Shown here one piece after another: positions 1-64,000 of a DNA stretch of 64,000 nucleotides. The DNA comes from Poseidonibacter lekithochrous. Lineage in GTDB: Bacteria > Campylobacterota > Campylobacteria > Campylobacterales > Arcobacteraceae. The notes under the pieces were generated by a model. It was not told the DNA's origin and did not search any database. It saw nothing but the letters and a program-made list of their open reading frames with translations. The DNA is taken from positions 124,001 through 188,000 of the forward strand of contig NZ_JAHKQT010000017.1 of assembly GCF_018861145.1 (NCBI RefSeq), in the 5' to 3' direction. Each line of letters begins with the position of its first letter. Positions within the stretch are counted from its first letter, which is position 1. The position numbers and the translations under genes were made by a program.

Positions 1-295
1 CGCAAAGATTAGATTTAAGTGTATCTTGAATTAAAGTTCCCATCGCAACAGAAATAGTAAAATTTATTCCTAATAAATGAATAGATCTACTTAAAGTATC
101 AACTTCACTTCTAAATCCAAACATAGCAGAGTTAGCAATTCTTAAAATTGTTGTAACCATTAAAGGATCTTGTTCAATTATTGTTATTAATTTTTCTGGA
201 CTTGAGTCTTTGATTCTTTTAAAATCTTCTAACTCGATAATACTACTTGGTAATGGAGGTAGCGAATCTATCTTTTTTATTAAAATTTTTTTCAT
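1..295 (-). CDS. HDOD-domain protein (5' part only, cut by window edge)
   Basis: A leftward reading frame starts with ATG at 293-295 and stays open to the window edge, giving 98 visible residues. It begins MKKILIKKIDSLPPLPSSI and continues with a helical stretch containing IEQDPLMVTTILRIANSAMF. The LPPLPS start and the DP-L-...-ILRIANSA pattern are typical of the HDOD output domain, a catalytically dead relative of HD phosphohydrolases used in bacterial signalling. An AGGA ribosome site lies 5-6 bases before the ATG. What follows the HDOD domain (nothing, GGDEF, EAL) is outside the window. The family call is good; the signalling role is family knowledge only. Confidence 0.8.
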   Translation of the reverse strand, partial: MKKILIKKIDSLPPLPSSIIELEDFKRIKDSSPEKLITIIEQDPLMVTTILRIANSAMFGFRSEVDTLSRSIHLLGINFTISVAMGTLIQDTLKSNLC

Positions 296-408
296 ATTAT
301 TCCTAAGTTGTATTTCAAGTATATATAAAAGCAATTATATAGAAAAGAAACTTACATAAGTAATAAAATAAATGTTAAAAGTATTGATAAATAATTTATA
401 TATATAAC

Positions 409-1353
409 TTAAGAAATATATACTTCAATATTAGGATATATATTTAGAAGCCTTTTTCTTTTTTCTTTTGACATTACACAAAATGCTGTAGCTAGGGCAT
501 CTGCTAATATTGCATTTTCCGCTTTTACAGTAACTGATTTTAAATAATTTGCACTTGTTCCTGTATTTACATCAAATAAATGATGATATTTTTTGCTAAA
601 TCTTGTACCATATCCACCTGAACTTGCTAATGCATTATTATTTAGTTTTAAATATTTTTTATTTTTTAAATATGGAGTAGCAATATTCCAATCTCTATTA
701 TCCTTATGTCCTCCAATACTATTAAATTCACCTAAATCAACTAGAACATTTTTAAAACCTTTTTGTCTTAAAATATTTGTAATTCTATCAGTTATATATC
801 CTTGTGCGATTCCATTTAGTGTTATTTTCATATCTTTTAATTTAAACCGTATTTCTTTTTGCTCTATAATTATATTTTTATAAGATACTAGTTTAATAGC
901 TTTATTTATATACTTTTCTAGATTTTGACTATTACCTTTTGTTTTAAAAGCTTTGTCATGTGCAAGCCATAAGGGTTGAACAGTAACATCAAAAGCTCCC
1001 TTTGTATTTACAGATATTTTATGTGCAAAGTTTAATACTTCAACTAATTCTTTGGGTGGATTTTTTAAAACACCATCTTTATTTAATTTTGAAATTGAAG
1101 AATTTGTATCAAAGAGACTAAAGATTTTTTCTAATCTTTTAATCTCATTAATACAAATTTTTAAACTTTCATTTGCATAGTTTTTATCTGAATGGAATAA
1201 TGTCATATGAGATGTTGCACCTAAAGCAACTCCTTTCCAAGATGCTACTAAGGATTCTTTAGTATTTTCTGCATTTAATTTATCAAAAGGTAAAGTAAGA
1301 CTTAAAGAACTAGCTAGAATTGTTAAAAACTTTCTTCTTGATACTTTAGACAT
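409..1353 (-). CDS. apbE: FAD:protein FMN transferase, ApbE family
   Basis: ApbE enzymes use FAD to attach FMN through a phosphoester to a Ser/Thr of a partner FMN-binding domain, normally outside the cytoplasm. The ORF is open from 1401, but I place the start at 1353: a GGAG site lies about 7 bases upstream, and the protein then begins MSKVSRRKFLTI, a twin-arginine-like export signal. Visible family features are GTSANYLKSVTV followed by ADALATAFCVM near the C terminus, and LNGIAQGYITDRI and LVDLGEFNSIGG in the middle. About 314 residues fits the family. The start overlaps the end of the NosR-type gene by 8 bases, so the two are probably translationally coupled and that protein is the likely substrate. 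Confidence 0.9.
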   Translation of the reverse strand: MSKVSRRKFLTILASSLSLTLPFDKLNAENTKESLVASWKGVALGATSHMTLFHSDKNYANESLKICINEIKRLEKIFSLFDTNSSISKLNKDGVLKNPPKELVEVLNFAHKISVNTKGAFDVTVQPLWLAHDKAFKTKGNSQNLEKYINKAIKLVSYKNIIIEQKEIRFKLKDMKITLNGIAQGYITDRITNILRQKGFKNVLVDLGEFNSIGGHKDNRDWNIATPYLKNKKYLKLNNNALASSGGYGTRFSKKYHHLFDVNTGTSANYLKSVTVKAENAILADALATAFCVMSKEKRKRLLNIYPNIEVYIS

Positions 1354-3400
1354 TTGTTTTTCTCCAATCTTTAATTTCCATATCTTTTTCTTTTTTTGCA
1401 TCTTTTTTTAATATCTTACATAAATTTGCATCACTATAAATTTGAACACAATCTAAACATTGAAAACAATCTGCATATTTGATATGACCATCAGTTTTGT
1501 CAATTGCTTGATAATTACAGCTTTTATGGCAGTTATTACATGGGTTTCCGCACTCAGCTCTTCTTGGTAACCAGTCTAATATTTGTAATCTACCCATTAA
1601 AGAAAGGAATGCTCCTAAAGGACAGAAGTATCTACAAAATCCTTTAAATAAGAACATTCCTAGAATTAACCAAAATAAGGCATAAACTACATACGGCCAT
1701 TGTCTATCAAAGATTAAAGTAATTGAAGTTTTAAAAGGTTCTATTTCGATTAAATACTCAGTAATATTTGGAGCAAATATAGCTGAAAGAATTAAGGATG
1801 CAAGTACTACATACTTTATATATATAAGTTTAGAATTTAATTTTTCTGAAAATCTAATTCGGGGTAATTTTAATATTCTTCCTAAATAGTGAGAAAATTC
1901 TTGAAGTACTCCATATGGACATAACCAACCACAAAATGTTCCTCTACCCCAAATAACTAATGATAGTAAAACAAAGAACCAAATTATAAGTGAGAAGGGA
2001 TCATATAATAAAAATTGTAAGCTTTGAGAATTTACTACTGCTTTTACTAAACCTAAGATAGTAACCATACTAAGCTGACCTTGTCCATACCAACCTATAA
2101 AAAATAGTGTTATTAAAAGAAGAAAACTTCTTTTATATCGCAAGTTTGTTAGGACTACTTGATACTTAAATAAAATTATAAACAACCCACTTAATAATAG
2201 AGTTAATATTATTAGTTTCTCTTTTTGCTCATAAATTGAAGCAAGCCAAAGAGGAGTTTCTTTTACTTTCTCTTTAATGTCAAAATATTTTTTATCTATA
2301 TGTACATCTAAACTTAAATTTTTAATAACAGGAATTGAATATAAAGTTGTATCTCCACGTACTAGTTTTGTATTTAATGTCCAAGAACTTGATGGGTCAA
2401 AATCAAACCTTTTATCTACTTGCAAAATTAAGGATTGATCAAATTGTGGAATACCTTCTAATAAATCAATTTGATAATCTCCATCTCTTATATTTAAAGC
2501 AAAACCTTCTTGTTGTATTTCTAAAGTATCAGGAGAAGTATTTCTTACAAAATCTTCTCTTAAGATTTGATGCGCACCATTTGCTAATATGAGTATTGCT
2601 TCTTCAGTTTCTAAGAGTTGTCCATCTAATTCGTTTTGAGTTGTTTGTTTTATTATATTTTTAGCAATTGAAGGAATAGTTAAATCAGCTACATATAAAT
2701 CTAAAAAGAGTTCATTTTTTTCTTCATCTAAAAGTTCATTTACATACTCTGTATTTTCAAAAAGTTTTTCTGCTTCTTTTTTTGTAACTTTTAAATTTTT
2801 AACAAGTTTATTATCTAGAAGACTTTCCCAAGTATGTTTTTCTAATAAATCTTTTTTAGGATTTGAAATCTCTTTAGGTGCAACACCTGAAAGTTTTTCT
2901 TTAGCAATCTTAATAGAAGAGGCTAAGATACTATCATTTGCAATTTTTACAGATGCTGTTGCTTTACTTACACCATCTAAATAAACAGTATTCCCAGAGC
3001 TTTTTAAATCGCCAACTTTTATACTGTTTTTTAAGGTTTTATCTTTATATTGTTTTAAAAAATCTATAAAAGGCTGTACCCCTAGACCTGAAACAAAAAC
3101 AGGCTCATCTTGCTCTAAAAGATAAACATCTAAAAATTTGCCTTCAATACTCATTTTTATTAATATATTCATTTTTCCACCTGAAAAACCTGCAATTGGT
3201 GCTAAGTCGAATGTTTCAAATATATAAGAGTGGAGGTTTTTATTTTCATCTAATATTTCCCATACTGGAAGGGCTTTATCTTTTTTTCCAAGACTCATAG
3301 GTTTAGTTATAAATTTTGTAAGTTCTTCTTTTGTCATTGAAGCATGGATGTTATTAAAAGATACAAGTAAAATAAATATTATTAAAATTAAACGAATCAT
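1346..3400 (-). CDS. NosR/NirI-type membrane flavoprotein with polyferredoxin domain
   Basis: A 684-residue protein with an N-terminal signal segment, then a periplasmic FMN-binding domain (about 70-180) whose DGVSKATASV stretch matches the position where ApbE attaches FMN in NosR, NqrC and RnfG. A periplasmic middle region follows, then several membrane segments from about residue 395. Two CxxxCP motifs (CGWLCP near 490 and CRYFCP near 591) and C-terminal ferredoxin-type cysteines (CGNPCNNCHKSC; CFQCLDC) complete the NosR layout. NosR passes electrons across the membrane to the nitrous oxide reductase system. No nosZ or other nos gene lies within reach here, so the electron acceptor is unknown. 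The gene is directly followed by apbE. Confidence 0.85.
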   Translation of the reverse strand: MIRLILIIFILLVSFNNIHASMTKEELTKFITKPMSLGKKDKALPVWEILDENKNLHSYIFETFDLAPIAGFSGGKMNILIKMSIEGKFLDVYLLEQDEPVFVSGLGVQPFIDFLKQYKDKTLKNSIKVGDLKSSGNTVYLDGVSKATASVKIANDSILASSIKIAKEKLSGVAPKEISNPKKDLLEKHTWESLLDNKLVKNLKVTKKEAEKLFENTEYVNELLDEEKNELFLDLYVADLTIPSIAKNIIKQTTQNELDGQLLETEEAILILANGAHQILREDFVRNTSPDTLEIQQEGFALNIRDGDYQIDLLEGIPQFDQSLILQVDKRFDFDPSSSWTLNTKLVRGDTTLYSIPVIKNLSLDVHIDKKYFDIKEKVKETPLWLASIYEQKEKLIILTLLLSGLFIILFKYQVVLTNLRYKRSFLLLITLFFIGWYGQGQLSMVTILGLVKAVVNSQSLQFLLYDPFSLIIWFFVLLSLVIWGRGTFCGWLCPYGVLQEFSHYLGRILKLPRIRFSEKLNSKLIYIKYVVLASLILSAIFAPNITEYLIEIEPFKTSITLIFDRQWPYVVYALFWLILGMFLFKGFCRYFCPLGAFLSLMGRLQILDWLPRRAECGNPCNNCHKSCNYQAIDKTDGHIKYADCFQCLDCVQIYSDANLCKILKKDAKKEKDMEIKDWRKTNV

Positions 3401-3515
3401 AATACCTCTTTAGTTTTTTTAAGTTAATAAAGAGTATATAATATGAATATAGCTTAGGATTAGCGATAATTAATAAAATGCTCTTTAATTAAGACAATAA
3501 TTATCCTATTTTAAT

Positions 3516-3521
3516 TATAAT
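3516..3521 (+). promoter_or_regulatory. -10 box (TATAAT) for mrp
   Basis: A perfect TATAAT sits 31 bases before the Mrp ATG, in the spacer between the divergent NosR-type gene and mrp. An AAAGGA ribosome site is placed correctly before the ATG at 3553. No -35 box is evident; Campylobacterota sigma-70 promoters usually lack one and show AT periodicity instead. Confidence 0.5.
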
Positions 3522-3552
3522 ACGAAAATAAATACAATAAAGGAAATTTTCT

Positions 3553-4725
3553 ATGGCAAATATCGAAGATATTAAAAAAGAATTAGAGAAAGTTAAGTAT
3601 CCTGGTTTTGCAAAATCTATTATAGAATTTGGTTTTGTAAAGGATGTTAAAGTAGACGGTTCAAACTGTTCTGTTACTTTAGATATAACATCAACAGCTG
3701 CTGAAGTTGAAGCACAGTTAACAAAAGAAATTACAGCATGTTTAAGCGCTATTGGAATGAATGTAACATTAAGTTTCAATAAGCCTCAAGCTCCAAAACA
3801 AAGTAGTAATGCAGTAAGTGGAAAAAACATTGCACCTCAAATTAAAAAAATAGTAATGGTTAGTTCAGGAAAAGGTGGTGTTGGGAAATCAACTACTACT
3901 GTAAACTTAGCAGTTGCAGCAGCAATGCAAGGTAAAAAAGTCGGTATCTTAGATGCTGATATTTATGGTCCAAATATTCCTCGTATGATGGGTTTAAATG
4001 GTAAAGAAGTTGAAGTAATTGGTGATAAAGCAAAACCTTTACATGCATATGGTGTTGATGTAATGTCAATGGGTGTATTAATGGAAGAAGGGCAAGCTGT
4101 AATCTGGAGAGGTTCTATGATTATGAAAGCTATTCAGCAATTATTAAGAGATATTTTATGGGAAAATTTAGATATCTTATTTATTGATATGCCACCAGGA
4201 ACTGGAGATGCTCAATTAACATTAGCACAAAGTGTTCCAGTTGCAGCTGGTATTAATGTTACAACTCCTCAACATGTTGCTTTAGATGATTCTAGAAGAT
4301 CACTAGATATGTTTGATAAATTACATATTCCTGTAGCTGGTGTAGTTGAAAATATGAGTGGATTTATTTGTCCATCATGTAATACTGAATCAGATATTTT
4401 TGGAATGGGTACATGTGATGCATTAGCTGATCAATATAACACTCAAGTATTAGGTTCTTTACCAATCGAGCCTGCTATTAGAGAAGGTGGAGATAGCGGT
4501 AAACCAATCGTTTACTTTGCACCTGAATCAGTTTCTGCAAAAAGATATATGGAAGCAGCAGCTAAAGTTATTGCTTTTGTTGATGCTATTGATGATGATA
4601 GAACAAATGAAGATATTCAACCAACAACGCCTCCTGGTGTTAGTGCTTGTTCAACTACAACAGCAGCTCCTAAAAAAGAAGCTTCAAGTGGTGAAAGCTG
4701 TGGTACTGGATGTGGTTGTCACTAA
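3553..4725 (+). CDS. mrp: Mrp/ApbC-type P-loop ATPase, Fe-S cluster carrier
   Basis: A 390-residue protein with an N-terminal MIP18/DUF59-like domain (about 1-75), then a MinD-like P-loop NTPase domain. The deviant Walker A is SGKGGVGKST (about 105-114), followed by LDADIYGPNIPRMMG and IDMPPGTGDAQLT, all hallmarks of Mrp/NBP35. The CPSC motif (C273, C276) is the cluster-binding pair at the dimer interface. The C terminus is an extra low-complexity tail ending CGTGCGCH, with further cysteines that could also bind a metal or cluster. Mrp proteins hold and transfer [4Fe-4S] clusters to apoproteins in the cytoplasm. The gene appears monocistronic, with a strong hairpin terminator after the stop. 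Confidence 0.93.
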   Translation: MANIEDIKKELEKVKYPGFAKSIIEFGFVKDVKVDGSNCSVTLDITSTAAEVEAQLTKEITACLSAIGMNVTLSFNKPQAPKQSSNAVSGKNIAPQIKKIVMVSSGKGGVGKSTTTVNLAVAAAMQGKKVGILDADIYGPNIPRMMGLNGKEVEVIGDKAKPLHAYGVDVMSMGVLMEEGQAVIWRGSMIMKAIQQLLRDILWENLDILFIDMPPGTGDAQLTLAQSVPVAAGINVTTPQHVALDDSRRSLDMFDKLHIPVAGVVENMSGFICPSCNTESDIFGMGTCDALADQYNTQVLGSLPIEPAIREGGDSGKPIVYFAPESVSAKRYMEAAAKVIAFVDAIDDDRTNEDIQPTTPPGVSACSTTTAAPKKEASSGESCGTGCGCH

Positions 4726-4753
4726 TTGACAGTTCTATAATATTTTGAGTATA

Positions 4754-4787
4754 AAAAAAGGGGAGATATTAATATCTCCCCTTTTTT
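4754..4787 (+). terminator. Intrinsic terminator after mrp
   Basis: A perfect 17-bp self-complementary stem (AAAAAAGGGGAGATATT followed at once by its complement) ends in six T residues. The effective loop is about four bases. It lies 28 bases after the mrp stop. Confidence 0.9.
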
Positions 4788-4918
4788 AATTTTAAGAATC
4801 CTTGCATATATTATATTTATCACTACACAAACAATAAACGAACTCTTTATATTGACTTCACACTTCTTTACTATAATTCAACTACAAAATATAAAACAAT
4901 ATAAAAAAGGATTTCAAA

Positions 4919-5278
4919 ATGAGAAAATTAACAACAACAATTATAGGATTAAGTTTATTAGCAGGAAGTGCATTAAGTGCACAAGATAATTTCGCAAGTT
5001 TTTACCCAGAACAAGATAATGATACTCCAAGTTATTTATTATCGGATAACCATGATTCTAAAGCATATCAAACATTAGCAAAAGTATCTTCACCTAATAA
5101 TATATTTACATCTTTTTATCCAGCAGAAGATACTGATACACCTGATTATTTAGCTAGCTTTAGTGATAACTCATCAGAGGGATATCAAACATTAGCAAAA
5201 ACATCAATTAGTCATTGTTCGTTAACTGCTTTATACCCAGAAAAAGGTCTTGATACAAGAGTTCAAACTTCTTGTTAA
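4919..5278 (+). CDS. Small exported repeat protein, function unknown
   Basis: I do not recognise this 119-residue protein. It has a clear Sec signal peptide (about 1-20, cleavage after SALSA). The mature part is an internal repeat: residues 24-57 and 62-96 share the pattern SFYP-x-x-D-x-DTP-x-YL ... YQTLAK. A third, truncated copy (SLTALYPEKGLDT, about 101-113) ends the protein. The SFYP/ALYP blocks start at 27, 65 and 104, a pitch of 38-39 residues. The only two cysteines (C100 and C119) flank the last copy and could form a disulfide. An AAAAGG ribosome site precedes the ATG. The gene has its own strong terminators on both sides, so it is a monocistronic periplasmic or secreted protein. Confidence 0.8.
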   Translation: MRKLTTTIIGLSLLAGSALSAQDNFASFYPEQDNDTPSYLLSDNHDSKAYQTLAKVSSPNNIFTSFYPAEDTDTPDYLASFSDNSSEGYQTLAKTSISHCSLTALYPEKGLDTRVQTSC

Positions 5279-5317
5279 TTACTATAAATTATTAAAAATA
5301 CTATAAAATTTAAATAA

Positions 5318-5354
5318 AAAAAAGGGGAAGAATTATAAATTCTTCCCCTTTTTT
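5318..5354. terminator. Bidirectional terminator between repeat protein and hisIE
   Basis: A 17-bp perfect stem (AAAAAAGGGGAAGAATT and its complement) with a 3-base loop ATA. A-rich and T-rich ends on the two sides let it work for the rightward small gene and for the leftward hisIE transcript. Confidence 0.88.
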
Positions 5355-5380
5355 AATATCCTAAAGTTAATAAGAAAATA

Positions 5381-6064
5381 TTATTTTTCAGTTCTAGAAT
5401 TCTTCTCTTCAATTCCAGACATTCCAAATCTTCTTGCTAATTCTTGTTTTACTCTATCCGGACTTACATTTTTAGATGCAAGTGCAACTAACATATGATA
5501 AGTAACATCAGCAGCTTCATAGATGATTTCTTCAGTATCATTATCTTTTATTGCAAAAGTAAATTCACCTGCTTCTTCTACAATTTTTTTAAGCATAGAG
5601 TTTTCTTTTCCATTAAGAAGTTTTGATGTGTATGATTTTTCTGGATCATCATTCTTTTTTTCTAAGATAGTATGATATAAAGTATCAATTACTCCATATG
5701 CTTGTACTGTATCAACTTGTACATCTGATATTATTTCATTTGTTTTCATACTTGTAAAGAAGCATGATTTTCTTCCAGTATGACAAGCAACACCTGTTTG
5801 ATTAACTTTTAATAAAATTGTGTCATTATCACAATCAAGCATAATATCAACAACTTCTTGAGTGTGGCCAGAGCTTTCACCCTTTTTCCAAATTCGCTGC
5901 TTACTTCTAGAAAAATAATGAGCAATATTTGATTCAAGTGTTAATGATAATGCTTCTTTATCCATGTATGCTAACATTAAAACTTCATTTGTAGAGGCTT
6001 CTTGTGTTACCACAGGAATTAAACCATCCATTTTATCCCAATCAATAGTATTTATTTGACTCAT
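5381..6064 (-). CDS. hisIE: Bifunctional phosphoribosyl-AMP cyclohydrolase/phosphoribosyl-ATP pyrophosphatase
   Basis: This fusion catalyses steps 2 and 3 of histidine biosynthesis in the cytoplasm. The N-terminal HisI part (about 1-115) carries DCDNDTILL and GVACHTGRKSCFF, the metal and zinc ligands of the cyclohydrolase. The C-terminal HisE part (about 130-215) has KIVEEAGEFTFAIKD and EIIYEAADVTYHMLVAL, the acidic Mg-binding pattern of the MazG-like pyrophosphatase. The length (227) is normal for the fusion. An AAGGAT ribosome site precedes the ATG. It is the last gene of a leftward run from ilvE; no other his gene is nearby. Confidence 0.95.
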   Translation of the reverse strand: MSQINTIDWDKMDGLIPVVTQEASTNEVLMLAYMDKEALSLTLESNIAHYFSRSKQRIWKKGESSGHTQEVVDIMLDCDNDTILLKVNQTGVACHTGRKSCFFTSMKTNEIISDVQVDTVQAYGVIDTLYHTILEKKNDDPEKSYTSKLLNGKENSMLKKIVEEAGEFTFAIKDNDTEEIIYEAADVTYHMLVALASKNVSPDRVKQELARRFGMSGIEEKNSRTEK

Positions 6065-6075
6065 TTATTTAATCC

Positions 6076-6342
6076 TTAGAATTTTTTACCTACGTCTATT
6101 TTTAGACTATCTATTTCTCTTTTTTCTTTATTTACATTAGCATCTAAATTTAATGCTGAATCTTCTTTTTTCTTTCTTTTATTTGGAAGAGCAAGAGGTT
6201 CTTCATATTTATCTGTAGGCTGATATTTATCTTCAATTATTTCAGGATCTAAAATTATAATTGGATCTGATAATTGATTGGCATTTATAAGAAATGTAAG
6301 TAAAAAAAGTTTTGTTAGTATTAATATAGTAATTTTTTTCAT
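6076..6342 (-). CDS. Small exported protein, function unknown
   Basis: An 88-residue protein with a hydrophobic N-terminal signal segment (about 1-20), then a charged, low-complexity mature part rich in Lys, Glu and Asp (NKRKKKEDS, NKEKREIDS). No domain is recognisable. It lies in the same direction between the SPFH protein gene and hisIE with short spacers, consistent with one operon. It has no strong ribosome site. That it is translated is supported mainly by the signal-like N terminus and its position. Confidence 0.55.
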   Translation of the reverse strand: MKKITILILTKLFLLTFLINANQLSDPIIILDPEIIEDKYQPTDKYEEPLALPNKRKKKEDSALNLDANVNKEKREIDSLKIDVGKKF

Positions 6343-6380
6343 AATTAAGTAAAAGAGTAGAAAAATTCTACTCTTTAAGA

Positions 6381-7469
6381 CTATTGGCTAATTGCCGCGT
6401 CTCTTGATTTACTTTTAGTATCAACCCAAATATTTGGAGTTGAACCACCAGGTGTTAAGAAAATCTTAGCATCTTTATTTGTTTTAAGTGCTTCATTGAA
6501 TTTCCCTTGAACTTCAATTTGTTGCATTTGAAGAAGTTTTGGAGTTAAAGATTCTGCAATTGATTTATTTGCTAAAGCTTGTGCTTTTGCTTCAATAGTT
6601 ACAGCATCTGCACGTCCTTGCGCTTCAATTCTGTTAGCTTCAGCATCACCAATAGCTTTAGCAGCTCTTTTTTCAGCTTCTTGCTTAGTTCTTAAAACTT
6701 CGTATTTTACTCTTTCAGATTCTTGATTTGCAATTTGAACTCTTTCAATTTGTTCTTTAATCTTAGTTGGTAAAACAATTTCTCTTAATTGAACAGATAA
6801 TAAAGCAACTGGTTTCCCAGGTAATGCATCTATATTTGCTCTTACACCATCTTCGATTTTAACAGCGATTTCATTTCTTCTTGTTGGTAAATCTTCAGCT
6901 GTATATACACCAACTACATTTCTTACAATATCTCTTACAACTGGATTAATAATTTTGTCTTCCCAAGAGAATCCCCAGTTAGCAATAGTTGTTGGAGCAC
7001 CTTCTGCTGTTAATCTATATTGAACTGTTAATTCAATTGAAACAGGTAGCCCTCTTGCATCAAGAATATTTATTGCAGGATTTAATCTAATACTTTGATC
7101 AAAACCACCTGTAGTTTCTACAGATGCATAATTCATTAATCTAACTTTTGTATCTATTAATACAACTTTTTGGAAACCTGGAATATATAAGTGAATACCT
7201 GGTCTTAAAGGAGTCTCTTCATATTTACCAGTAGTACTTTTAATACCTACTTCCCCTGATTCTACAATCACAAATGGTTTAAATAAGAATAATGCAACAA
7301 TAATTGCAATAATTACATATACAAACCCAGCTTTTTTACCTAAGTTTTTGAAAAATTCAGGTGGCTCAAAAGGTGGTTGATAGTTTCCTCCACCTCCATT
7401 ATTATTCGATGAATTTCCCCCACCGTTCTGTTGTTGTTTCTTTTTAAAATAATCGTTATCTATTGGCAT
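6381..7469 (-). CDS. SPFH/Band 7 (prohibitin-like) membrane protein
   Basis: A 362-residue protein. Residues 1-45 are a low-complexity Gly/Asn/Pro-rich cytoplasmic tail, followed by one transmembrane segment (about 48-66, FVYVIIAIIVALFLF). The SPFH domain (about 68-260) is recognisable from VESGEVGIKSTTGKYEETPLRPGIHLYIPGF and VREIVLP-type segments (QLREIVLPTKIKEQIERVQ). A charged coiled-coil (about 255-310, KQEAEKRAAKAIGDAEANRIEAQGRA) completes the family layout. Such proteins form ring or cage oligomers at the membrane and often influence membrane proteases; HflC/HflK and prohibitins are the relatives. No FtsH gene is near. It is likely co-transcribed with ilvE. Confidence 0.85.
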   Translation of the reverse strand: MPIDNDYFKKKQQQNGGGNSSNNNGGGGNYQPPFEPPEFFKNLGKKAGFVYVIIAIIVALFLFKPFVIVESGEVGIKSTTGKYEETPLRPGIHLYIPGFQKVVLIDTKVRLMNYASVETTGGFDQSIRLNPAINILDARGLPVSIELTVQYRLTAEGAPTTIANWGFSWEDKIINPVVRDIVRNVVGVYTAEDLPTRRNEIAVKIEDGVRANIDALPGKPVALLSVQLREIVLPTKIKEQIERVQIANQESERVKYEVLRTKQEAEKRAAKAIGDAEANRIEAQGRADAVTIEAKAQALANKSIAESLTPKLLQMQQIEVQGKFNEALKTNKDAKIFLTPGGSTPNIWVDTKSKSRDAAISQ

Positions 7470-7522
7470 AATTGTCCTTAAAATTTTTATAAATATTGTT
7501 CATCAACTGATTTTACTGTTGT

Positions 7523-8443
7523 TTAGTTAATGTATGTTAAATCGTTTAAATATTTTTCATTTTTTCCAGCAACTACATCAAAATATGCTGTTTGTAAAGC
7601 TTCAGTTATTGGACCTCTTTCACCTTTTCCAATTACTCTTGCATCAATATCTCTAATAGGAGTTACTTCAACAGCCGTTCCTGTAAAGAATGCTTCATCT
7701 GCAACATAAACTTCTTCTCTTGTTAATCTTCTTCTAACAACTTCATAACCTAAATCTTTTGCTAAATCAATAACAGTTGCTTGTGTAATTGATTCTAAAG
7801 AGTTGTCATTTGGTGGAGTAATAATTACACCATCTCTAACTATAAAGAAACAAGCTCCTGAAGCTTCTGCAATATAACCTTGGTCATCTCTTAAAAGTGC
7901 TTCATCATAACCACATTCAACTGCTTCAAATTTTGCCATTTGTGAGTTTAAGTAGTTTGCAACTGCTTTTGCTTTACCCATTCCCGAAGTATTTGAATTT
8001 CTAGTCATTGATGCAATTTTTACTCTTACACCTTTCTTCATTCCTTCTTCGCCTAAGTAAGCTCCCCATTCCCATGCAGATACAGAAACTTTTACAGGTG
8101 CTTCTTTATGATAAAGACCCATAACTCCATAACCTAAATAAACTAAAGGTCTAATATAAGCACCTTCAAATAATTCATTTTTTTGTAATAATTCAATTTG
8201 TGCTTTATTTAATTCATCTTCTGAAAAAGGAACATTTATTAAAGTCATTTTTGAAGAATTGATAAGTCTTTTAGTATGTTCTTTTAATTTAAATATTGCA
8301 CATCTTCCATCGTGAGTTTTGTATGCTTTAGTACCTTCAATAGCACCATTTCCATAATGTAAAGTATGAGATAAAACGTGAACTTTAGCGTCATGCCAGT
8401 TTACATATTCGCCATCCATCCATATATATTTTGCTTCAGTCAT
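7523..8443 (-). CDS. ilvE: Branched-chain amino acid aminotransferase
   Basis: A PLP enzyme of fold type IV, 306 residues, that interconverts Leu/Ile/Val and their 2-oxo acids. The PLP lysine is K159 in GKAKAVANYLNSQ. The LSHTLHYGNGAIEGTKAY start and YDEALLRDDQGYIAEASGACFFIV are typical of IlvE, with the EASGACFF loop near the PLP pocket, and EAFFTGTAVEVTPI follows near the C terminus. It is the first gene of a leftward group with the SPFH gene, a small exported protein and hisIE. Confidence 0.95.
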   Translation of the reverse strand: MTEAKYIWMDGEYVNWHDAKVHVLSHTLHYGNGAIEGTKAYKTHDGRCAIFKLKEHTKRLINSSKMTLINVPFSEDELNKAQIELLQKNELFEGAYIRPLVYLGYGVMGLYHKEAPVKVSVSAWEWGAYLGEEGMKKGVRVKIASMTRNSNTSGMGKAKAVANYLNSQMAKFEAVECGYDEALLRDDQGYIAEASGACFFIVRDGVIITPPNDNSLESITQATVIDLAKDLGYEVVRRRLTREEVYVADEAFFTGTAVEVTPIRDIDARVIGKGERGPITEALQTAYFDVVAGKNEKYLNDLTYIN

Positions 8444-8596
8444 GGTATAAATTCCTAATGATTAAATTTTTAATTAATATTTTATCTAAGATATAATTAA
8501 AAAATACCGATAATAGAATTTTTACTACTTTTTTTATAAAAACATTTACTAATTATGGTATATTGTCGAAAATTTTTTAAAGGCATAAAATTTAAT

Positions 8597-9292
8597 ATGA
8601 AATATAAGAATATTATAAAATTAATCACATCATTTCTTTTAATATCTTTTTTAACAGGATGTGGAGTAAGACAAATAAAAACAGTTGATAATAATGGAAA
8701 TGTTACGTATATCAATAAAAATGAAAAAATAGTATATGAAAGACCAGAAGTATCAGAATTATTAAAAAATAGAATTCGAGAAATTTTAAATACAATGGCT
8801 TCAAATGATTTAATGCGGCTAAATAAAAAATATATTCATCCAGAGTTTGGATTTTATAATCTTTTTAAAATGGATGGAACAAAGTTTTTTTTAGAACAAA
8901 AAGAGATTTATAATATAATAGAGGATGAAACAGAAGAAGTTTCACATATTATCTCAAGAGTAAAAAATGATTCTACTAAACTTAAAATAATTCAAAAAAA
9001 TGTAGTATTTAATTGTAGCCCAAATAATGATGCTTTTTATGGTTGGAATGATGATGGTTTGTTTTTATCTAGTATGACAGATTCTTTTTTATCTAAAATG
9101 ATGAAAGAGACAAATATTTATCAAAAAGATAAATATAAAACAAAAGATTTTCAAAAAGCAGATCTAATAGAAAAGACAAGTTATAAAGTAGTATTAACTC
9201 CTGAACTATCTTTTTATCTTACAAAAATTGATAATAATTGGTATATAACATTAATTGATAGAATCACCTCAGATTGTAGTTCTATTAATTAG
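8597..9292 (+). CDS. Putative lipoprotein, function unknown
   Basis: The frame is open from 8555, but I choose the ATG at 8597 because it starts a proper lipoprotein signal: KYKNIIKLITSFLLISFLTGC, with lipobox LTGC and the lipidated Cys about 20 residues in. The mature part (about 210 residues) contains two cysteine pairs (VVFNCSPNN and TSDC) and no family that I recognise. The pattern of a conserved-looking NSTKLKIIQKNVVFNC segment and a C-terminal NNWYITLID strand suggests a small beta-rich periplasmic domain. It is followed by the first TGCAACTAAGTTGCA palindrome, which belongs to the next transcription unit. Confidence 0.7.
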   Translation: MKYKNIIKLITSFLLISFLTGCGVRQIKTVDNNGNVTYINKNEKIVYERPEVSELLKNRIREILNTMASNDLMRLNKKYIHPEFGFYNLFKMDGTKFFLEQKEIYNIIEDETEEVSHIISRVKNDSTKLKIIQKNVVFNCSPNNDAFYGWNDDGLFLSSMTDSFLSKMMKETNIYQKDKYKTKDFQKADLIEKTSYKVVLTPELSFYLTKIDNNWYITLIDRITSDCSSIN

Positions 9293-9306
9293 TAAAACAA
9301 GATTAA

Positions 9307-9321
9307 TGCAACTAAGTTGCA
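9307..9321. promoter_or_regulatory. Zur/Fur-family-like operator, copy 1 (upstream of ribA)
   Basis: TGCAACTAAGTTGCA is a perfect 7-1-7 inverted repeat, the geometry of Fur-family boxes. It occurs again, identical or with one central change, twice between znuA and the methyltransferase gene. This copy lies 42 bases before the small ORF at 9363 and 124 bases before ribA. The link to znuA makes a zinc-responsive repressor (Zur) the best guess. Confidence 0.6.
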
Positions 9322-9362
9322 GCTAAGAATAAAATGATAAAATTCCTCCCAAAAGGAAAATA

Positions 9363-9443
9363 ATGAAAAATTATATATTAACTAACGTAATTATTTCTTC
9401 AGTATTATTCATAAAATATAAAATAAAAAAAAATAAGTTTTAA
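9363..9443 (+). CDS. Possible small ORF leading into ribA (26 residues)
   Basis: A 26-codon ORF, MKNYILTNVIISSVLFIKYK followed by a lysine-rich tail. It has an AAAAGGA ribosome site about 6 bases before its ATG, better than anything before ribA itself. Its TAA ends one base before the ribA ATG, so it could be a small membrane peptide or a leader that couples translation into ribA. Without comparative data this is only a candidate. Confidence 0.35.
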   Translation: MKNYILTNVIISSVLFIKYKIKKNKF

Positions 9444-9444
9444 A

Positions 9445-10008
9445 ATGTCCATAGAATTATCAAACATAGCAAAGCTACCAACACAATATGGAAATTTTAA
9501 AATACAATCATTTAAAGAAAATGGCTTAGATCACTTCGTAATATTTACTGAAAATTTACCAACAACTCCTTACATTAGGATTCATTCTGAATGTTTAACT
9601 GGGGATGTATTTAAAAGTATAAAATGTGATTGTGGTGAGCAATTAGATTTTGCAATGAAGAAAATAAGTAAAGAAGGTGGTATGATAATTTACTTAAGAC
9701 AAGAAGGAAGAGGAATTGGACTTTTTAATAAAGTAAATGCTTATTCATTCCAAGATATGGGGTATGATACTATTGAAGCAAATAAAAAGCTAGGTTTTGA
9801 AGCTGATTTAAGAAAATTTGATTTAGTACCTAAAATATTAAGAGAGTTTAAAATAGATAAAATTAAACTAATGACAAATAACCCTAGAAAATTAAGCTCT
9901 TTAGAAGATATAGAAGTGGTTGAGAGAATTCCTGTATTAATAAGTTCTTGTGAATATAATTATGAATATTTAAAAGTTAAAAAAGAAGAATTAGGACATC
10001 TTTTATAA
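9445..10008 (+). CDS. ribA: GTP cyclohydrolase II
   Basis: First committed step of riboflavin synthesis: GTP to diaminohydroxyribosylaminopyrimidine phosphate, formate and pyrophosphate. The 187-residue length matches a stand-alone RibA without a RibB domain. The zinc ligands are C50, C61 and C63 (HSECLTGDVFKSIKCDCG), and YLRQEGRGIGLFNKV is the GTP-binding/catalytic loop. The ATG directly follows the stop of a 26-codon ORF. A palindromic operator candidate shared with znuA lies upstream, so this zinc enzyme may be under zinc control; it may be a second ribA copy, since many relatives carry ribBA elsewhere. Confidence 0.92.
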   Translation: MSIELSNIAKLPTQYGNFKIQSFKENGLDHFVIFTENLPTTPYIRIHSECLTGDVFKSIKCDCGEQLDFAMKKISKEGGMIIYLRQEGRGIGLFNKVNAYSFQDMGYDTIEANKKLGFEADLRKFDLVPKILREFKIDKIKLMTNNPRKLSSLEDIEVVERIPVLISSCEYNYEYLKVKKEELGHLL

Positions 10009-10035
10009 AGTAAAACCTTTTACAAGGTTTTACTT
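10008..10035. terminator. Terminator between ribA and znuA
   Basis: A 12-bp perfect stem (AAGTAAAACCTT, loop TTAC, complement) followed by TTT on the plus strand. It starts at the ribA stop codon and lies between convergent genes, so it may serve both. Confidence 0.75.
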
Positions 10036-10053
10036 TTTAATTAGATTCTATGA

Positions 10054-10968
10054 TTAATTATTGTTTGCAATTGTATTTGCTACGTGAATTAAGTTTTGTG
10101 ACCAATTTGTTGCTAAAGGTGTTTCTTTAATAACTTTTATTTTTAATTCGTCTGCTATTACTTTAGCACTTTTATCAGAAAATTCACTTTGTGTAAAAAT
10201 AGCTTTTATATTTTCTTTTTTTGCTTCTTCTATTATTTCTTTAAGTATTTTAGGTTTTGGTTCTTTTCCTTCAACTTCTACAGGAAATTGAATTAAATTA
10301 TAATCTTTTGCAAAATAACCCCATGCTGGATGGAAAACCATAAACTTAGAATTCTTAGGAATTTTAGTAAAAATTTCTTTTATTTTTTTATCTGTTTGAT
10401 TTATTTCATTTACGAAATTGTTATAATTATTTAAATAGTACTCTTTATTTGAACTATCAACTTGAACTAATACAGCATAAATATTTTTTGCCATGATTTT
10501 AACATTTTTAGGACTTGTCCAAGTATGTGGATCTTCTTTGTATTCTGCTTTATCAGTATGTTCTTCGTGTTCATGATGCTCGTTATGTTCATGATCTTTT
10601 TTATTCTCATCATGCTCTTTATGTCCTTCATGATGGTGATTATGCTTTTTCATCATTATTCTTTGAACATCTTTAGTCATTTTAATAAATTTCATATTCT
10701 TATTTTGATTTGCGAATTTATTAAGCCAAGTGTCTTCAAATCCAAAGCCAATTGGAAAATAAATATCTGCTTTTGAAATATGTATCATTTGAGATGCTTT
10801 AGGCTCATAAGAGTGTGGGTTACTTCCTGGTGTAACCATTGAAACAACGTTTACTTTATCTCCTCCGATTTTTTCAACAAATGTTTGTTGAGGTAAAATA
10901 CTAACTACTATATTTGTTTTAGCATAAACAAAATTTACTAATAAAAATAATGGGATTAAAAATCTCAT
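10054..10968 (-). CDS. znuA: Zinc ABC transporter substrate-binding protein
   Basis: A periplasmic cluster A-I metal-binding protein, 304 residues, with a signal peptide (about 1-16). Metal ligands visible are H52 (SNPHSYEP), H148 (DPHTW) and the HPAWGYF histidine near 213. A His/Asp/Glu-rich loop (about 109-137, with HNHHHEGHKEHD) lies between the first two ligands. This is the signature of ZnuA-type zinc binders rather than manganese or iron ones. An AAGGAG site precedes the ATG. Two copies of the TGCAACTWAGTTGCA palindrome lie in its promoter region. The permease and ATPase genes znuB/znuC are not in the window, so this is an orphan binding-protein gene here. Confidence 0.9.
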   Translation of the reverse strand: MRFLIPLFLLVNFVYAKTNIVVSILPQQTFVEKIGGDKVNVVSMVTPGSNPHSYEPKASQMIHISKADIYFPIGFGFEDTWLNKFANQNKNMKFIKMTKDVQRIMMKKHNHHHEGHKEHDENKKDHEHNEHHEHEEHTDKAEYKEDPHTWTSPKNVKIMAKNIYAVLVQVDSSNKEYYLNNYNNFVNEINQTDKKIKEIFTKIPKNSKFMVFHPAWGYFAKDYNLIQFPVEVEGKEPKPKILKEIIEEAKKENIKAIFTQSEFSDKSAKVIADELKIKVIKETPLATNWSQNLIHVANTIANNN

Positions 10969-10989
10969 GTATTACTCCTTCTATATTAT

Positions 10990-11004
10990 TGCAACTAAGT
11001 TGCA
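10990..11004. promoter_or_regulatory. Zur/Fur-family-like operator, copy 2 (znuA leader)
   Basis: TGCAACTAAGTTGCA, identical to copy 1, centred about 29 bases upstream of the znuA ATG. On the minus strand it falls just downstream of a TAGAAT -10 candidate, around the expected transcription start. Binding here would block initiation. Confidence 0.65.
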
Positions 11005-11035
11005 TTGATGGAATTCTAATTAAATATTTATTAAA

Positions 11036-11050
11036 TGCAACTTAGTTGCA
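11036..11050. promoter_or_regulatory. Zur/Fur-family-like operator, copy 3 (between znuA and methyltransferase)
   Basis: TGCAACTTAGTTGCA differs from the other two copies only at the central base. It is flanked by AAA/TTT, extending the symmetry. It lies directly upstream of a TATAAT box at 11067-11072 serving the rightward gene, covering the -35 region, and also upstream of the znuA promoter. Confidence 0.65.
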
Positions 11051-11066
11051 TTTAATAAATTATGGG

Positions 11067-11072
11067 TATAAT
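11067..11072 (+). promoter_or_regulatory. -10 box (TATAAT) for the methyltransferase gene
   Basis: A perfect TATAAT preceded by GGG, 42 bases before the ATG at 11114 and 17 bases downstream of operator copy 3. Confidence 0.55.
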
Positions 11073-11113
11073 ATATAAAATACAAAAATTAACAAAAATA
11101 ATAAGGTTTAAAG

Positions 11114-11713
11114 ATGAGTCAACGAGAATTTTGGAATAACAAATTTTCAAGAGATGGTTTCTTATATGGATTGAAACCTAATACTTTTATAGCTTCAAAA
11201 ATAGGGCTTTTAGCAAAAAAATCCCAAGTATTATGTATTGGAGAAGGTGAAGGTCGAAATGCAATATTTTTTGCAAAAAAAGAGTTTAATGTTACTGCTG
11301 TTGATGCTTCTGATATTGGATTATTAAAACTTCAAGAAAGAGCAAAAGAAGAGAACCTAGAAATTAATACATTATGTATGGATCTAAATCATTGGGAGAT
11401 TACACATAAATACGATGTAATTGTTGCTTCTTATTTACATATGTATAAAGAGGAAAGAAGTGCTTTATTTAATAAAATAGAAGAATCCTTGAATACTAAT
11501 GGTTATTTTATTGGAGAATTCTTTTCAACTAAACAATTAAAATATACAAGTGGTGGTCCAAAAGATGAAGATTTACTTTATACAGTTGATGATTTTAGAA
11601 AATCATTTTTATTATGTGACAAAGAGATAAAAGAGCAAGTTACCATTTTAGATGAAGGAAAAGGTCATCAAGGTGAGGCATGTGTTATTAGAGTAGTGAT
11701 TCAAAAACTATAA
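11114..11713 (+). CDS. Class I SAM-dependent methyltransferase (TehB-like)
   Basis: A 199-residue cytoplasmic methyltransferase. Motif I is VLCIGEGEGRNAIFFAKK (about 40-57), followed by the acidic end of strand 2 in VTAVDASDIGL and then YDVIVASYLHMYKEERSAL (post-I/motif II). The fold and length resemble TehB and related small-molecule methyltransferases, but the substrate cannot be read from the sequence. It is divergent from znuA, with an operator candidate between the two promoters, which hints at control by metal status. An AAGG site sits upstream of the ATG. Confidence 0.8.
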   Translation: MSQREFWNNKFSRDGFLYGLKPNTFIASKIGLLAKKSQVLCIGEGEGRNAIFFAKKEFNVTAVDASDIGLLKLQERAKEENLEINTLCMDLNHWEITHKYDVIVASYLHMYKEERSALFNKIEESLNTNGYFIGEFFSTKQLKYTSGGPKDEDLLYTVDDFRKSFLLCDKEIKEQVTILDEGKGHQGEACVIRVVIQKL

Positions 11714-11719
11714 TAAAAA

Positions 11720-11756
11720 CTAGATAAAAAATCTATATTCTGATTTTTTTATCTAG
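11720..11756. repeat. Inverted repeat, possible weak terminator
   Basis: CTAGATAAAAAATC pairs with GATTTTTTTATCTAG (one bulged base) across an 8-base loop, just after the methyltransferase stop. The T tract is inside the stem, so terminator activity is uncertain. Confidence 0.45.
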
Positions 11757-11830
11757 ACTTATATACTAGAGTATTTATTAATAATCACTTAACGGAAATT
11801 TAACAAAAATTTAAATACACTCCTAATAAT

Positions 11831-11836
11831 TATAAT
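11831..11836 (+). promoter_or_regulatory. -10 box (TATAAT) for metH
   Basis: A perfect TATAAT 30 bases before the metH ATG. I see no cobalamin riboswitch or Met-box-like repeat in the short spacer. Confidence 0.5.
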
Positions 11837-11865
11837 AGAACAAATTAATCAAAATAGAGAATAAA

Positions 11866-14800
11866 ATGTTAACAAAAATAAAAGATATAATAGAAGAAAA
11901 AGTACTAATAATAGATGGAGCTATGGGAACACAGCTTCAAATATCAGATATAAAAAAAGAAGAATGGATATATGAAGGTGAAGATTTAGAAGGTTGTAAT
12001 GAACTTCTAAATTTAACAGCACCTCATATCTTACGAGGTATTCATGATGCTTATGCACAAGCAGGTGCAGACTTAATTACAACAAATACTTTTGGTTCAA
12101 TGAATTGGGTTTTAGATGAATACGATATTTCTCAAACTTCTTATGAATTATCAAAATTAGGTGCGCAACTTGTAAAAGAATCTTGTGAGAAATATTCAAC
12201 ACTAGAAAAACCAAGATTTGTATTAGGTTCAGTAGGTCCTGGTACTAAACTTCCTTCATTGGGTCATATTAAATATGATGATATGTATGAAGGTTATAAA
12301 ATCATGGCACAAGGCTTGGCTGATGGTGGAACAGATATCTTCTTACTTGAAACTTGTCAAGATCCCTTACAAATAAAAGCAGCTCTTCATGCACTAAATG
12401 ATGCCGCTCCTCATATTCCAATTATGGTTTCTGTTACTATTGAGTTAACAGGAACAATGCTTATTGGAACGGATGCTCAAACAATTGCTGCAATTATGGC
12501 TCCATTTAATATTTTATCACTTGGATTTAATTGTGGAACTGGTCCTAAACAAGTTCATAAGCATGTTAAATCTTTGAGTGAAGTTTGTAAATTCCCAATT
12601 TCTGTTCATGCAAATGCAGGACTTCCTCAAAATAAAGGTGGTGTTTCTTACTACCCAATGGGTCCAACAGAGTTTACTAATTTACAAAAAGAGTTCTTAG
12701 ATATTAATGGAGTTTCATTTTTAGGTGGATGTTGTGGAACTACACCTGAGCATATTAAGGAATTATCAGAAGGAATAAAAGATAAAAAGCCTTTAAAACC
12801 TTGTGGGTTTTTAAAAGCATCACTTGCATCACTTTTTAATACAGTTACTTTAAAACAAGAACCAGCTCCACTTTTAATAGGTGAGCGTTCAAATGCAACT
12901 GGTTCAAAAGCTTTTAGAGAATTACTTAAATCAAATGATTATGAAGGAACACTTTCTGTTGGACAACAGCAAGTTCGAGCTGGTGCACATATTATTGATG
13001 TATCTGTTGGATTTGCAGGTAGGGATGAAAGAGAAGATATGGATAAAGTTGTTGAGCTTTATTCTCAAAAAATATCACTTCCTTTAATGCCAGATTCAAC
13101 ACAAATTTATGCCCTTGAAGCAGCACTTAAACAAATAGGTGGAAGACCTATTATTAACTCTGTAAACCTAGAAGATGGAGAAGAAAAGTTTGATGCCGTT
13201 TGTGCTTTAGCTAAAAAGTTTGGTGCGGCTCTTGTTTGTCTTACAATTGATGAAGTTGGAATGGCAAAAACAAAAGAAGATAAAATACGAATTGCTGAGC
13301 GTATTTATGACTTATGTGTAAATCGACATGGCTTTGATCCTCATGATTTAGTATTTGATATGCTTACATTCACTATTGGTTCTGGTGATGATGAGTATAG
13401 AACAGCAGGTATTGAAACTCTAGAAGCTATTAGAGAGTTTCAAATACTTCATCCTGAAGTTGGAACTACTTTAGGACTTTCAAATATTTCTTTCGGTTTA
13501 GATATAAAAGCTAGAGCTTACTTAAACTCTATTTACTTAGATTATTGCGTAAAAGCTGGTTTAACATCTGCTATTGTTAATGTTAAACATATTTTACCAC
13601 TTAATAAAATTTCTGAAGATGATAAAAAAGCTTGTGATGATTTAATTTTCAATAATCAAGAAGTAGGAGATCCTTTATTTGCCTTTATTGAGCATTTCTC
13701 CAATGTTGATGATATTGAAGAACAAAGTGATGAAGAGTATCAAAATCTTCCTGCTATTGAAAAAGTAAAGAAATTACTTTTAGATGGAGATAAAGATAGA
13801 CTTCTTCCTTTAGTTGAAGAATTAAGACATGATATCAAGCCTGAAATTATTGTAAATGAATGGTTAATTGATGGTATGAAAATCATTGGTGAGTTATTTG
13901 GTTCAGGTCAAATGCAATTGCCATTTGTACTTCAAAGTGCTGAAACTATGAAAGCTACAGTTGATGCTTTAAATCCATATTTACCAAAAGAAGAAAAAGC
14001 TAGCGAAACTGTTATTGTAGTTGGAACTGTAAAAGGCGATGTTCATGATGTTGGTAAAAACTTAGTTGATATTATTTTAAGTAATAATGGCTTTAAAGTT
14101 ATAAATATTGGAATCAAAGCTGATTTAAATAGCTTCTTAATTGCTGCAAAAGAGCACAAAGCGCAAGCTATTGGAATGAGTGGATTACTTGTAAAATCAA
14201 CAGCAGTTATGAAAGAAAACTTAGAAGAATTACAAAAAATGGGAATAGATATTCCTGTACTTATTGGTGGAGCAGCACTTACTAAATCTTTTGTAAATGA
14301 TTTTTGTAGACCAATATACGATGGACCAATTTTCTATTGTCGTGATGCCTTTGATGGTGTAGTTTCTATGCAAAGAATAGAAGAGGGTGATTTAGATAAT
14401 ACAGCTTTAGCTGCGGATTTAATTGAAATAGCAGATACAAGTGAAAAAGTAGAGAAAGAAGCAGTTGTTATTCCTCCTTATGAAGAAATTAAAATGCCAA
14501 AAGAGACTACTTTTACATTTCCTCCTTTATGGGAAAGAATTGGGAAAACTGGTGATGCATTAGATAAAGAGCTTATTTTTAAATGGATAAATCATAGAGT
14601 ATTATTTAGACAAAGATGGGGATATAAAAGAGGTAAACAAAATAGAGACGCTTTCTTAAAATATGAAGAAGAGACAGTTGAGCCATTATATAGAAAACTA
14701 AAAGATGATTTATTAGATAAAGATATTTTTGATCCAATTGCAATTTATGCTTATTATCCTTGTATTTCGTATGACAATAAACTTTATATCTTTGATAAAA

Positions 14801-15342
14801 AGTATTTATTTAATTCTCTTGAAGAAGCAAAAAATGTACCACCTTTAGAAGAAGCTATAAAGGTTTTAGAATTCCCTAGACAAAAAAGAAAACCGTTTAG
14901 ATGTATTCCTGATTTTTTTAGAAACGATAGATTAGATGTTATTGCTTTTACACTTGCAAGTGCAGGATTAAAAATATCTGATTATGAAAGAGGATTATAT
15001 GATGAAGGTAAATTTACAGAATATTACCAAATTCACGGACTTGGTGTTGAATTAGCTGAAGCTTTAGCTGAGGTTTTACATAAGCAAGTTAGACTTGATT
15101 TAGATATTGTTCCTAAAGAAGGACATACTTTAAATGATGTACAAATGAAACAATATGTAGGTTGTAGATATTCTCCTGGTTATGCTGCTTGTCCAGACCT
15201 AGCTATGAATAGAGATATCTTTGATTTATTAAATCCTGAAGAGTTCGGAATAGAGTTATCTGAAACTTTCCAAATGCATCCTGAACAAACAACTTGTGCA
15301 ATAGTTGTTCCTCATCATGAAGCAAATTATTATAATATTTAA
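11866..15342 (+). CDS. metH: Cobalamin-dependent methionine synthase
   Basis: Transfers the methyl of 5-methyl-tetrahydrofolate to homocysteine via cob(I)alamin. All four modules are visible in 1158 residues. The homocysteine domain (about 1-310) has zinc ligands C223 (FNCGTG), C289 and C290 (GGCCGTTPEH). The pterin-binding domain (about 330-600) begins IGERSNATGSKAF. The B12 domain (about 640-830) carries the cobalt-ligating H727 in DVHDVGKN and an IGMSGLLVKS patch. The AdoMet-activation domain (about 880-1158) has FRCIPDFF and RYSPGYAACPDL. The length is slightly short of E. coli MetH (1227). Together with luxS in this window it supports methyl-cycle operation. Confidence 0.97.
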   Translation: MLTKIKDIIEEKVLIIDGAMGTQLQISDIKKEEWIYEGEDLEGCNELLNLTAPHILRGIHDAYAQAGADLITTNTFGSMNWVLDEYDISQTSYELSKLGAQLVKESCEKYSTLEKPRFVLGSVGPGTKLPSLGHIKYDDMYEGYKIMAQGLADGGTDIFLLETCQDPLQIKAALHALNDAAPHIPIMVSVTIELTGTMLIGTDAQTIAAIMAPFNILSLGFNCGTGPKQVHKHVKSLSEVCKFPISVHANAGLPQNKGGVSYYPMGPTEFTNLQKEFLDINGVSFLGGCCGTTPEHIKELSEGIKDKKPLKPCGFLKASLASLFNTVTLKQEPAPLLIGERSNATGSKAFRELLKSNDYEGTLSVGQQQVRAGAHIIDVSVGFAGRDEREDMDKVVELYSQKISLPLMPDSTQIYALEAALKQIGGRPIINSVNLEDGEEKFDAVCALAKKFGAALVCLTIDEVGMAKTKEDKIRIAERIYDLCVNRHGFDPHDLVFDMLTFTIGSGDDEYRTAGIETLEAIREFQILHPEVGTTLGLSNISFGLDIKARAYLNSIYLDYCVKAGLTSAIVNVKHILPLNKISEDDKKACDDLIFNNQEVGDPLFAFIEHFSNVDDIEEQSDEEYQNLPAIEKVKKLLLDGDKDRLLPLVEELRHDIKPEIIVNEWLIDGMKIIGELFGSGQMQLPFVLQSAETMKATVDALNPYLPKEEKASETVIVVGTVKGDVHDVGKNLVDIILSNNGFKVINIGIKADLNSFLIAAKEHKAQAIGMSGLLVKSTAVMKENLEELQKMGIDIPVLIGGAALTKSFVNDFCRPIYDGPIFYCRDAFDGVVSMQRIEEGDLDNTALAADLIEIADTSEKVEKEAVVIPPYEEIKMPKETTFTFPPLWERIGKTGDALDKELIFKWINHRVLFRQRWGYKRGKQNRDAFLKYEEETVEPLYRKLKDDLLDKDIFDPIAIYAYYPCISYDNKLYIFDKKYLFNSLEEAKNVPPLEEAIKVLEFPRQKRKPFRCIPDFFRNDRLDVIAFTLASAGLKISDYERGLYDEGKFTEYYQIHGLGVELAEALAEVLHKQVRLDLDIVPKEGHTLNDVQMKQYVGCRYSPGYAACPDLAMNRDIFDLLNPEEFGIELSETFQMHPEQTTCAIVVPHHEANYYNI

Positions 15343-15353
15343 AAGCTTTATTA

Positions 15354-16214
15354 TTGAGTGATAAGGCAAAAGGTCTAGCGATTACATCGTTAGGCGTTTT
15401 GATAATGAGCTTAGAATCTCTTCTTATTAAATTTGCAAATATTGATGTCTTTACCTTTTCTTTTTATTTAGGTATCTTTATATTTATTTCAATGACTTCA
15501 TCATTGATGATAAAACAAAAAGATGTATTTAAAAAAATTACTACAACTTCTTTTCCTATATTAATAATATGTGCAGTTTTAATGGGATCTTCAAATATAT
15601 TTTTTATAAATGGAATTAAATATACTACAGTTGCAAATGTAGTTTTGATTTTTGGAACAGCTGCTTTATTTTCAGCTTTTTTCGCATTTTTAATTTATAA
15701 GGAAAAGATTACAAAAAATATATTAGTAGCATCTTTTTTTATGATTATTGGACTTTTTATAATTTTTAAAGATGAATTAGTAACAGGAACTATGACAGGT
15801 AATATTTATGCTCTTTTATCCGTGAATAGTTTTGCATTAGCATTTGTATTTTTAGTTAGGTATATAGAAATCAATCGTTTTGTTTTAATTGCAGCAGTAG
15901 GTCTTAGTATGACAGTAATTTCTCTTTTCTTAATAGAGTCTTTTTATATTGATTTAAATACTTTAATGATTATTGCTTTCATGGGATTAGTTATAACACC
16001 TCTTGCACGTGTTTTAACTTCAAGTGGAACTAAATTTATAAGTGCAAGTGAAATTGGTCTTTTGATGATAATTGAAACAATAATGGCACCCCTTTGGGTT
16101 TGGCTATTTCTAAATGAGATACCAAGTTCAAATACATTTATAGGTGGAAGTATTATTTTAATAACTTTAATATTAAACTCAATATATACCTTGAGAAAAA
16201 AAGAGTTGGCATAA
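15354..16214 (+). CDS. DMT-superfamily (EamA) transporter
   Basis: A 286-residue membrane protein with ten predicted transmembrane helices in two EamA repeats (about 5-135 and 145-280), as in drug/metabolite exporters. The start is a TTG 12 bases after the metH stop; no clear ribosome site, so expression may depend on coupling to metH. The substrate cannot be deduced. Conserved-looking positions include the acidic residue in the first helix (SLESLLIKFA) and NIFFINGIKYTTVANVVLIF. Confidence 0.8.
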   Translation: MSDKAKGLAITSLGVLIMSLESLLIKFANIDVFTFSFYLGIFIFISMTSSLMIKQKDVFKKITTTSFPILIICAVLMGSSNIFFINGIKYTTVANVVLIFGTAALFSAFFAFLIYKEKITKNILVASFFMIIGLFIIFKDELVTGTMTGNIYALLSVNSFALAFVFLVRYIEINRFVLIAAVGLSMTVISLFLIESFYIDLNTLMIIAFMGLVITPLARVLTSSGTKFISASEIGLLMIIETIMAPLWVWLFLNEIPSSNTFIGGSIILITLILNSIYTLRKKELA

Positions 16215-16247
16215 AAAAGGATGTAAAGATAAGCTTGACATCCTTTT
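16215..16247. terminator. Terminator between DMT transporter and peroxiredoxin genes
   Basis: AAAAGGATGT pairs with ACATCCTTTT across a 13-base loop, in the gap between two convergent genes, and starts at the DMT stop. It can serve both directions. Confidence 0.7.
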
Positions 16248-16266
16248 ATTTCTAATTATTAAAAGA

Positions 16267-16980
16267 TTAAGATAGAATTTCTTCAATCGTAATATAATCA
16301 CCAACTCTACCAGTCATTTGCTCAGAATCAGTATTTACAGGAAGTGTTTTCTTTCCTGGTCTCCATCCTGCTGGACAAACTTCACCTGTAGTAGTTGCAT
16401 GTTGCCAAGCTCTAACTTGTCTTAAGAACTCATCTACATTTCTTCCAACCATTGGAGCTTGAACTTCCTGAGCTACACAAATTCCTTCTGGATTAAATAG
16501 GAATCTTCCTCTTAATGCCATACCTTCTTCTTCAATTAAAACACCAAAATCTTCACTAACTGTAGTAGTAGAATCAGCACCAATTGTAAGTTTTAAACCA
16601 GCTAAAATTGGCTCAGTTTCTACGAATCTTTTGTGAGAGAATTTAGTATCAGTTGATACTGCTAAAATTTCAACACCTAATTCTTGGAACTCATCGTAGT
16701 GTGCATTCATAGCTGCAATTTCTGTTGGACAAACAAAAGTAAAATCTGCAGGGTAGAAACAAACCACTGCCCATTTACCCATGTAATCTTTATCAGAAAC
16801 TGTTGTGTAGTGACCTGTTTTTGCATCATATGCATCCATTTTAAACTCTGGCATTAATTTTTGAACCATACTTGAACTCATTTTCTTATCCTTTTTTATA
16901 TCTGTATTATTGTTATTTGTATCATTATCTGTAATTATTGTTTTTTGTTTTCTAGCTTTTACACTTGTATCACAAGCCAT
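16267..16980 (-). CDS. Typical 2-Cys peroxiredoxin (AhpC/Prx1 type), possible dual start
   Basis: Thiol peroxidase. Peroxidatic C84 is in DFTFVCPTE, with resolving C202 in EVCPAGW; R159 in LRGRFLFNP fits the catalytic arginine. From M34 the protein is a normal 204-residue AhpC-like peroxiredoxin. The frame also reads an extra 33 residues, hydrophilic and Asn/Asp/Lys-rich (TNNNNTDIKKDKK), with one cysteine at position 3. Both starts have good ribosome sites: AAAGGA before M1 (16980) and AAAAAAGGAT before M34 (16881), so two forms may be made. The gene is divergent from a rhodanese gene, with paired palindromes between them. Confidence 0.92.
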   Translation of the reverse strand: MACDTSVKARKQKTIITDNDTNNNNTDIKKDKKMSSSMVQKLMPEFKMDAYDAKTGHYTTVSDKDYMGKWAVVCFYPADFTFVCPTEIAAMNAHYDEFQELGVEILAVSTDTKFSHKRFVETEPILAGLKLTIGADSTTTVSEDFGVLIEEEGMALRGRFLFNPEGICVAQEVQAPMVGRNVDEFLRQVRAWQHATTTGEVCPAGWRPGKKTLPVNTDSEQMTGRVGDYITIEEILS

Positions 16981-17065
16981 ATTAAATCCTTTCTTACAAA
17001 GGATAATTATTTTCCTTTGATAAAAGAATTGTATATCATATAAAATTAAATTTTGCTTAAATATA

Positions 17066-17080
17066 ATAAGAATATCTTAT
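17066..17080. promoter_or_regulatory. Operator candidate, copy A (ATAAG-N5-CTTAT)
   Basis: ATAAGAATATCTTAT, an inverted repeat. A near copy starts 23 bases further on. Both lie in the divergent peroxiredoxin/rhodanese promoter region. Confidence 0.45.
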
Positions 17081-17088
17081 TTTATAAT

Positions 17089-17103
17089 ATAAGTTTATCT
17101 TAT
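17089..17103. promoter_or_regulatory. Operator candidate, copy B (ATAAG-N5-CTTAT)
   Basis: ATAAGTTTATCTTAT differs from copy A at two bases only. The 23-base spacing is about two helical turns, so two dimers could bind on the same face. A PerR/Fur-type or other redox repressor is possible given the peroxiredoxin neighbour. Confidence 0.45.
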
Positions 17104-17188
17104 TAAAATAAATGATAATTTTAGATATTAATTATTCTGTAAAAGATTTGTAATATAATACTTATATTAATTATTAAGGAAATAGTAT

Positions 17189-17581
17189 ATGAATCAAATA
17201 GACTTCTATGAAGCTAAACTAGCTTATGAAACTGACTCTTGGGATGTTTTTGATGCACTAAATAAAGGTGATGATATTATTGTTATTGATGCACGATCTA
17301 TAGAGGCTTATGAACTTGAGCATATTCCAAATGCAATAAATATTCCACATAAAAAAATGAATGAAGAAACAACAAAAAATCTTGATAAAGATAAACTATA
17401 TGTAAGTTACTGTGATGGAATAGGGTGTAATGCCTCAACTAAAGGTGCTTTAAATATGTCAAAACTAGGTTTTAATACAAAAGAGTTGTTAGGTGGACTT
17501 GATTGGTGGAAAAGAGATGGTTATGAAACAAGTGGATTAAATGCAAGAAAAGGAACAAATATATCTTGTGGATGCAATTAA
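17189..17581 (+). CDS. Single-domain rhodanese-like protein
   Basis: A 130-residue sulfurtransferase-fold protein. The DDIIVIDARSIEAYELEHIPNAINIPH stretch holds the usual Asp-Arg and the EHI-x-x-A-INIPH signature. The active loop contains the catalytic cysteine in YVSYCDGIGCNASTKGA, followed by a second Cys three residues on. The C terminus ends NISCGCN, adding two more cysteines. It could take part in sulfane sulfur transfer or redox repair. It is divergent from the peroxiredoxin gene and 10 bases upstream of an AraC regulator gene. Confidence 0.88.
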   Translation: MNQIDFYEAKLAYETDSWDVFDALNKGDDIIVIDARSIEAYELEHIPNAINIPHKKMNEETTKNLDKDKLYVSYCDGIGCNASTKGALNMSKLGFNTKELLGGLDWWKRDGYETSGLNARKGTNISCGCN

Positions 17582-17591
17582 AGTAAAGTTT

Positions 17592-18401
17592 ATGAATAAA
17601 ACATTTACTAAAGTATTTACACATGAAAATCTTCCTTTTTTAGAACTAAGGTATTCAAATTCTAATGCACATTATAAAAAACATTTTCATGATACTTTTT
17701 CAATAGGTGTAAATAAAGAAGGAAGAAGTATTTATGAAAATAGTACTAAATCATATCCTTTAGATAAAAATATGTTGAGTATCATAAATCCTTTAGAGGT
17801 TCATTCTTGTAATTCTTGTACTGATATTCTAAATATTTATTATATGTTATACCTAGATGCTAAATGGTGTATGAACATTCAAAAGCTTATAAACTGTGAA
17901 GTAGAAGAGTTTGTAAAAATACCTGTACATATATTGGAAGATGAAAACTTTTATAAAGAATTCTTGCACTTATGTGAATTTATATCTAAGGATAATTCTA
18001 TTTCAGAAAAAGAAGATGAATTGATAAAGTTTTTTTTGAAGTTTTTCTCTTTATATTTAGAAAATAAAGATTTAGAAGTTATAGATAAAAGATTTAAAGA
18101 AATAGTTATATATTTAGATGAAAACTATAAACAGAATATTTCTTTAGATGAATTATCAAATAAATTTGAATTAAATCCTTTTTATATAATAAGACTCTTC
18201 AAATCTCAAATGAATTTGACACCTCATTCATATATTTTAAACGTAAAAATAAATAAAGCAAAAGAGTATTTAAAAAGTGGTTATTCCATTGTTGATACAG
18301 CATTAGAATGTGGTTTTTTTGATCAAAGTCATTTTCATAAAAACTTTTTAAAAATAGTTGCAACTACTCCTAATGAATATAAAGTCAATTTTGTACAATA
18401 A
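17592..18401 (+). CDS. AraC-family transcriptional regulator
   Basis: A DNA-binding regulator of about 269 residues. The frame is open from 17541 inside the rhodanese gene, but the ATG at 17592 gives a normal start (MNKTFTKVFTHENLPFLELRY). The N-terminal part (about 1-150) is a cupin-like sensor with HYKKHFHDTFSIGV, as in AraC-type arabinose/amino-acid sensors. The C-terminal two helix-turn-helix motifs (about 180-265) include LDELSNKFELNPFYIIRLFK and VDTALECGFFDQSHFHKNF. It lies just before a LysE exporter gene, which it probably controls. Confidence 0.88.
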   Translation: MNKTFTKVFTHENLPFLELRYSNSNAHYKKHFHDTFSIGVNKEGRSIYENSTKSYPLDKNMLSIINPLEVHSCNSCTDILNIYYMLYLDAKWCMNIQKLINCEVEEFVKIPVHILEDENFYKEFLHLCEFISKDNSISEKEDELIKFFLKFFSLYLENKDLEVIDKRFKEIVIYLDENYKQNISLDELSNKFELNPFYIIRLFKSQMNLTPHSYILNVKINKAKEYLKSGYSIVDTALECGFFDQSHFHKNFLKIVATTPNEYKVNFVQ

Positions 18402-18449
18402 TTAACTTTATATTTGTCATATACTCTTTTAAATAAAAATGGAGCGTTT

Positions 18450-19061
18450 ATGACACTAACTATACTTTTAACAATGATATCTTTTTCTTTTGCGATGTCA
18501 ATATCTCCTGGACCTGTTAATATGATGATTATCACTTCTGGAATTAACAATGGTTTTTCAAAAACTTTTTCTTTTATAAGTGGTGCAACAATTGGTTTTA
18601 CTTTTTTATTAATAGTTATATCATTAGGTCTTAAAACTTTTTTGGATGAATATCCACTTTTTTTAGAATACCTTGGGTATGTAGGTTCTTTTTTTATTAT
18701 ATATATGGGATACAAAATAGCTAGTTCAAAACCAAATATAGAACATGAAAACAGTATGAAAAAATTAAGGTTCTATGAAGGTTTTTTACTTCAATGGCTC
18801 AATCCAAAAGCGTGGGTAGCATCGATATCTGGTGTTGCAATGTTTTCTTTTAATGAGTATATCTTAGCTATTTTTATAAGTATCTATTTTATTGTTTGTT
18901 ATTTAAGTCTTTCTTTTTGGGGTTTATTTGGAGAAAAAGCTACCAAATTCCTAAATACTAGTAAAAAGTTAAAAGTTTTTAATTTTATAATGGGGTATAT
19001 TTTGATTATTTCTACATTAATACTAGTATATATAAGTATTTTTTATGAGTTTATATTATAA
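18450..19061 (+). CDS. LysE/RhtB-family amino acid exporter
   Basis: A 203-residue inner-membrane protein with six predicted transmembrane segments. I choose the ATG at 18450 because GGAG lies 5 bases upstream and the protein then begins in the first helix; an upstream TTG at 18414 adds 12 residues and is less likely. The signature is SISPGPVNMMIITSGINNGF in helix 1-2, followed by a LQWLNPKAWV block in the middle, both typical of RhtB/LysE. The substrate (Lys, Thr, homoserine, Cys) is not readable. The AraC gene upstream supports substrate-induced export. Confidence 0.85.
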   Translation: MTLTILLTMISFSFAMSISPGPVNMMIITSGINNGFSKTFSFISGATIGFTFLLIVISLGLKTFLDEYPLFLEYLGYVGSFFIIYMGYKIASSKPNIEHENSMKKLRFYEGFLLQWLNPKAWVASISGVAMFSFNEYILAIFISIYFIVCYLSLSFWGLFGEKATKFLNTSKKLKVFNFIMGYILIISTLILVYISIFYEFIL

Positions 19062-19111
19062 TATAATAACAAATAAGTTTTAAAATCATGTAGGTGCTGA
19101 AGGATAGTTAA

Positions 19112-21730
19112 TTGAATAATGATGAAACTAAATTCTTTGAGATTTTTCCTTGGGATAAGAATTTTGAAACGGGAATTAATCTTATAGATGATCAACATAA
19201 AAAGCTTGTCGATATTTTAAATCGACTAGCAGCACATTTAGCTAATTTATCTAGCGTAAATGAATTAGATAAAATTTTTGATGAATTAGCTGATTATGCA
19301 GACTACCATTTCAAATGTGAAGAAGGTATTTGGAGTAAGTATTTTAAAGAAGATGAATGGTTTAAAGAGCATGAAAAAACACATGGTTCTTTTATTCATG
19401 AAGTTATTGAATTAAAAAATAATAAAGAAAATAAACCTTTTGATGATGTTATATATGCTATTGTAATATTTTTATCAAAATGGCTTGCCTATCATATCTT
19501 AGATACTGATAAACGTATGGCTAAAACTGTATTAAAAGTTAAAGCTGGTGTACTACTAGATGACGCAAAAGATCAATCGAACCTTGATATGAGCGGATCA
19601 ATGCAAACTCATATAGAAACTGTACTCAGTATGTATAGTAGTATTTCGACACGTACTTTAGATTTAATGAGAGAAAAAGCATTACGAATTAAAGCAGAGA
19701 AAGCTTTACATATAAGTGAAGAAAGATGGAAGTTTATACTTGATTCAGGCAGTGAAAATATTTGGGATTGGGATATTCAAAGTGATACTTTAGTCTCTTC
19801 AGAAAAAGATGTTTCAATTATTGATATTATTAATAATAGTCTATTGGAAGGGAAAAACGAGTCAACTATTCACCCTTCAGATAGGGAAAAAGTAAAAGCT
19901 GATTTTAAAGACCATCTTGATGGAATAACAGAATTTTATAGTAATAAACACCGTATATTAAAAAAAGATGGTTCTTGGTCATGGATTTTAAGTCGTGGAA
20001 AAGTTGTTAGTCGTGGTCCAAATGGTGAAGCATTACGTATAATTGGTACACATACTGATATAACCGAAAGAGAACTAGCTTCTTTAATATATAAAAACAG
20101 TTCTCAATCAATGTATGTATCAGATTCAAACAATAATATAATTAGTGTTAATCCTGCATTTACAACAGTAACAGGATATACACAAAATGATGTTTTAGGA
20201 AAAAATCCTAAAATACTTTCTTCTGGAAAACAAGATAAAAATTTCTATAAAAAAATGTGGAATTTTATTGAAAAAAATGGCTATTGGAATGGTGAACTTT
20301 TAGATAAGCGAAAAAATGGAGAAATATATAGTCAAGAGTTAAAAATAAATAGCGTGCTTAATGATAATGGCGTTATAGACCATTATGTTGCACTTTTTTC
20401 TGATATTACTGAAAAGAAAAAATCAGAAGAAATTATTATAAAGCAAGCAACTTTTGATTCTTTAACTCATTTAGAAAATCGTCGTATGTTTAAACTACGT
20501 TTAGAACAAGAAATAGATAGAAGCTCTAGATCTAAAATACCTTTTGCTGTATTATTTATTGATTTAGATCACTTTAAAGATGTAAATGACAGTTTAGGTC
20601 ATGATGTAGGAGATCTTTTATTAATTGAGGCCTCTCAACGGATTAAAAATACACTTAGAGAATCAGATATTATTGCACGTTTTGGGGGAGATGAGTTTAC
20701 TATTATTTTAACTGAAATAAATGAAACATTGGGAATTGATAATACAGCAGAAAAAATAATTACTGCGTTAACTGCTCCGTTTGTTTTAGGAAAAGATACG
20801 ATTTATCTTTCTGCTAGTATTGGAATCACTTTATATCCAACTGATTCAAAAAAAGGACTAGAACTACTTCGTAATGCAGATCAAGCGATGTATGAAGCAA
20901 AAAAAATGGGTCGTAGTCGTTTTCATTATTTTACACCTTCTATGCAAGAAATGGCAAAAAAACGAAAAGAACTTTTAACAGATTTACATCAAGCTTTGGA
21001 TTTGAAGCAATTTGAAATGTATTATCAACCAATTATTGATTTAAAGACCAATGATATATTTAAAGCAGAAGCTTTGATTAGATGGAATCATAGTTATGAG
21101 GGATTAATTTCTCCTGCAAATTTTATTCCTTTAGCTGAGCAATCAGGACTTATTGTAAATATAGGAGATTGGGTTTATAAAGAATGTATATCTCAAGTAA
21201 AAGAATGGATTAATAAATATAACAAAGACTTAAAAGTTAGTATAAATATGTCACCTATGCAATTTAAAAATATGGTAAGTCTTGATGATTGGATTGATTA
21301 TTTAAAATTAAATGGTTTAAGTGGTGATAATATAGTAATTGAAATAACAGAAAGTTTATTGATGGAAAATGAACAGATTATTACTGATAAGCTATTACGA
21401 TTTAGAGATGAGGGAATTGAAATATCACTCGATGATTTTGGAACGGGTTATTCTTCTCTTTCATATCTTAAAAAAATGGATATTGATTATTTAAAAATTG
21501 ATAAATCTTTTATTGATAATTTAAAAGCAGACTCTTCAGAAATGGCACTTTGTGAAGCTATTGTGGTTATGGCTCATAAGTTAGATATTAAAGTTATTGC
21601 AGAAGGAATTGAAACTAAAGAGCAAAGAGATTTACTTTTTATGATGGATTGTGACTATGTTCAAGGTTATTATTTTTCAAAACCTATTCCTGCAGATGAG
21701 TTTGAAAAAGAGTTTTTAAAAAAGATGTAG
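19112..21730 (+). CDS. Hemerythrin-PAS-PAS-GGDEF-EAL signalling protein
   Basis: An 872-residue protein. The N-terminal bacteriohemerythrin domain (about 10-140) retains all seven diiron ligands: H29, H66, E70, H87, H91, H128 and D133, so it should bind O2 or NO. Two PAS domains follow (about 200-320 and 325-430), then a GGDEF domain with an intact motif at 525-529 and an EAL domain with the motif at 653-655 plus DDFGTGYSSLSYL. Both c-di-GMP synthesis and breakdown are possible. The start is a TTG with AAGGAT upstream. No membrane segment is visible, so it is probably a cytoplasmic oxygen- or NO-responsive regulator of c-di-GMP. Confidence 0.92.
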   Translation: MNNDETKFFEIFPWDKNFETGINLIDDQHKKLVDILNRLAAHLANLSSVNELDKIFDELADYADYHFKCEEGIWSKYFKEDEWFKEHEKTHGSFIHEVIELKNNKENKPFDDVIYAIVIFLSKWLAYHILDTDKRMAKTVLKVKAGVLLDDAKDQSNLDMSGSMQTHIETVLSMYSSISTRTLDLMREKALRIKAEKALHISEERWKFILDSGSENIWDWDIQSDTLVSSEKDVSIIDIINNSLLEGKNESTIHPSDREKVKADFKDHLDGITEFYSNKHRILKKDGSWSWILSRGKVVSRGPNGEALRIIGTHTDITERELASLIYKNSSQSMYVSDSNNNIISVNPAFTTVTGYTQNDVLGKNPKILSSGKQDKNFYKKMWNFIEKNGYWNGELLDKRKNGEIYSQELKINSVLNDNGVIDHYVALFSDITEKKKSEEIIIKQATFDSLTHLENRRMFKLRLEQEIDRSSRSKIPFAVLFIDLDHFKDVNDSLGHDVGDLLLIEASQRIKNTLRESDIIARFGGDEFTIILTEINETLGIDNTAEKIITALTAPFVLGKDTIYLSASIGITLYPTDSKKGLELLRNADQAMYEAKKMGRSRFHYFTPSMQEMAKKRKELLTDLHQALDLKQFEMYYQPIIDLKTNDIFKAEALIRWNHSYEGLISPANFIPLAEQSGLIVNIGDWVYKECISQVKEWINKYNKDLKVSINMSPMQFKNMVSLDDWIDYLKLNGLSGDNIVIEITESLLMENEQIITDKLLRFRDEGIEISLDDFGTGYSSLSYLKKMDIDYLKIDKSFIDNLKADSSEMALCEAIVVMAHKLDIKVIAEGIETKEQRDLLFMMDCDYVQGYYFSKPIPADEFEKEFLKKM

Positions 21731-21820
21731 AAATTGACATATAATTTATAGAATTTGATATTCACATCTTCAAATATTTATTCTATACTACATAAATTAA
21801 AAAAATATGAAGGAAAATTT

Positions 21821-22966
21821 ATGAGTTTAGTATATGATTATTCAAACCCAACAGCAATTCACTTTGGAAAAGGTCAAATTGCTTCAATAGTAAAGCATTT
21901 AAATAAAGATAATAAAATATTAGTAGTTTATGGTGGTGGTTCAATTAAGAAAAATGGTGTATATGCTGAAGTTTCATCAGCACTTGATGGCTTTAATTGG
22001 ATTGAGTTTTCAGGAATTGAAGCAAATCCATCTTATGAAACATTAAATAAAGCAGTTGCTTTAAGTAAAGCAGAAAATATTGATTATATTTTAGCAGTTG
22101 GTGGAGGTTCTGTTATTGATGGAGCTAAATATATAGCAGCAGCTTCTTTATATGAAAAAGATGGATGGGACTTTTTAGATGGAAGTGTAGCTGTAGAAAA
22201 AGCACTACCTTTAGGTGCAATTTTAACACTACCTGCAACTGGAAGTGAATCAAACGGTAATGCAGTTGTATCAAAAAAAGAAACAAATGAAAAAAGATTT
22301 TTTGCTTCACCTTTAGTTTATCCAGTGTTTGCAGTTTTAGACCCAAGTGTTATGAGTACATTATCAGATAGACAATTAGCAAATGGCTTAGTTGATGCTT
22401 TTGTTCATACATGTGAACAATATTTAACTTGTCCAAATACTTCACTTTTACATGATGGTTACTCTGAAACTATTTTAAGAGGATTATTCTCACTTGCTCA
22501 AACTTGGGATAATAGAAAGGATCCAATTTGGGAAGAAAACTTAATGCTTCTTGCAAATCAAGCTTTAAATGGATTTATAGGTTCAGGTGTCGCACAAGAT
22601 TGGGCAACACATATGATTGGACATGAGTTAACAGCATTTTATGGAGTTGACCATGCACAAAGTTTAGCAGTTGTTCAGCCTCAATTATTAAGAGTTATGA
22701 TTGAAGAAAAAAGTGAAAAATTAGCACAAATGGGTGAAAATGTTTTTGGTATTAAAAATGATAATGAAGCTGTTATTGTTGCAATTGAAAAAATGTATGA
22801 AAGTGTTGGAGTTACAACAAATTTAAATGATTATGAAAATGTAGATGATAAAGTTATTGAAACTATCATTCCATCATTAGAAGCTCATGGAATGACAGCA
22901 ATTGGTGAAAATCAAAATATTACTCTTGAAATCTCAGAAAAAATTCTAAAAATGGCTATGAAATAG
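21821..22966 (+). CDS. Iron-dependent alcohol dehydrogenase (YqhD/BDH-like)
   Basis: A group III Fe-dependent dehydrogenase, about 381 residues. The frame opens at 21755, but the ATG at 21821 has AAGGAA in place and gives the family N terminus (MSLVYDYSNPTAIHFGKGQI). Cofactor motif: GGGSVIDGAKYIAAA. Metal-ligand candidates lie in NGLVDAFVHTCEQY and in DWATHMIGHELTAFYGVDHAQSLAVV. The sequence style matches YqhD-type NADPH-dependent aldehyde reductases or butanol dehydrogenases. An AraC-family gene lies convergent just downstream, the same pair of families as yqhD-yqhC in E. coli. Confidence 0.9.
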   Translation: MSLVYDYSNPTAIHFGKGQIASIVKHLNKDNKILVVYGGGSIKKNGVYAEVSSALDGFNWIEFSGIEANPSYETLNKAVALSKAENIDYILAVGGGSVIDGAKYIAAASLYEKDGWDFLDGSVAVEKALPLGAILTLPATGSESNGNAVVSKKETNEKRFFASPLVYPVFAVLDPSVMSTLSDRQLANGLVDAFVHTCEQYLTCPNTSLLHDGYSETILRGLFSLAQTWDNRKDPIWEENLMLLANQALNGFIGSGVAQDWATHMIGHELTAFYGVDHAQSLAVVQPQLLRVMIEEKSEKLAQMGENVFGIKNDNEAVIVAIEKMYESVGVTTNLNDYENVDDKVIETIIPSLEAHGMTAIGENQNITLEISEKILKMAMK

Positions 22967-22978
22967 TTTTTTAAGAAT

Positions 22979-23854
22979 CTATAAAATCTCAAAAGAAGCT
23001 TTTGCTTCTTTTGGTGGATATCCATAATAACTCTTAAAATCTTTAGAAAACTGTGAGCTACTTTCATATCCAGTAGCATATGCAGTTTCATTTACTTGTA
23101 AATTTTTTCTTGTTAATAAATCCATAGCTTTATGTAGTCTAATCTTTTTTATATATTGTAAAGGTGATAAAGAAGTCACTTTTTTAAAGTGTGTATGAAA
23201 AGATGATACACTCATATCTTCTTCTTTTGCTAATCTTGGAATATCAAGATGTTCATTATATTCATGATGAATGGTTCTTAATGATCTTATCATTTTAGCT
23301 TCTGCTTTATTTTCTAAAAACATCTTATGTAAGAAATGTGAATTCTCACCTATAGCAATTCTATAAAAGATTTCTTTTAAAATAGATTCACCTAAAATAT
23401 CAGATTCTTCTTTTGATTGTAGTATTTTTAAAAGCCTATAAATTGAATCTTCTAAACTCTTTGTTACATTATCTTGGAAAACACCTATTTGAATATCTTC
23501 ACATTTTTTTGATTCTTCTTTTGATATTGATGAGATAATCTCTTGCATAAGTTCTTTTTTTATATCAATTAAGATACAGATATAAGGCTCTTCTTTTGAA
23601 GCATAAGTTTCACACTCAAAAGGCATTGTAGTTGGAACTACTAAATAGTTTTTTGAGTCATATTCAAATCTATTGTTTGAAAGATAACCAATCTTTTTAC
23701 CTTGTAATACAAACACTAAGCAAAAATCATAAGTAAGAGGAGTTCTAGGAAGAAAGGTTGTAGTTTTATAAAGGTTAATACCTTTAATATTTGTTCTAGT
23801 TAAAGAGTCTTCTTTTATTAGTTTATTTGCTTCTTCTAAGATTTTAGGGTTCAT
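22979..23854 (-). CDS. AraC-family regulator with AraC_N domain (YqhC-like)
   Basis: A 291-residue regulator. The N-terminal part (about 25-180) fits the AraC_N type with the FLPRTPLTYDFCLVFVLQGKK segment. The C-terminal DNA-binding half has LDIPRLAKEEDMSVSSFHTHFKKVTSLSPLQYIKKIRLHKA and VNETAYATGYESSSQFSKDFK, two clear helix-turn-helix motifs. It converges on the Fe-dependent alcohol dehydrogenase gene, so it may activate that gene in response to aldehydes, as YqhC does for yqhD; this is inference from family pairing. Confidence 0.87.
   Translation of the reverse strand: MNPKILEEANKLIKEDSLTRTNIKGINLYKTTTFLPRTPLTYDFCLVFVLQGKKIGYLSNNRFEYDSKNYLVVPTTMPFECETYASKEEPYICILIDIKKELMQEIISSISKEESKKCEDIQIGVFQDNVTKSLEDSIYRLLKILQSKEESDILGESILKEIFYRIAIGENSHFLHKMFLENKAEAKMIRSLRTIHHEYNEHLDIPRLAKEEDMSVSSFHTHFKKVTSLSPLQYIKKIRLHKAMDLLTRKNLQVNETAYATGYESSSQFSKDFKSYYGYPPKEAKASFEIL
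22991..23012 (+). terminator. Terminator candidate for the alcohol dehydrogenase gene
   Basis: AAAAGAAGC, loop TTTT, then GCTTCTTTT, 25 bases after the dehydrogenase stop. It lies inside the end of the convergent AraC gene, so it serves a double purpose as coding sequence. Confidence 0.45.
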
Positions 23855-23914
23855 AATACTTCCAAGTTTATTTTTTAAAGATTATACTAAAAATGGAATT
23901 ATAGTTGTTTGTTT

Positions 23915-24964
23915 TTACAAGTGATTACTTTTTATTCGTCTAATTTCTCTCATTTTAGTTCTAGCAACTTCTCTCATATCAATATTTGTATCTAGTTCAT
24001 CAACTATTTCTACACCCAAAAGTGTTTCAACTGCATCTTCAAGTGTAACAACTCCTTTTGTTTGCTCATAGTTATCTACAACTAGGAACATATGTTCTTT
24101 TTTTATTAAGAAAAGATCTATTAGTTTAGAAATAGGTATATTTTCACTTACACTAAAAATAGGTTTGATAATTTCTTCTTTATTTTTTATATTATTTTGA
24201 ATGTATTCATGAAAATATTCTTTTGAAATAACTACTCCAATAATGTCATCGATATTTTCACCATAAACAGGAACTCTTGAATACTCTTTAAATTTTTCTA
24301 AATTTAAAACTGTATGAGTTTTAAAACTATTGATTAGATTATCTTTTTGTACAGAAAAAAGTACACTTCTTGGAGTGAATATATCTCTTACTTTTATGTC
24401 ATTTAATTGTAGAAGGTTTTCAATTACGTCACTTTCACTCTCTCTTAAAATTCCACTTTCTTCTGCTATATTTGCAGTTGCTATTATCTCTTCTTTTGTA
24501 ATAGTTTCTTTGTTTTTTGGTGTAATATAGTTGGTGATTTTATTTAAAACTATAAGTAAAGGGTATGTTATAAAGATTAAAACTTTTATAGTTCTAGTTG
24601 AGAATCCTGATAAACTTTTCCAATAATAAGCACCTAAAGTTTTAGGGATAATTTCAGAAAAAACTAAAATTAATAGTGTAAGAACAGCAGAAATATAAAA
24701 CATATAATCCTCGCCAAAAATCTTTGCAGCTTCATGTCCAACTCCAGCTGCTCCTAGTGTATGTGCAAAAGTATTAAGTGTTAAAATTGCAGCGATTGAG
24801 AAATCTATATTTTTCTTTTGTTTTTGCATTTCAGAACCAAGTTTGTTGTTCTCTTGTTTGATAAGCTTAATGTGAGAGGCACTGATTGATAGTAATACAG
24901 CTTCTAAAATTGAACATAAAAATGAGACGCCAACGGCCATTAAAAAGTAAATAAGTATTAACAT
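23915..24964 (-). CDS. CNNM/DUF21 transmembrane protein with CBS pair
   Basis: A 349-residue membrane protein. The N-terminal DUF21/CNNM domain (about 1-170) has 3-4 hydrophobic helices with FLCSILEAVLLSISASHIKLIKQEN and AHTLGAAGVGHEAAKIFGED. A cytoplasmic CBS pair (about 190-320) begins VRDIFTPRSVLFSVQKD and ends FLVVDNYEQTKGVVTLEDAVETLLGVEIVDE. It stops soon after the CBS pair and lacks the C-terminal CorC_HlyC domain found in many relatives. The family is linked to Mg2+/Co2+ export or metal tolerance; the old name hemolysin is misleading. Confidence 0.87.
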   Translation of the reverse strand: MLILIYFLMAVGVSFLCSILEAVLLSISASHIKLIKQENNKLGSEMQKQKKNIDFSIAAILTLNTFAHTLGAAGVGHEAAKIFGEDYMFYISAVLTLLILVFSEIIPKTLGAYYWKSLSGFSTRTIKVLIFITYPLLIVLNKITNYITPKNKETITKEEIIATANIAEESGILRESESDVIENLLQLNDIKVRDIFTPRSVLFSVQKDNLINSFKTHTVLNLEKFKEYSRVPVYGENIDDIIGVVISKEYFHEYIQNNIKNKEEIIKPIFSVSENIPISKLIDLFLIKKEHMFLVVDNYEQTKGVVTLEDAVETLLGVEIVDELDTNIDMREVARTKMREIRRIKSNHL

Positions 24965-25171
24965 TAAATATCCTCTAAATATTTTTATACAAAATTATTA
25001 TGAAAGCATACCAAAGGATTGATAAATCAAGAGTGAAAGAAGCTATGATTTGAGTAATTTTTGTTATTATTTATAATAAACAATATTTTAAATGTAAACT
25101 TTATACTTTTAATTAACACATTATTATATTTAATTAGATAAAATGAAAACAATTAATTTATAGGAATATAA

Positions 25172-25666
25172 ATGCAAAAAGAAAAAACATTTAAAAACAA
25201 AGTCTTAGATTATATATATATTGTATCTAAGCAACCAATATTGTTAAGAGATTTACTTATAGCAAATAGGCAGTATAAAGAAGGTATGCATGTTGATCCT
25301 GCAAAACTTGGTTTTAGAATAAGACTTACTCGTGCCTATTTAGTTTATATGGGAATTGTTTTAGGGGTTTTAATTCCTATTTCTGGTCTTACTCATAAGC
25401 CTTTAGCGCACTTAGATTCTCATATTTCTATAATAGGTGCAGTTGTTATTACTGCAATTATTTTTATAGGATTTAATTTTTTTAGAGCAAAGATGCGAGA
25501 TTTTATAACTATAGAACTTATAAAAAAGTCTTGGAAGTTACATTTTCCTTTCTTTTCTTACGATGAGTATTCTGAAAAAATAGAAGAGATTTTTGAAAAA
25601 TCCTTAAAAGAAGAGATTTCAAAAAGAGATTTAGAAAAATACATTTTAGATAATCTTACAGAATAG
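25172..25666 (+). CDS. Conserved membrane protein, function unknown
   Basis: A 164-residue protein with two transmembrane helices in the middle (about 54-74 and 84-103) joined by a short loop (SGLTHKPLAHLDSHIS). The cytoplasmic N terminus carries YKEGMHVDPAKLGFRIRLTRAYLVY, and the C-terminal tail is charged and helical (YSEKIEEIFEKSLKEEISKRDLEKYI). I do not recognise the family. The frame is well formed with an AGGAA site upstream, and a strong hairpin terminator spans its stop, so it is a real single gene. Confidence 0.7.
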   Translation: MQKEKTFKNKVLDYIYIVSKQPILLRDLLIANRQYKEGMHVDPAKLGFRIRLTRAYLVYMGIVLGVLIPISGLTHKPLAHLDSHISIIGAVVITAIIFIGFNFFRAKMRDFITIELIKKSWKLHFPFFSYDEYSEKIEEIFEKSLKEEISKRDLEKYILDNLTE

Positions 25667-25685
25667 TTTCTGTAAGATTATTTTT
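25651..25685. terminator. Bidirectional terminator between membrane protein and Kunitz lipoprotein genes
   Basis: TAATCTTACAGAA and its complement form a 13-bp perfect stem with loop TAGT, followed by five T on the plus strand. It includes the stop codons or ends of both convergent genes. Confidence 0.85.
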
Positions 25686-25920
25686 CACAAGTACTTTTAC
25701 ACTCATTTAAAGTGTTAAAGGGAATATTTCCTTGACATCCACCCCAAACAAAACTTTTACATTTTTTATCATTTGCATCAAAATAGTATTTTTTGAAGTA
25801 TGCTTTACACATTCCTCCATTAGGTTTTTCAAAACATTTCTTTGGAAGAGGAACTTCTTTTGTACTTGCACATGATGTAAATACTAAGGCAAGTAATATA
25901 AGTGAAAGTTTAGTAATCAT
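25678..25920 (-). CDS. Kunitz (BPTI)-domain lipoprotein
   Basis: An 80-residue protein. A lipoprotein signal with lipobox FTSC places the lipidated Cys at C17. The remainder is one Kunitz domain: C29, C38, C54, C62, C74 and C78 are spaced 8-15-7-11-3, against 8-15-7-12-3 in bovine pancreatic trypsin inhibitor. The diagnostic core FVWGGCQGN and the P1 site are present; the residue after C38 is K39 followed by Ala, as in BPTI (Cys-Lys-Ala), so trypsin-like targets are predicted. The last loop is one residue shorter. It would sit on the periplasmic side of a membrane. Bacterial Kunitz domains are uncommon. It is the last gene of the luxS-led run. Confidence 0.88.
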   Translation of the reverse strand: MITKLSLILLALVFTSCASTKEVPLPKKCFEKPNGGMCKAYFKKYYFDANDKKCKSFVWGGCQGNIPFNTLNECKSTCEK

Positions 25921-25944
25921 TTTCGTCCTTTTTTATCGTAAATT

Positions 25945-26760
25945 TTATTTTCTTAAATCTAAGTCTAAATGTATTTCAATAAAAGTTAGTAGAGATTCTA
26001 CAAAAGCTTTTGCACATTTTTCTCTATTTTCATTTGTATCTCTTACATCTGTATATGGGAATTCTATTTGAATTCCACTTATATTTCCACCATTTAATGA
26101 ACCATGAGTGATTGTATTATAAGCACCTTCAAAATAGTTATCATCACTTGCATAGGGTAATTTAACAGAAGGAACTGAATCATAACCTTGATTACACATC
26201 AAACTTCCCATAGAATGAGGACCTCTTAACTGATCTATAAAACACTCTTTTGTAAACTTTGATAAAGCAGAAATACTTGAATTTTCAATATTCTCTTTTT
26301 CTTTTAAAGAACCATTATGCTGTTTGATAATTGAATTATCAAGTAAGTATCCAAACTCTAAATATCCACTAGGATGTGATTGGCCATGAATATCAATATA
26401 TAAACCTTTTGAAAATTCATCTTCTATTTCTTTTTTTGCAGTTTTAATAAAATCATGAAATTGATTATAAGGAATAGCTGCTTCTTCATCTTCATAAGCT
26501 TCTTCTTTTGCTCTATTTATATCTACTTTAACTCTTGAGATATCTGCAATTATTGCATAAGGAGTAAGGTTTGTTTGTTTATAAAATTCTTCTATAATTA
26601 GTTCTGTAAGTTCATAAGTGTAATCATCTTTATCAAATACACCTTTTGTTCTAGTTTTTATTTCTTTTGGTTCTTCTTCTCCACCATGAGGGGCACTTAA
26701 AATAATAGGTGCATTTCCTTGGTAATATTTTATATAATTTTTTGTAATTGCTTTAGTCAT
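25945..26760 (-). CDS. N-formylglutamate amidohydrolase-like protein
   Basis: A 271-residue protein of the FGase/HutG-like family of zinc amidohydrolases. Visible elements are LSAPHGGEEEP (about 18-28, first metal-ligand region), YAIIADISRVKVDINR, and DIHGQSHPSGYLEFGYL, with another conserved block GGNISGIQIEFPYTDVR near the C terminus. It is not next to hut genes, so histidine breakdown is doubtful; the substrate may be another N-formyl or N-acyl amino acid. The start overlaps the end of the MnmD-like gene by 8 bases. A Kunitz lipoprotein gene follows. Confidence 0.8.
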   Translation of the reverse strand: MTKAITKNYIKYYQGNAPIILSAPHGGEEEPKEIKTRTKGVFDKDDYTYELTELIIEEFYKQTNLTPYAIIADISRVKVDINRAKEEAYEDEEAAIPYNQFHDFIKTAKKEIEDEFSKGLYIDIHGQSHPSGYLEFGYLLDNSIIKQHNGSLKEKENIENSSISALSKFTKECFIDQLRGPHSMGSLMCNQGYDSVPSVKLPYASDDNYFEGAYNTITHGSLNGGNISGIQIEFPYTDVRDTNENREKCAKAFVESLLTFIEIHLDLDLRK

Positions 26761-27499
26761 AAATTGCTCTTGCGTCCTTGTTTCTTTCTCTTTTTAAATC
26801 CATATCGATATATTTACCTAATACGTCTTTTTTTGTTTTTGTGGCAAGTGTAATTTTTCTTTTCACAGGTCTATATTCATATATAAAAAAACCAGCTTCA
26901 TTCATTGATAATCTAATTGGAGTTGCTATTGAGTATGAACTCATCACGCAATCCTCTTTACATAGCTTATAAATATCATCAAAGTACTCTTTTGTCCAAA
27001 GCTCTTTATTAACCTCAGAAGAAAAAGCATCTTGGTATATAATCTCAAATGAATCTTTTTTAAGTGTTTTTATATACTCTCTTGCATCACCTATATTTAC
27101 TTCAATTTTTATCTTGTCATCTTCATATTTTAGGTTTTTTGCTACTTGTTTTATTATGTGCTTTATCTCTTCAAATTCTTTTGGAAACTCAAAATTTTCT
27201 AAGGATTTTACTAAGTTTCCGTCTAACTCTGGAGAGAAAATAGATACTTTTATATCTAAGTTATGTTTTATAATATAATTTAGTGTAGTAAAAGTGTTAT
27301 ATCCTATTCCAAAGCAAATATCTAAGATATTTAGTTCTTTTTTATTCTTATGAAATTCAAATGTAGGAAGTATATGTTTTGATAATGATTCGTTTATAGC
27401 TCCATCATCCGGATTGTGATAGTGTTGATTGTATTTTGAAGAAAAAAGTGTGTTTGAACCATCTTTGGTAGAAACAACACTGTTGATATTATCTTGCAA
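26753..27499 (-). CDS. MnmD-like tRNA 5-(aminomethyl)-2-thiouridine methyltransferase (DUF752)
   Basis: A SAM-dependent methyltransferase of the MnmC C1/MnmD type that finishes mnm5s2U at the tRNA wobble base. Motifs: TLFSSKYNQHYHNPDDGAINES at the N terminus, LDICFGIGYNTFT (SAM loop), SPELDG, GDAREYI, and YQDAFSSEVNKELWTKEYF, the family signature. The frame is open up to 27607, but the first 36 codons overlap the neighbouring gene and look random; alignment to the family suggests a start close to the TTG at 27499, although no ribosome site is visible there. A terminator of the upstream gene lies just before. The oxidase half of MnmC is absent. Confidence 0.8.
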   Translation of the reverse strand: MQDNINSVVSTKDGSNTLFSSKYNQHYHNPDDGAINESLSKHILPTFEFHKNKKELNILDICFGIGYNTFTTLNYIIKHNLDIKVSIFSPELDGNLVKSLENFEFPKEFEEIKHIIKQVAKNLKYEDDKIKIEVNIGDAREYIKTLKKDSFEIIYQDAFSSEVNKELWTKEYFDDIYKLCKEDCVMSSYSIATPIRLSMNEAGFFIYEYRPVKRKITLATKTKKDVLGKYIDMDLKRERNKDARAIYD

Positions 27500-27501
27500 T
27501 A

Positions 27502-27526
27502 TAAAAAAGACGACCTTAAAGGCCGT
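27502..27526 (-). terminator. Terminator at the end of the 147-residue gene
   Basis: On the minus strand ACGGCCTT pairs with AAGGTCGT (one G-T pair) and is followed by CTTTTTT. The stop codon of the 27516-27959 gene is inside the loop. It separates that gene from the MnmD-like gene, partly or wholly. Confidence 0.6.
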
Positions 27527-27959
27527 TGTCCCAATGGTGCATTTTTTTTGCAGTGAAAATATATGTATCATCAAAAAGTTCAATACAATTTGCAGCTTGA
27601 AAACCAATATTTTCTAATAGTTCTAAAAGCTCGTATTTATTGTCATTTTCAATTTTTTCTAAGATTATTATATTTCCAGAATTCTCTATTGCTTTATACA
27701 TTAGTTTTAATATCTGTTCTTGATTAGGGCAAGATGTTAGGATGTTTCCTAATACGATATATTCGTATTCTCTAGCAGTTGCACGAAGTTTTGCACTTGA
27801 TTCATCTACAAAAGGAATATATTTAATATTCCCTTCATTCTTTTCTCTTACTTCTTCAAGTGCAGTATCAACTAAACCTAAAGAGTTGTCTATATGTAAA
27901 ATTGCAATATTTATATAATCTGCAAATAACTCTTTAAATAAAGATAGTTTTTGTTCCAT
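27516..27959 (-). CDS. Rossmann-like protein, degenerate methyltransferase fold, unknown
   Basis: A 147-residue protein with alternating strands and helices: INIAILHIDNSLGLVD, EYEYIVLGNILTSCPNQEQILKLMYKAIENSGNIIILEK, ENIGFQAANCIEL and a final DDTYIFTAKKMH. The second half resembles the post-motif strands of class I methyltransferases, but there is no glycine-rich SAM loop, so enzymatic activity is doubtful. It lies between luxS and the MnmD-like gene, 6 bases after luxS, so it is almost certainly co-transcribed with luxS. Confidence 0.65.
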   Translation of the reverse strand: MEQKLSLFKELFADYINIAILHIDNSLGLVDTALEEVREKNEGNIKYIPFVDESSAKLRATAREYEYIVLGNILTSCPNQEQILKLMYKAIENSGNIIILEKIENDNKYELLELLENIGFQAANCIELFDDTYIFTAKKMHHWDNGL

Positions 27960-27965
27960 AAAGTT

Positions 27966-28481
27966 TTAGTTTCCTAAAGAAGCTAACTTTTCATCAGAAA
28001 GAAATAAATCTTCATTTGACATAACACCAATATCACTATCTAAAATATCTTGAGCAATCTCTTTTGCTTCAGAAAGTGAATGCATTTCACATGTTCCACA
28101 TTGGAAGATGTTTAATTCAGGAATATCATCTTGTTTTTCAACATTAATAACATCTTGCATTGCAGCTCTCCATGCAGCTCCTACTGTTTTCTCATCAGGA
28201 TTTCCTAATAAACTCATGTAAAAACCAGTTCTACAACCCATTGGAGAAACATCAATGATTTCTACAGTATCACTATTTAAATGATTTCTAATAAATCCTG
28301 CAAATAAGTGCTCTAAAGTATGAATACCTTTTTCACTTAACATTTTTTCATTTGGTACACAAAATCTTAAATCAAAAACTGTGATAATATCTCCAGATGG
28401 TGATTTCATAGTTTTTGCAACTCTAACTGCAGGTGCTGGCATAATTGTATGGTCTACTCTAAAACTGTCTAATAATGGCAT
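27966..28481 (-). CDS. luxS: S-ribosylhomocysteine lyase
   Basis: Splits S-ribosylhomocysteine into homocysteine and DPD, the precursor of autoinducer-2. Metal ligands: H54 and H58 (HTLEH) and a cysteine of the C128/C131 pair (CGTCEMH). The catalytic cysteine is C83 in GCRTGFY. The length, 171 residues, is normal. It feeds homocysteine back to MetH, whose gene is also in this window. It heads a leftward cluster that includes a small Rossmann-like protein, an MnmD-like enzyme, an amidohydrolase and the Kunitz lipoprotein. Confidence 0.97.
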
Positions 28482-28692
28482 AATAATTCCTTTTAATTTT
28501 TGTAATATAATTTATTCATATATAGTTTTTCTTAAGTTGCGATTATAGCTAAAGAATAGTAAATTGGTTATTAGTGGTTTTTTTGTATAGATGATATGGA
28601 TTATTGAAGATAAAATCAAAATAAATCAAAAGCAGAAGTAAATAACTTTTTAACTATTATATAAATAATAAAAAAGATGATAAAGAGTAAAT

Positions 28693-30387
28693 ATGGAATT
28701 AGTTTATTTATGGGTTGAGGATTATAAGAATATAAAGAAGCAAGGGTTTAATTTTTCGCCTAGGTTTGAATGTGAGTTCTTCCCTATATACGAAGAAGAT
28801 GAGTATGTAGGAATAAAAATAAGTGATAAAAGTCAGTTGTTGGTAAAAGAAAATAATCATATTAATATTTTTGAGGATAATATTAATATCACTGCAATTG
28901 TTGGAGAAAATGGCAGTGGAAAAAGTAGCATTCTTGAATATTTGTTAAGTAATAAAACAAACAGTAATATAAAACTATCTCAAGATTTTGATGATGGACT
29001 TTATAATATATTATGGGTTTATGATAATAAATTAAAAAAGATTGTTAAGCTGAATTATCAAAATTTAGTGGATACTGAAATTATTCTACATAATGAGGAT
29101 ATAGATTCAGTATTACACAATAACAGTTATAACACAAATAAATATTTAGAAAAGAGTTTTGGTACTGAGAATAGGAGTGATATTAATAATATTATTATTA
29201 GTTATTTTTCACATGCTGAGAATTTGCAATACCTAACAGATTTAAACTTTTTACCTACTCATATTGAATTAAACTTACTTAGTTCTCTCAATGAATTTAA
29301 GAATCTATATGGATTAGAAATTAGAATTGATAATTATTTTGACTCTCATGATATAATTAAAATACATGAACAAGAAATTGAAAGATTTAATAACTTTATA
29401 AAGAAAGAGTTAGATAGTCAGATATATAATTTTAATGAAAAAGGAAATATAAAGTACTATCTTTATATTAGAGAATTTATTCATAAATTATCAAGAGATG
29501 ATTTTAGTTCAATAAATATATTTAAAGAAATAGTTATAAATAATTATACTGAAAGAAATTTTATAAATAAGATAGAAAATAAATTGTTTAAAAATGAAAA
29601 TGAATTAGTATTTATTTCAATTATTGAGCAATTTAATAAAATAAATAAAAAGAAAGAAGATGATAAATTTATTATTGATTTAACTGAAAATGATTTAGTG
29701 GTATTGCTCAAAAATAGTAATAGAAATTTCTTTAGAATTAAATTCTTCCAAGAAATTAATAATAACAATAGGATATATTTTTCTGATTTAAGTTCAGGAG
29801 AACAAAAAATTATAGTATTATTTTCTAAATTATATTATCTTGTTTCTCGAACAAAAAAGAAAGAAATATTAATCCTTTTGGATGAACCAGATAATTATTT
29901 ACATCCAAATTGGCAAAGAAAATTTATCAATAATTTTTTGTCATTTATACAAAATACAGAGCTTTTTAATGATAGGATATTTAATATTATTATAACATCA
30001 CACTCTCCTTTTATTCTTTCTGACCTATTAAAAGAACATGCCCTTTTCCTAAAAGATGGAAAACAGAAAAAAATAAATTTAAATCCTTTCGGAGCAAATA
30101 TTCATACTTTACTTTCTCATGGTTTTTTTATGAAAGATGGACTTATGGGTGAGTTTGCAAAAGATAAGATTGATACAGCTATTAAATACCTAAATCAAAC
30201 TAAATTAAGTGATGATGAAATTTCTTATTGTGAAAATATTATTTCAATTATTGGAGAGCCAATAATTAAAAGGCAACTTCAAAAAATGCTTGATAGCAAA
30301 CGTCTTAAAAAAGTAGATAAAATTGATGATATTGAAAAACAAATTTTAAAATTATCACAAGAACTTAAGAGTTTAAAAAATGATTAA
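28693..30387 (+). CDS. Septu PtuA-like AAA ATPase (anti-phage candidate)
   Basis: A 564-residue ABC-type ATPase of the OLD/PtuA group. Walker A is GENGSGKSS (71-79), the signature loop LSSGE at 366-370, Walker B ILILLDEPD (392-400) with D397 and E398, and the H-loop SHSPF (H437). The middle (about 140-330) is Asn/Lys/Ile-rich helical sequence typical of a dimerisation arm. NPFGANIHTLLSHGFFM and DGLMGEFAK after the ATPase core are typical of PtuA and retron-associated ATPases. The stop overlaps the start of the HNH gene by 8 bases. No reverse transcriptase gene lies nearby, so it is not a full retron. The module sits alone between luxS and unrelated genes. Confidence 0.8.
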   Translation: MELVYLWVEDYKNIKKQGFNFSPRFECEFFPIYEEDEYVGIKISDKSQLLVKENNHINIFEDNINITAIVGENGSGKSSILEYLLSNKTNSNIKLSQDFDDGLYNILWVYDNKLKKIVKLNYQNLVDTEIILHNEDIDSVLHNNSYNTNKYLEKSFGTENRSDINNIIISYFSHAENLQYLTDLNFLPTHIELNLLSSLNEFKNLYGLEIRIDNYFDSHDIIKIHEQEIERFNNFIKKELDSQIYNFNEKGNIKYYLYIREFIHKLSRDDFSSINIFKEIVINNYTERNFINKIENKLFKNENELVFISIIEQFNKINKKKEDDKFIIDLTENDLVVLLKNSNRNFFRIKFFQEINNNNRIYFSDLSSGEQKIIVLFSKLYYLVSRTKKKEILILLDEPDNYLHPNWQRKFINNFLSFIQNTELFNDRIFNIIITSHSPFILSDLLKEHALFLKDGKQKKINLNPFGANIHTLLSHGFFMKDGLMGEFAKDKIDTAIKYLNQTKLSDDEISYCENIISIIGEPIIKRQLQKMLDSKRLKKVDKIDDIEKQILKLSQELKSLKND

Positions 30388-31285
30388 AATTAATATTGAA
30401 GATTTGGAAGGAGCTTTAAATAATCATGTTGAGAATGTACAAGATTATATAAATTATGATGCTTTGGAAAATAGAGAAAGAATTTATATTGAGAAAAATA
30501 TTGAATATATTTTAAAAGCTAAACCTGATGAGTTTGAAGATGTCATTATGAAAGCAAGACAGAATAATATAGATAATAATAGACTGAAAAAAGCATTTGT
30601 TGGAGGATCAAAATATGGAGGAAGTATTGGTTATTCAAAATTCTCATCAAAAGGAACAAGTACATACAACGCTTATGACTTAGCCCAAAAGTTAAAAGTA
30701 AATATTTGTCCATATTGTAATCGAAATTATACCTTTACAATAAAAGAAAAAAACAGTAAATCAACAAGACCTGATTTTGACCATTTCTATGATAAAGGTA
30801 CTTATCCAATATTAGCTTTGTCTTTTTATAATTTAATACCTTCTTGTATATTATGTAATTCAAGATTAAAAGGTAGAGCAAAGTTTTCTATTAATACGCA
30901 TCTTCATCCTTATAAAGATAGTTTTAATGATTATGCAAAATTTAAATTAAAAGTTCTAGATAGTAAGTTTTATTATGATGAAAAAAGTTTTGAAATAAAA
31001 CTTGAAACAAAAAATAATAAAGCAAAAAAGATTAAAGAAGATTTTGCATTAGAAACTTTATATCAAGAACATAAAGATATAGTTTTAGAACTAATCCAAA
31101 AAAGAGAAGTTTATCCTGATTCTTATATTGATGATTTATTTCAACAGTATGAAGGAACTTTATTTAAAAATAGAGAAGATGTCTTGAGACATATAACAGG
31201 TGGATATATAGAAGACAAAGATATAGATAAACGCCCACTCTCAAAACTCATAAAAGATATAAGCGAAGAACTGGACTTAATCTAA
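30380..31285 (+). CDS. Septu PtuB-like HNH endonuclease
   Basis: A 301-residue protein with a zinc-stabilised HNH core: CPYC (C110, C113), then the DFDHFYDK segment with D134-H135, the FYNLIPSC stretch that supplies the Asn and C156, CILC (C156, C159), and the final TH-x-HPY. These features match HNH nucleases paired with PtuA-type ATPases. The N-terminal 100 residues are helical with a Gly/Ser-rich loop (GGSKYGGSIGYSK), and the C-terminal part is helical and charged. It is translationally coupled to the ATPase gene, so the two should act as one complex that cleaves nucleic acid on infection. The exact subtype is not certain. Confidence 0.8.
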   Translation: MIKINIEDLEGALNNHVENVQDYINYDALENRERIYIEKNIEYILKAKPDEFEDVIMKARQNNIDNNRLKKAFVGGSKYGGSIGYSKFSSKGTSTYNAYDLAQKLKVNICPYCNRNYTFTIKEKNSKSTRPDFDHFYDKGTYPILALSFYNLIPSCILCNSRLKGRAKFSINTHLHPYKDSFNDYAKFKLKVLDSKFYYDEKSFEIKLETKNNKAKKIKEDFALETLYQEHKDIVLELIQKREVYPDSYIDDLFQQYEGTLFKNREDVLRHITGGYIEDKDIDKRPLSKLIKDISEELDLI

Positions 31286-31288
31286 AAA

Positions 31289-31672
31289 CTAATTCAAATA
31301 TCCATAATTTGTAAGCAGTGTTTTTAGATATTTTGTTGCTTTAGTCTTTTGATAATAAACAAAGCCAATAATAGGAAGGATTCCTAAGCCATAGGTAAAC
31401 AATATAGACAAGATTATAAGAAGCGTGATAAATAGTGTATATGAATTATCAAGTTCAGCGTCTATTACTAATGTGTTAGAATCAAACTTAGCACTTAGAT
31501 TATATTTTAAAAATGTATCTATTGGATTCTTTTTAATGTTTAGTTCATCATTTTTTATAGTGTAGTCATATTTTTCATCTTTAGATAATTGTTTATAAAA
31601 AAACTCATATAAGTCATTTTTATCTTTTTCTAGTTTTAACTCTTTAATAACTTGAACATCAAACATTCCCAT
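31289..31672 (-). CDS. Small membrane protein, function unknown
   Basis: A 127-residue protein. The N-terminal 75 residues are soluble and charged (MGMFDVQVIKELKLEKDKND). Two hydrophobic helices near the C terminus (about 79-95 and 97-108) are followed by a short basic tail. I recognise no family. The stop converges closely on the HNH gene. Confidence 0.55.
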   Translation of the reverse strand: MGMFDVQVIKELKLEKDKNDLYEFFYKQLSKDEKYDYTIKNDELNIKKNPIDTFLKYNLSAKFDSNTLVIDAELDNSYTLFITLLIILSILFTYGLGILPIIGFVYYQKTKATKYLKTLLTNYGYLN

Positions 31673-31767
31673 AATAAGCCTTGATTTTATTTTGAGTATA
31701 ACAAAAAATCAAAGCTAAACTATTTCCTAGGTGTTTATAATTTAAACAACTGTATATAAAATTATAA

Positions 31768-32310
31768 TTAAAGTCCAAATGTAACTAAAAGCTCAGAATC
31801 TTCTATCTTTACCTCTTTTACAAAAGAGCCTTTAAAAGAATCTTTTTCTATTGTATATATTGGGATTTGCTTGAAAATACTATCTAGAATTGGTTTGATA
31901 TTTGAAGTTAATGAATTTAAAATATTTTTATCTATTTTTGCATCTGTAAAATCTATATCTTCAATTGTAACGTCATTTAAATAAATTGATGAGTTTTCTT
32001 TTTTAAAGTAGGGTACTCCAGATATTTCAAACTTTCCAGCACTTTTATTTATAAATATAGTAGATAAATTTATATCTAATTTTGCACTTATTCTATTTTC
32101 TCCATCTTTAATAAAAATATTTGGCTGATTGATTTCAACATTTGCTAATAAAAAATCTTCTTGTATTGGAAACTTACTTGATGGCGTGTTTAACTGCTCA
32201 TCACTTACATTCATAGTTAAACCATTTAATCCTACATCTCTTACACATCCTGTAAATAGTGTAATCATTAGAACAATTAAAAGTGTATTTAGTTTTTTGT
32301 TGATAGTCAT
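31768..32310 (-). CDS. DUF1439/YceB-like lipoprotein
   Basis: A 180-residue lipoprotein with the lipobox LFTGC (lipidated Cys near residue 22). The mature part has the alternating strand pattern of the tubular lipid-binding DUF1439 fold: FLLANVEINQPNIFIKDGENRISAKLDINLS and FEISGVPYFKKENSSIYLNDVTIEDID. A strong AAGGAAAAC ribosome site precedes the ATG. Relatives such as YceB are outer-membrane-associated lipoproteins of uncertain function. It follows the AbrB-type gene by 9 bases in the same direction. Confidence 0.78.
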   Translation of the reverse strand: MTINKKLNTLLIVLMITLFTGCVRDVGLNGLTMNVSDEQLNTPSSKFPIQEDFLLANVEINQPNIFIKDGENRISAKLDINLSTIFINKSAGKFEISGVPYFKKENSSIYLNDVTIEDIDFTDAKIDKNILNSLTSNIKPILDSIFKQIPIYTIEKDSFKGSFVKEVKIEDSELLVTFGL

Positions 32311-32319
32311 TTGTTTTCC

Positions 32320-33375
32320 TTAGTTTTTAATTTTTTTAGCAAAGATTGGCGCTAGATTCATAACTATAAAAAGCCTCATTATATGATGAATCGTAATATA
32401 TGGAATATTTGCAGCTACTAAAATAGCGATTAGATTTATCTCAGCTTGTCCTCCTGGGGAGAAAGCTAGAAGTATTGAAACAATTGGAAAATCAAATAAA
32501 TAATATGCAAGAGTAATAAAAGATATTGAAATCAAAGCAAGAATGATAAAGTGCCCAAAAGTTGCAATTAAAGTTTGTAGAATTGTTTTATAATTAACTC
32601 CTTTAAAAGTAAAGCCAATAATAGTCCCAAAGATAACTTGGACAAATTTTATAAGTTCATCAGGTATTTTTGTATGTATTAAACCATTTGAATGAATCAT
32701 AATACTTAAAATCATAGGACCTATTAAGTATGCAGCTGAGATATTTAATCTCTTTGCTATATATGCTCCTATTGCTCCTACAAAGAAAAGAATAAAAAGT
32801 TCTTTTAGATTTGTATCTATTAGTGGTACTGTTATTATTTGGTTACCACTAATATTAATATGAAAGATATATTGAATTACAAAAGGAAGAGTTATGACTA
32901 TAAAAAATAGTCTTGAAGATTGAACAAGAGTTATTTTAGAGATATCAGCTTTTATCTGCTCTCCTATTATCACCATCTCAATAACACCACCTGGCATTGA
33001 AGATAAAAAAGCAGTTTTCTTATCAAAATCTAAAAACTTATAATAGTAATACATTCCACAAATTATTGTAATAACTGTATACGGAATAATAAGAAGTATA
33101 GAAAAGAAGTAAACACTTAAATACTCTAAAACTTCAGGAGTAAAGGCACTTCCAATTACAAGTCCTATGATTATTCGTGCAGGAGTTGAAAATATATGAT
33201 TTGGTTTTTTTATATAGTTGTTTTCAAATTGTATTAAAATAGAGGTAATAAAGATTGAACCTAAAAGCCAAGGCAAGGGAAGGTTTAAATAGATAAATAT
33301 TATTGAGCCTATAGTTCCACATAGAAGTGCAAGTATTATTTTAAAGTAGGGTGAAATTGTTTTCATAAAGCTCAT
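32320..33375 (-). CDS. AbrB-family membrane protein (COG3180)
   Basis: A 351-residue protein with about ten hydrophobic helices in two related halves. The first starts LLCGTIGSIIFIYLNLPLPWLLGSIF and the second PLIDTNLKELFILFFVGAIGAYIAKRLNISAAYLIGPMIL. The repeated G-x-x-(L/I)-x-LP-x-x-LLG motifs are typical of the so-called AbrB/ammonia monooxygenase-like family, which are transporters or permeases despite the name. The substrate is unknown. The SPGGQAEINLIAILVAANIPY motif near the end is also characteristic. Confidence 0.8.
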   Translation of the reverse strand: MSFMKTISPYFKIILALLCGTIGSIIFIYLNLPLPWLLGSIFITSILIQFENNYIKKPNHIFSTPARIIIGLVIGSAFTPEVLEYLSVYFFSILLIIPYTVITIICGMYYYYKFLDFDKKTAFLSSMPGGVIEMVIIGEQIKADISKITLVQSSRLFFIVITLPFVIQYIFHINISGNQIITVPLIDTNLKELFILFFVGAIGAYIAKRLNISAAYLIGPMILSIMIHSNGLIHTKIPDELIKFVQVIFGTIIGFTFKGVNYKTILQTLIATFGHFIILALISISFITLAYYLFDFPIVSILLAFSPGGQAEINLIAILVAANIPYITIHHIMRLFIVMNLAPIFAKKIKN

Positions 33376-33402
33376 TAGACTAGAAGTGTATAAAATACAC
33401 TT

Positions 33403-35763
33403 TTAGTTCTTGCCTTCAAAATTATTCTCATTAACACTAATAACTGTCTCAATAGCAATTTTATTTGTTTCTAGTGCAATTACATTTGTTCTATCTGCCA
33501 CAGAAGCATTCTGCTGTGTAAATTGATCTAATTGATTAACTGCATCACTAATTTGTGCCATACCTGTATCTTGTTCTTGAGCAGCGTTTGAAACATCATC
33601 AATTAGTTGACTTGTTTGTTCTATATTTATTTCTAATTCTTTAAACCCTTCTATCATTGAAGAACTGATTTCTTTACCTTCATTTGTTTTTATAGTCGCA
33701 GTTTCAACTAAGTTTTTAATTTCTCTTGCCGCTTCTGCTGATCTACTTGCAAGATTTCGAACCTCTGCTGCAACTACTGCAAATCCTTTCCCAGCTTCCC
33801 CTGCAGTTGCTGCTTCAACAGCTGCATTTAATGAAAGAATATTTGTTTGGAATGCAATTTGGTCAATAACAGAAATAGCATCATTAATAGTTATTACTGT
33901 TTCATTTATATCTTCCATTGAATCCGCTGTTTTTGTGGCCAAATCTTTACCAATATTTGCTGAGGTTTGAGTTTTATCTGAAATAGATAACATTTGTTGT
34001 GCTTTTTCACTTGTTTGTCTAATATTTCCAGTGATTTCTTCAATTGATGCAGCTATTTGTTCTAACGAAGCTGCTTGAGAACTTGCATTTTGATTTAATA
34101 TATTAACATTTGATGTTAATTCTTCAGAACGAGTTTTTAAACTATTTCCATCTTTTAAATTATCTTGTAGCATTTTAGTAATCATTTTATTCATATTTAT
34201 AATATCTGTACCAATTTTACCACTATTTTCACAAGCAATTTTTTCAGTAAAGTTCTTTTGTGCATATTGTTCTAGAATTGCACTTAAGGCATTGATATTT
34301 GTTCCAACTAAAGATTGAATATTATCAAGCATATTATTTAGTAAAGTTTTTAGCTCTTCTAATGATTCATTATTTGTTATTGAAGAGATTCTTTTATCCA
34401 TAAATCCATTTCCAACATGGTTTACTATTTCTTTTACATCATTAATTAAAATATTATCTTGATCAAAAATAGTTTTTGTTTTATTGATATTTTCGTTTAT
34501 TAATTTTGACATATTACCTATCTCATCATTAGCATCAATATTTAAGTCTTCTATTTCGTTTTTTTCTTTATTTACATATTTAAAAAAGTTTAATAATCCA
34601 TTTTGAAATTTTTCTAAAGGATTGAAGATGATTTTTTTCATTATTAAAATAATTAAAAATGAAATTAATGCTATTAGTACAATAATTTGTAAAGTAGAAG
34701 TAACAATAGTACTATATATTGTATCTTCTGTTTCTTTATTCATATGGATAACTTTATCTTCTATTTCAATAAGATATGCTCCTGTTCCTATAATAAAGTC
34801 CCAAGGTTCAAATTTTTTAACATAAGAGAATTTTTCAAATTCTCCAGTTTTTCCAGGTATTCCCCAGAAATATTTTACAAGCGAACCTTCTTTATTTTCA
34901 TTGGCACTTTTTACTATTTCTCTATATAAGTACTTGCCTTTTTTATCTTTTAAATCATACATACTTTTTCCAACAAGTTTATTATTAGTTCCATGCATTA
35001 AAACAACATGATTTGAATCATTTATCCAATAATATCCATTTTTCCCATAGTGCATTTTACTTATTGCCTCTAGTGCTTCAGCTTTCATTTTTTCTGCAAC
35101 ATCATCAATATATGCGCCTGTTCCTAAAATCCAATTATATGGTTTAAAAACTTTTACAATAGAAGCTTTAAATACAGTTTTTTGACTACTAGGGTTAAAG
35201 AATGAATACTCAATAAATCCAGTATCCGTACCATTCTTTTTTAATTCGTCTACACCTAGTTGTACAAAAGGGACTTTGGGCGTATTTTTAAAGTATTTAC
35301 CCGATAAATCTTTTTTAATTGGATGCATCACCATTTTGTATTCAAAGTCATTTATCCAAAAATATCCAGATTTTCCATATCTTGTTGATTCGATTATGGA
35401 TTTTATTCTTTGTTTTAATTCTTCTGGAGGCAAAATATCTTTATTTTTCTCATATTCACTATTTATAATAGAAAATAAGAAATCTGATTGTTCACTAATA
35501 TATTTTTCTACTTCACTTTTAATTTTATCTTTTGCTGTTCTTGCATGATAAGATTCAATAGTTTTATAAGCTAAAGATACATAGTTTTTCAATTCATTTT
35601 CTTTTGCTTTATAAGCTTCACTTGTGGATTTTTCAATTATTGAACTAGAAGTATTTTTAAGACTTATAATTGATTGAAGTAACATAATTACTGTTACAAG
35701 AATCATTGCTCCAATTATTGTTGATAATAATTTTACTTTTATAGACTTATTTTTTAACATCAT
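33403..35763 (-). CDS. Methyl-accepting chemotaxis protein with double Cache sensor
   Basis: A 786-residue receptor. Transmembrane helix 1 (about 10-30) leads into a periplasmic sensor with two related Cache modules, [16 protein letters not shown] (near 132) and [15 protein letters not shown] (near 243). A second helix (about 350-370) follows, then a cytoplasmic HAMP/linker region and the signalling hairpin. The conserved tip is [26 protein letters not shown]. Tandem WIND Cache domains often sense organic acids or small nutrients in Campylobacterota. The start may be either of two adjacent ATGs, both close to an AAGGA site. Confidence 0.93.
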
Positions 35764-35872
35764 TAATCCTTTTTTTAAGAATAGCTAATTTAAGATTAAA
35801 AGATGTTATTATTTGAAATAAATAATTATTGATTTTAAGTATAATTACTTATAAAAGGAGGTTTGTAGATAT

Positions 35873-35908
35873 AATACTAGTTTAAAGGTTTAAAAATAAT
35901 CTAGTATT
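35873..35908. repeat. Inverted repeat upstream of the chemoreceptor gene
   Basis: AATACTAG and CTAGTATT are separated by 20 bases, about 110-145 bases before the chemoreceptor start. It could be an operator or a structured leader; nothing more can be said. Confidence 0.35.
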
Positions 35909-35918
35909 AATAGGAATT

Positions 35919-35951
35919 AAAGCAAAAAAGAAATTATTTCTTTTTTGCTTT
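35919..35951. terminator. Hairpin at the end of lpdA
   Basis: AAAGCAAAAAAGAAAT and its complement (16-bp arms, one central base). It includes the lpdA stop codon. T-rich on both strands, so probably the terminator of the PDH operon. Confidence 0.55.
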
Positions 35952-37361
35952 TGGGTTAGGAAGATCAGTAATACTTCCTTCATAAATTTCAGAAGCTAAT
36001 CCTACTGATTCATGAAGTGTTGGATGAGCATGAATAGTAAGTGCTATATCTTCAGCATCACAATCCATTTCAATAGCAAGACCAATCTCACCTAATAATT
36101 CACCTGCATTATCTCCTACAATTGCACCACCTATTAAAGTATGGTCTTTTTTGTCATAGATAAGTTTTGTAAATGCATTTTCACTAACATCACTAGCAAG
36201 TGCTCGACCTGATGCTGACCATGGGAAGTTTGCAACTTCATAATCAATACCAGCTTCTTTTGCTTCTTTTTCAGTCATACCAGCCCATGCAATTTCAGGG
36301 AAAGTATATGCAATAGAAGGAATCATTTTTGGTTCAAAATAGTGTTTTTTACCTGCAATTACTTCAGCTGCAACATGACCTTCATGTACACCTTTATGTG
36401 CAAGCATTGGTTGACCAACAATATCTCCAACTGCAAAAATATTTTCTACATTTGTTCTCATTTGTTTATCAACTTCAATAATCCCCCAATCATTTACAGT
36501 AACACCAGCATTTTCTAAAGATAATAATTTACCATTTGCAGCTCGTCCAATTGCAACTAAAACTGCATCATAAACGATTGGTTCAGCACTAACTCCCTCA
36601 CCTTCCATTGAAACGTGAATACCATCTTCTTTTGCTTCAACTTTAGCAACTTTAGTATTTAACATAATATTAAATCTATTTTTATTTGCTTTAGTATATG
36701 CTTTGATTACATCAGTATCAGCAGCAGGAACTAATTGACTTTGCATCTCTACAACATCAACATTTGAACCTAATTTACCGTAAACTGTACCCATTTCTAA
36801 ACCAATAATTCCACCACCCATAATAAGTAGTTTAGGAGGAACATTGTTTAAATCTAGTGCATCTGTAGAATCCCAAACTCTTGGATCTTCATGTGGAATA
36901 AATGGTAATTCAATTGGTCTTGAACCTGCTGCAATAATTGCATTATCAAATTTAACAATAGTATCAACACCATCTTTTGAAACAGTAACAGTGTTTTTAT
37001 CTACAAAATTTGCAAGTCCTGTAACAACTTTTACTTTTCTCATTTTTGACATTGCACCTAAACCATCAGTTAGTTTTTTTACAACACCACTTTTATAAGC
37101 AGCAATTTTTGTAATATCAATTTCTGGTTTACCAAAACTTACACCATGAGGTGCAATATGTTCAGCTTCTTCAATAACTTTAGCAACATGAAGTAGTGCT
37201 TTTGAAGGAATACACCCAACATTTAAACAAACTCCACCTAAAGTATCAAATTTTTCAACTAAAACAACATCAAAACCTAAATCTGCACTTCTAAATGCAG
37301 CAGAATACCCAGCTGGTCCTGCTCCTATTACTAATACTTGTGCTTTTATTTCTGTACTCAT
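35934..37361 (-). CDS. lpdA: Dihydrolipoamide dehydrogenase
   Basis: The E3 flavoprotein of pyruvate dehydrogenase, 475 residues. FAD-binding VIGAGPAGYSAAFRSADLG (about 11-29), redox disulfide GGVCLNVGCIPSKALL (about 42-57), NAD-binding MGGGIIGLEMGTVYGKLG, second FAD motif VGDIVGQPMLAHKGVHEG, and C-terminal catalytic HAHPTLHES. The order aceE-aceF-lpdA is conserved, with only 13 bases to aceF. It may also serve other 2-oxo acid complexes. Confidence 0.96.
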   Translation of the reverse strand: MSTEIKAQVLVIGAGPAGYSAAFRSADLGFDVVLVEKFDTLGGVCLNVGCIPSKALLHVAKVIEEAEHIAPHGVSFGKPEIDITKIAAYKSGVVKKLTDGLGAMSKMRKVKVVTGLANFVDKNTVTVSKDGVDTIVKFDNAIIAAGSRPIELPFIPHEDPRVWDSTDALDLNNVPPKLLIMGGGIIGLEMGTVYGKLGSNVDVVEMQSQLVPAADTDVIKAYTKANKNRFNIMLNTKVAKVEAKEDGIHVSMEGEGVSAEPIVYDAVLVAIGRAANGKLLSLENAGVTVNDWGIIEVDKQMRTNVENIFAVGDIVGQPMLAHKGVHEGHVAAEVIAGKKHYFEPKMIPSIAYTFPEIAWAGMTEKEAKEAGIDYEVANFPWSASGRALASDVSENAFTKLIYDKKDHTLIGGAIVGDNAGELLGEIGLAIEMDCDAEDIALTIHAHPTLHESVGLASEIYEGSITDLPNPKAKKK

Positions 37362-37374
37362 ATTTTACCTTCTT

Positions 37375-39009
37375 CTATAAAAGTAATAATCTAATATTAC
37401 TTAGTAATTTAGATAATGTTGTTGTAAATCTAGCTCCATCAGCTCCATCAATAACTCTGTGGTCATATGATAAAGATAAAGGTAACATTAACTTAGGTTC
37501 AAATTCACTTCCATTGTAAACAGGTTTAATTTCTGATTTTGAAAGTCCTAATATTGCAACTTCTGGTGCATTAATAATTGGAGTAAAGTAAGTTCCACCA
37601 ATTCCACCTAATGAAGAAATTGTAAAACAACCTCCTTGCATATCAGCAGCTTTTAGTTTTCCTTCTCTAGCTTTAATTGAAAGCTCTTTTAACTCTTTAG
37701 AAATATCTTCAAAACCTTTTTTATTTGCATCTTTAATAACTGGAACAACTAAACCATTTGGAGTATCAATAGCAACTGCAATATTTACATATTTTTTGTA
37801 AATAATACTTTGACTATCAGAACTTAATGATGAATTAAAATTAGGATGTATTTCTAAAGCTTTTGCAACAGCTTTTACTGCAAATACTAATGGAGATATT
37901 TTAACATCTACACCTGTTTTTGCATAAACTGCATTTTGTTCTTTTCTAAAGCTTTCAAGTTCAGTAATGTCAGCTTCATCAAATTGAGTAACATGAGGTA
38001 TACTAACAGCATTTCTATGTAATGATGGTCCAGATATTTTCTGAATTCTAGATAACTCAACAGTTTCAATCTCTCCAAATTTAGAGTAATCAATCTCTTT
38101 TAATGCAGGGAAGTTGAAACCTAATCCAGAACCAGTTGATGTTGCACCTGAATTTACTTTAGATAATTCAGACTTAATATATAATCTTACATCATCTTTT
38201 AAAATTCTATTTTTTGCTCCGCTTCCAGATACTTTTCCTAAGTCAACACCATATTCACGTGCTAATCTTCTAATACTTGGACTTGCATATACTTTTCCAG
38301 TAGTTTTTACAGGTTCACTAGTAGTTACACTTGGAACTTCTTCTGTTTTCTCAACTACAGTTTCAGTTTTTACTTCTTCTTTTTTTACAGTTTCTTTTGG
38401 AGTTGAAATAGCTACATCTTTTTGCATTCTTGCAATTAAATCACCTGTTTTAACTTTAGCTCCAGCTTCTACAAGAATCTCTTTTAAAACTCCTGTAAAA
38501 GGTGCAGGAACATCCATTGTTGCTTTTTCAGTTTCAAGTGTGATTATTCCTTCTTCTTCAGAAATAGAATCTCCAATACTTGCAAGGATTTCAATAACAT
38601 CAACAGCTTCATCCCCACCAATATCAGGAACAAAAACATCTTCAATTACAGAAGTGATTTCTACTGAACTCGTATCTGTTTGAATAACTGCTTTTTCTTC
38701 TTCTTCTTTTGTTTCTTCAATAACAGCAGTAGGAGCAACTTCTTCTTTAACTTCAGGAGAAGCTTCTTCTGCTCCTTCTGTTTTAACAGTACCAATAACC
38801 ATACCTTCTGATATTTTATCACCAGCTTTTACATTTAATGATTCAATAGTACAATTATATGGTGCTGGAATATCCATTGAAGCTTTTTCAGTTTCAACAA
38901 CTATTATTGCATCATCTTCTTCAAGTTTATCTCCAACACTAACACTAATTTCAATAATTTCTACTTCTTCTCCACCAACATCTGGTAGTTTTATCTCTTC
39001 TATACTCAT
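37375..39009 (-). CDS. aceF: Dihydrolipoamide acetyltransferase (PDH E2) with two lipoyl domains
   Basis: A 544-residue E2 core enzyme. Two lipoyl domains carry the lipoate lysine in VETEKASMD (about 39-47) and LETEKATMD (about 160-168), each followed by an Ala/Pro/Glu/Lys-rich linker. A peripheral subunit-binding domain (about 240-275, YASPSIRRLAREYGVDLGKV) and a catalytic domain (about 310-544) follow, with the active site SYDHRVIDGADGARF. The lipoyl lysines are the substrates of the lipoate enzymes encoded divergently at 41940-43543. Confidence 0.96.
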   Translation of the reverse strand: MSIEEIKLPDVGGEEVEIIEISVSVGDKLEEDDAIIVVETEKASMDIPAPYNCTIESLNVKAGDKISEGMVIGTVKTEGAEEASPEVKEEVAPTAVIEETKEEEEKAVIQTDTSSVEITSVIEDVFVPDIGGDEAVDVIEILASIGDSISEEEGIITLETEKATMDVPAPFTGVLKEILVEAGAKVKTGDLIARMQKDVAISTPKETVKKEEVKTETVVEKTEEVPSVTTSEPVKTTGKVYASPSIRRLAREYGVDLGKVSGSGAKNRILKDDVRLYIKSELSKVNSGATSTGSGLGFNFPALKEIDYSKFGEIETVELSRIQKISGPSLHRNAVSIPHVTQFDEADITELESFRKEQNAVYAKTGVDVKISPLVFAVKAVAKALEIHPNFNSSLSSDSQSIIYKKYVNIAVAIDTPNGLVVPVIKDANKKGFEDISKELKELSIKAREGKLKAADMQGGCFTISSLGGIGGTYFTPIINAPEVAILGLSKSEIKPVYNGSEFEPKLMLPLSLSYDHRVIDGADGARFTTTLSKLLSNIRLLLL

Positions 39010-39018
39010 TTTCTTACC

Positions 39019-41691
39019 TTATGCATATAATGGATTTATTTTATCTGGATTTATATCAAACTTCTTAATTGCATCAATTAAAACTGTCTTTTCTATTTTA
39101 CCCTCATCTACAAGTGAAGCTAAAGTTGTGTAAACAATAAAGTTTGCATCAACTTCAAAGTGTGCTCTTAAGTTTGCTCTTGAATCTGATCTACCAAAAC
39201 CATCAGTTCCTAGTACCTTAAAGTTACCTTCAACATAACCTCTTAATTGATCTGAGTATATTTTCATATAATCTGTTGCTGAAATTACAATATTCTCTTT
39301 ATCTTTACCTAAAACACTTGTAACATAAGGAGTTTTATTCTCTTCTTCTGGATGTAATAAATTATATCTTTCTACATCTTGTGCTTCTCTTGTTAATTCA
39401 TTGTATGATGTAACAGAGTAAACTTCTGATTTAATATTATAATCATTTGCAAGTATATTTGCAGCTGTTCTTACTTGTTCTAAAATAGAACCTGAACCTA
39501 ATAATTTAACTTTATAATCATTTGAAGCTTCAACAGTATCAAGTTTATAAATACCTTTTTTAATACCTTCTTCAACACCTACAGGCATTGCAGGTTGTTT
39601 ATAGTTTTCATTTAATGTAGTTAAATAATAGAATACATCTTCTTGTTTTTCTCCATACATTCTATTAACACCATCTTGAACGATAACTGCTAATTCATAA
39701 CCATAAGTAGGATCGTATGAAATACAGTTTGGAATAGTATTTGCTAAAATATGTGAGTGACCATCTTCATGTTGTAAACCTTCACCATTAAGTGTAGTTC
39801 TACCAGATGTTCCACCAACTAAGAATCCTCTAGCTCTTAAATCTCCAGCAGCCCAAGCCATATCACCTGTTCTTTGGAATCCGAACATTGAATAATAAAT
39901 ATAGAATGGAATCATCGGAGTATCATTTACTGAGTATGAAGTAGCCGCTGCTGCCCAAGAACCCATTGCTCCAAGTTCATTAATACCTTCTTGAAGTACT
40001 TGACCTTTTTTATCTTCTTTATAGTATGCAACTTGATCTCTATCTTGAGGAACATATTTTTGTCCTTCATTAGAATAGATACCAATTTGTCTAAACATAC
40101 CTTCCATACCAAATGTTCTAGCTTCATCTGGAATAATAGGAACAATTCTATCACCTATATTTTTATCTTTTACTAAAGTATTTAAAATTCTAACAAATGC
40201 CATAGTTGTAGAGATTTCTCTATCTCCACTTCCTTTAGTAATTGCATCAAATGCACCCAATGTTGGTATTTCTAATTTAGCAGTGAATTTCTCTAATCTT
40301 TGAGGAACAAAACCATGAAGTTCAGCTCTTCTTTCTTTCATATATTTTAGTTCAACAGAATCTTCATCAAAAGTATAATATGGTAGTTTTTCTAATTCTT
40401 CATCAGTAAAAGGTATTCTAAATCTATTTCTAAATTGTCTTAATGAGTCAACATCAACCTTTTTAACCCCATGGGCAATATTTTTACCTTCAGCTGCTTC
40501 ACCCATTCCATAACCTTTTACAGTTTTAGCTAAGATTACAGTTGGTCTGTCTTTTGTCATATCTGCTATTTTATATGCAGCATGTACTTTAATAGGGTCA
40601 TGTCCACCTCTGTTTAAGTGGAAAATTTCATCATCACTCATATTTTCAACTAATTTTGCAGTTTCTGGATATTTATTAAAGAAATGTTCTCTTGTATAAG
40701 CTCCACCTTTTTGCTTAAAGTTTTGGTACTCACCATCAACTGTTTCTTCCATTAATTGTAAAAGTTTTCCTGATTTGTCTTTTTCTAATAAGGCATCCCA
40801 ATGTCTACCCCAAATTACTTTAATAACTCTCCATCCATTTCCTCTAAAGTTTCCTTCAAGTTCTTGAATAATACTACCATTTCCACGAACAGGTCCATCA
40901 AGTCTTTGTAAGTTACAGTTAATAACAAATACTAAGTTATCTAAACCTTCACGACCTGCCATATCAATTGCTCCAAGAGATTCAGGCTCATCACATTCTC
41001 CATCACCCATGTAACAATATACTTTTTGCTCACTACAATCTTTAATTCCTCTATTTGTAAGGTATTTTAAAAATCTTGCTTGGTAAATTGCTTGAATTGG
41101 TCCAAGTCCCATTGATACAGTTGGAAACTGCCAATAATTAGGCATTAATTTTGGATGTGGATAAGAAGAAAGACCTTTTCCATCTACTTCTTGTCTAAAG
41201 TTGTCCATTTGTTCTTCAGTAATTCTACCTTCTAAGAAAGATCTAGCATAAATTCCAGGTGCTATATGTCCTTGATAAAAAACTAAATCTCCACCATCTT
41301 TTTCATTTGGTGCTCTAAAGAAATGGTTAAATCCAACGTCATAAAGTGTTGCACTAGATTGAAATGATGCAATATGACCACCAAGTTCTAAATTCTTTTT
41401 AGATGCTCTAAGAACCATAATTTGTGCATTCCATCTAATAGCAGATCTAATTCTTCTTTCAATGTCTCTATCACCAGGCATTTTAGGTTCATCTTTAACA
41501 TCAATACTATTTAAATATGCAGTTGTTGCTTTAAATGGTAAATAAGTACCTTTTCTTCTAGCCTTATCAATTAATTTTTCTAATAAGAAGTGAGCTCTTC
41601 TTGGCCCTCCTTCTTCTATAACATTTTCTAAAGCTTCAAGCCATTCGCCTGTTTCTTCTGGATTAATATCATTTAACTTTTTATCTGACAT
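39019..41691 (-). CDS. aceE: Pyruvate dehydrogenase E1, homodimeric type
   Basis: An 890-residue thiamine diphosphate enzyme that decarboxylates pyruvate and acetylates lipoyl-E2. The ThDP/Mg motif GDGECDEPESLGAIDMAGREGLDNLVFVINCN (about 229-260) and the N-terminal IRSAIRWNAQIMVLRASKKN with GGHIASFQSSATLYDVGFNHFF identify the single-chain E1 typical of Gammaproteobacteria. Most Campylobacter and Helicobacter species use the POR oxidoreductase instead. It leads the operon; an ATTATA (minus-strand TATAAT) lies at 41725-41730, and an AAAGGAAG ribosome site precedes the ATG. Confidence 0.96.
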   Translation of the reverse strand: MSDKKLNDINPEETGEWLEALENVIEEGGPRRAHFLLEKLIDKARRKGTYLPFKATTAYLNSIDVKDEPKMPGDRDIERRIRSAIRWNAQIMVLRASKKNLELGGHIASFQSSATLYDVGFNHFFRAPNEKDGGDLVFYQGHIAPGIYARSFLEGRITEEQMDNFRQEVDGKGLSSYPHPKLMPNYWQFPTVSMGLGPIQAIYQARFLKYLTNRGIKDCSEQKVYCYMGDGECDEPESLGAIDMAGREGLDNLVFVINCNLQRLDGPVRGNGSIIQELEGNFRGNGWRVIKVIWGRHWDALLEKDKSGKLLQLMEETVDGEYQNFKQKGGAYTREHFFNKYPETAKLVENMSDDEIFHLNRGGHDPIKVHAAYKIADMTKDRPTVILAKTVKGYGMGEAAEGKNIAHGVKKVDVDSLRQFRNRFRIPFTDEELEKLPYYTFDEDSVELKYMKERRAELHGFVPQRLEKFTAKLEIPTLGAFDAITKGSGDREISTTMAFVRILNTLVKDKNIGDRIVPIIPDEARTFGMEGMFRQIGIYSNEGQKYVPQDRDQVAYYKEDKKGQVLQEGINELGAMGSWAAAATSYSVNDTPMIPFYIYYSMFGFQRTGDMAWAAGDLRARGFLVGGTSGRTTLNGEGLQHEDGHSHILANTIPNCISYDPTYGYELAVIVQDGVNRMYGEKQEDVFYYLTTLNENYKQPAMPVGVEEGIKKGIYKLDTVEASNDYKVKLLGSGSILEQVRTAANILANDYNIKSEVYSVTSYNELTREAQDVERYNLLHPEEENKTPYVTSVLGKDKENIVISATDYMKIYSDQLRGYVEGNFKVLGTDGFGRSDSRANLRAHFEVDANFIVYTTLASLVDEGKIEKTVLIDAIKKFDINPDKINPLYA

Positions 41692-41724
41692 TTATAACTT
41701 CCTTTGTAGTTTAGTTTTATTTAT

Positions 41725-41730
41725 ATTATA
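41725..41730 (-). promoter_or_regulatory. -10 box (TATAAT, minus strand) for the PDH operon
   Basis: Inside the palindromic TATATTATAATATA, 34 bases upstream of the aceE ATG. The rest of this AT-only spacer to 41939 holds the rightward promoters, with candidates TATAAT at 41817 and TAGAAT at 41888, and nothing else that I can identify. Confidence 0.5.
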
Positions 41731-41939
41731 ATATAAATAACATAATTTTGTTTATTTTTTAATCAAAAATTAATTATAATAGTATTATATTTTCTTAAGT
41801 TTAAAATAAGTTGTAGTATAATTTTATGGTTTTATTATTAGTTTTAGCTTAAATTAATAATCTTTTTATAAAATTTAAGTTAAAATTTAGAATCAGTTCT
41901 AATTATCAACAATTATTAAAGGTATTTATATAATATAAT

Positions 41940-42647
41940 ATGAAAAATAAACAATTTAGATTAATTTTGACACCTAAATATGACGCAAAAACCAATATGG
42001 CGATTGATTCAATTTTAGCATCATCTTTTAAAGAAAATGACAATGCAATATTAAGATTTTATACGTGGGAAAAGTCCTTTACATTAGGAATGTCTCAAAA
42101 ATTCGAAAATTATAAAGATCTTGAAAAGGAATATAATTATAACTGTGCAAAAAGAATAACAGGTGGTGGAGTATTATTCCATGGTCATGATATTTCTTAC
42201 AGTTTAGTAATGCCTAGTTCTTGGTTCAAAGATTTAAGCGTAAAACAATCTTATGAGCAAATATGTCAGTTTCTCTTATACTTTTATAAAGATTTAGGAC
42301 TAGATACACACTTTGCAAAAGATTTGGAACAAATTAATTTAAGTAAAAGTGATTTTTGTCAAGTAGGCTTTGAAGCTTACGATATAATAGTGAATAATAA
42401 AAAAATTGGTGGGAATGCCCAAAAACGTTCTAAAAAAATAATTTTTCAACATGGTTCAATTCCATTAGAACAAACTATCCAAAGTGATAAGTTTGGTTCA
42501 TCATTAAAAGATTTTAATATTAATTTGACATTTAAAGAACTTGAAGAAAAGCTTATTAAAGCTTTTGAAAAAACTTTTGATGCACAATTAATTTTAAGCT
42601 TATTAAACGATGATGAAAAAGTTAAATTAAATAACTTATTAAATTAA
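41940..42647 (+). CDS. Lipoate-protein ligase A/octanoyltransferase LipM-like protein
   Basis: A 235-residue member of the biotin/lipoate protein ligase family. RITGGGVLFHGHDISYSLVM (about 72-91) is the lipoyl-AMP binding loop, and K155 in NKKIGGNAQKR is the conserved lysine. A cysteine, C140 in DFCQVGFEAYDI, occupies the position of the catalytic Cys of Bacillus LipM octanoyltransferase, which plain LplA ligases lack. With lipA next to it and no lipB in view, a role as octanoyltransferase in de novo lipoyl assembly is likely, though LplA activity is not excluded. The start is preceded only by a distant AAAGG. Confidence 0.8.
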   Translation: MKNKQFRLILTPKYDAKTNMAIDSILASSFKENDNAILRFYTWEKSFTLGMSQKFENYKDLEKEYNYNCAKRITGGGVLFHGHDISYSLVMPSSWFKDLSVKQSYEQICQFLLYFYKDLGLDTHFAKDLEQINLSKSDFCQVGFEAYDIIVNNKKIGGNAQKRSKKIIFQHGSIPLEQTIQSDKFGSSLKDFNINLTFKELEEKLIKAFEKTFDAQLILSLLNDDEKVKLNNLLN

Positions 42648-42658
42648 AAAGGAATTAA

Positions 42659-43543
42659 ATGTCAGTACTTACTAAAGTTGATTTTAAAAAGCCTGTTTGG
42701 CTGAGAAAAAAACTTTCAAATAAAGCACAAAAAGATATGGAAAATCTTCTTGACAATGCAGGACTACATACAATTTGTCAGGAAGCTAAATGTCCAAATA
42801 TTAGTGAATGTTTTGCAAATAAAAATGCGACATTTATGATTTTAGGAGATTTATGTACAAGAAGATGCCAATATTGTAATGTTAAAACTGGAAACCCAAA
42901 TGGATATGTAAATCAAGAAGAAGTAGAACAAATTACACTATCTGTAAAAAAATTAGGTTTAAAATTTGTTGTAATTACAAGTCCAGCTAGAGATGATTTA
43001 AAAGATGGTGGAGCTAACCATTTTTATGAAGTTACAAAAAGTATTTTAAATAATACAGAAGATACACAAGTAGAAATATTAATACCAGACTTTCAAGCAA
43101 AAGATGATTCAATTCAAAAAGTAGTTGATTCAGGTGCCGTGATAATTGGACATAATGTTGAAACTGTACCTAGTTTATATAAAGTAAGAAAAGGTGCAAC
43201 ATATAAAAGATCTTTAGAAGTTTTACGAAGAATTAAAGAACTTGGTGGAGAAAAGATAAAAACTAAAAGTGCTTTAATGGTTGGATTGGGTGAGACTGAA
43301 GATGAAATGGTTCAAGTTTTTAAAGATCTAATTGAAGTTGGTTGTAAGTTCTTAAGTATTGGTCAGTATTTAGCACCATCAGGTGATTATGCTGTTGTAA
43401 AAGAGTATGTAAAACCTGAGCAATTTGAAAGATATAAAAAACTTGCTCTTGATTTAGGTTTTGAGTTTGTACATAGTACGCCATATGCAAGAAGTTCATA
43501 TATGGCACATGAGTACTTATCAAATGGAAATAATAAAATATAA
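42659..43543 (+). CDS. lipA: Lipoyl synthase
   Basis: A radical SAM enzyme that inserts two sulfurs into protein-bound octanoyl groups, 294 residues. The N-terminal auxiliary cluster motif CQEAKCPNISEC (about 39-50) and the radical SAM motif CTRRCQYC (about 65-72) are both complete, and the C-terminal ARSSYMA contains the serine ligand of the auxiliary cluster. A good AAAGGA site lies 7 bases before the ATG, 11 bases after the ligase gene. Confidence 0.96.
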   Translation: MSVLTKVDFKKPVWLRKKLSNKAQKDMENLLDNAGLHTICQEAKCPNISECFANKNATFMILGDLCTRRCQYCNVKTGNPNGYVNQEEVEQITLSVKKLGLKFVVITSPARDDLKDGGANHFYEVTKSILNNTEDTQVEILIPDFQAKDDSIQKVVDSGAVIIGHNVETVPSLYKVRKGATYKRSLEVLRRIKELGGEKIKTKSALMVGLGETEDEMVQVFKDLIEVGCKFLSIGQYLAPSGDYAVVKEYVKPEQFERYKKLALDLGFEFVHSTPYARSSYMAHEYLSNGNNKI

Positions 43544-43557
43544 TAAAAGGATAATTT

Positions 43558-44496
43558 TTGGAAAATAAAAAAGTTGGTGTAATCGGTGTAGGAAATGTAG
43601 GGGCAACTCTTGCTTTTAATTTAGCGACAAAAAATATTTGTAATGAAATAGTTTTAAAAGATTTAAGAGAAGATTATCTTCAAGCTATGGCTATAGATAT
43701 TTCTCAAGCTGCTAATGCTGCTAATTCAAGCACAAATGTTTCAGGTGATAAAGAAGATTTTGTGAATTGTGATGTTATCGTTATTACTGCTGGGATTCCT
43801 AGAAAACCAGGAATGAGTAGAGATGATTTACTTCTTACAAATGCAAAAATTATGACTTCAGTTATTGAAGAAGCAGTTCTTACAAATAAAGATGCAATTT
43901 TTATCATTGTTTCTAATCCTCTTGATGCAATGGTTTATACAGCACTTAAAGCTTCAGGATTACCTAAAAATAGAATTTTAGGAATGGCTGGTATTTTAGA
44001 TTCATCTAGAATGGCACACTTTATTTCTAAAAAATTAGGAACTGGACAAGGCAAAGTTAAAACTGCAGTAATGGGTGGACATGGTGATGATATGGTTCCT
44101 TTAGTAAACTATTGTACAGTTGATGGAAAAAAATTAACAGAACTTTTATCAAAAGAAGATATTGAAGAGATTGTAACTTTAACTAGAAATGGTGGAGCTC
44201 AAATTGTTAAACTTTTAGGGAATGGTTCAGCTTATTATGCTCCTGGATATTCTTCATCATTAATGGTTGAAGCTATTTTAAATGATACTAAAGAAACTTA
44301 TCCTTGTGCAGTTTTACTTGAAGGTGAATATGGTTATAAAGATATTGTTGCTGGAGTTCCTGTAAAACTTGGTAAAAATGGCGTTGAGGAAATTATAGAA
44401 TTAGAATTAAATGAAAATCAAAAAGAAGAATTTTCAAAATCTATTACTTCTGTAAAAGAATTAGTAAATACATTAGACCAAAAGTTTTTTGTATAA
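43558..44496 (+). CDS. mdh: Malate dehydrogenase (lactate/malate family)
   Basis: A 312-residue NAD-dependent dehydrogenase. GVIGVGNVGATLAFNLA is the Rossmann nucleotide loop, GIPRKPGMSRDDLL is the substrate-specificity loop with the Arg expected of malate enzymes, SNPLDAMVYTAL and the catalytic His in MGGHGDDMVP complete the set. The start is TTG with AAAAGGAT 8 bases upstream. It follows lipA in the same direction, tying the TCA cycle to the PDH block. A palindromic hairpin overlaps the stop codon. Confidence 0.92.
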   Translation: MENKKVGVIGVGNVGATLAFNLATKNICNEIVLKDLREDYLQAMAIDISQAANAANSSTNVSGDKEDFVNCDVIVITAGIPRKPGMSRDDLLLTNAKIMTSVIEEAVLTNKDAIFIIVSNPLDAMVYTALKASGLPKNRILGMAGILDSSRMAHFISKKLGTGQGKVKTAVMGGHGDDMVPLVNYCTVDGKKLTELLSKEDIEEIVTLTRNGGAQIVKLLGNGSAYYAPGYSSSLMVEAILNDTKETYPCAVLLEGEYGYKDIVAGVPVKLGKNGVEEIIELELNENQKEEFSKSITSVKELVNTLDQKFFV

Positions 44497-44530
44497 ATTT
44501 ATTCTAGGATAATCCTAGAATAAATTTATA
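44492..44530. terminator. Palindromic hairpin between mdh and HAD gene
   Basis: Two 19-base arms (TATAAATTTATTCTAGGAT and complement) around a single central A. It begins at the mdh stop and lies between convergent genes. No clear T tract follows, but the stem size suggests bidirectional termination. Confidence 0.65.
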
Positions 44531-44541
44531 CTATTACTCTT

Positions 44542-45195
44542 CTAAGAATTAAGCTCTATAAATTTCACCGCATCTAATGCAGTATTAGAGATATTTTCTG
44601 TGAATTCTTTTAATTCATCTTCTTTTCCATACCCACAAAGAACTGCAATAGAATCAATATTAGCTGCTTCTGCCGCAATTAAATCTAATTTTGTATCTCC
44701 TATCATCCATGCTTTATGAATATTCTCATCATAATTCATTTGATCTAATGTAACTAAAATTGGCTCAGGATGTGGTTTTGGGTTTTCAACATTTTCTCTT
44801 CCTGTTACGATTTCGAAATATTTACCTATTTGGAAGTGATCTAATAGTGGTATAGTATATAATCTTGTTTTAGTAGTAACCACTGAAACTCTAGCAATTT
44901 TTGATGCAAGTTGTACGGCTTCAAATGCATTATCAAGTAATAGTGTTTGTTTTGTTGATATTTGTCTATATCTATTTTTATAAGAAGCTACAAAATCCCA
45001 AACAAGATTTTTTTCAATTCCTAAGTCTTGATACATAATATCTAAGGGATAACCAATTAATGATTTTATATCTTCTTCATTCCCTTCAAAGTTATAATTC
45101 ATTTCTTTAAAAGAGTGCATAAAAGTAGATACAATTGCATCTGTTGAGTCTATTAGTGTTCCATCTAAATCAAATAATATAATATTTTCTTTCAA
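44542..45195 (-). CDS. HAD-superfamily phosphatase (Gph-like)
   Basis: A 217-residue hydrolase with motif I FDLDGTLIDSTD (about 8-18), motif II VVTTKTR (Thr), the motif III lysine in ENPKPHPEP, and motif IV WMIGDTKLDLIAAEAA. The cap and length match phosphoglycolate phosphatase or pyrophosphatase-type HADs, but the substrate is uncertain. It lies downstream of, and in the same direction as, a peptide-binding protein gene with a 26-base gap. Confidence 0.85.
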   Translation of the reverse strand: MKENIILFDLDGTLIDSTDAIVSTFMHSFKEMNYNFEGNEEDIKSLIGYPLDIMYQDLGIEKNLVWDFVASYKNRYRQISTKQTLLLDNAFEAVQLASKIARVSVVTTKTRLYTIPLLDHFQIGKYFEIVTGRENVENPKPHPEPILVTLDQMNYDENIHKAWMIGDTKLDLIAAEAANIDSIAVLCGYGKEDELKEFTENISNTALDAVKFIELNS

Positions 45196-45221
45196 AATTT
45201 TCCTTCTTCTATTTTATATTT

Positions 45222-46721
45222 TTAGGGTTTTATCCAATCTTTTTGATTATGTGTAATACCGGTAAATGCCGGTTCAATATTTTTTATTTCATTATTTATA
45301 ACAGTAATAGAATTTGGAATATACAAAAATAAATATGGAATATCTGCAGTAATCTTTTTGAAGATACTTTTATATATTTTCCCTAGTTCATCTCTATTTA
45401 TTGTAGTTGAACCTTTTTCAATTAATCTATCTACTTCTTTATTAGAATATCCAACTAAATTAAATCTTCCTGTTTTATCAGAACTAGAATGCCATAAAGG
45501 ATAAGCATCAGGCATTAATGATAAAGACCAACCTAAAAGTATTGCTTCATAATTTCTTGGATGAACTATTGTATTTAAGTAAGCTTGCCATTCCATTACA
45601 CGGATCTTCATATCAATTCCAGCTTTTGATAACTGGTATTGTAGTATTTGAGCAGCGTTTATTCTTGTATCATTTCCCGTATTTGTAATTATTTCAAAGC
45701 TAAATCGATTATTTTCATCATAACCTAGTTCTTTTAAAAGCTCTTTTGCTTTTTTTATATTATGTTCTGCGGGTTTTGTTTGCTCATCATATGCAAAGCT
45801 TCCAGGTAAAAATGGTCCATTACATACTTTTCCATGTCCAAAAAATAAGATATCAACTAGTTCTTGTCTATTAATTGCCAAAGATAAAGCTTTTCTAATT
45901 CTTATATCTTTAAACTTTTTATTCTTTAAATTTAATCCAACATAACTATATGAAAAACTTGGCTTTTCAATAATTTTAAAAGATTTTTTAAAATCTGCAT
46001 CAATCTGCCTATCGATTTGAAGAGGTGTTAAGCCTGATAAATCAAGTTTTTTCTGTTTTAAAAATAAAAAAGATGTATTGGTATCTGGAATAAATTTATA
46101 TAATAACTCATCAATCTTAGGTCTTCCTTCAAAATAGTTATCATTTGCTTTCAATTTTATATTTTGTCCAACTTTGAAACTATTTAAAACATAAGGTCCT
46201 GTTCCTATTGGATTTTTATTAAAAGAACTTGTCATTAAGTTTTTTTCATCTTTTAATAGGTGATAAGGAAGTATTCCAACCATCCAAATTTCTAAGGCTT
46301 TAAAATATGCTTTTTTATATATAACTTCAATAGTATAATCATCTAATGCTTTTACTGATGCTACTTCTTTATAATTTGATTTAATGGAATTAAATACTTT
46401 TGGATCTAAAATTGTATTATATGTAAATACTACATCTCTTGATGTAAAGTCTTTTCCATCATGCCATTTGACATTTTTTCTTAACTTTATAATTAGTTTT
46501 GTATCTGTTTCAAAAGTATGGGAAAGAGCTAAATCTTCTATAGGATTTCCATTCTTATCATATTTAAATAAACCATTAAAAAGCCAATCTGCAATTTCAG
46601 AACTTGCTGTATCATTTGCTAAAATTGGATTTAATCTACTTGGACTTGAACTTATTGATAAGTTTAAAGTACTTGCTTGAATATATGTGAGGATAATTAG
46701 TAATATTGTTATAAATCTCAT
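45222..46721 (-). CDS. Peptide/nickel ABC transporter substrate-binding protein (SBP_bac_5)
   Basis: A periplasmic solute-binding protein of about 499 residues. The frame reaches 46901, but the first 60 codons would run through the rpsI terminator; the ATG at 46719-46721 starts a signal peptide (MRFITILLIILTYIQAS). The family patterns RLNPILANDTASSEIADWLFNGL, LAINRQELVDILFFGHG and LGWSLSLMPDAYPLWHSS are present. No permease or ATPase genes are adjacent, so the partner is elsewhere. Ligand: oligopeptide, dipeptide or nickel; not decidable here. Confidence 0.88.
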   Translation of the reverse strand: MRFITILLIILTYIQASTLNLSISSSPSRLNPILANDTASSEIADWLFNGLFKYDKNGNPIEDLALSHTFETDTKLIIKLRKNVKWHDGKDFTSRDVVFTYNTILDPKVFNSIKSNYKEVASVKALDDYTIEVIYKKAYFKALEIWMVGILPYHLLKDEKNLMTSSFNKNPIGTGPYVLNSFKVGQNIKLKANDNYFEGRPKIDELLYKFIPDTNTSFLFLKQKKLDLSGLTPLQIDRQIDADFKKSFKIIEKPSFSYSYVGLNLKNKKFKDIRIRKALSLAINRQELVDILFFGHGKVCNGPFLPGSFAYDEQTKPAEHNIKKAKELLKELGYDENNRFSFEIITNTGNDTRINAAQILQYQLSKAGIDMKIRVMEWQAYLNTIVHPRNYEAILLGWSLSLMPDAYPLWHSSSDKTGRFNLVGYSNKEVDRLIEKGSTTINRDELGKIYKSIFKKITADIPYLFLYIPNSITVINNEIKNIEPAFTGITHNQKDWIKP

Positions 46722-46758
46722 TAAGTATTGTATAGTTTTTTTGTATAAAAGTGCATAA

Positions 46759-46790
46759 AAAAAGGGAACAACGTTTGTTGTTCCCTTTTT
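46759..46790 (-). terminator. Terminator of the rplM-rpsI operon
   Basis: A 14-bp perfect stem (AAAAAGGGAACAAC and complement) with a 4-base loop; on the minus strand it ends in a run of eight T. It lies 37 bases after the rpsI stop. Confidence 0.9.
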
Positions 46791-46827
46791 AAAAATACAA
46801 AGATATAAAATCTTTGAAAAATTGAAT

Positions 46828-47217
46828 CTATCTTTTTGAGAATTGACCGCTTTTTCTTGCTTTTCTTCTTCCGTATTTTTTTCTTTCAACTGATCTAGCA
46901 TCTCTAGTTAATAAACCATAAGGTTTTAAAACTGGTCTGAATTGCTCATCATAAGCTACTAAAGCTCTTGAAATACCATGTCTAACAGCATCAGCTTGTG
47001 CAGAGTAACCTCCACCTAAAGTTTTAACAACGATATTTACAGAAGTTTCTTGTTTAGCTACTTCTAATGGTTGCATTACTCTCTTTTTAATTGCTTCATG
47101 TCCACCTAACCATACGTCTAAAGACTGACCATTGATTGTTAGTTGACCATTACCAACTTCTAGCCATACTTTAGCTATAGATGTTTTTCTTCTTCCTGTT
47201 GCGTAAACTTTAGCCAT
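46828..47217 (-). CDS. rpsI: 30S ribosomal protein uS9
   Basis: A 129-residue protein with the family N terminus [14 protein letters not shown] and the conserved basic tail [14 protein letters not shown] that reaches the P-site tRNA. Its ATG overlaps the rplM stop (TAATG), and AAAGGA precedes it. The rplM-rpsI pair is near-universal. Confidence 0.97.
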
Positions 47218-47642
47218 TAGTTTTGTCCTTTAATTTGTGCAGTATGTGGGTGATTAGCATCTGCATAAACTTTTAATTTTTTTAACATATTTTTTCCAAG
47301 AGTAGTCTTTGGAAGCATACCTCTTGTTGATAATTTGTATAATTTTTCTGGATTATTTTCAAACATATCAGACATTTTGTGAGTTTTTGTACTACCAAAA
47401 TACCCTGAGTGTGTGTAATAGTTTTTAGTTTCTAATTTGTTTCCAGAAAACTTTGCTTTAGAAGCATTAATGATTACAACGTAATCTCCACAATCAACAT
47501 GAGGTGTATAGTAAGGTTTATTTTTACCTCTAAGAATAGTTGCTACTTCAGTGATTATTCTTCCGAATACTTTATCAGTTGCATCGATTACTATCCAATC
47601 TCTTTCGATTTCGTTAGCTTTTGCCATTTGAGTAAATTTCAT
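47217..47642 (-). CDS. rplM: 50S ribosomal protein uL13
   Basis: A 141-residue protein with [45 protein letters not shown], the L13 core, and [23 protein letters not shown] lies 8 bases before the ATG at 47642, supporting that start over the internal M6. It precedes rpsI. Confidence 0.97.
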
Positions 47643-47718
47643 TTATTTTCTCCGCTTTTATTAATGAGGTGGAATAATAGTGTAGTAATACTTAAATAAA
47701 CCTTAATTTAAGTGATTT

Positions 47719-49095
47719 TTAATATTTTATTATAAATTCAGAACCTTTATTAAATTCGGACTTGATTTCAAGTGAAAACTTATGTAACATTAGTATAGAA
47801 TGAACGATAAATAAGCCTAATCCTAAAGAGTTATTCCATCCATTATTTGAAACTCTATAGAATTTATTTTTAATTTTTTCTAGCTCATGTTCTTCAATCC
47901 CAATACCCTTATCAATTATAATAATAGAATTACTTGTAAGTTTAATAATTACTTCGTCTTCGGAATATTTAAGTGCATTCTCAATTAAATTTGAAATAGC
48001 CATAGAAATTAGTGTTTCATCAACTTTTAAATTTATATCTTCACCTTGGATTAATATTTCTCTATCTTTATATTTCTCTTGTAAGTCATGAATAATATCT
48101 TCAAGTAGTTGTTTAATTGAACAAGAGCTTAGAATAAGGTCTTGTTTTCCTTCTTCAAATTTAAGTGTTAATCGTAGTTTATCAATAATCCGTGACATTT
48201 TATTTGCATTTGAATGTATTTTATGTAAAAACTTATTCTTCATTGAACTTGGGATATCTTTATCATGCAAGATAGTCTCTGCATAGCCTGAAATGATTGC
48301 AATTGGATTTTTAAACTCATGAGAAAGTGCTGAAATAATTTCATCTTTTTGTCTATTGGCCATTTTTAGTTTTGCATTTTGTTTTGCTTTTTGTTTTTCT
48401 CTTTTTGATAATTTTAAGGCAACTCTATTTAGAAGTTTTGAGATTTTACTAAATTCAAGAGTATAATCTGATTTTAATTGATAAGAAGGTTTTTTATCAG
48501 ATAATTCTTTTAGAAAAAGTAGAATTGAATCTGTTTCTTTTTTAATTTTTAAACTAATAAAATATGTTGATACAAAAGCAATAATTAAAAAGATAAGAAT
48601 AAAGGCAAATACTTGAAATGTAAGTTTGACAAAGTTATCTGTAATTTTATTTGTATAATCAGCCATTCTAATAAAGTATATTTTTTTGTCTATACTTACT
48701 TTTTTTGCTATATATAGTAGCTCTTTATCTACACTATTTGAGTATCTTATAACTTTCCCCATTCCAAAACTTTTTGCTTGTAATACTTCTTTTCTTTGTG
48801 AATGGTTATTCATTTGATTTTTATCTCTATCACTTTCTGCAACTACATTACCTTTTTCATCAATAATTGTAATTCTAAGCTTTATTTGAGATTTTAAGTC
48901 TTTTACGATTTGATCTATATTATCTAAATCTTTTAACACTATTGAAAGAATATCAATATTTCTAGTTAAACTTTTTTCGCTTTGTTCAAGATAAATATTT
49001 TTTGACCAGTAGTATGTAATAACTGTCAGGGAAAAAAGTATTCCTATGAATACTAATACAAAAGTTCTAAGAAAAAGTTGATGTATTTTTAGCAA
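47719..49095 (-). CDS. Sensor histidine kinase of the phosphate cluster
   Basis: A 458-residue membrane kinase. Transmembrane helices at about 11-30 and 160-182 bracket a periplasmic sensor of about 130 residues. A short HAMP-like stretch follows, then a HisKA domain with H259 in SALSHEFKNPIAIISGYAE and an ATPase domain with N box ISNLIENALKYSED, G1 IIDKGIGI and GLGLFIVHSIL. It overlaps the response regulator gene by 7 bases and ends the pst-pho run, consistent with PhosS/PhoR of Campylobacterota. The large periplasmic sensor differs from E. coli PhoR. Confidence 0.9.
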   Translation of the reverse strand: MLKIHQLFLRTFVLVFIGILFSLTVITYYWSKNIYLEQSEKSLTRNIDILSIVLKDLDNIDQIVKDLKSQIKLRITIIDEKGNVVAESDRDKNQMNNHSQRKEVLQAKSFGMGKVIRYSNSVDKELLYIAKKVSIDKKIYFIRMADYTNKITDNFVKLTFQVFAFILIFLIIAFVSTYFISLKIKKETDSILLFLKELSDKKPSYQLKSDYTLEFSKISKLLNRVALKLSKREKQKAKQNAKLKMANRQKDEIISALSHEFKNPIAIISGYAETILHDKDIPSSMKNKFLHKIHSNANKMSRIIDKLRLTLKFEEGKQDLILSSCSIKQLLEDIIHDLQEKYKDREILIQGEDINLKVDETLISMAISNLIENALKYSEDEVIIKLTSNSIIIIDKGIGIEEHELEKIKNKFYRVSNNGWNNSLGLGLFIVHSILMLHKFSLEIKSEFNKGSEFIIKY

Positions 49096-49763
49096 AATAT
49101 GTAACCTTCTCCTCTTACTGATTTAATATAATTTTTTGTTGAATCTGGATCAATTTTAGCTTTTAGTCTTTTAATTGCAACATTTACAGTCTTAACTTTT
49201 TTATCAAAAGAATCCTCCCATACAGTTTCTAGCAAGTGCTCTCTTGACATTAAAATATCTTTATTTTTTATGAATTCTAAAAATAAATCATGTTCTAAAT
49301 GTGTTAATTCTATTTCTTTTTCTTCTATGTAAAACTTTTTATTACTTGCTTTATATATGATGTCTCTTATTTTTAAAATATTAACTTCTTTCGATGTTCT
49401 TTTAATAACAGCTTTTACCCGTGCAGTTAATTCTTTTAAATTAAAAGGTTTAGTAATATAATCATCTGCATGGGAGTCAAAACCTTCTAATATATCTTCA
49501 TCTTTATCTTTTGCCGTTACATAAATTACAGGATTATTATATCCCTCTTTTTTAATTTGATTAATAAAAGTAGTTCCTTCACTTCCAGGAAGGTTTCTAT
49601 CCATTAAAATAAGACTTATATCTTCTTCCTCTAAAACTTTTTTTAGAGTTTTATCAATATTTAAAAAACCAATTGTTTCAAAGCCTTCTTTTTGTAAATT
49701 ATATTCTAGAAGTTCTAAGATATCTTCTTCATCTTCTACTATTAAAATAAGTTTATTTTTCAT
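49089..49763 (-). CDS. OmpR/PhoB-type response regulator of the phosphate cluster
   Basis: A 224-residue regulator. The receiver domain (about 5-118) has EDEED (9-13), phosphoacceptor D55 in LILMDRNLPGSEG, T at VIYVTAKD and the switch K in YITKPF. The winged-helix domain (about 130-224) ends RLKAKIDPDSTKNYIKSVRGEGYIF. It should bind the direct-repeat boxes seen upstream of pstS and pstC. Functional analogue of PhosR (C. jejuni) or PhoB. It overlaps both neighbours. Confidence 0.92.
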   Translation of the reverse strand: MKNKLILIVEDEEDILELLEYNLQKEGFETIGFLNIDKTLKKVLEEEDISLILMDRNLPGSEGTTFINQIKKEGYNNPVIYVTAKDKDEDILEGFDSHADDYITKPFNLKELTARVKAVIKRTSKEVNILKIRDIIYKASNKKFYIEEKEIELTHLEHDLFLEFIKNKDILMSREHLLETVWEDSFDKKVKTVNVAIKRLKAKIDPDSTKNYIKSVRGEGYIFC

Positions 49764-50205
49764 TTTTCATTAGCTTCTTTTCGTCTTTAACTTTTTTATC
49801 TTCTCTATCATCTTCGTATTCAATAATAGTATCTTTTGATACTTTAATAACACCTGGAGAAAATTTAATAGAAAGAATTCTAAATATAAAAAATATAAAT
49901 ATAACTACTAATAAAAAAGATATATCAAAGTAGTCTTTATGGAGATTTGTCGTTAATATTATTACATCTCTAATTAAAAAGATAATAAAAATATCTATTA
50001 CAAATCTTAGTCTTAGTTTCTGTTTTTTTATAAAATCAGAAATCATTTTTACAACTTCCATAATAACAATAAATTCTAACATGAGAATTATTGCTTTATA
50101 AAAATCTAAGCCTGTAGCAATAATGATTATAAATATAATTGCTGCTGCTAGTACTTCAAAATTTGAAGAAAAATATGTTTTTATTTTGTGTATGGCTTTT
50201 TTCAT
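49753..50205 (-). CDS. PsiE-like membrane protein (phosphate-starvation-inducible family)
   Basis: A 150-residue protein with four hydrophobic helices (about 17-30, 33-50, 66-84 and 92-110), as in PsiE, followed by a hydrophilic C-terminal tail (EDDREDKKVKDEKKLMKNEK) of about 30 residues. The family name and the position between phoU and the response regulator both point to phosphate starvation, but the molecular role of PsiE is not established. The stop overlaps the response regulator start by 11 bases. Confidence 0.75.
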   Translation of the reverse strand: MKKAIHKIKTYFSSNFEVLAAAIIFIIIIATGLDFYKAIILMLEFIVIMEVVKMISDFIKKQKLRLRFVIDIFIIFLIRDVIILTTNLHKDYFDISFLLVVIFIFFIFRILSIKFSPGVIKVSKDTIIEYEDDREDKKVKDEKKLMKNEK

Positions 50206-50225
50206 ATAGTAATTATATCATAAAA

Positions 50226-50894
50226 TTATGATCTAATTATATCTCCTCCAACTTGTGCAAATATTGCTAGATTCGCAATTGATGATGCTCTATCTGCTGT
50301 TCTATCTAGTTTTCTAAGACTACTTAAGATATCAAAATACTCTTTTGAAAGTTCAAGGTTTTTAGAAATTAATTTTAAAATGTTTTTTTCAACCATTGCA
50401 TATAAATCATCTGACTTAGTCTCTTCAACTATAATTCTATGATACTTATCTTCCATATCTGAATCATTTATGTCATCAAGCATTGCAATAGATGATCTTA
50501 ATGCTAATAGTGCAGATTTATGTAATGGAATTGCATATTCTAAAATTGTTGCAGTATTTAATTCATCTGAATATGCTTTTCTAAATATTTTAATAAAACC
50601 TTTTACATTTGATACTGCTCTAATCAATTCATTTGTAATTTTTAAATAAGAAACCATTTCTCTTAAATCTTTTGCTTCAGGAGAATACAGTGCAAGTGTC
50701 GTAACTATTAAATTATCAATTTCATTAGATTTATTAGATAGTTTTTTAACTGATAAATCAATCTCTTTTAATGATGAAACATCATCATTCTTTATTTTTT
50801 TTAAAGATACTTCTAAAGCATCAACAACTGTATTTCCAATAGATAAAATCTCTTCTTTAATACTATCTCTTTTTTCTATATATGTTTTTAACAT
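50226..50894 (-). CDS. phoU: PhoU-family phosphate signalling protein
   Basis: A 222-residue all-helical protein with two repeats of a three-helix bundle, for example SSLKEIDLSVKKLSNKSNEIDNLI and the second-copy RTADRASSIANLAIF. PhoU links Pst transport to the sensor kinase and represses the regulon when phosphate is plentiful. Its start codon overlaps the pstB stop by one base. Confidence 0.9.
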   Translation of the reverse strand: MLKTYIEKRDSIKEEILSIGNTVVDALEVSLKKIKNDDVSSLKEIDLSVKKLSNKSNEIDNLIVTTLALYSPEAKDLREMVSYLKITNELIRAVSNVKGFIKIFRKAYSDELNTATILEYAIPLHKSALLALRSSIAMLDDINDSDMEDKYHRIIVEETKSDDLYAMVEKNILKLISKNLELSKEYFDILSSLRKLDRTADRASSIANLAIFAQVGGDIIRS

Positions 50895-51685
50895 TACCCA
50901 AATCTCCCCGTAATATAATCTTCTGTTCTCTTGTTTGAAGGATTAACAAAAATTGTTTCTGTTTCATCGTATTCAACTAATTCACCTAAATGGAAAAATG
51001 CAGTGTAATCTGCTACACGTGCAGCTTGTTGCATATTATGTGTTACTGTAATAATTGTATAGTCTTTTTTTAACTCTAGCATTAGTGCTTCAATCTTTTC
51101 TGTAGATATTGGGTCAAGCGCTGATGTTGGTTCATCCATTAGAATTACTTCTGGTTTGACTGCAATTGTTCTAGCAATACATAATCTTTGTTGTTGCCCC
51201 CCTGACAGTGATGTTCCTGGATCATTTAATTTATCTTTAACTTCATCCCATAAACCAGACTTTTTTAATGATGATTCTACTAACTCATCACATTCTTTTC
51301 CTTTTGTAACAATTCCATGTTTAATAGGAGCATAGGCAACATTGTCATAGATTGATTTTGGAAAAGGGTTTGGTTGTTGAAATACCATTCCAATTCTTTT
51401 TCTTACACTAACTTCATCAATATCTTTATCATAAATATTTCTTTTATCAATTACAACTGAACCTTCAATATTTACAATTGGAATTAAATCATTCATTCTA
51501 TTTAAACATCTTAAAAATGTTGATTTACCACATCCCGAAGGTCCAATTAATGCAGTGATTTTATTCTCATAAATATCTACACTTATCTCATGTAAGGCAT
51601 GGTTATCACCATACCAAAGGTTTAGTTTTTCTACTTTTACTTTTGTTTTATTATCTTTTGACATATTAATTTTCCCTTCTACCAT
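50894..51685 (-). CDS. pstB: Phosphate ABC transporter ATPase
   Basis: A 263-residue ATPase with Walker [13 protein letters not shown], the PstB-specific FQQPNPFP Q-loop, signature [13 protein letters not shown], Walker [14 protein letters not shown] and H-loop THNMQQA. The ATG at 51685 overlaps the pstA stop by 7 bases; an internal ATG after 7 codons (MSKDNK) is also possible. Confidence 0.96.
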
Positions 51686-52857
51686 TTAACTTCGAATTTT
51701 TTACGTAAATATATTGCAATTGCATTAAGTGAAATTAAGACACTTAATAAAACCATAATTCCAGCAGCTGTTTTTTCTATATACATTCTTTCTGGCATTC
51801 CTGCCCATGTAAATAATTGTGCTGGCATAACTGTTGATGCTTCTAGAATACTTCCTGGTGCATCTGGAATAAATGCAATCATACCAATGATAATTAAAGG
51901 AGCTGTTTCACCCATTGCTTGTGCTAGTCCAATAATTGAACCAGTTAAAACACCTGGGAAAGCTAAGGGTAAAACATGATCTTTTGTTACTTGAATTTTT
52001 GTTAATCCTAAACCATATCCTGCTTGTCTAATACTATCTGGAACTGCTCTTAATGCTGCTCGTGAACTTACAATTATAATAGGTAAGGTCATAAGTGCAA
52101 GAGTTAAACCACCAACTAGTGGTGAAGATCTTGGAACACCAAATAAATTGATATAAACGGCAAGTCCTAAAAGTCCAAATAAAATTGATGGAATTGCTGC
52201 CAGGTTATTGATATTAACTTCAATAAATCTTGTAAATTGATTATCTTCTGCAAACTCTTCTAAGTATATTGCTGTTAACACACCTAATGGAAAAGCAACA
52301 ATCATTGTAATTAATAGCGTTAAAATTGAACCAACCATTGCTGAAAATAATCCTGCATTTTCAGGAATTTTTGAATCACCATTTGTAAAGAATATTGTGT
52401 TGAATTTTTTTTCAATTTTATCAGCTTCATTCATCTCATCAACAAGAGCTTTATCTTTTCTTTTTAACTTATAGTGGTGACCTTTTAAATATTGATCAAC
52501 TTGATCATCTGCTAAAACCCAAAGAGTCTGTTCTGTATTCATTAAACTTGGGTTTTCTTCTACGTGTCTTGGTAAATCTCTAAGCCAAGATCTTGAAACA
52601 ATTTTTCTATACTTTTTCTCAACAGCAAATCTTGAATCAGCTACTGTCTTTTCGTTGTATGTAACATTTACTTCTAAATAAGCAACATTGAATGCAGGTA
52701 TTCCTTTTCCAATAATATCAAATAAGAAGAAAGCTAAAAATGCAATTGAAAACACCAAAGATGTTAAAGTAAATGTCTTAAATCTTTTTGCACTTGCATG
52801 TCTTTTATTTAATGCTGGATCATAAAAGGGATTATCTAAATTTTTATTTTTAATCAT
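51679..52857 (-). CDS. pstA: Phosphate ABC transporter permease PstA, with DUF3333-type insert
   Basis: A 392-residue permease, longer than the usual 280-300. The extra length is a periplasmic segment of about 110 residues (about 60-165) between helix 1 and helix 2, rich in charged residues, which matches the DUF3333 insert known in some PstA proteins. The BPD-permease part has LIEFAEDN-like and [24 protein letters not shown], the EAA loop contacting PstB. It overlaps pstC by 4 bases and pstB by 7. Confidence 0.93.
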
Positions 52858-53783
52858 AATGTATTCACTTTATATTTTTCTTTGAATTTTCTAATTAGAG
52901 CTAATGAAATAATATTTAAAACAAGAGTAACAATAAAAAGTATAAGACCAAGAGCAAATGCTGAAAGTGTTTCAGGTGAATTAAATTCAAAATCTCCTAC
53001 AAGTGAACTTACGATTGTTACTGTAACTGTTGTCATATCTTCTAACGGGTTCCATGAAAGATTAGGTCTTAGCCCTGCTGCCATTACAACAATCATTGTT
53101 TCGCCTAAGGCCTTTGATAAACCAAGAAGTGAAGCTGAAATAATTCCTGGAAGTGCTGAAGGAATAACAATATCTCTAATTGTTTCACCTTGCGTAAGTC
53201 CAAGTCCTAATGCTGCTTTCCGTTGACTATCTGGAACTGATCTAATTACATCATCTGAAAGTGATGAAATTACTGGAATAATCATAATCCCCATCACAAC
53301 GCCAGATGCAAGGGCTGAGTTAAATGTGGCTTCTAAGCCAATAGCATCAGCTGCTTGTACAATTAGTGGTGCTACTGTAATTGCTGCAAAGAATCCATAT
53401 ACAACTGTAGGGATTCCTGCTAATACTTCAAGAAGAGGTTTTAAATAATCTCTTGTAGTTGAGCTTGCGTATTCACTCATATAAATTGCACTTCCTAAAC
53501 CTACTGGAATTGCAATTGCTAGTGCAATTATTGTAATTACAAATGTTCCTGAAAAAATAGGAACTGCACCAAATTTACTTCCTTCAACACCTGGAGACCA
53601 TTCTGTACCAGTTATAAAGTACCAGAAACTTCTCATTTTGAAGAATTCAATTGACTCAAAAAGAATTGAGAAAAGAATACCAAATGTTGTTAGTATTGAA
53701 ATACCAGAAGCGATGATTAACGCTAGTTTAATCATTTTTTCTGTTAATTCCCTTTGTTTATTTCTTGTTTCAAATGTGCTCAA
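52854..53783 (-). CDS. pstC: Phosphate ABC transporter permease PstC
   Basis: A 309-residue permease with six hydrophobic helices. The hallmark GVEGSKFGAVPIFSGTFVITIIALAIAIPVGLGSAIYMSEYAS and the EAA loop DSQRKAALGLGLTQGETIRDI are present. A second Pho-box candidate and a TATAAT box lie upstream (53814-53845), so pstCAB can be transcribed independently of pstS and the c-di-GMP gene. Confidence 0.95.
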   Translation of the reverse strand: MSTFETRNKQRELTEKMIKLALIIASGISILTTFGILFSILFESIEFFKMRSFWYFITGTEWSPGVEGSKFGAVPIFSGTFVITIIALAIAIPVGLGSAIYMSEYASSTTRDYLKPLLEVLAGIPTVVYGFFAAITVAPLIVQAADAIGLEATFNSALASGVVMGIMIIPVISSLSDDVIRSVPDSQRKAALGLGLTQGETIRDIVIPSALPGIISASLLGLSKALGETMIVVMAAGLRPNLSWNPLEDMTTVTVTIVSSLVGDFEFNSPETLSAFALGLILFIVTLVLNIISLALIRKFKEKYKVNTL

Positions 53784-53813
53784 AACGACATACCTTGTTA
53801 ATAGTTTATTTGT

Positions 53814-53819
53814 ATTATA
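53814..53819 (-). promoter_or_regulatory. -10 box (TATAAT, minus strand) for pstC
   Basis: ATTATA on the plus strand. It is separated by 8 bases from the end of the pstC Pho-box candidate, the same distance as at pstS. Confidence 0.55.
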
Positions 53820-53827
53820 ATGAAGAA

Positions 53828-53845
53828 TAGTTACATAATGATTAC
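53828..53845 (-). promoter_or_regulatory. Pho-box candidate upstream of pstC
   Basis: On the minus strand GTAATCA-TTAT-GTAACTA: two 7-base direct repeats with a 4-base spacer (11-base period), the geometry of a PhoB-type box. It matches the element upstream of pstS. Confidence 0.6.
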
Positions 53846-53848
53846 AAT

Positions 53849-55588
53849 TTAGATTGCTGCAGATAAGGGACTTGTTTGCCTTTTTGAGTTCTTTTTTAAG
53901 ATATTTAATGTGTAGTCAAAGTTTTCTTGTTTTGAATTATTTGATATTTCAAGTAAAGCACAAGATACAGATAGGAGTTTAAATTTTCTTTGAATATTAA
54001 ATCTATCTTTTGTAAATATATATTTATTGTCTTTATCTTTTTGATCATAGAGATTTTTTACTGATTCTTCAAATTCTAACATTACTTTTGAAGTTAGTGT
54101 ATAAACTTCTTCATATTTTGTATTTTTTATACCAACAAAGAAATCATCTCCTCCAACATGAGCAATAAAGTGAGTATTAGAATACTTTTTTTGTAGTAAA
54201 TCCGAAAAAATTAATATTGCTCTATCTCCTAGTCTAAAACCATAATGATCATTAAATGGTTTAAAATCATTAAAATCAAAATACAGCATATGTGTAGTCT
54301 CATCTGTTCTATTTATATTATTTAATGTTGTGGAAATAAATTGTTCGATTTGTTTATTCCCTGGAAGTGAGGTAAGAGGATTTTGATTCATTGCAATATC
54401 TAGATTTCTATTGTATGAAATTGTGAGTAAGGAATTAAGATTGATAAAACCTTTGTATTCTCCTTGCGTTGTAATAAAAATACCTGTTGACTCTTCTTGA
54501 TTATGATTAAAAGTCTCTAAAGTTTTATCAATACCCCATGTAGATTCAATAGATAAGATAGGCTTTATATATTTTTTTAAAGTTGAAGCATAGGCTTTAT
54601 TTCTTGATAAAGATAATCCATATTGTGAATATGATATCTTTTTTATATCCATTTCATAAATAATCCCTAATAAAATATTATTATCATTAACAACGGGAAC
54701 AAAATTATATTTTTGGGAATCTTTAAAGTATAAAAAAAGTGATGAAAGACTTTCATTGTGATTTATAGGAATAATATTTTCTATATATTTTTTATTTATT
54801 TTCACCACTGCATCCTTTCTTTTGTCTTTTTCTAGGACACCAATAATATTGTCATAAATAGGTTTTATATTTGTAATATCAATAGTTGGTTTTTGAACTA
54901 AATAGCCTTGTATATAATCAGCTCCAATATCTTTGCATGTATAAAATTCATTTATTTCTTCTACACCTTCTGCTACAACTTTAATACCCATTGTATGTGC
55001 CATTTCAATAATTGAAATACAAAATAGTTTCTTTTTTGAATCCTTATGGATGTTTGATATGAAAAATCTATCAAGTTTGATAATATTTGCTTCTGCAAAG
55101 TACAAAAGTTTTAACCCAGATACTCCTACTCCAAAATCATCAATTGCAATTGTATAGTCCTTACTCTTGTATTCACAAATAAGTTTTGATAAGGAATCTT
55201 TTTCAATTGTCTTTCCTCTCTCACTTAATTCAAAACAGAAAACGTCTTTAGTTAAATTATATTTTTCTAAAATTAAGTCATTATTATCACTTATTGATTT
55301 ACATTCATAAATTATTCTATTATCTAAATTATAAAATAGTTTTAAATTCTCAATTTTAATTTGTGAAAATTTATTTATGGCTTTTTCTCTTAATAATTGA
55401 TCTAATTCAAATAACATATTTTCTTCATATGCTAAGTCAAATAAATCATGAATATTTTTAAAGTAATCAAACTTATCAGTATTTCGAATTAGAGCTTCAA
55501 CAGCATAAATTTTTCCTGTATGTGAATAAACAATTGGTTGAAAAGCATAATCTAGAGTATTAAATATCGTTAACCATTTTTTTGTCAT
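53849..55588 (-). CDS. EAL-CBS-GGDEF c-di-GMP protein inside the pst cluster
   Basis: A 579-residue cytoplasmic protein with the EAL domain first (about 5-250; E31-A32-L33 and IDDFGVGVSGLKLLYF), then a CBS pair (about 270-385), then a GGDEF domain (about 400-560) whose motif reads GGDDF at 479-483 with the metal-binding FDFNDFKPFNDHYG intact. Both active sites look nearly complete, so diesterase or cyclase activity is possible; CBS domains suggest control by adenosyl ligands. The gene lies between pstS and pstC on the same strand, linking phosphate supply with c-di-GMP. Confidence 0.88.
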   Translation of the reverse strand: MTKKWLTIFNTLDYAFQPIVYSHTGKIYAVEALIRNTDKFDYFKNIHDLFDLAYEENMLFELDQLLREKAINKFSQIKIENLKLFYNLDNRIIYECKSISDNNDLILEKYNLTKDVFCFELSERGKTIEKDSLSKLICEYKSKDYTIAIDDFGVGVSGLKLLYFAEANIIKLDRFFISNIHKDSKKKLFCISIIEMAHTMGIKVVAEGVEEINEFYTCKDIGADYIQGYLVQKPTIDITNIKPIYDNIIGVLEKDKRKDAVVKINKKYIENIIPINHNESLSSLFLYFKDSQKYNFVPVVNDNNILLGIIYEMDIKKISYSQYGLSLSRNKAYASTLKKYIKPILSIESTWGIDKTLETFNHNQEESTGIFITTQGEYKGFINLNSLLTISYNRNLDIAMNQNPLTSLPGNKQIEQFISTTLNNINRTDETTHMLYFDFNDFKPFNDHYGFRLGDRAILIFSDLLQKKYSNTHFIAHVGGDDFFVGIKNTKYEEVYTLTSKVMLEFEESVKNLYDQKDKDNKYIFTKDRFNIQRKFKLLSVSCALLEISNNSKQENFDYTLNILKKNSKRQTSPLSAAI

Positions 55589-55652
55589 TTAGGTAAGATC
55601 TTTTGAATTAATTTTATTAATAATTACAACTAATAATTAAAAAAATTAAAAG

Positions 55653-55680
55653 AAATAAGGAGAGTATTCTCTCCTTATTT
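55653..55680 (-). terminator. Intercistronic hairpin after pstS
   Basis: AAATAAGGAGAG pairs with CTCTCCTTATTT across a 4-base loop. On the minus strand it begins right at the pstS stop and is followed by a T-rich stretch. Probably a partial terminator or mRNA stabiliser that keeps pstS expression above that of downstream genes. Confidence 0.7.
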
Positions 55681-56739
55681 TTATTTGTGTTTTAAATCAG
55701 CTAATGTTAATTTATTTTTATTTTTTACGCTTGTTGCAATTTTATGTGCCATATCAGCTGGTAAAGGAATTAAACCGATTTCAGTTAAGATACCTTCTTG
55801 ACCAATCATTTTATCTGACATGAATAAGTCTACATATTTATTCATAGCTGGAACTTCTTTTGCATGAGAATTTTTGATATAGAAAAATAATGATCTAGAT
55901 ACTGGGTATTTAGATGATGAAATATTATCAGGAGTTGGATGTACACCATTAATAGTTGCACCTTGAACTTTATCGTCATTTTCTTCTAAGAAAGAGAATC
56001 CAAATACACCAAATGCATTTTTATTTTTTTCTAATTTTTGAACGATTAAGTTATCATTTTCACCAGCTTCAACATAAACACCATCAGTTCTTAAAATTGA
56101 ATATTTTTTATATTTTTTGTTTGCTTTTTTATCTGCTTTATAAAGATCTGTATATACAGCCATTTTTTTGAAAGTATTTTGTAATACTAATTCTTCAAAT
56201 GCATCTCTTGTACCAGATGATTTTGGTGGTCCATAAACAATAATCTCTCTATTTGGTAATGAAGCATCAATATCAGACCATTTTTTGTATGGGTTAGCGA
56301 TTAATGATTTACCATCTTTTGAAGGTACTTCTTTTGCAACTGCTAATGCTAAGTTAGTTTTAGAAATATCGAATGCTTTATTTGAAATAGACTGTGCAAA
56401 TGCAATTCCATCGTAACCAATTACTGCTTCTGTAATATCAGTAACTCCATTTTTTTCACACATTTGAAATTCAGTTGATTTCATTCTTCTTGATGCATTT
56501 GTAATATCTGGTGTATTTAAATCATTACCAGCACAAAATAATTTCATACCACCACCTGAACCAGTTGATTCAACTACAGGAGTAGGGAACTTTGTAGTTG
56601 CACCAAATTCTTCAGCTACTGAAGATGAAAAAGGATATACTGTTGATGATCCTACGATTTTAATTTGATCTCTTGCACTTAAACTTACTGTTAATGCTGC
56701 ACTTGCTAATAACGCTAATGATGTTTTTCTGATTGACAT
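55681..56739 (-). CDS. pstS: Phosphate-binding protein PstS
   Basis: A 352-residue periplasmic binding protein. The signal peptide is about 1-22 (SLALLASAALTVSLSA). The phosphate site shows GSSTVYPFSSSVAEEF (about 31-46), VESTGSGGGMKLFCAG and SGTRDAFEELV, the usual Ser/Thr/Asp/Arg ligands. It starts the phosphate cluster; an AACGGAGAAA ribosome site precedes the ATG. A Pho-box candidate lies 45-62 bases upstream. Confidence 0.95.
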   Translation of the reverse strand: MSIRKTSLALLASAALTVSLSARDQIKIVGSSTVYPFSSSVAEEFGATTKFPTPVVESTGSGGGMKLFCAGNDLNTPDITNASRRMKSTEFQMCEKNGVTDITEAVIGYDGIAFAQSISNKAFDISKTNLALAVAKEVPSKDGKSLIANPYKKWSDIDASLPNREIIVYGPPKSSGTRDAFEELVLQNTFKKMAVYTDLYKADKKANKKYKKYSILRTDGVYVEAGENDNLIVQKLEKNKNAFGVFGFSFLEENDDKVQGATINGVHPTPDNISSSKYPVSRSLFFYIKNSHAKEVPAMNKYVDLFMSDKMIGQEGILTEIGLIPLPADMAHKIATSVKNKNKLTLADLKHK

Positions 56740-56769
56740 ATTTTTCTCCGTATTAATTTTTATGAGTGA

Positions 56770-56775
56770 AGTTTA
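56770..56775 (-). promoter_or_regulatory. -10 box candidate (TAAACT, minus strand) for pstS
   Basis: AGTTTA on the plus strand, 8 bases beyond the pstS Pho-box candidate. TATTAA, three bases further upstream, is an alternative. Confidence 0.4.
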
Positions 56776-56783
56776 ATATGAGT

Positions 56784-56801
56784 TGATTACAATTTGGTTA
56801 C
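56784..56801 (-). promoter_or_regulatory. Pho-box candidate upstream of pstS
   Basis: On the minus strand GTAACCA-AATT-GTAATCA: two 7-base direct repeats with a 4-base spacer, 45 bases before the pstS ATG. The same arrangement occurs before pstC. Confidence 0.65.
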
Positions 56802-56866
56802 ATTGGAGATTATGTTAAATTTAAACTAAACGTAGTAAAATACATAAAACAATTTGAGGATAAGTA

Positions 56867-57421
56867 ATGAAAAAATTAGGGTTAAGTATACTTACAAGTA
56901 TTTGTTTATTTACAAGTTTAAATGCTTATGACAATTATGCAAGATATTCGATTTTATATTCTGTTCCAAGTGATTTGGAAGTAAAATCGGGGAGTGATAA
57001 AAGTGAAATAGGATTGAGTACTGCGTATTCTTTTGAAGTAGGATTAGGATTTGGACTTTCAGATAATTTTACATTAGAAACACAATATACATATAATACT
57101 GCAAAAATGGAAGAAGGAAAAGGAGATATGGATATTCATTCTTTATTTATAAATGGTATCTATAATATAAAACTTGATACAAGTTTAATTCATCCATATT
57201 TAGGTATTGGAGTTGGTCCTGCTTCTTATTCACTTAAAAGTGATAACGATGTTGTTTTAGGATATCAAGGATTTTTTGGGACAGCTTTTGATTTTGAACC
57301 TAATATACAGACATATATTGAATATAAATATAAAAAGTTTAATGATGTTCAATTAGATAATATTTCTTATGAAAATACAAATATTCATGCTATTGGAGTA
57401 GGTGTTAAAACTAAGTTTTAG
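56867..57421 (+). CDS. Outer-membrane beta-barrel protein
   Basis: A 184-residue exported protein with a signal peptide (about 1-20, ends LNAYD) and alternating amphipathic strands such as AYSFEVGLGFGLSDNFTLETQYTYN and HPYLGIGVGPASYSL, ending in Phe (GVGVKTKF), the beta-barrel assembly signal. This is the OmpW/OmpA-like small-barrel style; the exact family is not certain. It is divergent from pstS, so its promoter shares the region with the Pho-box candidate. Confidence 0.82.
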   Translation: MKKLGLSILTSICLFTSLNAYDNYARYSILYSVPSDLEVKSGSDKSEIGLSTAYSFEVGLGFGLSDNFTLETQYTYNTAKMEEGKGDMDIHSLFINGIYNIKLDTSLIHPYLGIGVGPASYSLKSDNDVVLGYQGFFGTAFDFEPNIQTYIEYKYKKFNDVQLDNISYENTNIHAIGVGVKTKF

Positions 57422-57435
57422 AAGTTCTCTTCTAA
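57418..57435. terminator. Hairpin between outer-membrane protein and small gene
   Basis: TTAGAAG, loop TTCT, CTTCTAA, followed by a T-rich stretch after a few bases. It includes the stop codon and lies between convergent genes. Confidence 0.4.
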
Positions 57436-57439
57436 GACT

Positions 57440-57625
57440 TTAATTTTTTAAATTAAACTTTTCTTCAAATTCTTTATATTCTCTTACAAATAATTCATCG
57501 CAATCAGCTGGTTTATAAATTACTGCTTTTACCCAAATATCATTTTCTTGGATTTTACAAAAATTTATTGTGATATATGATTCTTTATTTTTATAATGGA
57601 TATATGTTTGATTTAATTGTACCAT
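57440..57625 (-). CDS. DUF1653-like small protein
   Basis: A 61-residue protein whose pattern QTYIHYKNKESYITINFCKI...VKAVIYKPADCDELFVREYKEF resembles DUF1653, a small beta-strand family (Y-x-HYK-x-x-x-Y at the start, VVY and LWVR-x-x-x-F in the middle and end). No function is known for that family. The ribosome site is weak. It is just after prfA on the opposite side of a short gap. Confidence 0.55.
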   Translation of the reverse strand: MVQLNQTYIHYKNKESYITINFCKIQENDIWVKAVIYKPADCDELFVREYKEFEEKFNLKN

Positions 57626-57658
57626 TGTTTAAGTAGTTAAAAAAAGAACTAATGGATT

Positions 57659-58726
57659 TTATAATCCATTAGCCTCAATTAGTTTAGATTGATGATCAGC
57701 AATAAGAGGATCAATTACTTCATCAAATAAACCGTCATTCATAATATAGTCTAAACGATACAGAGTTAAATTGATTCTGTGATCACTTATTCTATTTTGC
57801 GGATAATTATATGTTCTAATTCTTCCACTTCTATCTCCGGTACCGACTTGTTCTTTTCTGTCAGCACCTTCTTTTTGCATTTTTTCTTGCATCTCTAAGT
57901 CATAAAGTCTAGCTTTTAAAACTTTCATAGCTTTATCTCTATTTTTATGCTGAGACTTTTGATCTTGGTTTGTTACTACAAGACCAGATGGAAGATGTGT
58001 GATTCTAACCGCTGAATCTGTAGTATTTACAGATTGACCACCATTTCCACTTGCTCTCATAACATCAATCTTAAGATCACCTGGATCAATGTCAATTTCA
58101 ATATCATCAACTTCAGGCATTACTGCAACTGTAATTGCTGATGTATGAACTCTTCCTTGTGATTCAGTAGCTGGAACTCTTTGAACTCTATGTGTACCAC
58201 CCTCAAATTTTAATTTTGAGAATACATGGTCACCTTTAATTAGAATTACAACTTCTTTATATCCACCAGATTCACTATCATTAGTGCTCATGATTTCAAC
58301 TTTCCAACCATTATTTTCTGCATATCTTAAGTACCCTCTAAAAAGGTCACCTACGAATATTGCAGCTTCATCACCACCAGCACCAGCTCTAAGTTCTAAA
58401 TAGATATTTTTATCGTCATTAGGATCTTTAGGAATCATTAGAAATTTAATATCTTCTTCTAATTCTGGTTTTTTAGGCTCCAAGTCTCTCAGCTCTTCTT
58501 TTGCAAGATCACCCAATTCATCATCGTCAAGAAGCATCTTATTCTCTTCTATATCTTCTAATAATTGAATGTATTCTTTAGCTTTATTAACAATAGGAGC
58601 GATACTTGCCTGCTCTTTAGAAAGAGCAGTCATTCTCTTTATATCACTAGTTATTTCTGAAGAACTTAACAATTCGTTAATTTCTTCAGCTCTATTAATA
58701 AAAGGCTGTAGTTTATCTTGTAGCAT
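57659..58726 (-). CDS. prfA: Peptide chain release factor 1
   Basis: A 355-residue class I release factor. The GGQ motif is at 229-231 ([10 protein letters not shown]), and the stop-codon recognition PAT motif at 185-187 identifies RF1 (UAA/UAG) rather than RF2 (SPF). It lies 15 bases after rpsT in the same direction, the usual Campylobacterota order. Confidence 0.97.
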
Positions 58727-58741
58727 ATGTACTAAAAGCTA

Positions 58742-59002
58742 TTATATAGCGTTTACTGCAAGTTGTAATCTAGATACTTTTCTTGCTGCAGTTCCTTTTT
58801 TAAGGATACCTTTAGATACACAATGGTGTAAATATTTGTTTGCTGTTTTAACTGCTGTTGTTGCAGCTTCTTTATCAGCAGCTTCGATTGCAGCGATTGC
58901 TGTCTTAGTTATGTTCTTGATTCTTGTTTTGTAGAATCTATTTCTTTCAGTCTTAACGATTGTTTGTCTAGCTCTTTTTTCTGCAGATTTATGATTTGCC
59001 AT
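58742..59002 (-). CDS. rpsT: 30S ribosomal protein bS20
   Basis: An 86-residue basic helical protein: [13 protein letters not shown] at the N terminus and [22 protein letters not shown] at the C terminus are S20 signatures. It is divergent from glmM and co-directional with prfA. Confidence 0.97.
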
Positions 59003-59085
59003 TTTATTTAACCTCTTTGTAAAATTTTTAAGGGTAGAATGTTACCCAAAGCAACTTAAAGCAAGTTTAATTTTAGGAAGATTTA

Positions 59086-60420
59086 ATGAAACTATTCGGA
59101 ACAGATGGAGTTAGAGGGGAAGCTGGTACTTTTTTAGATGCAATGACTGTATTAAAATTAGCAAAAGCAGCTGGTATTTATTTTAGGAAACATTCAACAA
59201 CGAAGAGAATTCTTGTTGGGAAAGATACTAGAAGAAGTGGATATATGATTGAGAATGCATTAGTTAGTGGTCTTACAGCTGTGGGATATGATGTAATTCA
59301 AATAGGACCAATGCCAACACCTGCTATTGCATATTTAACAGAAAGTATGAGATGTGATGCTGGGATTATGATTTCTGCTTCTCACAATCCTTATGAAGAT
59401 AATGGAATTAAATTTTTTGATAACAAAGGTGATAAACTTGGAGTTGAGTGCGAAAAAAAAATAGAAAAAATTTTTAATGATAATGAAGCGATGATATCAG
59501 AGCAAGTTACGGGTAGAAATATTGGTGCTGCAAAAAGAATTAATGATGTTATTGGAAGATATATTGTTTCAATTAAAAGCTCATTTCCAAAAGATTTAAG
59601 TCTTCATGGGTTAAGAATTGTTCTTGATTGTGCAAATGGTGCAGCATATAAAGTTGGTCCTACAATTTTAGAAGAATTGGGTGCTGATGTTATTACTATA
59701 AATCATAAACCAGACGGTTTTAATATTAATGAAAATTGTGGTGCAATGCATCCTGAAGGTGTTGCAAAACTAGTTCGTGAATATAGAGCAGATATTGGAC
59801 TTGCACTTGATGGTGATGCTGATAGATTAGTTGTAGTTGATGAAAAAGGTGAAGTTGTTGATGGTGATAAATTAATAGGGGCACTTTGTGTTTATTTAAA
59901 TGATGAAAAACTATTACAAGGTAAAGGTTGTGTTACAACTGTAATGTCAAACCAAGCTTTAGAAGATTTTTTAGCAAAAGATAATATAAAATTGTATAGA
60001 TCAAACGTTGGTGATAAACATGTTCTTGAAGTAATGAAAAAAGAAAGTATTAACTTTGGTGGAGAACAAAGTGGACATGTAATTTTCTCTGATGTTGCAA
60101 AAACAGGAGATGGATTAGCCTCTGCTTTACAAGTATTAGCATTGATTTTAAGATCTGGTAAGAAAGCTAGTGAAGTATTAAATCCATTTGAGTTATATCC
60201 TCAAATTTTACATAATATGAAAGTTAGTGAAAAACCACCTTTAGAAGAAATTGCAGGTTTAGATGAAATAGTAAAACCTTTAAGAGATAAAGGGATGAGA
60301 GACTTAATAAGATATTCAGGAACTGAAAATAAAATTAGACTTCTTTTAGAAGGTAAAAATAAAAAAGATGTAGTTGATGGAATGGAAACATTAAAGGCAT
60401 TTTTCAAAAAAGCTTTATGA
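59086..60420 (+). CDS. glmM: Phosphoglucosamine mutase
   Basis: Converts glucosamine-6-phosphate to glucosamine-1-phosphate for peptidoglycan precursors. The 444-residue protein has the phosphoserine S99 in [17 protein letters not shown], the Mg-binding [13 protein letters not shown] and [10 protein letters not shown], and the C-terminal [21 protein letters not shown] precedes the ATG. The stop overlaps the lspA start by 4 bases (ATGA). Confidence 0.97.
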
Positions 60421-60884
60421 ATAAAAAGTTAATTCTAACAATAATAATATTTGTAGTTTTATTTATAATTGACCAATTATTAAAATATGGATTTGCAAAT
60501 TTTGATTGGAATGTAAAAGGACCATATATGTCTTTGCATCTAGCATATAATTATGGTGTCGCTTTTTCAATGTTTTCTTTTCTTGCTGAATATTTAAAGT
60601 ATATACAATTAACAATGGTAATAGCAGGATTTATTTATTTACTTAAAAATAAAGAAATATTTGATGAATACTATTTGCCAATATCCTTACTTTTTGCGGG
60701 AGGATTATCTAATATTCTAGATAGATTTACTTATGGTGGAGTGGTTGATTACCTTTATTGGCATTATGGTTTTGAGTTTGCGATTTTTAATTTAGCAGAT
60801 ATTATTATAAATTGTGCAGTTGCAATAATCATTTTTATGCAAATAAAACAATGGCAACAAGAAAGAAAAGAAAAAAAGAATTAG
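60417..60884 (+). CDS. lspA: Lipoprotein signal peptidase
   Basis: An aspartic membrane protease, 155 residues, with four transmembrane helices. The catalytic pair lies in [24 protein letters not shown] and [11 protein letters not shown], where the two Asp residues are in conserved NxxDR and NxAD contexts. It processes lipoproteins such as the several lipobox proteins in this window. Coupled to glmM. Confidence 0.95.
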
Positions 60885-60959
60885 TCCTAGATTTGGGAGC
60901 TTAAATTAAAGTTAGCTATAATGGCAAAAATATAATAAATTTTACGAAAAGAGATAAAT

Positions 60960-62240
60960 ATGGGTCAAACAATAACAGAAAAAATTTTTAGTGAACATGT
61001 AGGAAGAGAAGTATCTGCAGGTGAAATTGTAAGAAGTCCAATTGATATGGTAATTGGAAATGATATTACTACTCCAATTTCTATTAAAGCCTTTGAAGAC
61101 GGTGGTTTTGAAAAGTTAGCAAATCCAGATGGTTTTGCGATTGTACTTGATCACTTTATTCCTGCAAAAGATATTGCATCAGCAAATCAAGCAAAAATCT
61201 CTAGAGATTTTGCTTATAAACATGATTTAAAACATTTCTTTGATGAAAAAGATATGGGAATTGAACATGCTTTATTACCTGAAAAAGGATTAGTATTACC
61301 AGGTGATGTTATTATTGGGGCAGATTCACATACATGTACACATGGTGGACTTGGTGCATTTTCAACAGGTATGGGATCAACTGATATTTCATTTGGAATG
61401 ATTACTGGTGGTAACTGGTTTAAGGTTCCTGAATCAATTAAAGTTGTTTTCAATGGTAAACCAGCAGAACATGTAACTGGAAAAGATTTAATCCTTGAAA
61501 TTATTAGAATTTTAGGTGTTGATGGAGCTTTATATAAAGCTTTAGAATTTACAGGTGATGCAATTAAATATTTATCAATGGATGATAGATTCTCATTATG
61601 TAATATGGCAATTGAAGCAGGTGCCAAAAATGGTATTGTTGCATATGATGAAGTTACAGCAGAATTTTTAGCTCAAACAGCAGAATTAAATGGTGGATTA
61701 AGAGCTGAACCAAAAATTCATTATTCAGATGAGGATGCAGTTTACTGTAGAGAAATTGTAATTGATACTTCTAAATTAGAACCAGTTATTGCTTATCCTT
61801 TTTTACCTTCAAATGGTCATAGTGTTTCACAAGCAGTTGAAGATAAAATTAAAGTAGACCAAATATTTATTGGTTCTTGTACAAATGGTAGATTATCTGA
61901 TTTCAAAGTAGCAGCTGAAATTCTTGAAGGGAAAAAAGTTGCACGTCATGCTAGACTTATTTTAACACCAGGAACTCAAAAGATTCTACGAGATGCAACA
62001 AAAGCGGGATATATTGATATTCTTGTTGATGCAGGTGGTGTTGTATCTAATCCTACATGTGGAGCATGTTTAGGTGGATATATGGGAATTTTAGGTGATG
62101 ATGAAGTATGTGTATCTACTACTAACAGAAACTTTGTAGGAAGAATGGGTTCAAGAAGTTCAAAAATTTATCTTGCTAACTCAGCAGTTGCAGCAGCATC
62201 TGCTATTTCAGGATACATTACAGACCCAAGAGGTCTTTAA
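60960..62240 (+). CDS. leuC: 3-isopropylmalate dehydratase large subunit
   Basis: An aconitase-family enzyme, 426 residues, with ADSHTCTHGGLGAFSTGMGSTD (cluster/active-site segment), the cluster cysteines in SCTNGRLSDF and CGACLGG, and RNFVGRMGS near the end. The length and the archaeal-type signature match the short LeuC of Campylobacterota; homoaconitase activity is a possible alternative. The small subunit leuD is not visible. It overlaps mobA by one base. Confidence 0.9.
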   Translation: MGQTITEKIFSEHVGREVSAGEIVRSPIDMVIGNDITTPISIKAFEDGGFEKLANPDGFAIVLDHFIPAKDIASANQAKISRDFAYKHDLKHFFDEKDMGIEHALLPEKGLVLPGDVIIGADSHTCTHGGLGAFSTGMGSTDISFGMITGGNWFKVPESIKVVFNGKPAEHVTGKDLILEIIRILGVDGALYKALEFTGDAIKYLSMDDRFSLCNMAIEAGAKNGIVAYDEVTAEFLAQTAELNGGLRAEPKIHYSDEDAVYCREIVIDTSKLEPVIAYPFLPSNGHSVSQAVEDKIKVDQIFIGSCTNGRLSDFKVAAEILEGKKVARHARLILTPGTQKILRDATKAGYIDILVDAGGVVSNPTCGACLGGYMGILGDDEVCVSTTNRNFVGRMGSRSSKIYLANSAVAAASAISGYITDPRGL

Positions 62241-62842
62241 TGTCTAAAGTTTCTATTTCTTCAAAAATCCCTTGTGTGATTTTATGTGGGGGTAGAAGCT
62301 CAAGAATGGGAGAAGATAAATCTCTTCTTCCTTTTTCTACATACTCCTCACTAACTGAATATCAATATAATAAGCTTAAAAACAATTTTGAAGACGTGTA
62401 TATCTCTTCAAAAGTAGATAAATTTGGTTTTCTTTCTGAAAAAGAAAAATATTTAATCCTTGATAAAGGTGAAATATTCTCTCCAATTGTTGCTTTGGAA
62501 ACTATTTTACAAACAATAAAAACTTCAAAAGTATTTATAATTACTGTTGATACTCCTTTAGTATCTCTTGATTCAATAAATGAATTACTCAGCAAATCAA
62601 AAGAATATGATATATGTGTTGCAAGAACACAAAGAACCCATAATCTATGTGGTGTATTCTCTACAAGTTTAGTTAAATTTATAAATAAAATGTTAATAGA
62701 AGATATTCATAAAGTTAATTATTTACTTAGAAATAATAATACTAACTATATAGATTTTCCTAATGATGATGAGTTTATTAATTTAAATAATAAAGATGAA
62801 TATATACGAGCTCTAAATATTATAAGTAAATCTAATAACTAA
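62240..62842 (+). CDS. mobA: Molybdenum cofactor guanylyltransferase
   Basis: A 200-residue nucleotidyltransferase with the GTP-binding loop ILCGGRSSRMGEDKSLLPF (about 13-31) and the Asp-containing FIITVDTPLVS (about 92-102). It attaches GMP to molybdopterin, for DMSO reductase-type enzymes. The ATG begins within the leuC stop codon, so the two are translationally coupled. Confidence 0.92.
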   Translation: MSKVSISSKIPCVILCGGRSSRMGEDKSLLPFSTYSSLTEYQYNKLKNNFEDVYISSKVDKFGFLSEKEKYLILDKGEIFSPIVALETILQTIKTSKVFIITVDTPLVSLDSINELLSKSKEYDICVARTQRTHNLCGVFSTSLVKFINKMLIEDIHKVNYLLRNNNTNYIDFPNDDEFINLNNKDEYIRALNIISKSNN

Positions 62843-62930
62843 TCTTGTGTAAAACAAGCTAGATAAAAGTTCCTTATTATTTACTTTTTGGTATCCTAAA
62901 ACAATAGAATAATTATGTAAAAGGATATTT

Positions 62931-64000
62931 ATGTCAAAAAATGAATTAGATAAAGCATTAGAATTAGTTGATGCAGAAGCAAAAAAAATTGGAATTTCAA
63001 GAAGAGAAGCTTTTAAATTAGCTGGTCTTGGTTCTGCTGCATATTTAATGGGTGGAACTAGTGAATCACAAGCTGCTACTGTTGCTCAAGCTAGTGAAGC
63101 AAAAGGTAAAATCTTAATCATTGGTGGTGGTTTAGCTGGAATGTCAACTGCAGCAAGATTAGCTACTACTTTAACAAGCCCTGATATCACTGTGATTGAA
63201 CCTCTTAGTAAATCAGTTTCATATCAAGCTGGAACTACATTAGTTGCTGGTGGAATATATGAAAAGTCTGATATCCTTTATAATACAAAAGATTTTTTAC
63301 CTGCAGGTGTAAAACTAATTAAAGATAGTGCAGTTGAATTTAACCCTGATGCTAATAAAGTAGTTTTAGGTTCAGGTGAAACATTAAGTTATGATTTTTT
63401 AGTTATTGCTGCTGGAATTACTCTTGATTTTGGAAAAATTAAGGGATTAGAAGAAGTTGGAGATGCTTATACTGCTGGAGATTCTTCGAAAATATTAAAA
63501 GCATTTGGAGATTCTGGAATTACCTCTATATATAATACAGATACAGCAGAAGCTACATGGATTCAGATGCAAAAGTTTATTCAAAAAGCAAAAAATGGAG
63601 AGAAAGTAAAAGGTATTTTTACTCATCCTAGTACTGCGATTAAGTGTGGTGGAGCTCCAAAAAAAATAATGAATTTAACTCATTCTAGATTAGTAGAAGC
63701 TGGTGCACGAGATAATGCTGAATTAAGATATTATGTAAATGGTAGCAATATGTTTGGTGTTAAAGAATATCATGATGCTATTTTAAAACAATTTGAAGTA
63801 AGAAATCTTAAATGGAATTACAAGCATAATTTAACAGCTGTTGATATTAAAAATAAAACGGCATTTTTTGACAAAAGATGGGATGAAAAAGGTCCTTATG
63901 ATGAAGATTTAGAAGAATACTCAACTATTACAAAACATCAAGAAGTAGAAGTACCTTTTGATTTTATGCATATTACTCCACCAATGAAAGCACCAGATGT
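62931..64000 (+). CDS. Tat-exported sulfide:quinone oxidoreductase, type II-like (3' end missing)
   Basis: The frame begins at ATG 62931 with AAAGGA 8 bases upstream, and 356 residues are visible before the window edge. A twin-arginine motif ISRREAF (R24, R25) with a following hydrophobic stretch marks it for Tat export. The FAD loop is ILIIGGGLAGMSTAARLA (about 61-78). The IKCGGAPKKIM segment with C239 and the NMFGVKEYHDAILK region resemble eukaryotic-type (type II) SQOR, where the equivalent cysteine forms part of the redox disulfide. The enzyme would oxidise sulfide and feed electrons to quinone. Export by Tat is unusual for type II enzymes. Confidence 0.85.
   Translation, partial: MSKNELDKALELVDAEAKKIGISRREAFKLAGLGSAAYLMGGTSESQAATVAQASEAKGKILIIGGGLAGMSTAARLATTLTSPDITVIEPLSKSVSYQAGTTLVAGGIYEKSDILYNTKDFLPAGVKLIKDSAVEFNPDANKVVLGSGETLSYDFLVIAAGITLDFGKIKGLEEVGDAYTAGDSSKILKAFGDSGITSIYNTDTAEATWIQMQKFIQKAKNGEKVKGIFTHPSTAIKCGGAPKKIMNLTHSRLVEAGARDNAELRYYVNGSNMFGVKEYHDAILKQFEVRNLKWNYKHNLTAVDIKNKTAFFDKRWDEKGPYDEDLEEYSTITKHQEVEVPFDFMHITPPMKAPD

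Follow-up and report, generated by a model that had tools for sequence, protein, structure and literature searches.

The locus examined here raises the question of why a gene for a c-di-GMP enzyme should lie inside the pst cluster of Poseidonibacter lekithochrous, and whether the gene belongs to the phosphate-starvation regulon. The window (the whole stretch of 64,000 nucleotides that was analysed, C33:124001-188000) comes from a genome of 2,996,367 bases in 44 contigs, all of which was searched. On its minus strand, the gene order is prfA, pstS, the EAL-CBS-GGDEF gene (hereafter the EAL gene), pstC, pstA, pstB, phoU, a PsiE-family gene, a PhoB-type regulator gene and a histidine kinase gene, as identified from open reading frames and, for most of them, Pfam. 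All positions given below are window positions on this strand. The phosphate-binding protein is encoded by pstS (55681-56739; PBP_like_2, 9.5e-46) and the permeases by pstC (52854-53783, with a likely TTG start; BPD_transp_1, 1.3e-14) and pstA (51679-52857; DUF3333 and BPD_transp_1). Between pstS and pstC, the RapA-type EAL gene (53849-55588) encodes a likely c-di-GMP phosphodiesterase with matches to EAL (4.6e-44), CBS (4.7e-7) and GGDEF (1e-15), so that the placement proposed in a sequence-only reading of this DNA is borne out by the domains of the gene product and of its PstS-, PstC- and PstA-type neighbours. The remainder of the cluster comprises the ATPase gene pstB (50894-51685; an open reading frame whose product is 74-95% identical among Arcobacteraceae pst clusters), phoU (50226-50894; assigned from its reading frame and conserved position), the PsiE-family gene (49753-50205; PsiE, 1.2e-5), an OmpR/PhoB-type response regulator gene (49089-49763; Response_reg and Trans_reg_C) and a PhoR-type histidine kinase gene (47719-49095; HisKA, HATPase_c and sCache_like).

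The same reading had described GTAAYCA/GTAAYYA pairs with a 4-base spacer, exactly 8 nt from a -10 candidate, on the strand of the genes before both pstS and pstC, and the sequence confirms this. The box of pstS (56784-56801) reads GTAACCA-aatt-GTAATCA and is followed after 8 nt by the candidate -10 TAAACT (56770-56775); that of pstC (53828-53845) reads GTAATCA-ttat-GTAACTA, lies 3 nt past the stop codon of the EAL gene and is followed after 8 nt by the candidate -10 TATAAT (53814-53819). The EAL gene itself has no Pho box of its own in the window. It is separated from pstS by a hairpin with a 12 bp stem and a T-rich stretch (55653-55680), which is likely a partial terminator; a recurrent ACGCGAAC loop seen in some hairpins is absent from the window.

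Are these repeats Pho boxes? In pattern searches of the whole genome, GTAAYCAN4GTAAYYA was found six times, two of these being the pstS and pstC boxes, against no occurrence of a reversed-pattern control. The box combined with a -10 was found without mismatches at five places, four of which have a gene start 26-32 nt past the -10, and with up to two mismatches at 20 sites (five control sites). According to Pfam, the genes behind the better of these sites encode PhoX, PhoD, Phytase-like, PhoH, PPK2 and Inositol_P (inositol monophosphatase) proteins, together with a metallophosphoesterase, an acyltransferase-GNAT protein and a GntR/UTRA regulator that we read as PhnF-like. Because this list of phosphate-starvation genes was obtained without any use of function, the repeat GTAAYCA-N4-GTAAYYA is, as judged from these patterns, a Pho box consisting of two 7-nt direct repeats with an 11-nt period that replace the -35 element, and the PhoB-type regulator encoded in the cluster is its presumed binder. 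No other GGDEF or EAL gene stands behind the listed sites, despite the dozens of such segments in the genome. The box, the 8-nt gap and a TAWAMT -10 are common to 135 pstS and pstC sites in the Arcobacteraceae comparison.

The enzyme belongs to a family that has been studied in Pseudomonas. PA3258 of P. aeruginosa is an EAL-CBS-GGDEF protein with apparent phosphodiesterase activity, and cyclase activity was seen once the phosphodiesterase was abolished (PMC12900916); its homologue RapA depletes c-di-GMP under phosphate starvation (PMC12900916, PMC9394441). In P. fluorescens, PhoB switches on RapA via a Pho box, and the lowered c-di-GMP allows LapG to cut LapA, upon which the biofilm detaches (PMC3032545). 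When a Pseudomonas orthologue was used as the query, the window gene was the best match in its genome (E-value: 8e-54 over residues 1-523), followed by a match to EAL only (8e-25). The window protein, in which Pfam places EAL at residues 11-234, CBS at 270-318 and GGDEF at 404-502, aligns end to end with a Pseudomonadaceae orthologue (24% over 561 columns, E-value: 8e-65). By sequence, then, the window gene is RapA-like, with the step from orthologue to RapA taken through PMC12900916 and PMC9394441. The RapA family is already known; what is new is a member with an unusual and informative location inside the pst cluster. A structure model of the window protein has a mean pLDDT of 83 and a pTM of 0.50.

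Conservation of the catalytic residues bears on the direction in which this enzyme would act. The EAL signature residues E31, R35, N87, D150, K171, E210 and Q227 are found in 67/67 orthologues, E123 and D151 in 66/67 and E207 in 65/67. In the GGDEF domain, the motif is invariably GGDDF in the 67 orthologues, with aspartate in place of the canonical glutamate, and D438, K443, N446, D447 and D455 are kept in nearly all of them. Since these substrate-site residues are retained and PA3258 has cyclase activity when its phosphodiesterase is inactivated, both activities may be present in the enzyme. Adenine-nucleotide sensing is suggested by the CBS part, by analogy with a frequent role of CBS domains. 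The gene might thus be controlled by phosphate and encode mainly a diguanylate cyclase, or an enzyme switched both ways by its CBS part, so that low phosphate would raise c-di-GMP and attachment. Besides the retained GGDDF domain and the residual cyclase activity of PA3258, this reading could draw on Agrobacterium, where attachment is increased at low phosphate (PMC4018554) and whose relative at locus L230 matches the box at 10/12 positions. It is nevertheless unlikely, given that no EAL signature residue is missing, that aspartate replaces the canonical GGDEF glutamate and that RapA reduces c-di-GMP (PMC3032545).

If the EAL gene is part of a phosphate-starvation system, its position and the two boxes should be visible beyond a single genome. 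A full-length orthologue was found in about 68 of 100 Arcobacteraceae genomes, and pstS-gene-pstC is the order in the 54 loci that have all three genes on one stretch; it is the standard order in this family. The repeats that the earlier reading would have us align are conserved: the pstS box matches at least 12 of 14 positions in 74/78 upstream regions, and the pstC box is present in 54/54 canonical loci (scores 18.2-37.2). A hairpin of at least 7 bp separates pstS from the EAL gene in all 54. In 21 of them, the TAA stop codon of the EAL gene lies inside the pstC box, within a first repeat G-TAA-CCA, and in 25 more the box begins 1-7 nt past the stop (3 nt in the window). The canonical EAL genes have no box of their own (best upstream score -7.5). 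Six genomes lack the EAL gene yet keep the pstC box (G087, G090, G094, G095, G012 and G073), and in two others (G092 and G027) pstC follows pstS by about 20 nt and the pstC box is gone. As the pstC box is kept in most genomes without the EAL gene, the pstC promoter is independent of the inserted gene, and the suggestion that pstCAB has a PhoB-type promoter of its own gains support from these sequences. A full-length orthologue is missing from six of the nine other g1 genomes, of which five retain an intact pst, so the function of the EAL gene is dispensable.

Rearranged loci serve as natural experiments on the control of this gene. Where pstS has been lost or the gene lies elsewhere, the EAL gene carries its own box in 10 genomes from about four lineages, with three exceptions. 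In G030 and G031, pstSCAB has been lost while the gene, phoU, the PsiE-family gene, the regulator and the kinase are kept, and a box precedes the EAL gene (scores 31.7 and 31.1). G078 has likewise lost pstSCAB, and its box (26.8) lies about 370 nt upstream of the EAL gene. The EAL gene precedes pstS in G081 and G082 (29.1 and 28.9) and is found at a distant locus in G002 and G006 (20.9), and boxes were also found before EAL genes elsewhere in G071 (19.5), G044 (12.8) and G048 (11.1). Among 5,000 simulated upstream regions, the 99.9% quantile of the score was 5.4 and the maximum 11.05. The exceptions are G096, G098 and G099 (all g19), whose relocated orthologues have no recognisable box. In a tree of the enzymes, G030/G031, G078 and the group of G081/G082/G002/G006 nest inside the canonical clade, and are thus later, separate rearrangements. 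The G002/G006 copies cluster with g17/g4 enzymes and apart from their own genus, which looks like loss and re-acquisition rather than a simple move. Copies from g8/g13 and g19 branch deep, beside other families, and the position elsewhere may therefore be the older state there.

The association extends beyond the Arcobacteraceae in a comparison that covered several hundred genomes overall. In other Campylobacterota (with named records including Sulfurimonas and Sulfuricurvum), 17 of 34 orthologue loci have a score of at least 0 within 150 nt, where 0.04 would be expected and one was found on the reverse strand; several of these loci are linked to pst genes. Among 80 loci, mostly of distant relatives, 20 match the classical TGTCAY repeat at 10 or more of 12 positions (1.9 expected, six on the reverse strand), these being mostly rhizobia and mutually non-independent. 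In the Pseudomonadaceae, a classical Pho box lies about 60 nt before the start in 28/30 orthologues (0.4 expected; locus L304, read in the wrong orientation, is counted as a miss), while 196 control windows, taken upstream of other EAL genes, contained none. An EAL gene without phosphate control, which would have counted against the original proposal, was looked for in this comparison, and cases in which the gene lacks a phosphate-control site are rare.

These distributions bear on two further readings. The EAL gene might be a bystander, inserted by chance between pstS and pstC, transcribed from a constitutive promoter of its own past the hairpin, and without any role in the phosphate response. 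The hairpin with its T-rich tail, the missing box in the canonical place and the absence of the gene from some close relatives would all fit, but this is highly improbable: the EAL gene stays beside phoU and the regulator genes after pstSCAB loss, and a bystander is disfavoured by the Pho boxes that the gene itself carries in rearranged genomes, other Campylobacterota and Pseudomonadaceae. The second reading is that the protein acts chiefly as feedback on phosphate signalling (e.g. via PhoU, the kinase or Pst) and not on the global pool of c-di-GMP, as its place beside phoU, the PsiE-family gene, the regulator and the kinase in the pstCAB-less G030, G031, G076 and G078 might suggest. This is very unlikely, as in distant lineages the EAL gene is unlinked to phoU, regulator and kinase yet boxed, and a c-di-GMP output fits better with the conserved catalytic residues and with the precedent of RapA.

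We consider it very probable that the EAL gene belongs to the Pho regulon and is of the RapA type, with starvation inducing the enzyme, c-di-GMP falling and cells detaching. The proposal that the phosphate-starvation regulon includes a c-di-GMP enzyme is thus supported, as far as can be judged from its position at the pstS promoter and from the boxes that the gene has when rearranged. Phosphate shortage would activate, presumably by phosphorylation, the PhoR/PhoB-like pair whose genes close the cluster, and the regulator would bind the 11-bp tandem repeats in place of a -35 element. Once bound, it would switch on pstS and, via the second copy of the box, pstCAB-phoU and the regulator genes. 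Transcription starting at the pstS promoter would reach the EAL gene by reading through the conserved hairpin, which should leave the EAL transcript much scarcer than that of pstS; instead of read-through, an unrecognised promoter may be present in the 92-nt gap between pstS and the EAL gene. The EAL domain would then cleave c-di-GMP, with the GGDDF domain and the CBS part probably tuning its activity (in response to GTP or adenine nucleotides), and the drop in c-di-GMP would free LapG from LapD to cut large surface adhesins and thereby detach the cells.

Every component of the Pseudomonas circuit has a homologue in the genome, as genes for LapG, LapD and adhesins were found. Four LapG-type and three LapD-type proteins are encoded, with three adjacent LapG-LapD pairs on contigs C1, C2 and C15, two of which adjoin large adhesin genes. 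On C2, the order is an RTX-repeat adhesin, an outer-membrane efflux protein, LapG, LapD, an ABC transporter and HlyD; on C15, LapG and LapD adjoin a 1,944-codon open frame whose product has Ig- and cadherin-like domains. What sequence comparison shows is the box and its regulon, box control of the EAL gene in several lineages, its family membership and intact catalytic residues, and the LapD, LapG and adhesin genes.

Genomes in this group encode dozens of c-di-GMP enzymes (25 GGDEF/EAL proteins in A. butzleri RM4018; PMC2147049), few of which have a known trigger. Here the DNA itself indicates one such trigger, strongly backed by comparison, and the genome that encodes the phosphate-controlled enzyme also encodes the likely output, adhesin release by LapD-LapG. 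The analysis also provides a predicted Pho regulon and, for the group, a well-defined Pho box and -10 model; what had been a circuit of a single Pseudomonas becomes a rule that can be tested in Campylobacterota and further afield. Among open-licence papers, no report of a pst-embedded EAL gene in Arcobacter or Campylobacterota was found, which is weak evidence of absence. Ancestral phosphate control of the EAL-CBS-GGDEF enzyme across two phyla is plausible. We would give about even chances to the broader view that, in Campylobacterota and Proteobacteria alike, this phosphodiesterase has belonged to the core of the Pho regulon since ancient times, with control kept or regained despite the change from CTGTCAT to GTAAYCA, and that release from surfaces is a general phosphate-starvation response and not a Pseudomonas speciality.

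Compared with known systems, the box resembles the classical Pho box in consisting of two 7-nt direct repeats with a 4-nt spacer (PMC4415409), placed here 8 nt before the -10, but the repeat is GTAAYCA and not CTGTCAT. The gene and its apparent control are like RapA of P. fluorescens Pf0-1 and PA3258 in domain order, GGDDF motif and predicted Pho-box control. Unlike RapA, which has its own Pho box, the gene is embedded in the pst cluster, preceded by pstS and a hairpin, and the pstC box abuts its stop codon (and overlaps it in many relatives). The LapD-LapG-LapA system is paralleled by the adjacent pairs, two by adhesin genes and one with secretion genes, the likeness here being one of genes alone. 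In Vibrio cholerae, according to a review that cites Pratt et al. 2009 (PMC4741415), phosphate limitation and PhoB similarly lower biofilm formation and alter the pool of c-di-GMP. Agrobacterium attaches more when phosphate is limiting, perhaps via a PhoB-dependent rise in c-di-GMP (PMC4018554), and the direction of the effect may therefore differ between lineages.

The permease genes pstCAB have been lost in four of the compared Arcobacteraceae genomes (loci L055 of G030, L058 of G031, L076 of G078 and L077 of G076), three of which also lack pstS. The RapA-like EAL-CBS-GGDEF gene (53849-55588, minus strand, in the window), phoU, PsiE, the regulator and the kinase remain in place at all four loci, so that the module for phosphate signalling is kept there while the Pst permease is missing. 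In two other genomes the RapA-like gene is found at a distant locus (L063 of G006 and L065 of G002), and these sequences cluster with those of other genera; the gene was probably lost from the pst cluster and then re-acquired. A Pho box again accompanies it there.

In the window, the 127-nt gap holding the pstS Pho box (56784-56801, minus strand) is common to pstS and a divergent gene (56867-57421) for an outer-membrane beta-barrel/opacity-type protein.

Across the P. lekithochrous genome, further Pho regulon sites are predicted at C12:312595, C40:48332, C7:2128, C9:105342, C12:327783, C2:127465, C3:25746, C11:32779 and C17:9716 (contig:position). The predicted regulon genes encode a phytase-like protein, PhoX, inositol monophosphatase, PhoH-PIN, a GntR/UTRA regulator, an acyltransferase-GNAT protein (by our own reading of the ornithine-lipid type), PPK2, PhoD and a metallophosphoesterase. 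A perfectly matching Pho box with the -10 sequence TATACT (C6:152321-152352, equivalent to L178:2322-2353) has no gene behind it, the next gene being on the opposite strand; a hairpin, AAAAAAGATT-ACGCGAAC-AATCTTTTTT, follows a few dozen nt downstream. The site is a candidate for a small RNA under phosphate control.

This single genome also carries three LapG-LapD pairs and one LapG alone (C1:47466-48708, C2:10619-11532, C15:3048-3928 and C23:105217-105549), with large adhesin genes adjoining two of the three pairs. Adhesin release thus seems unusually elaborate in this genome.
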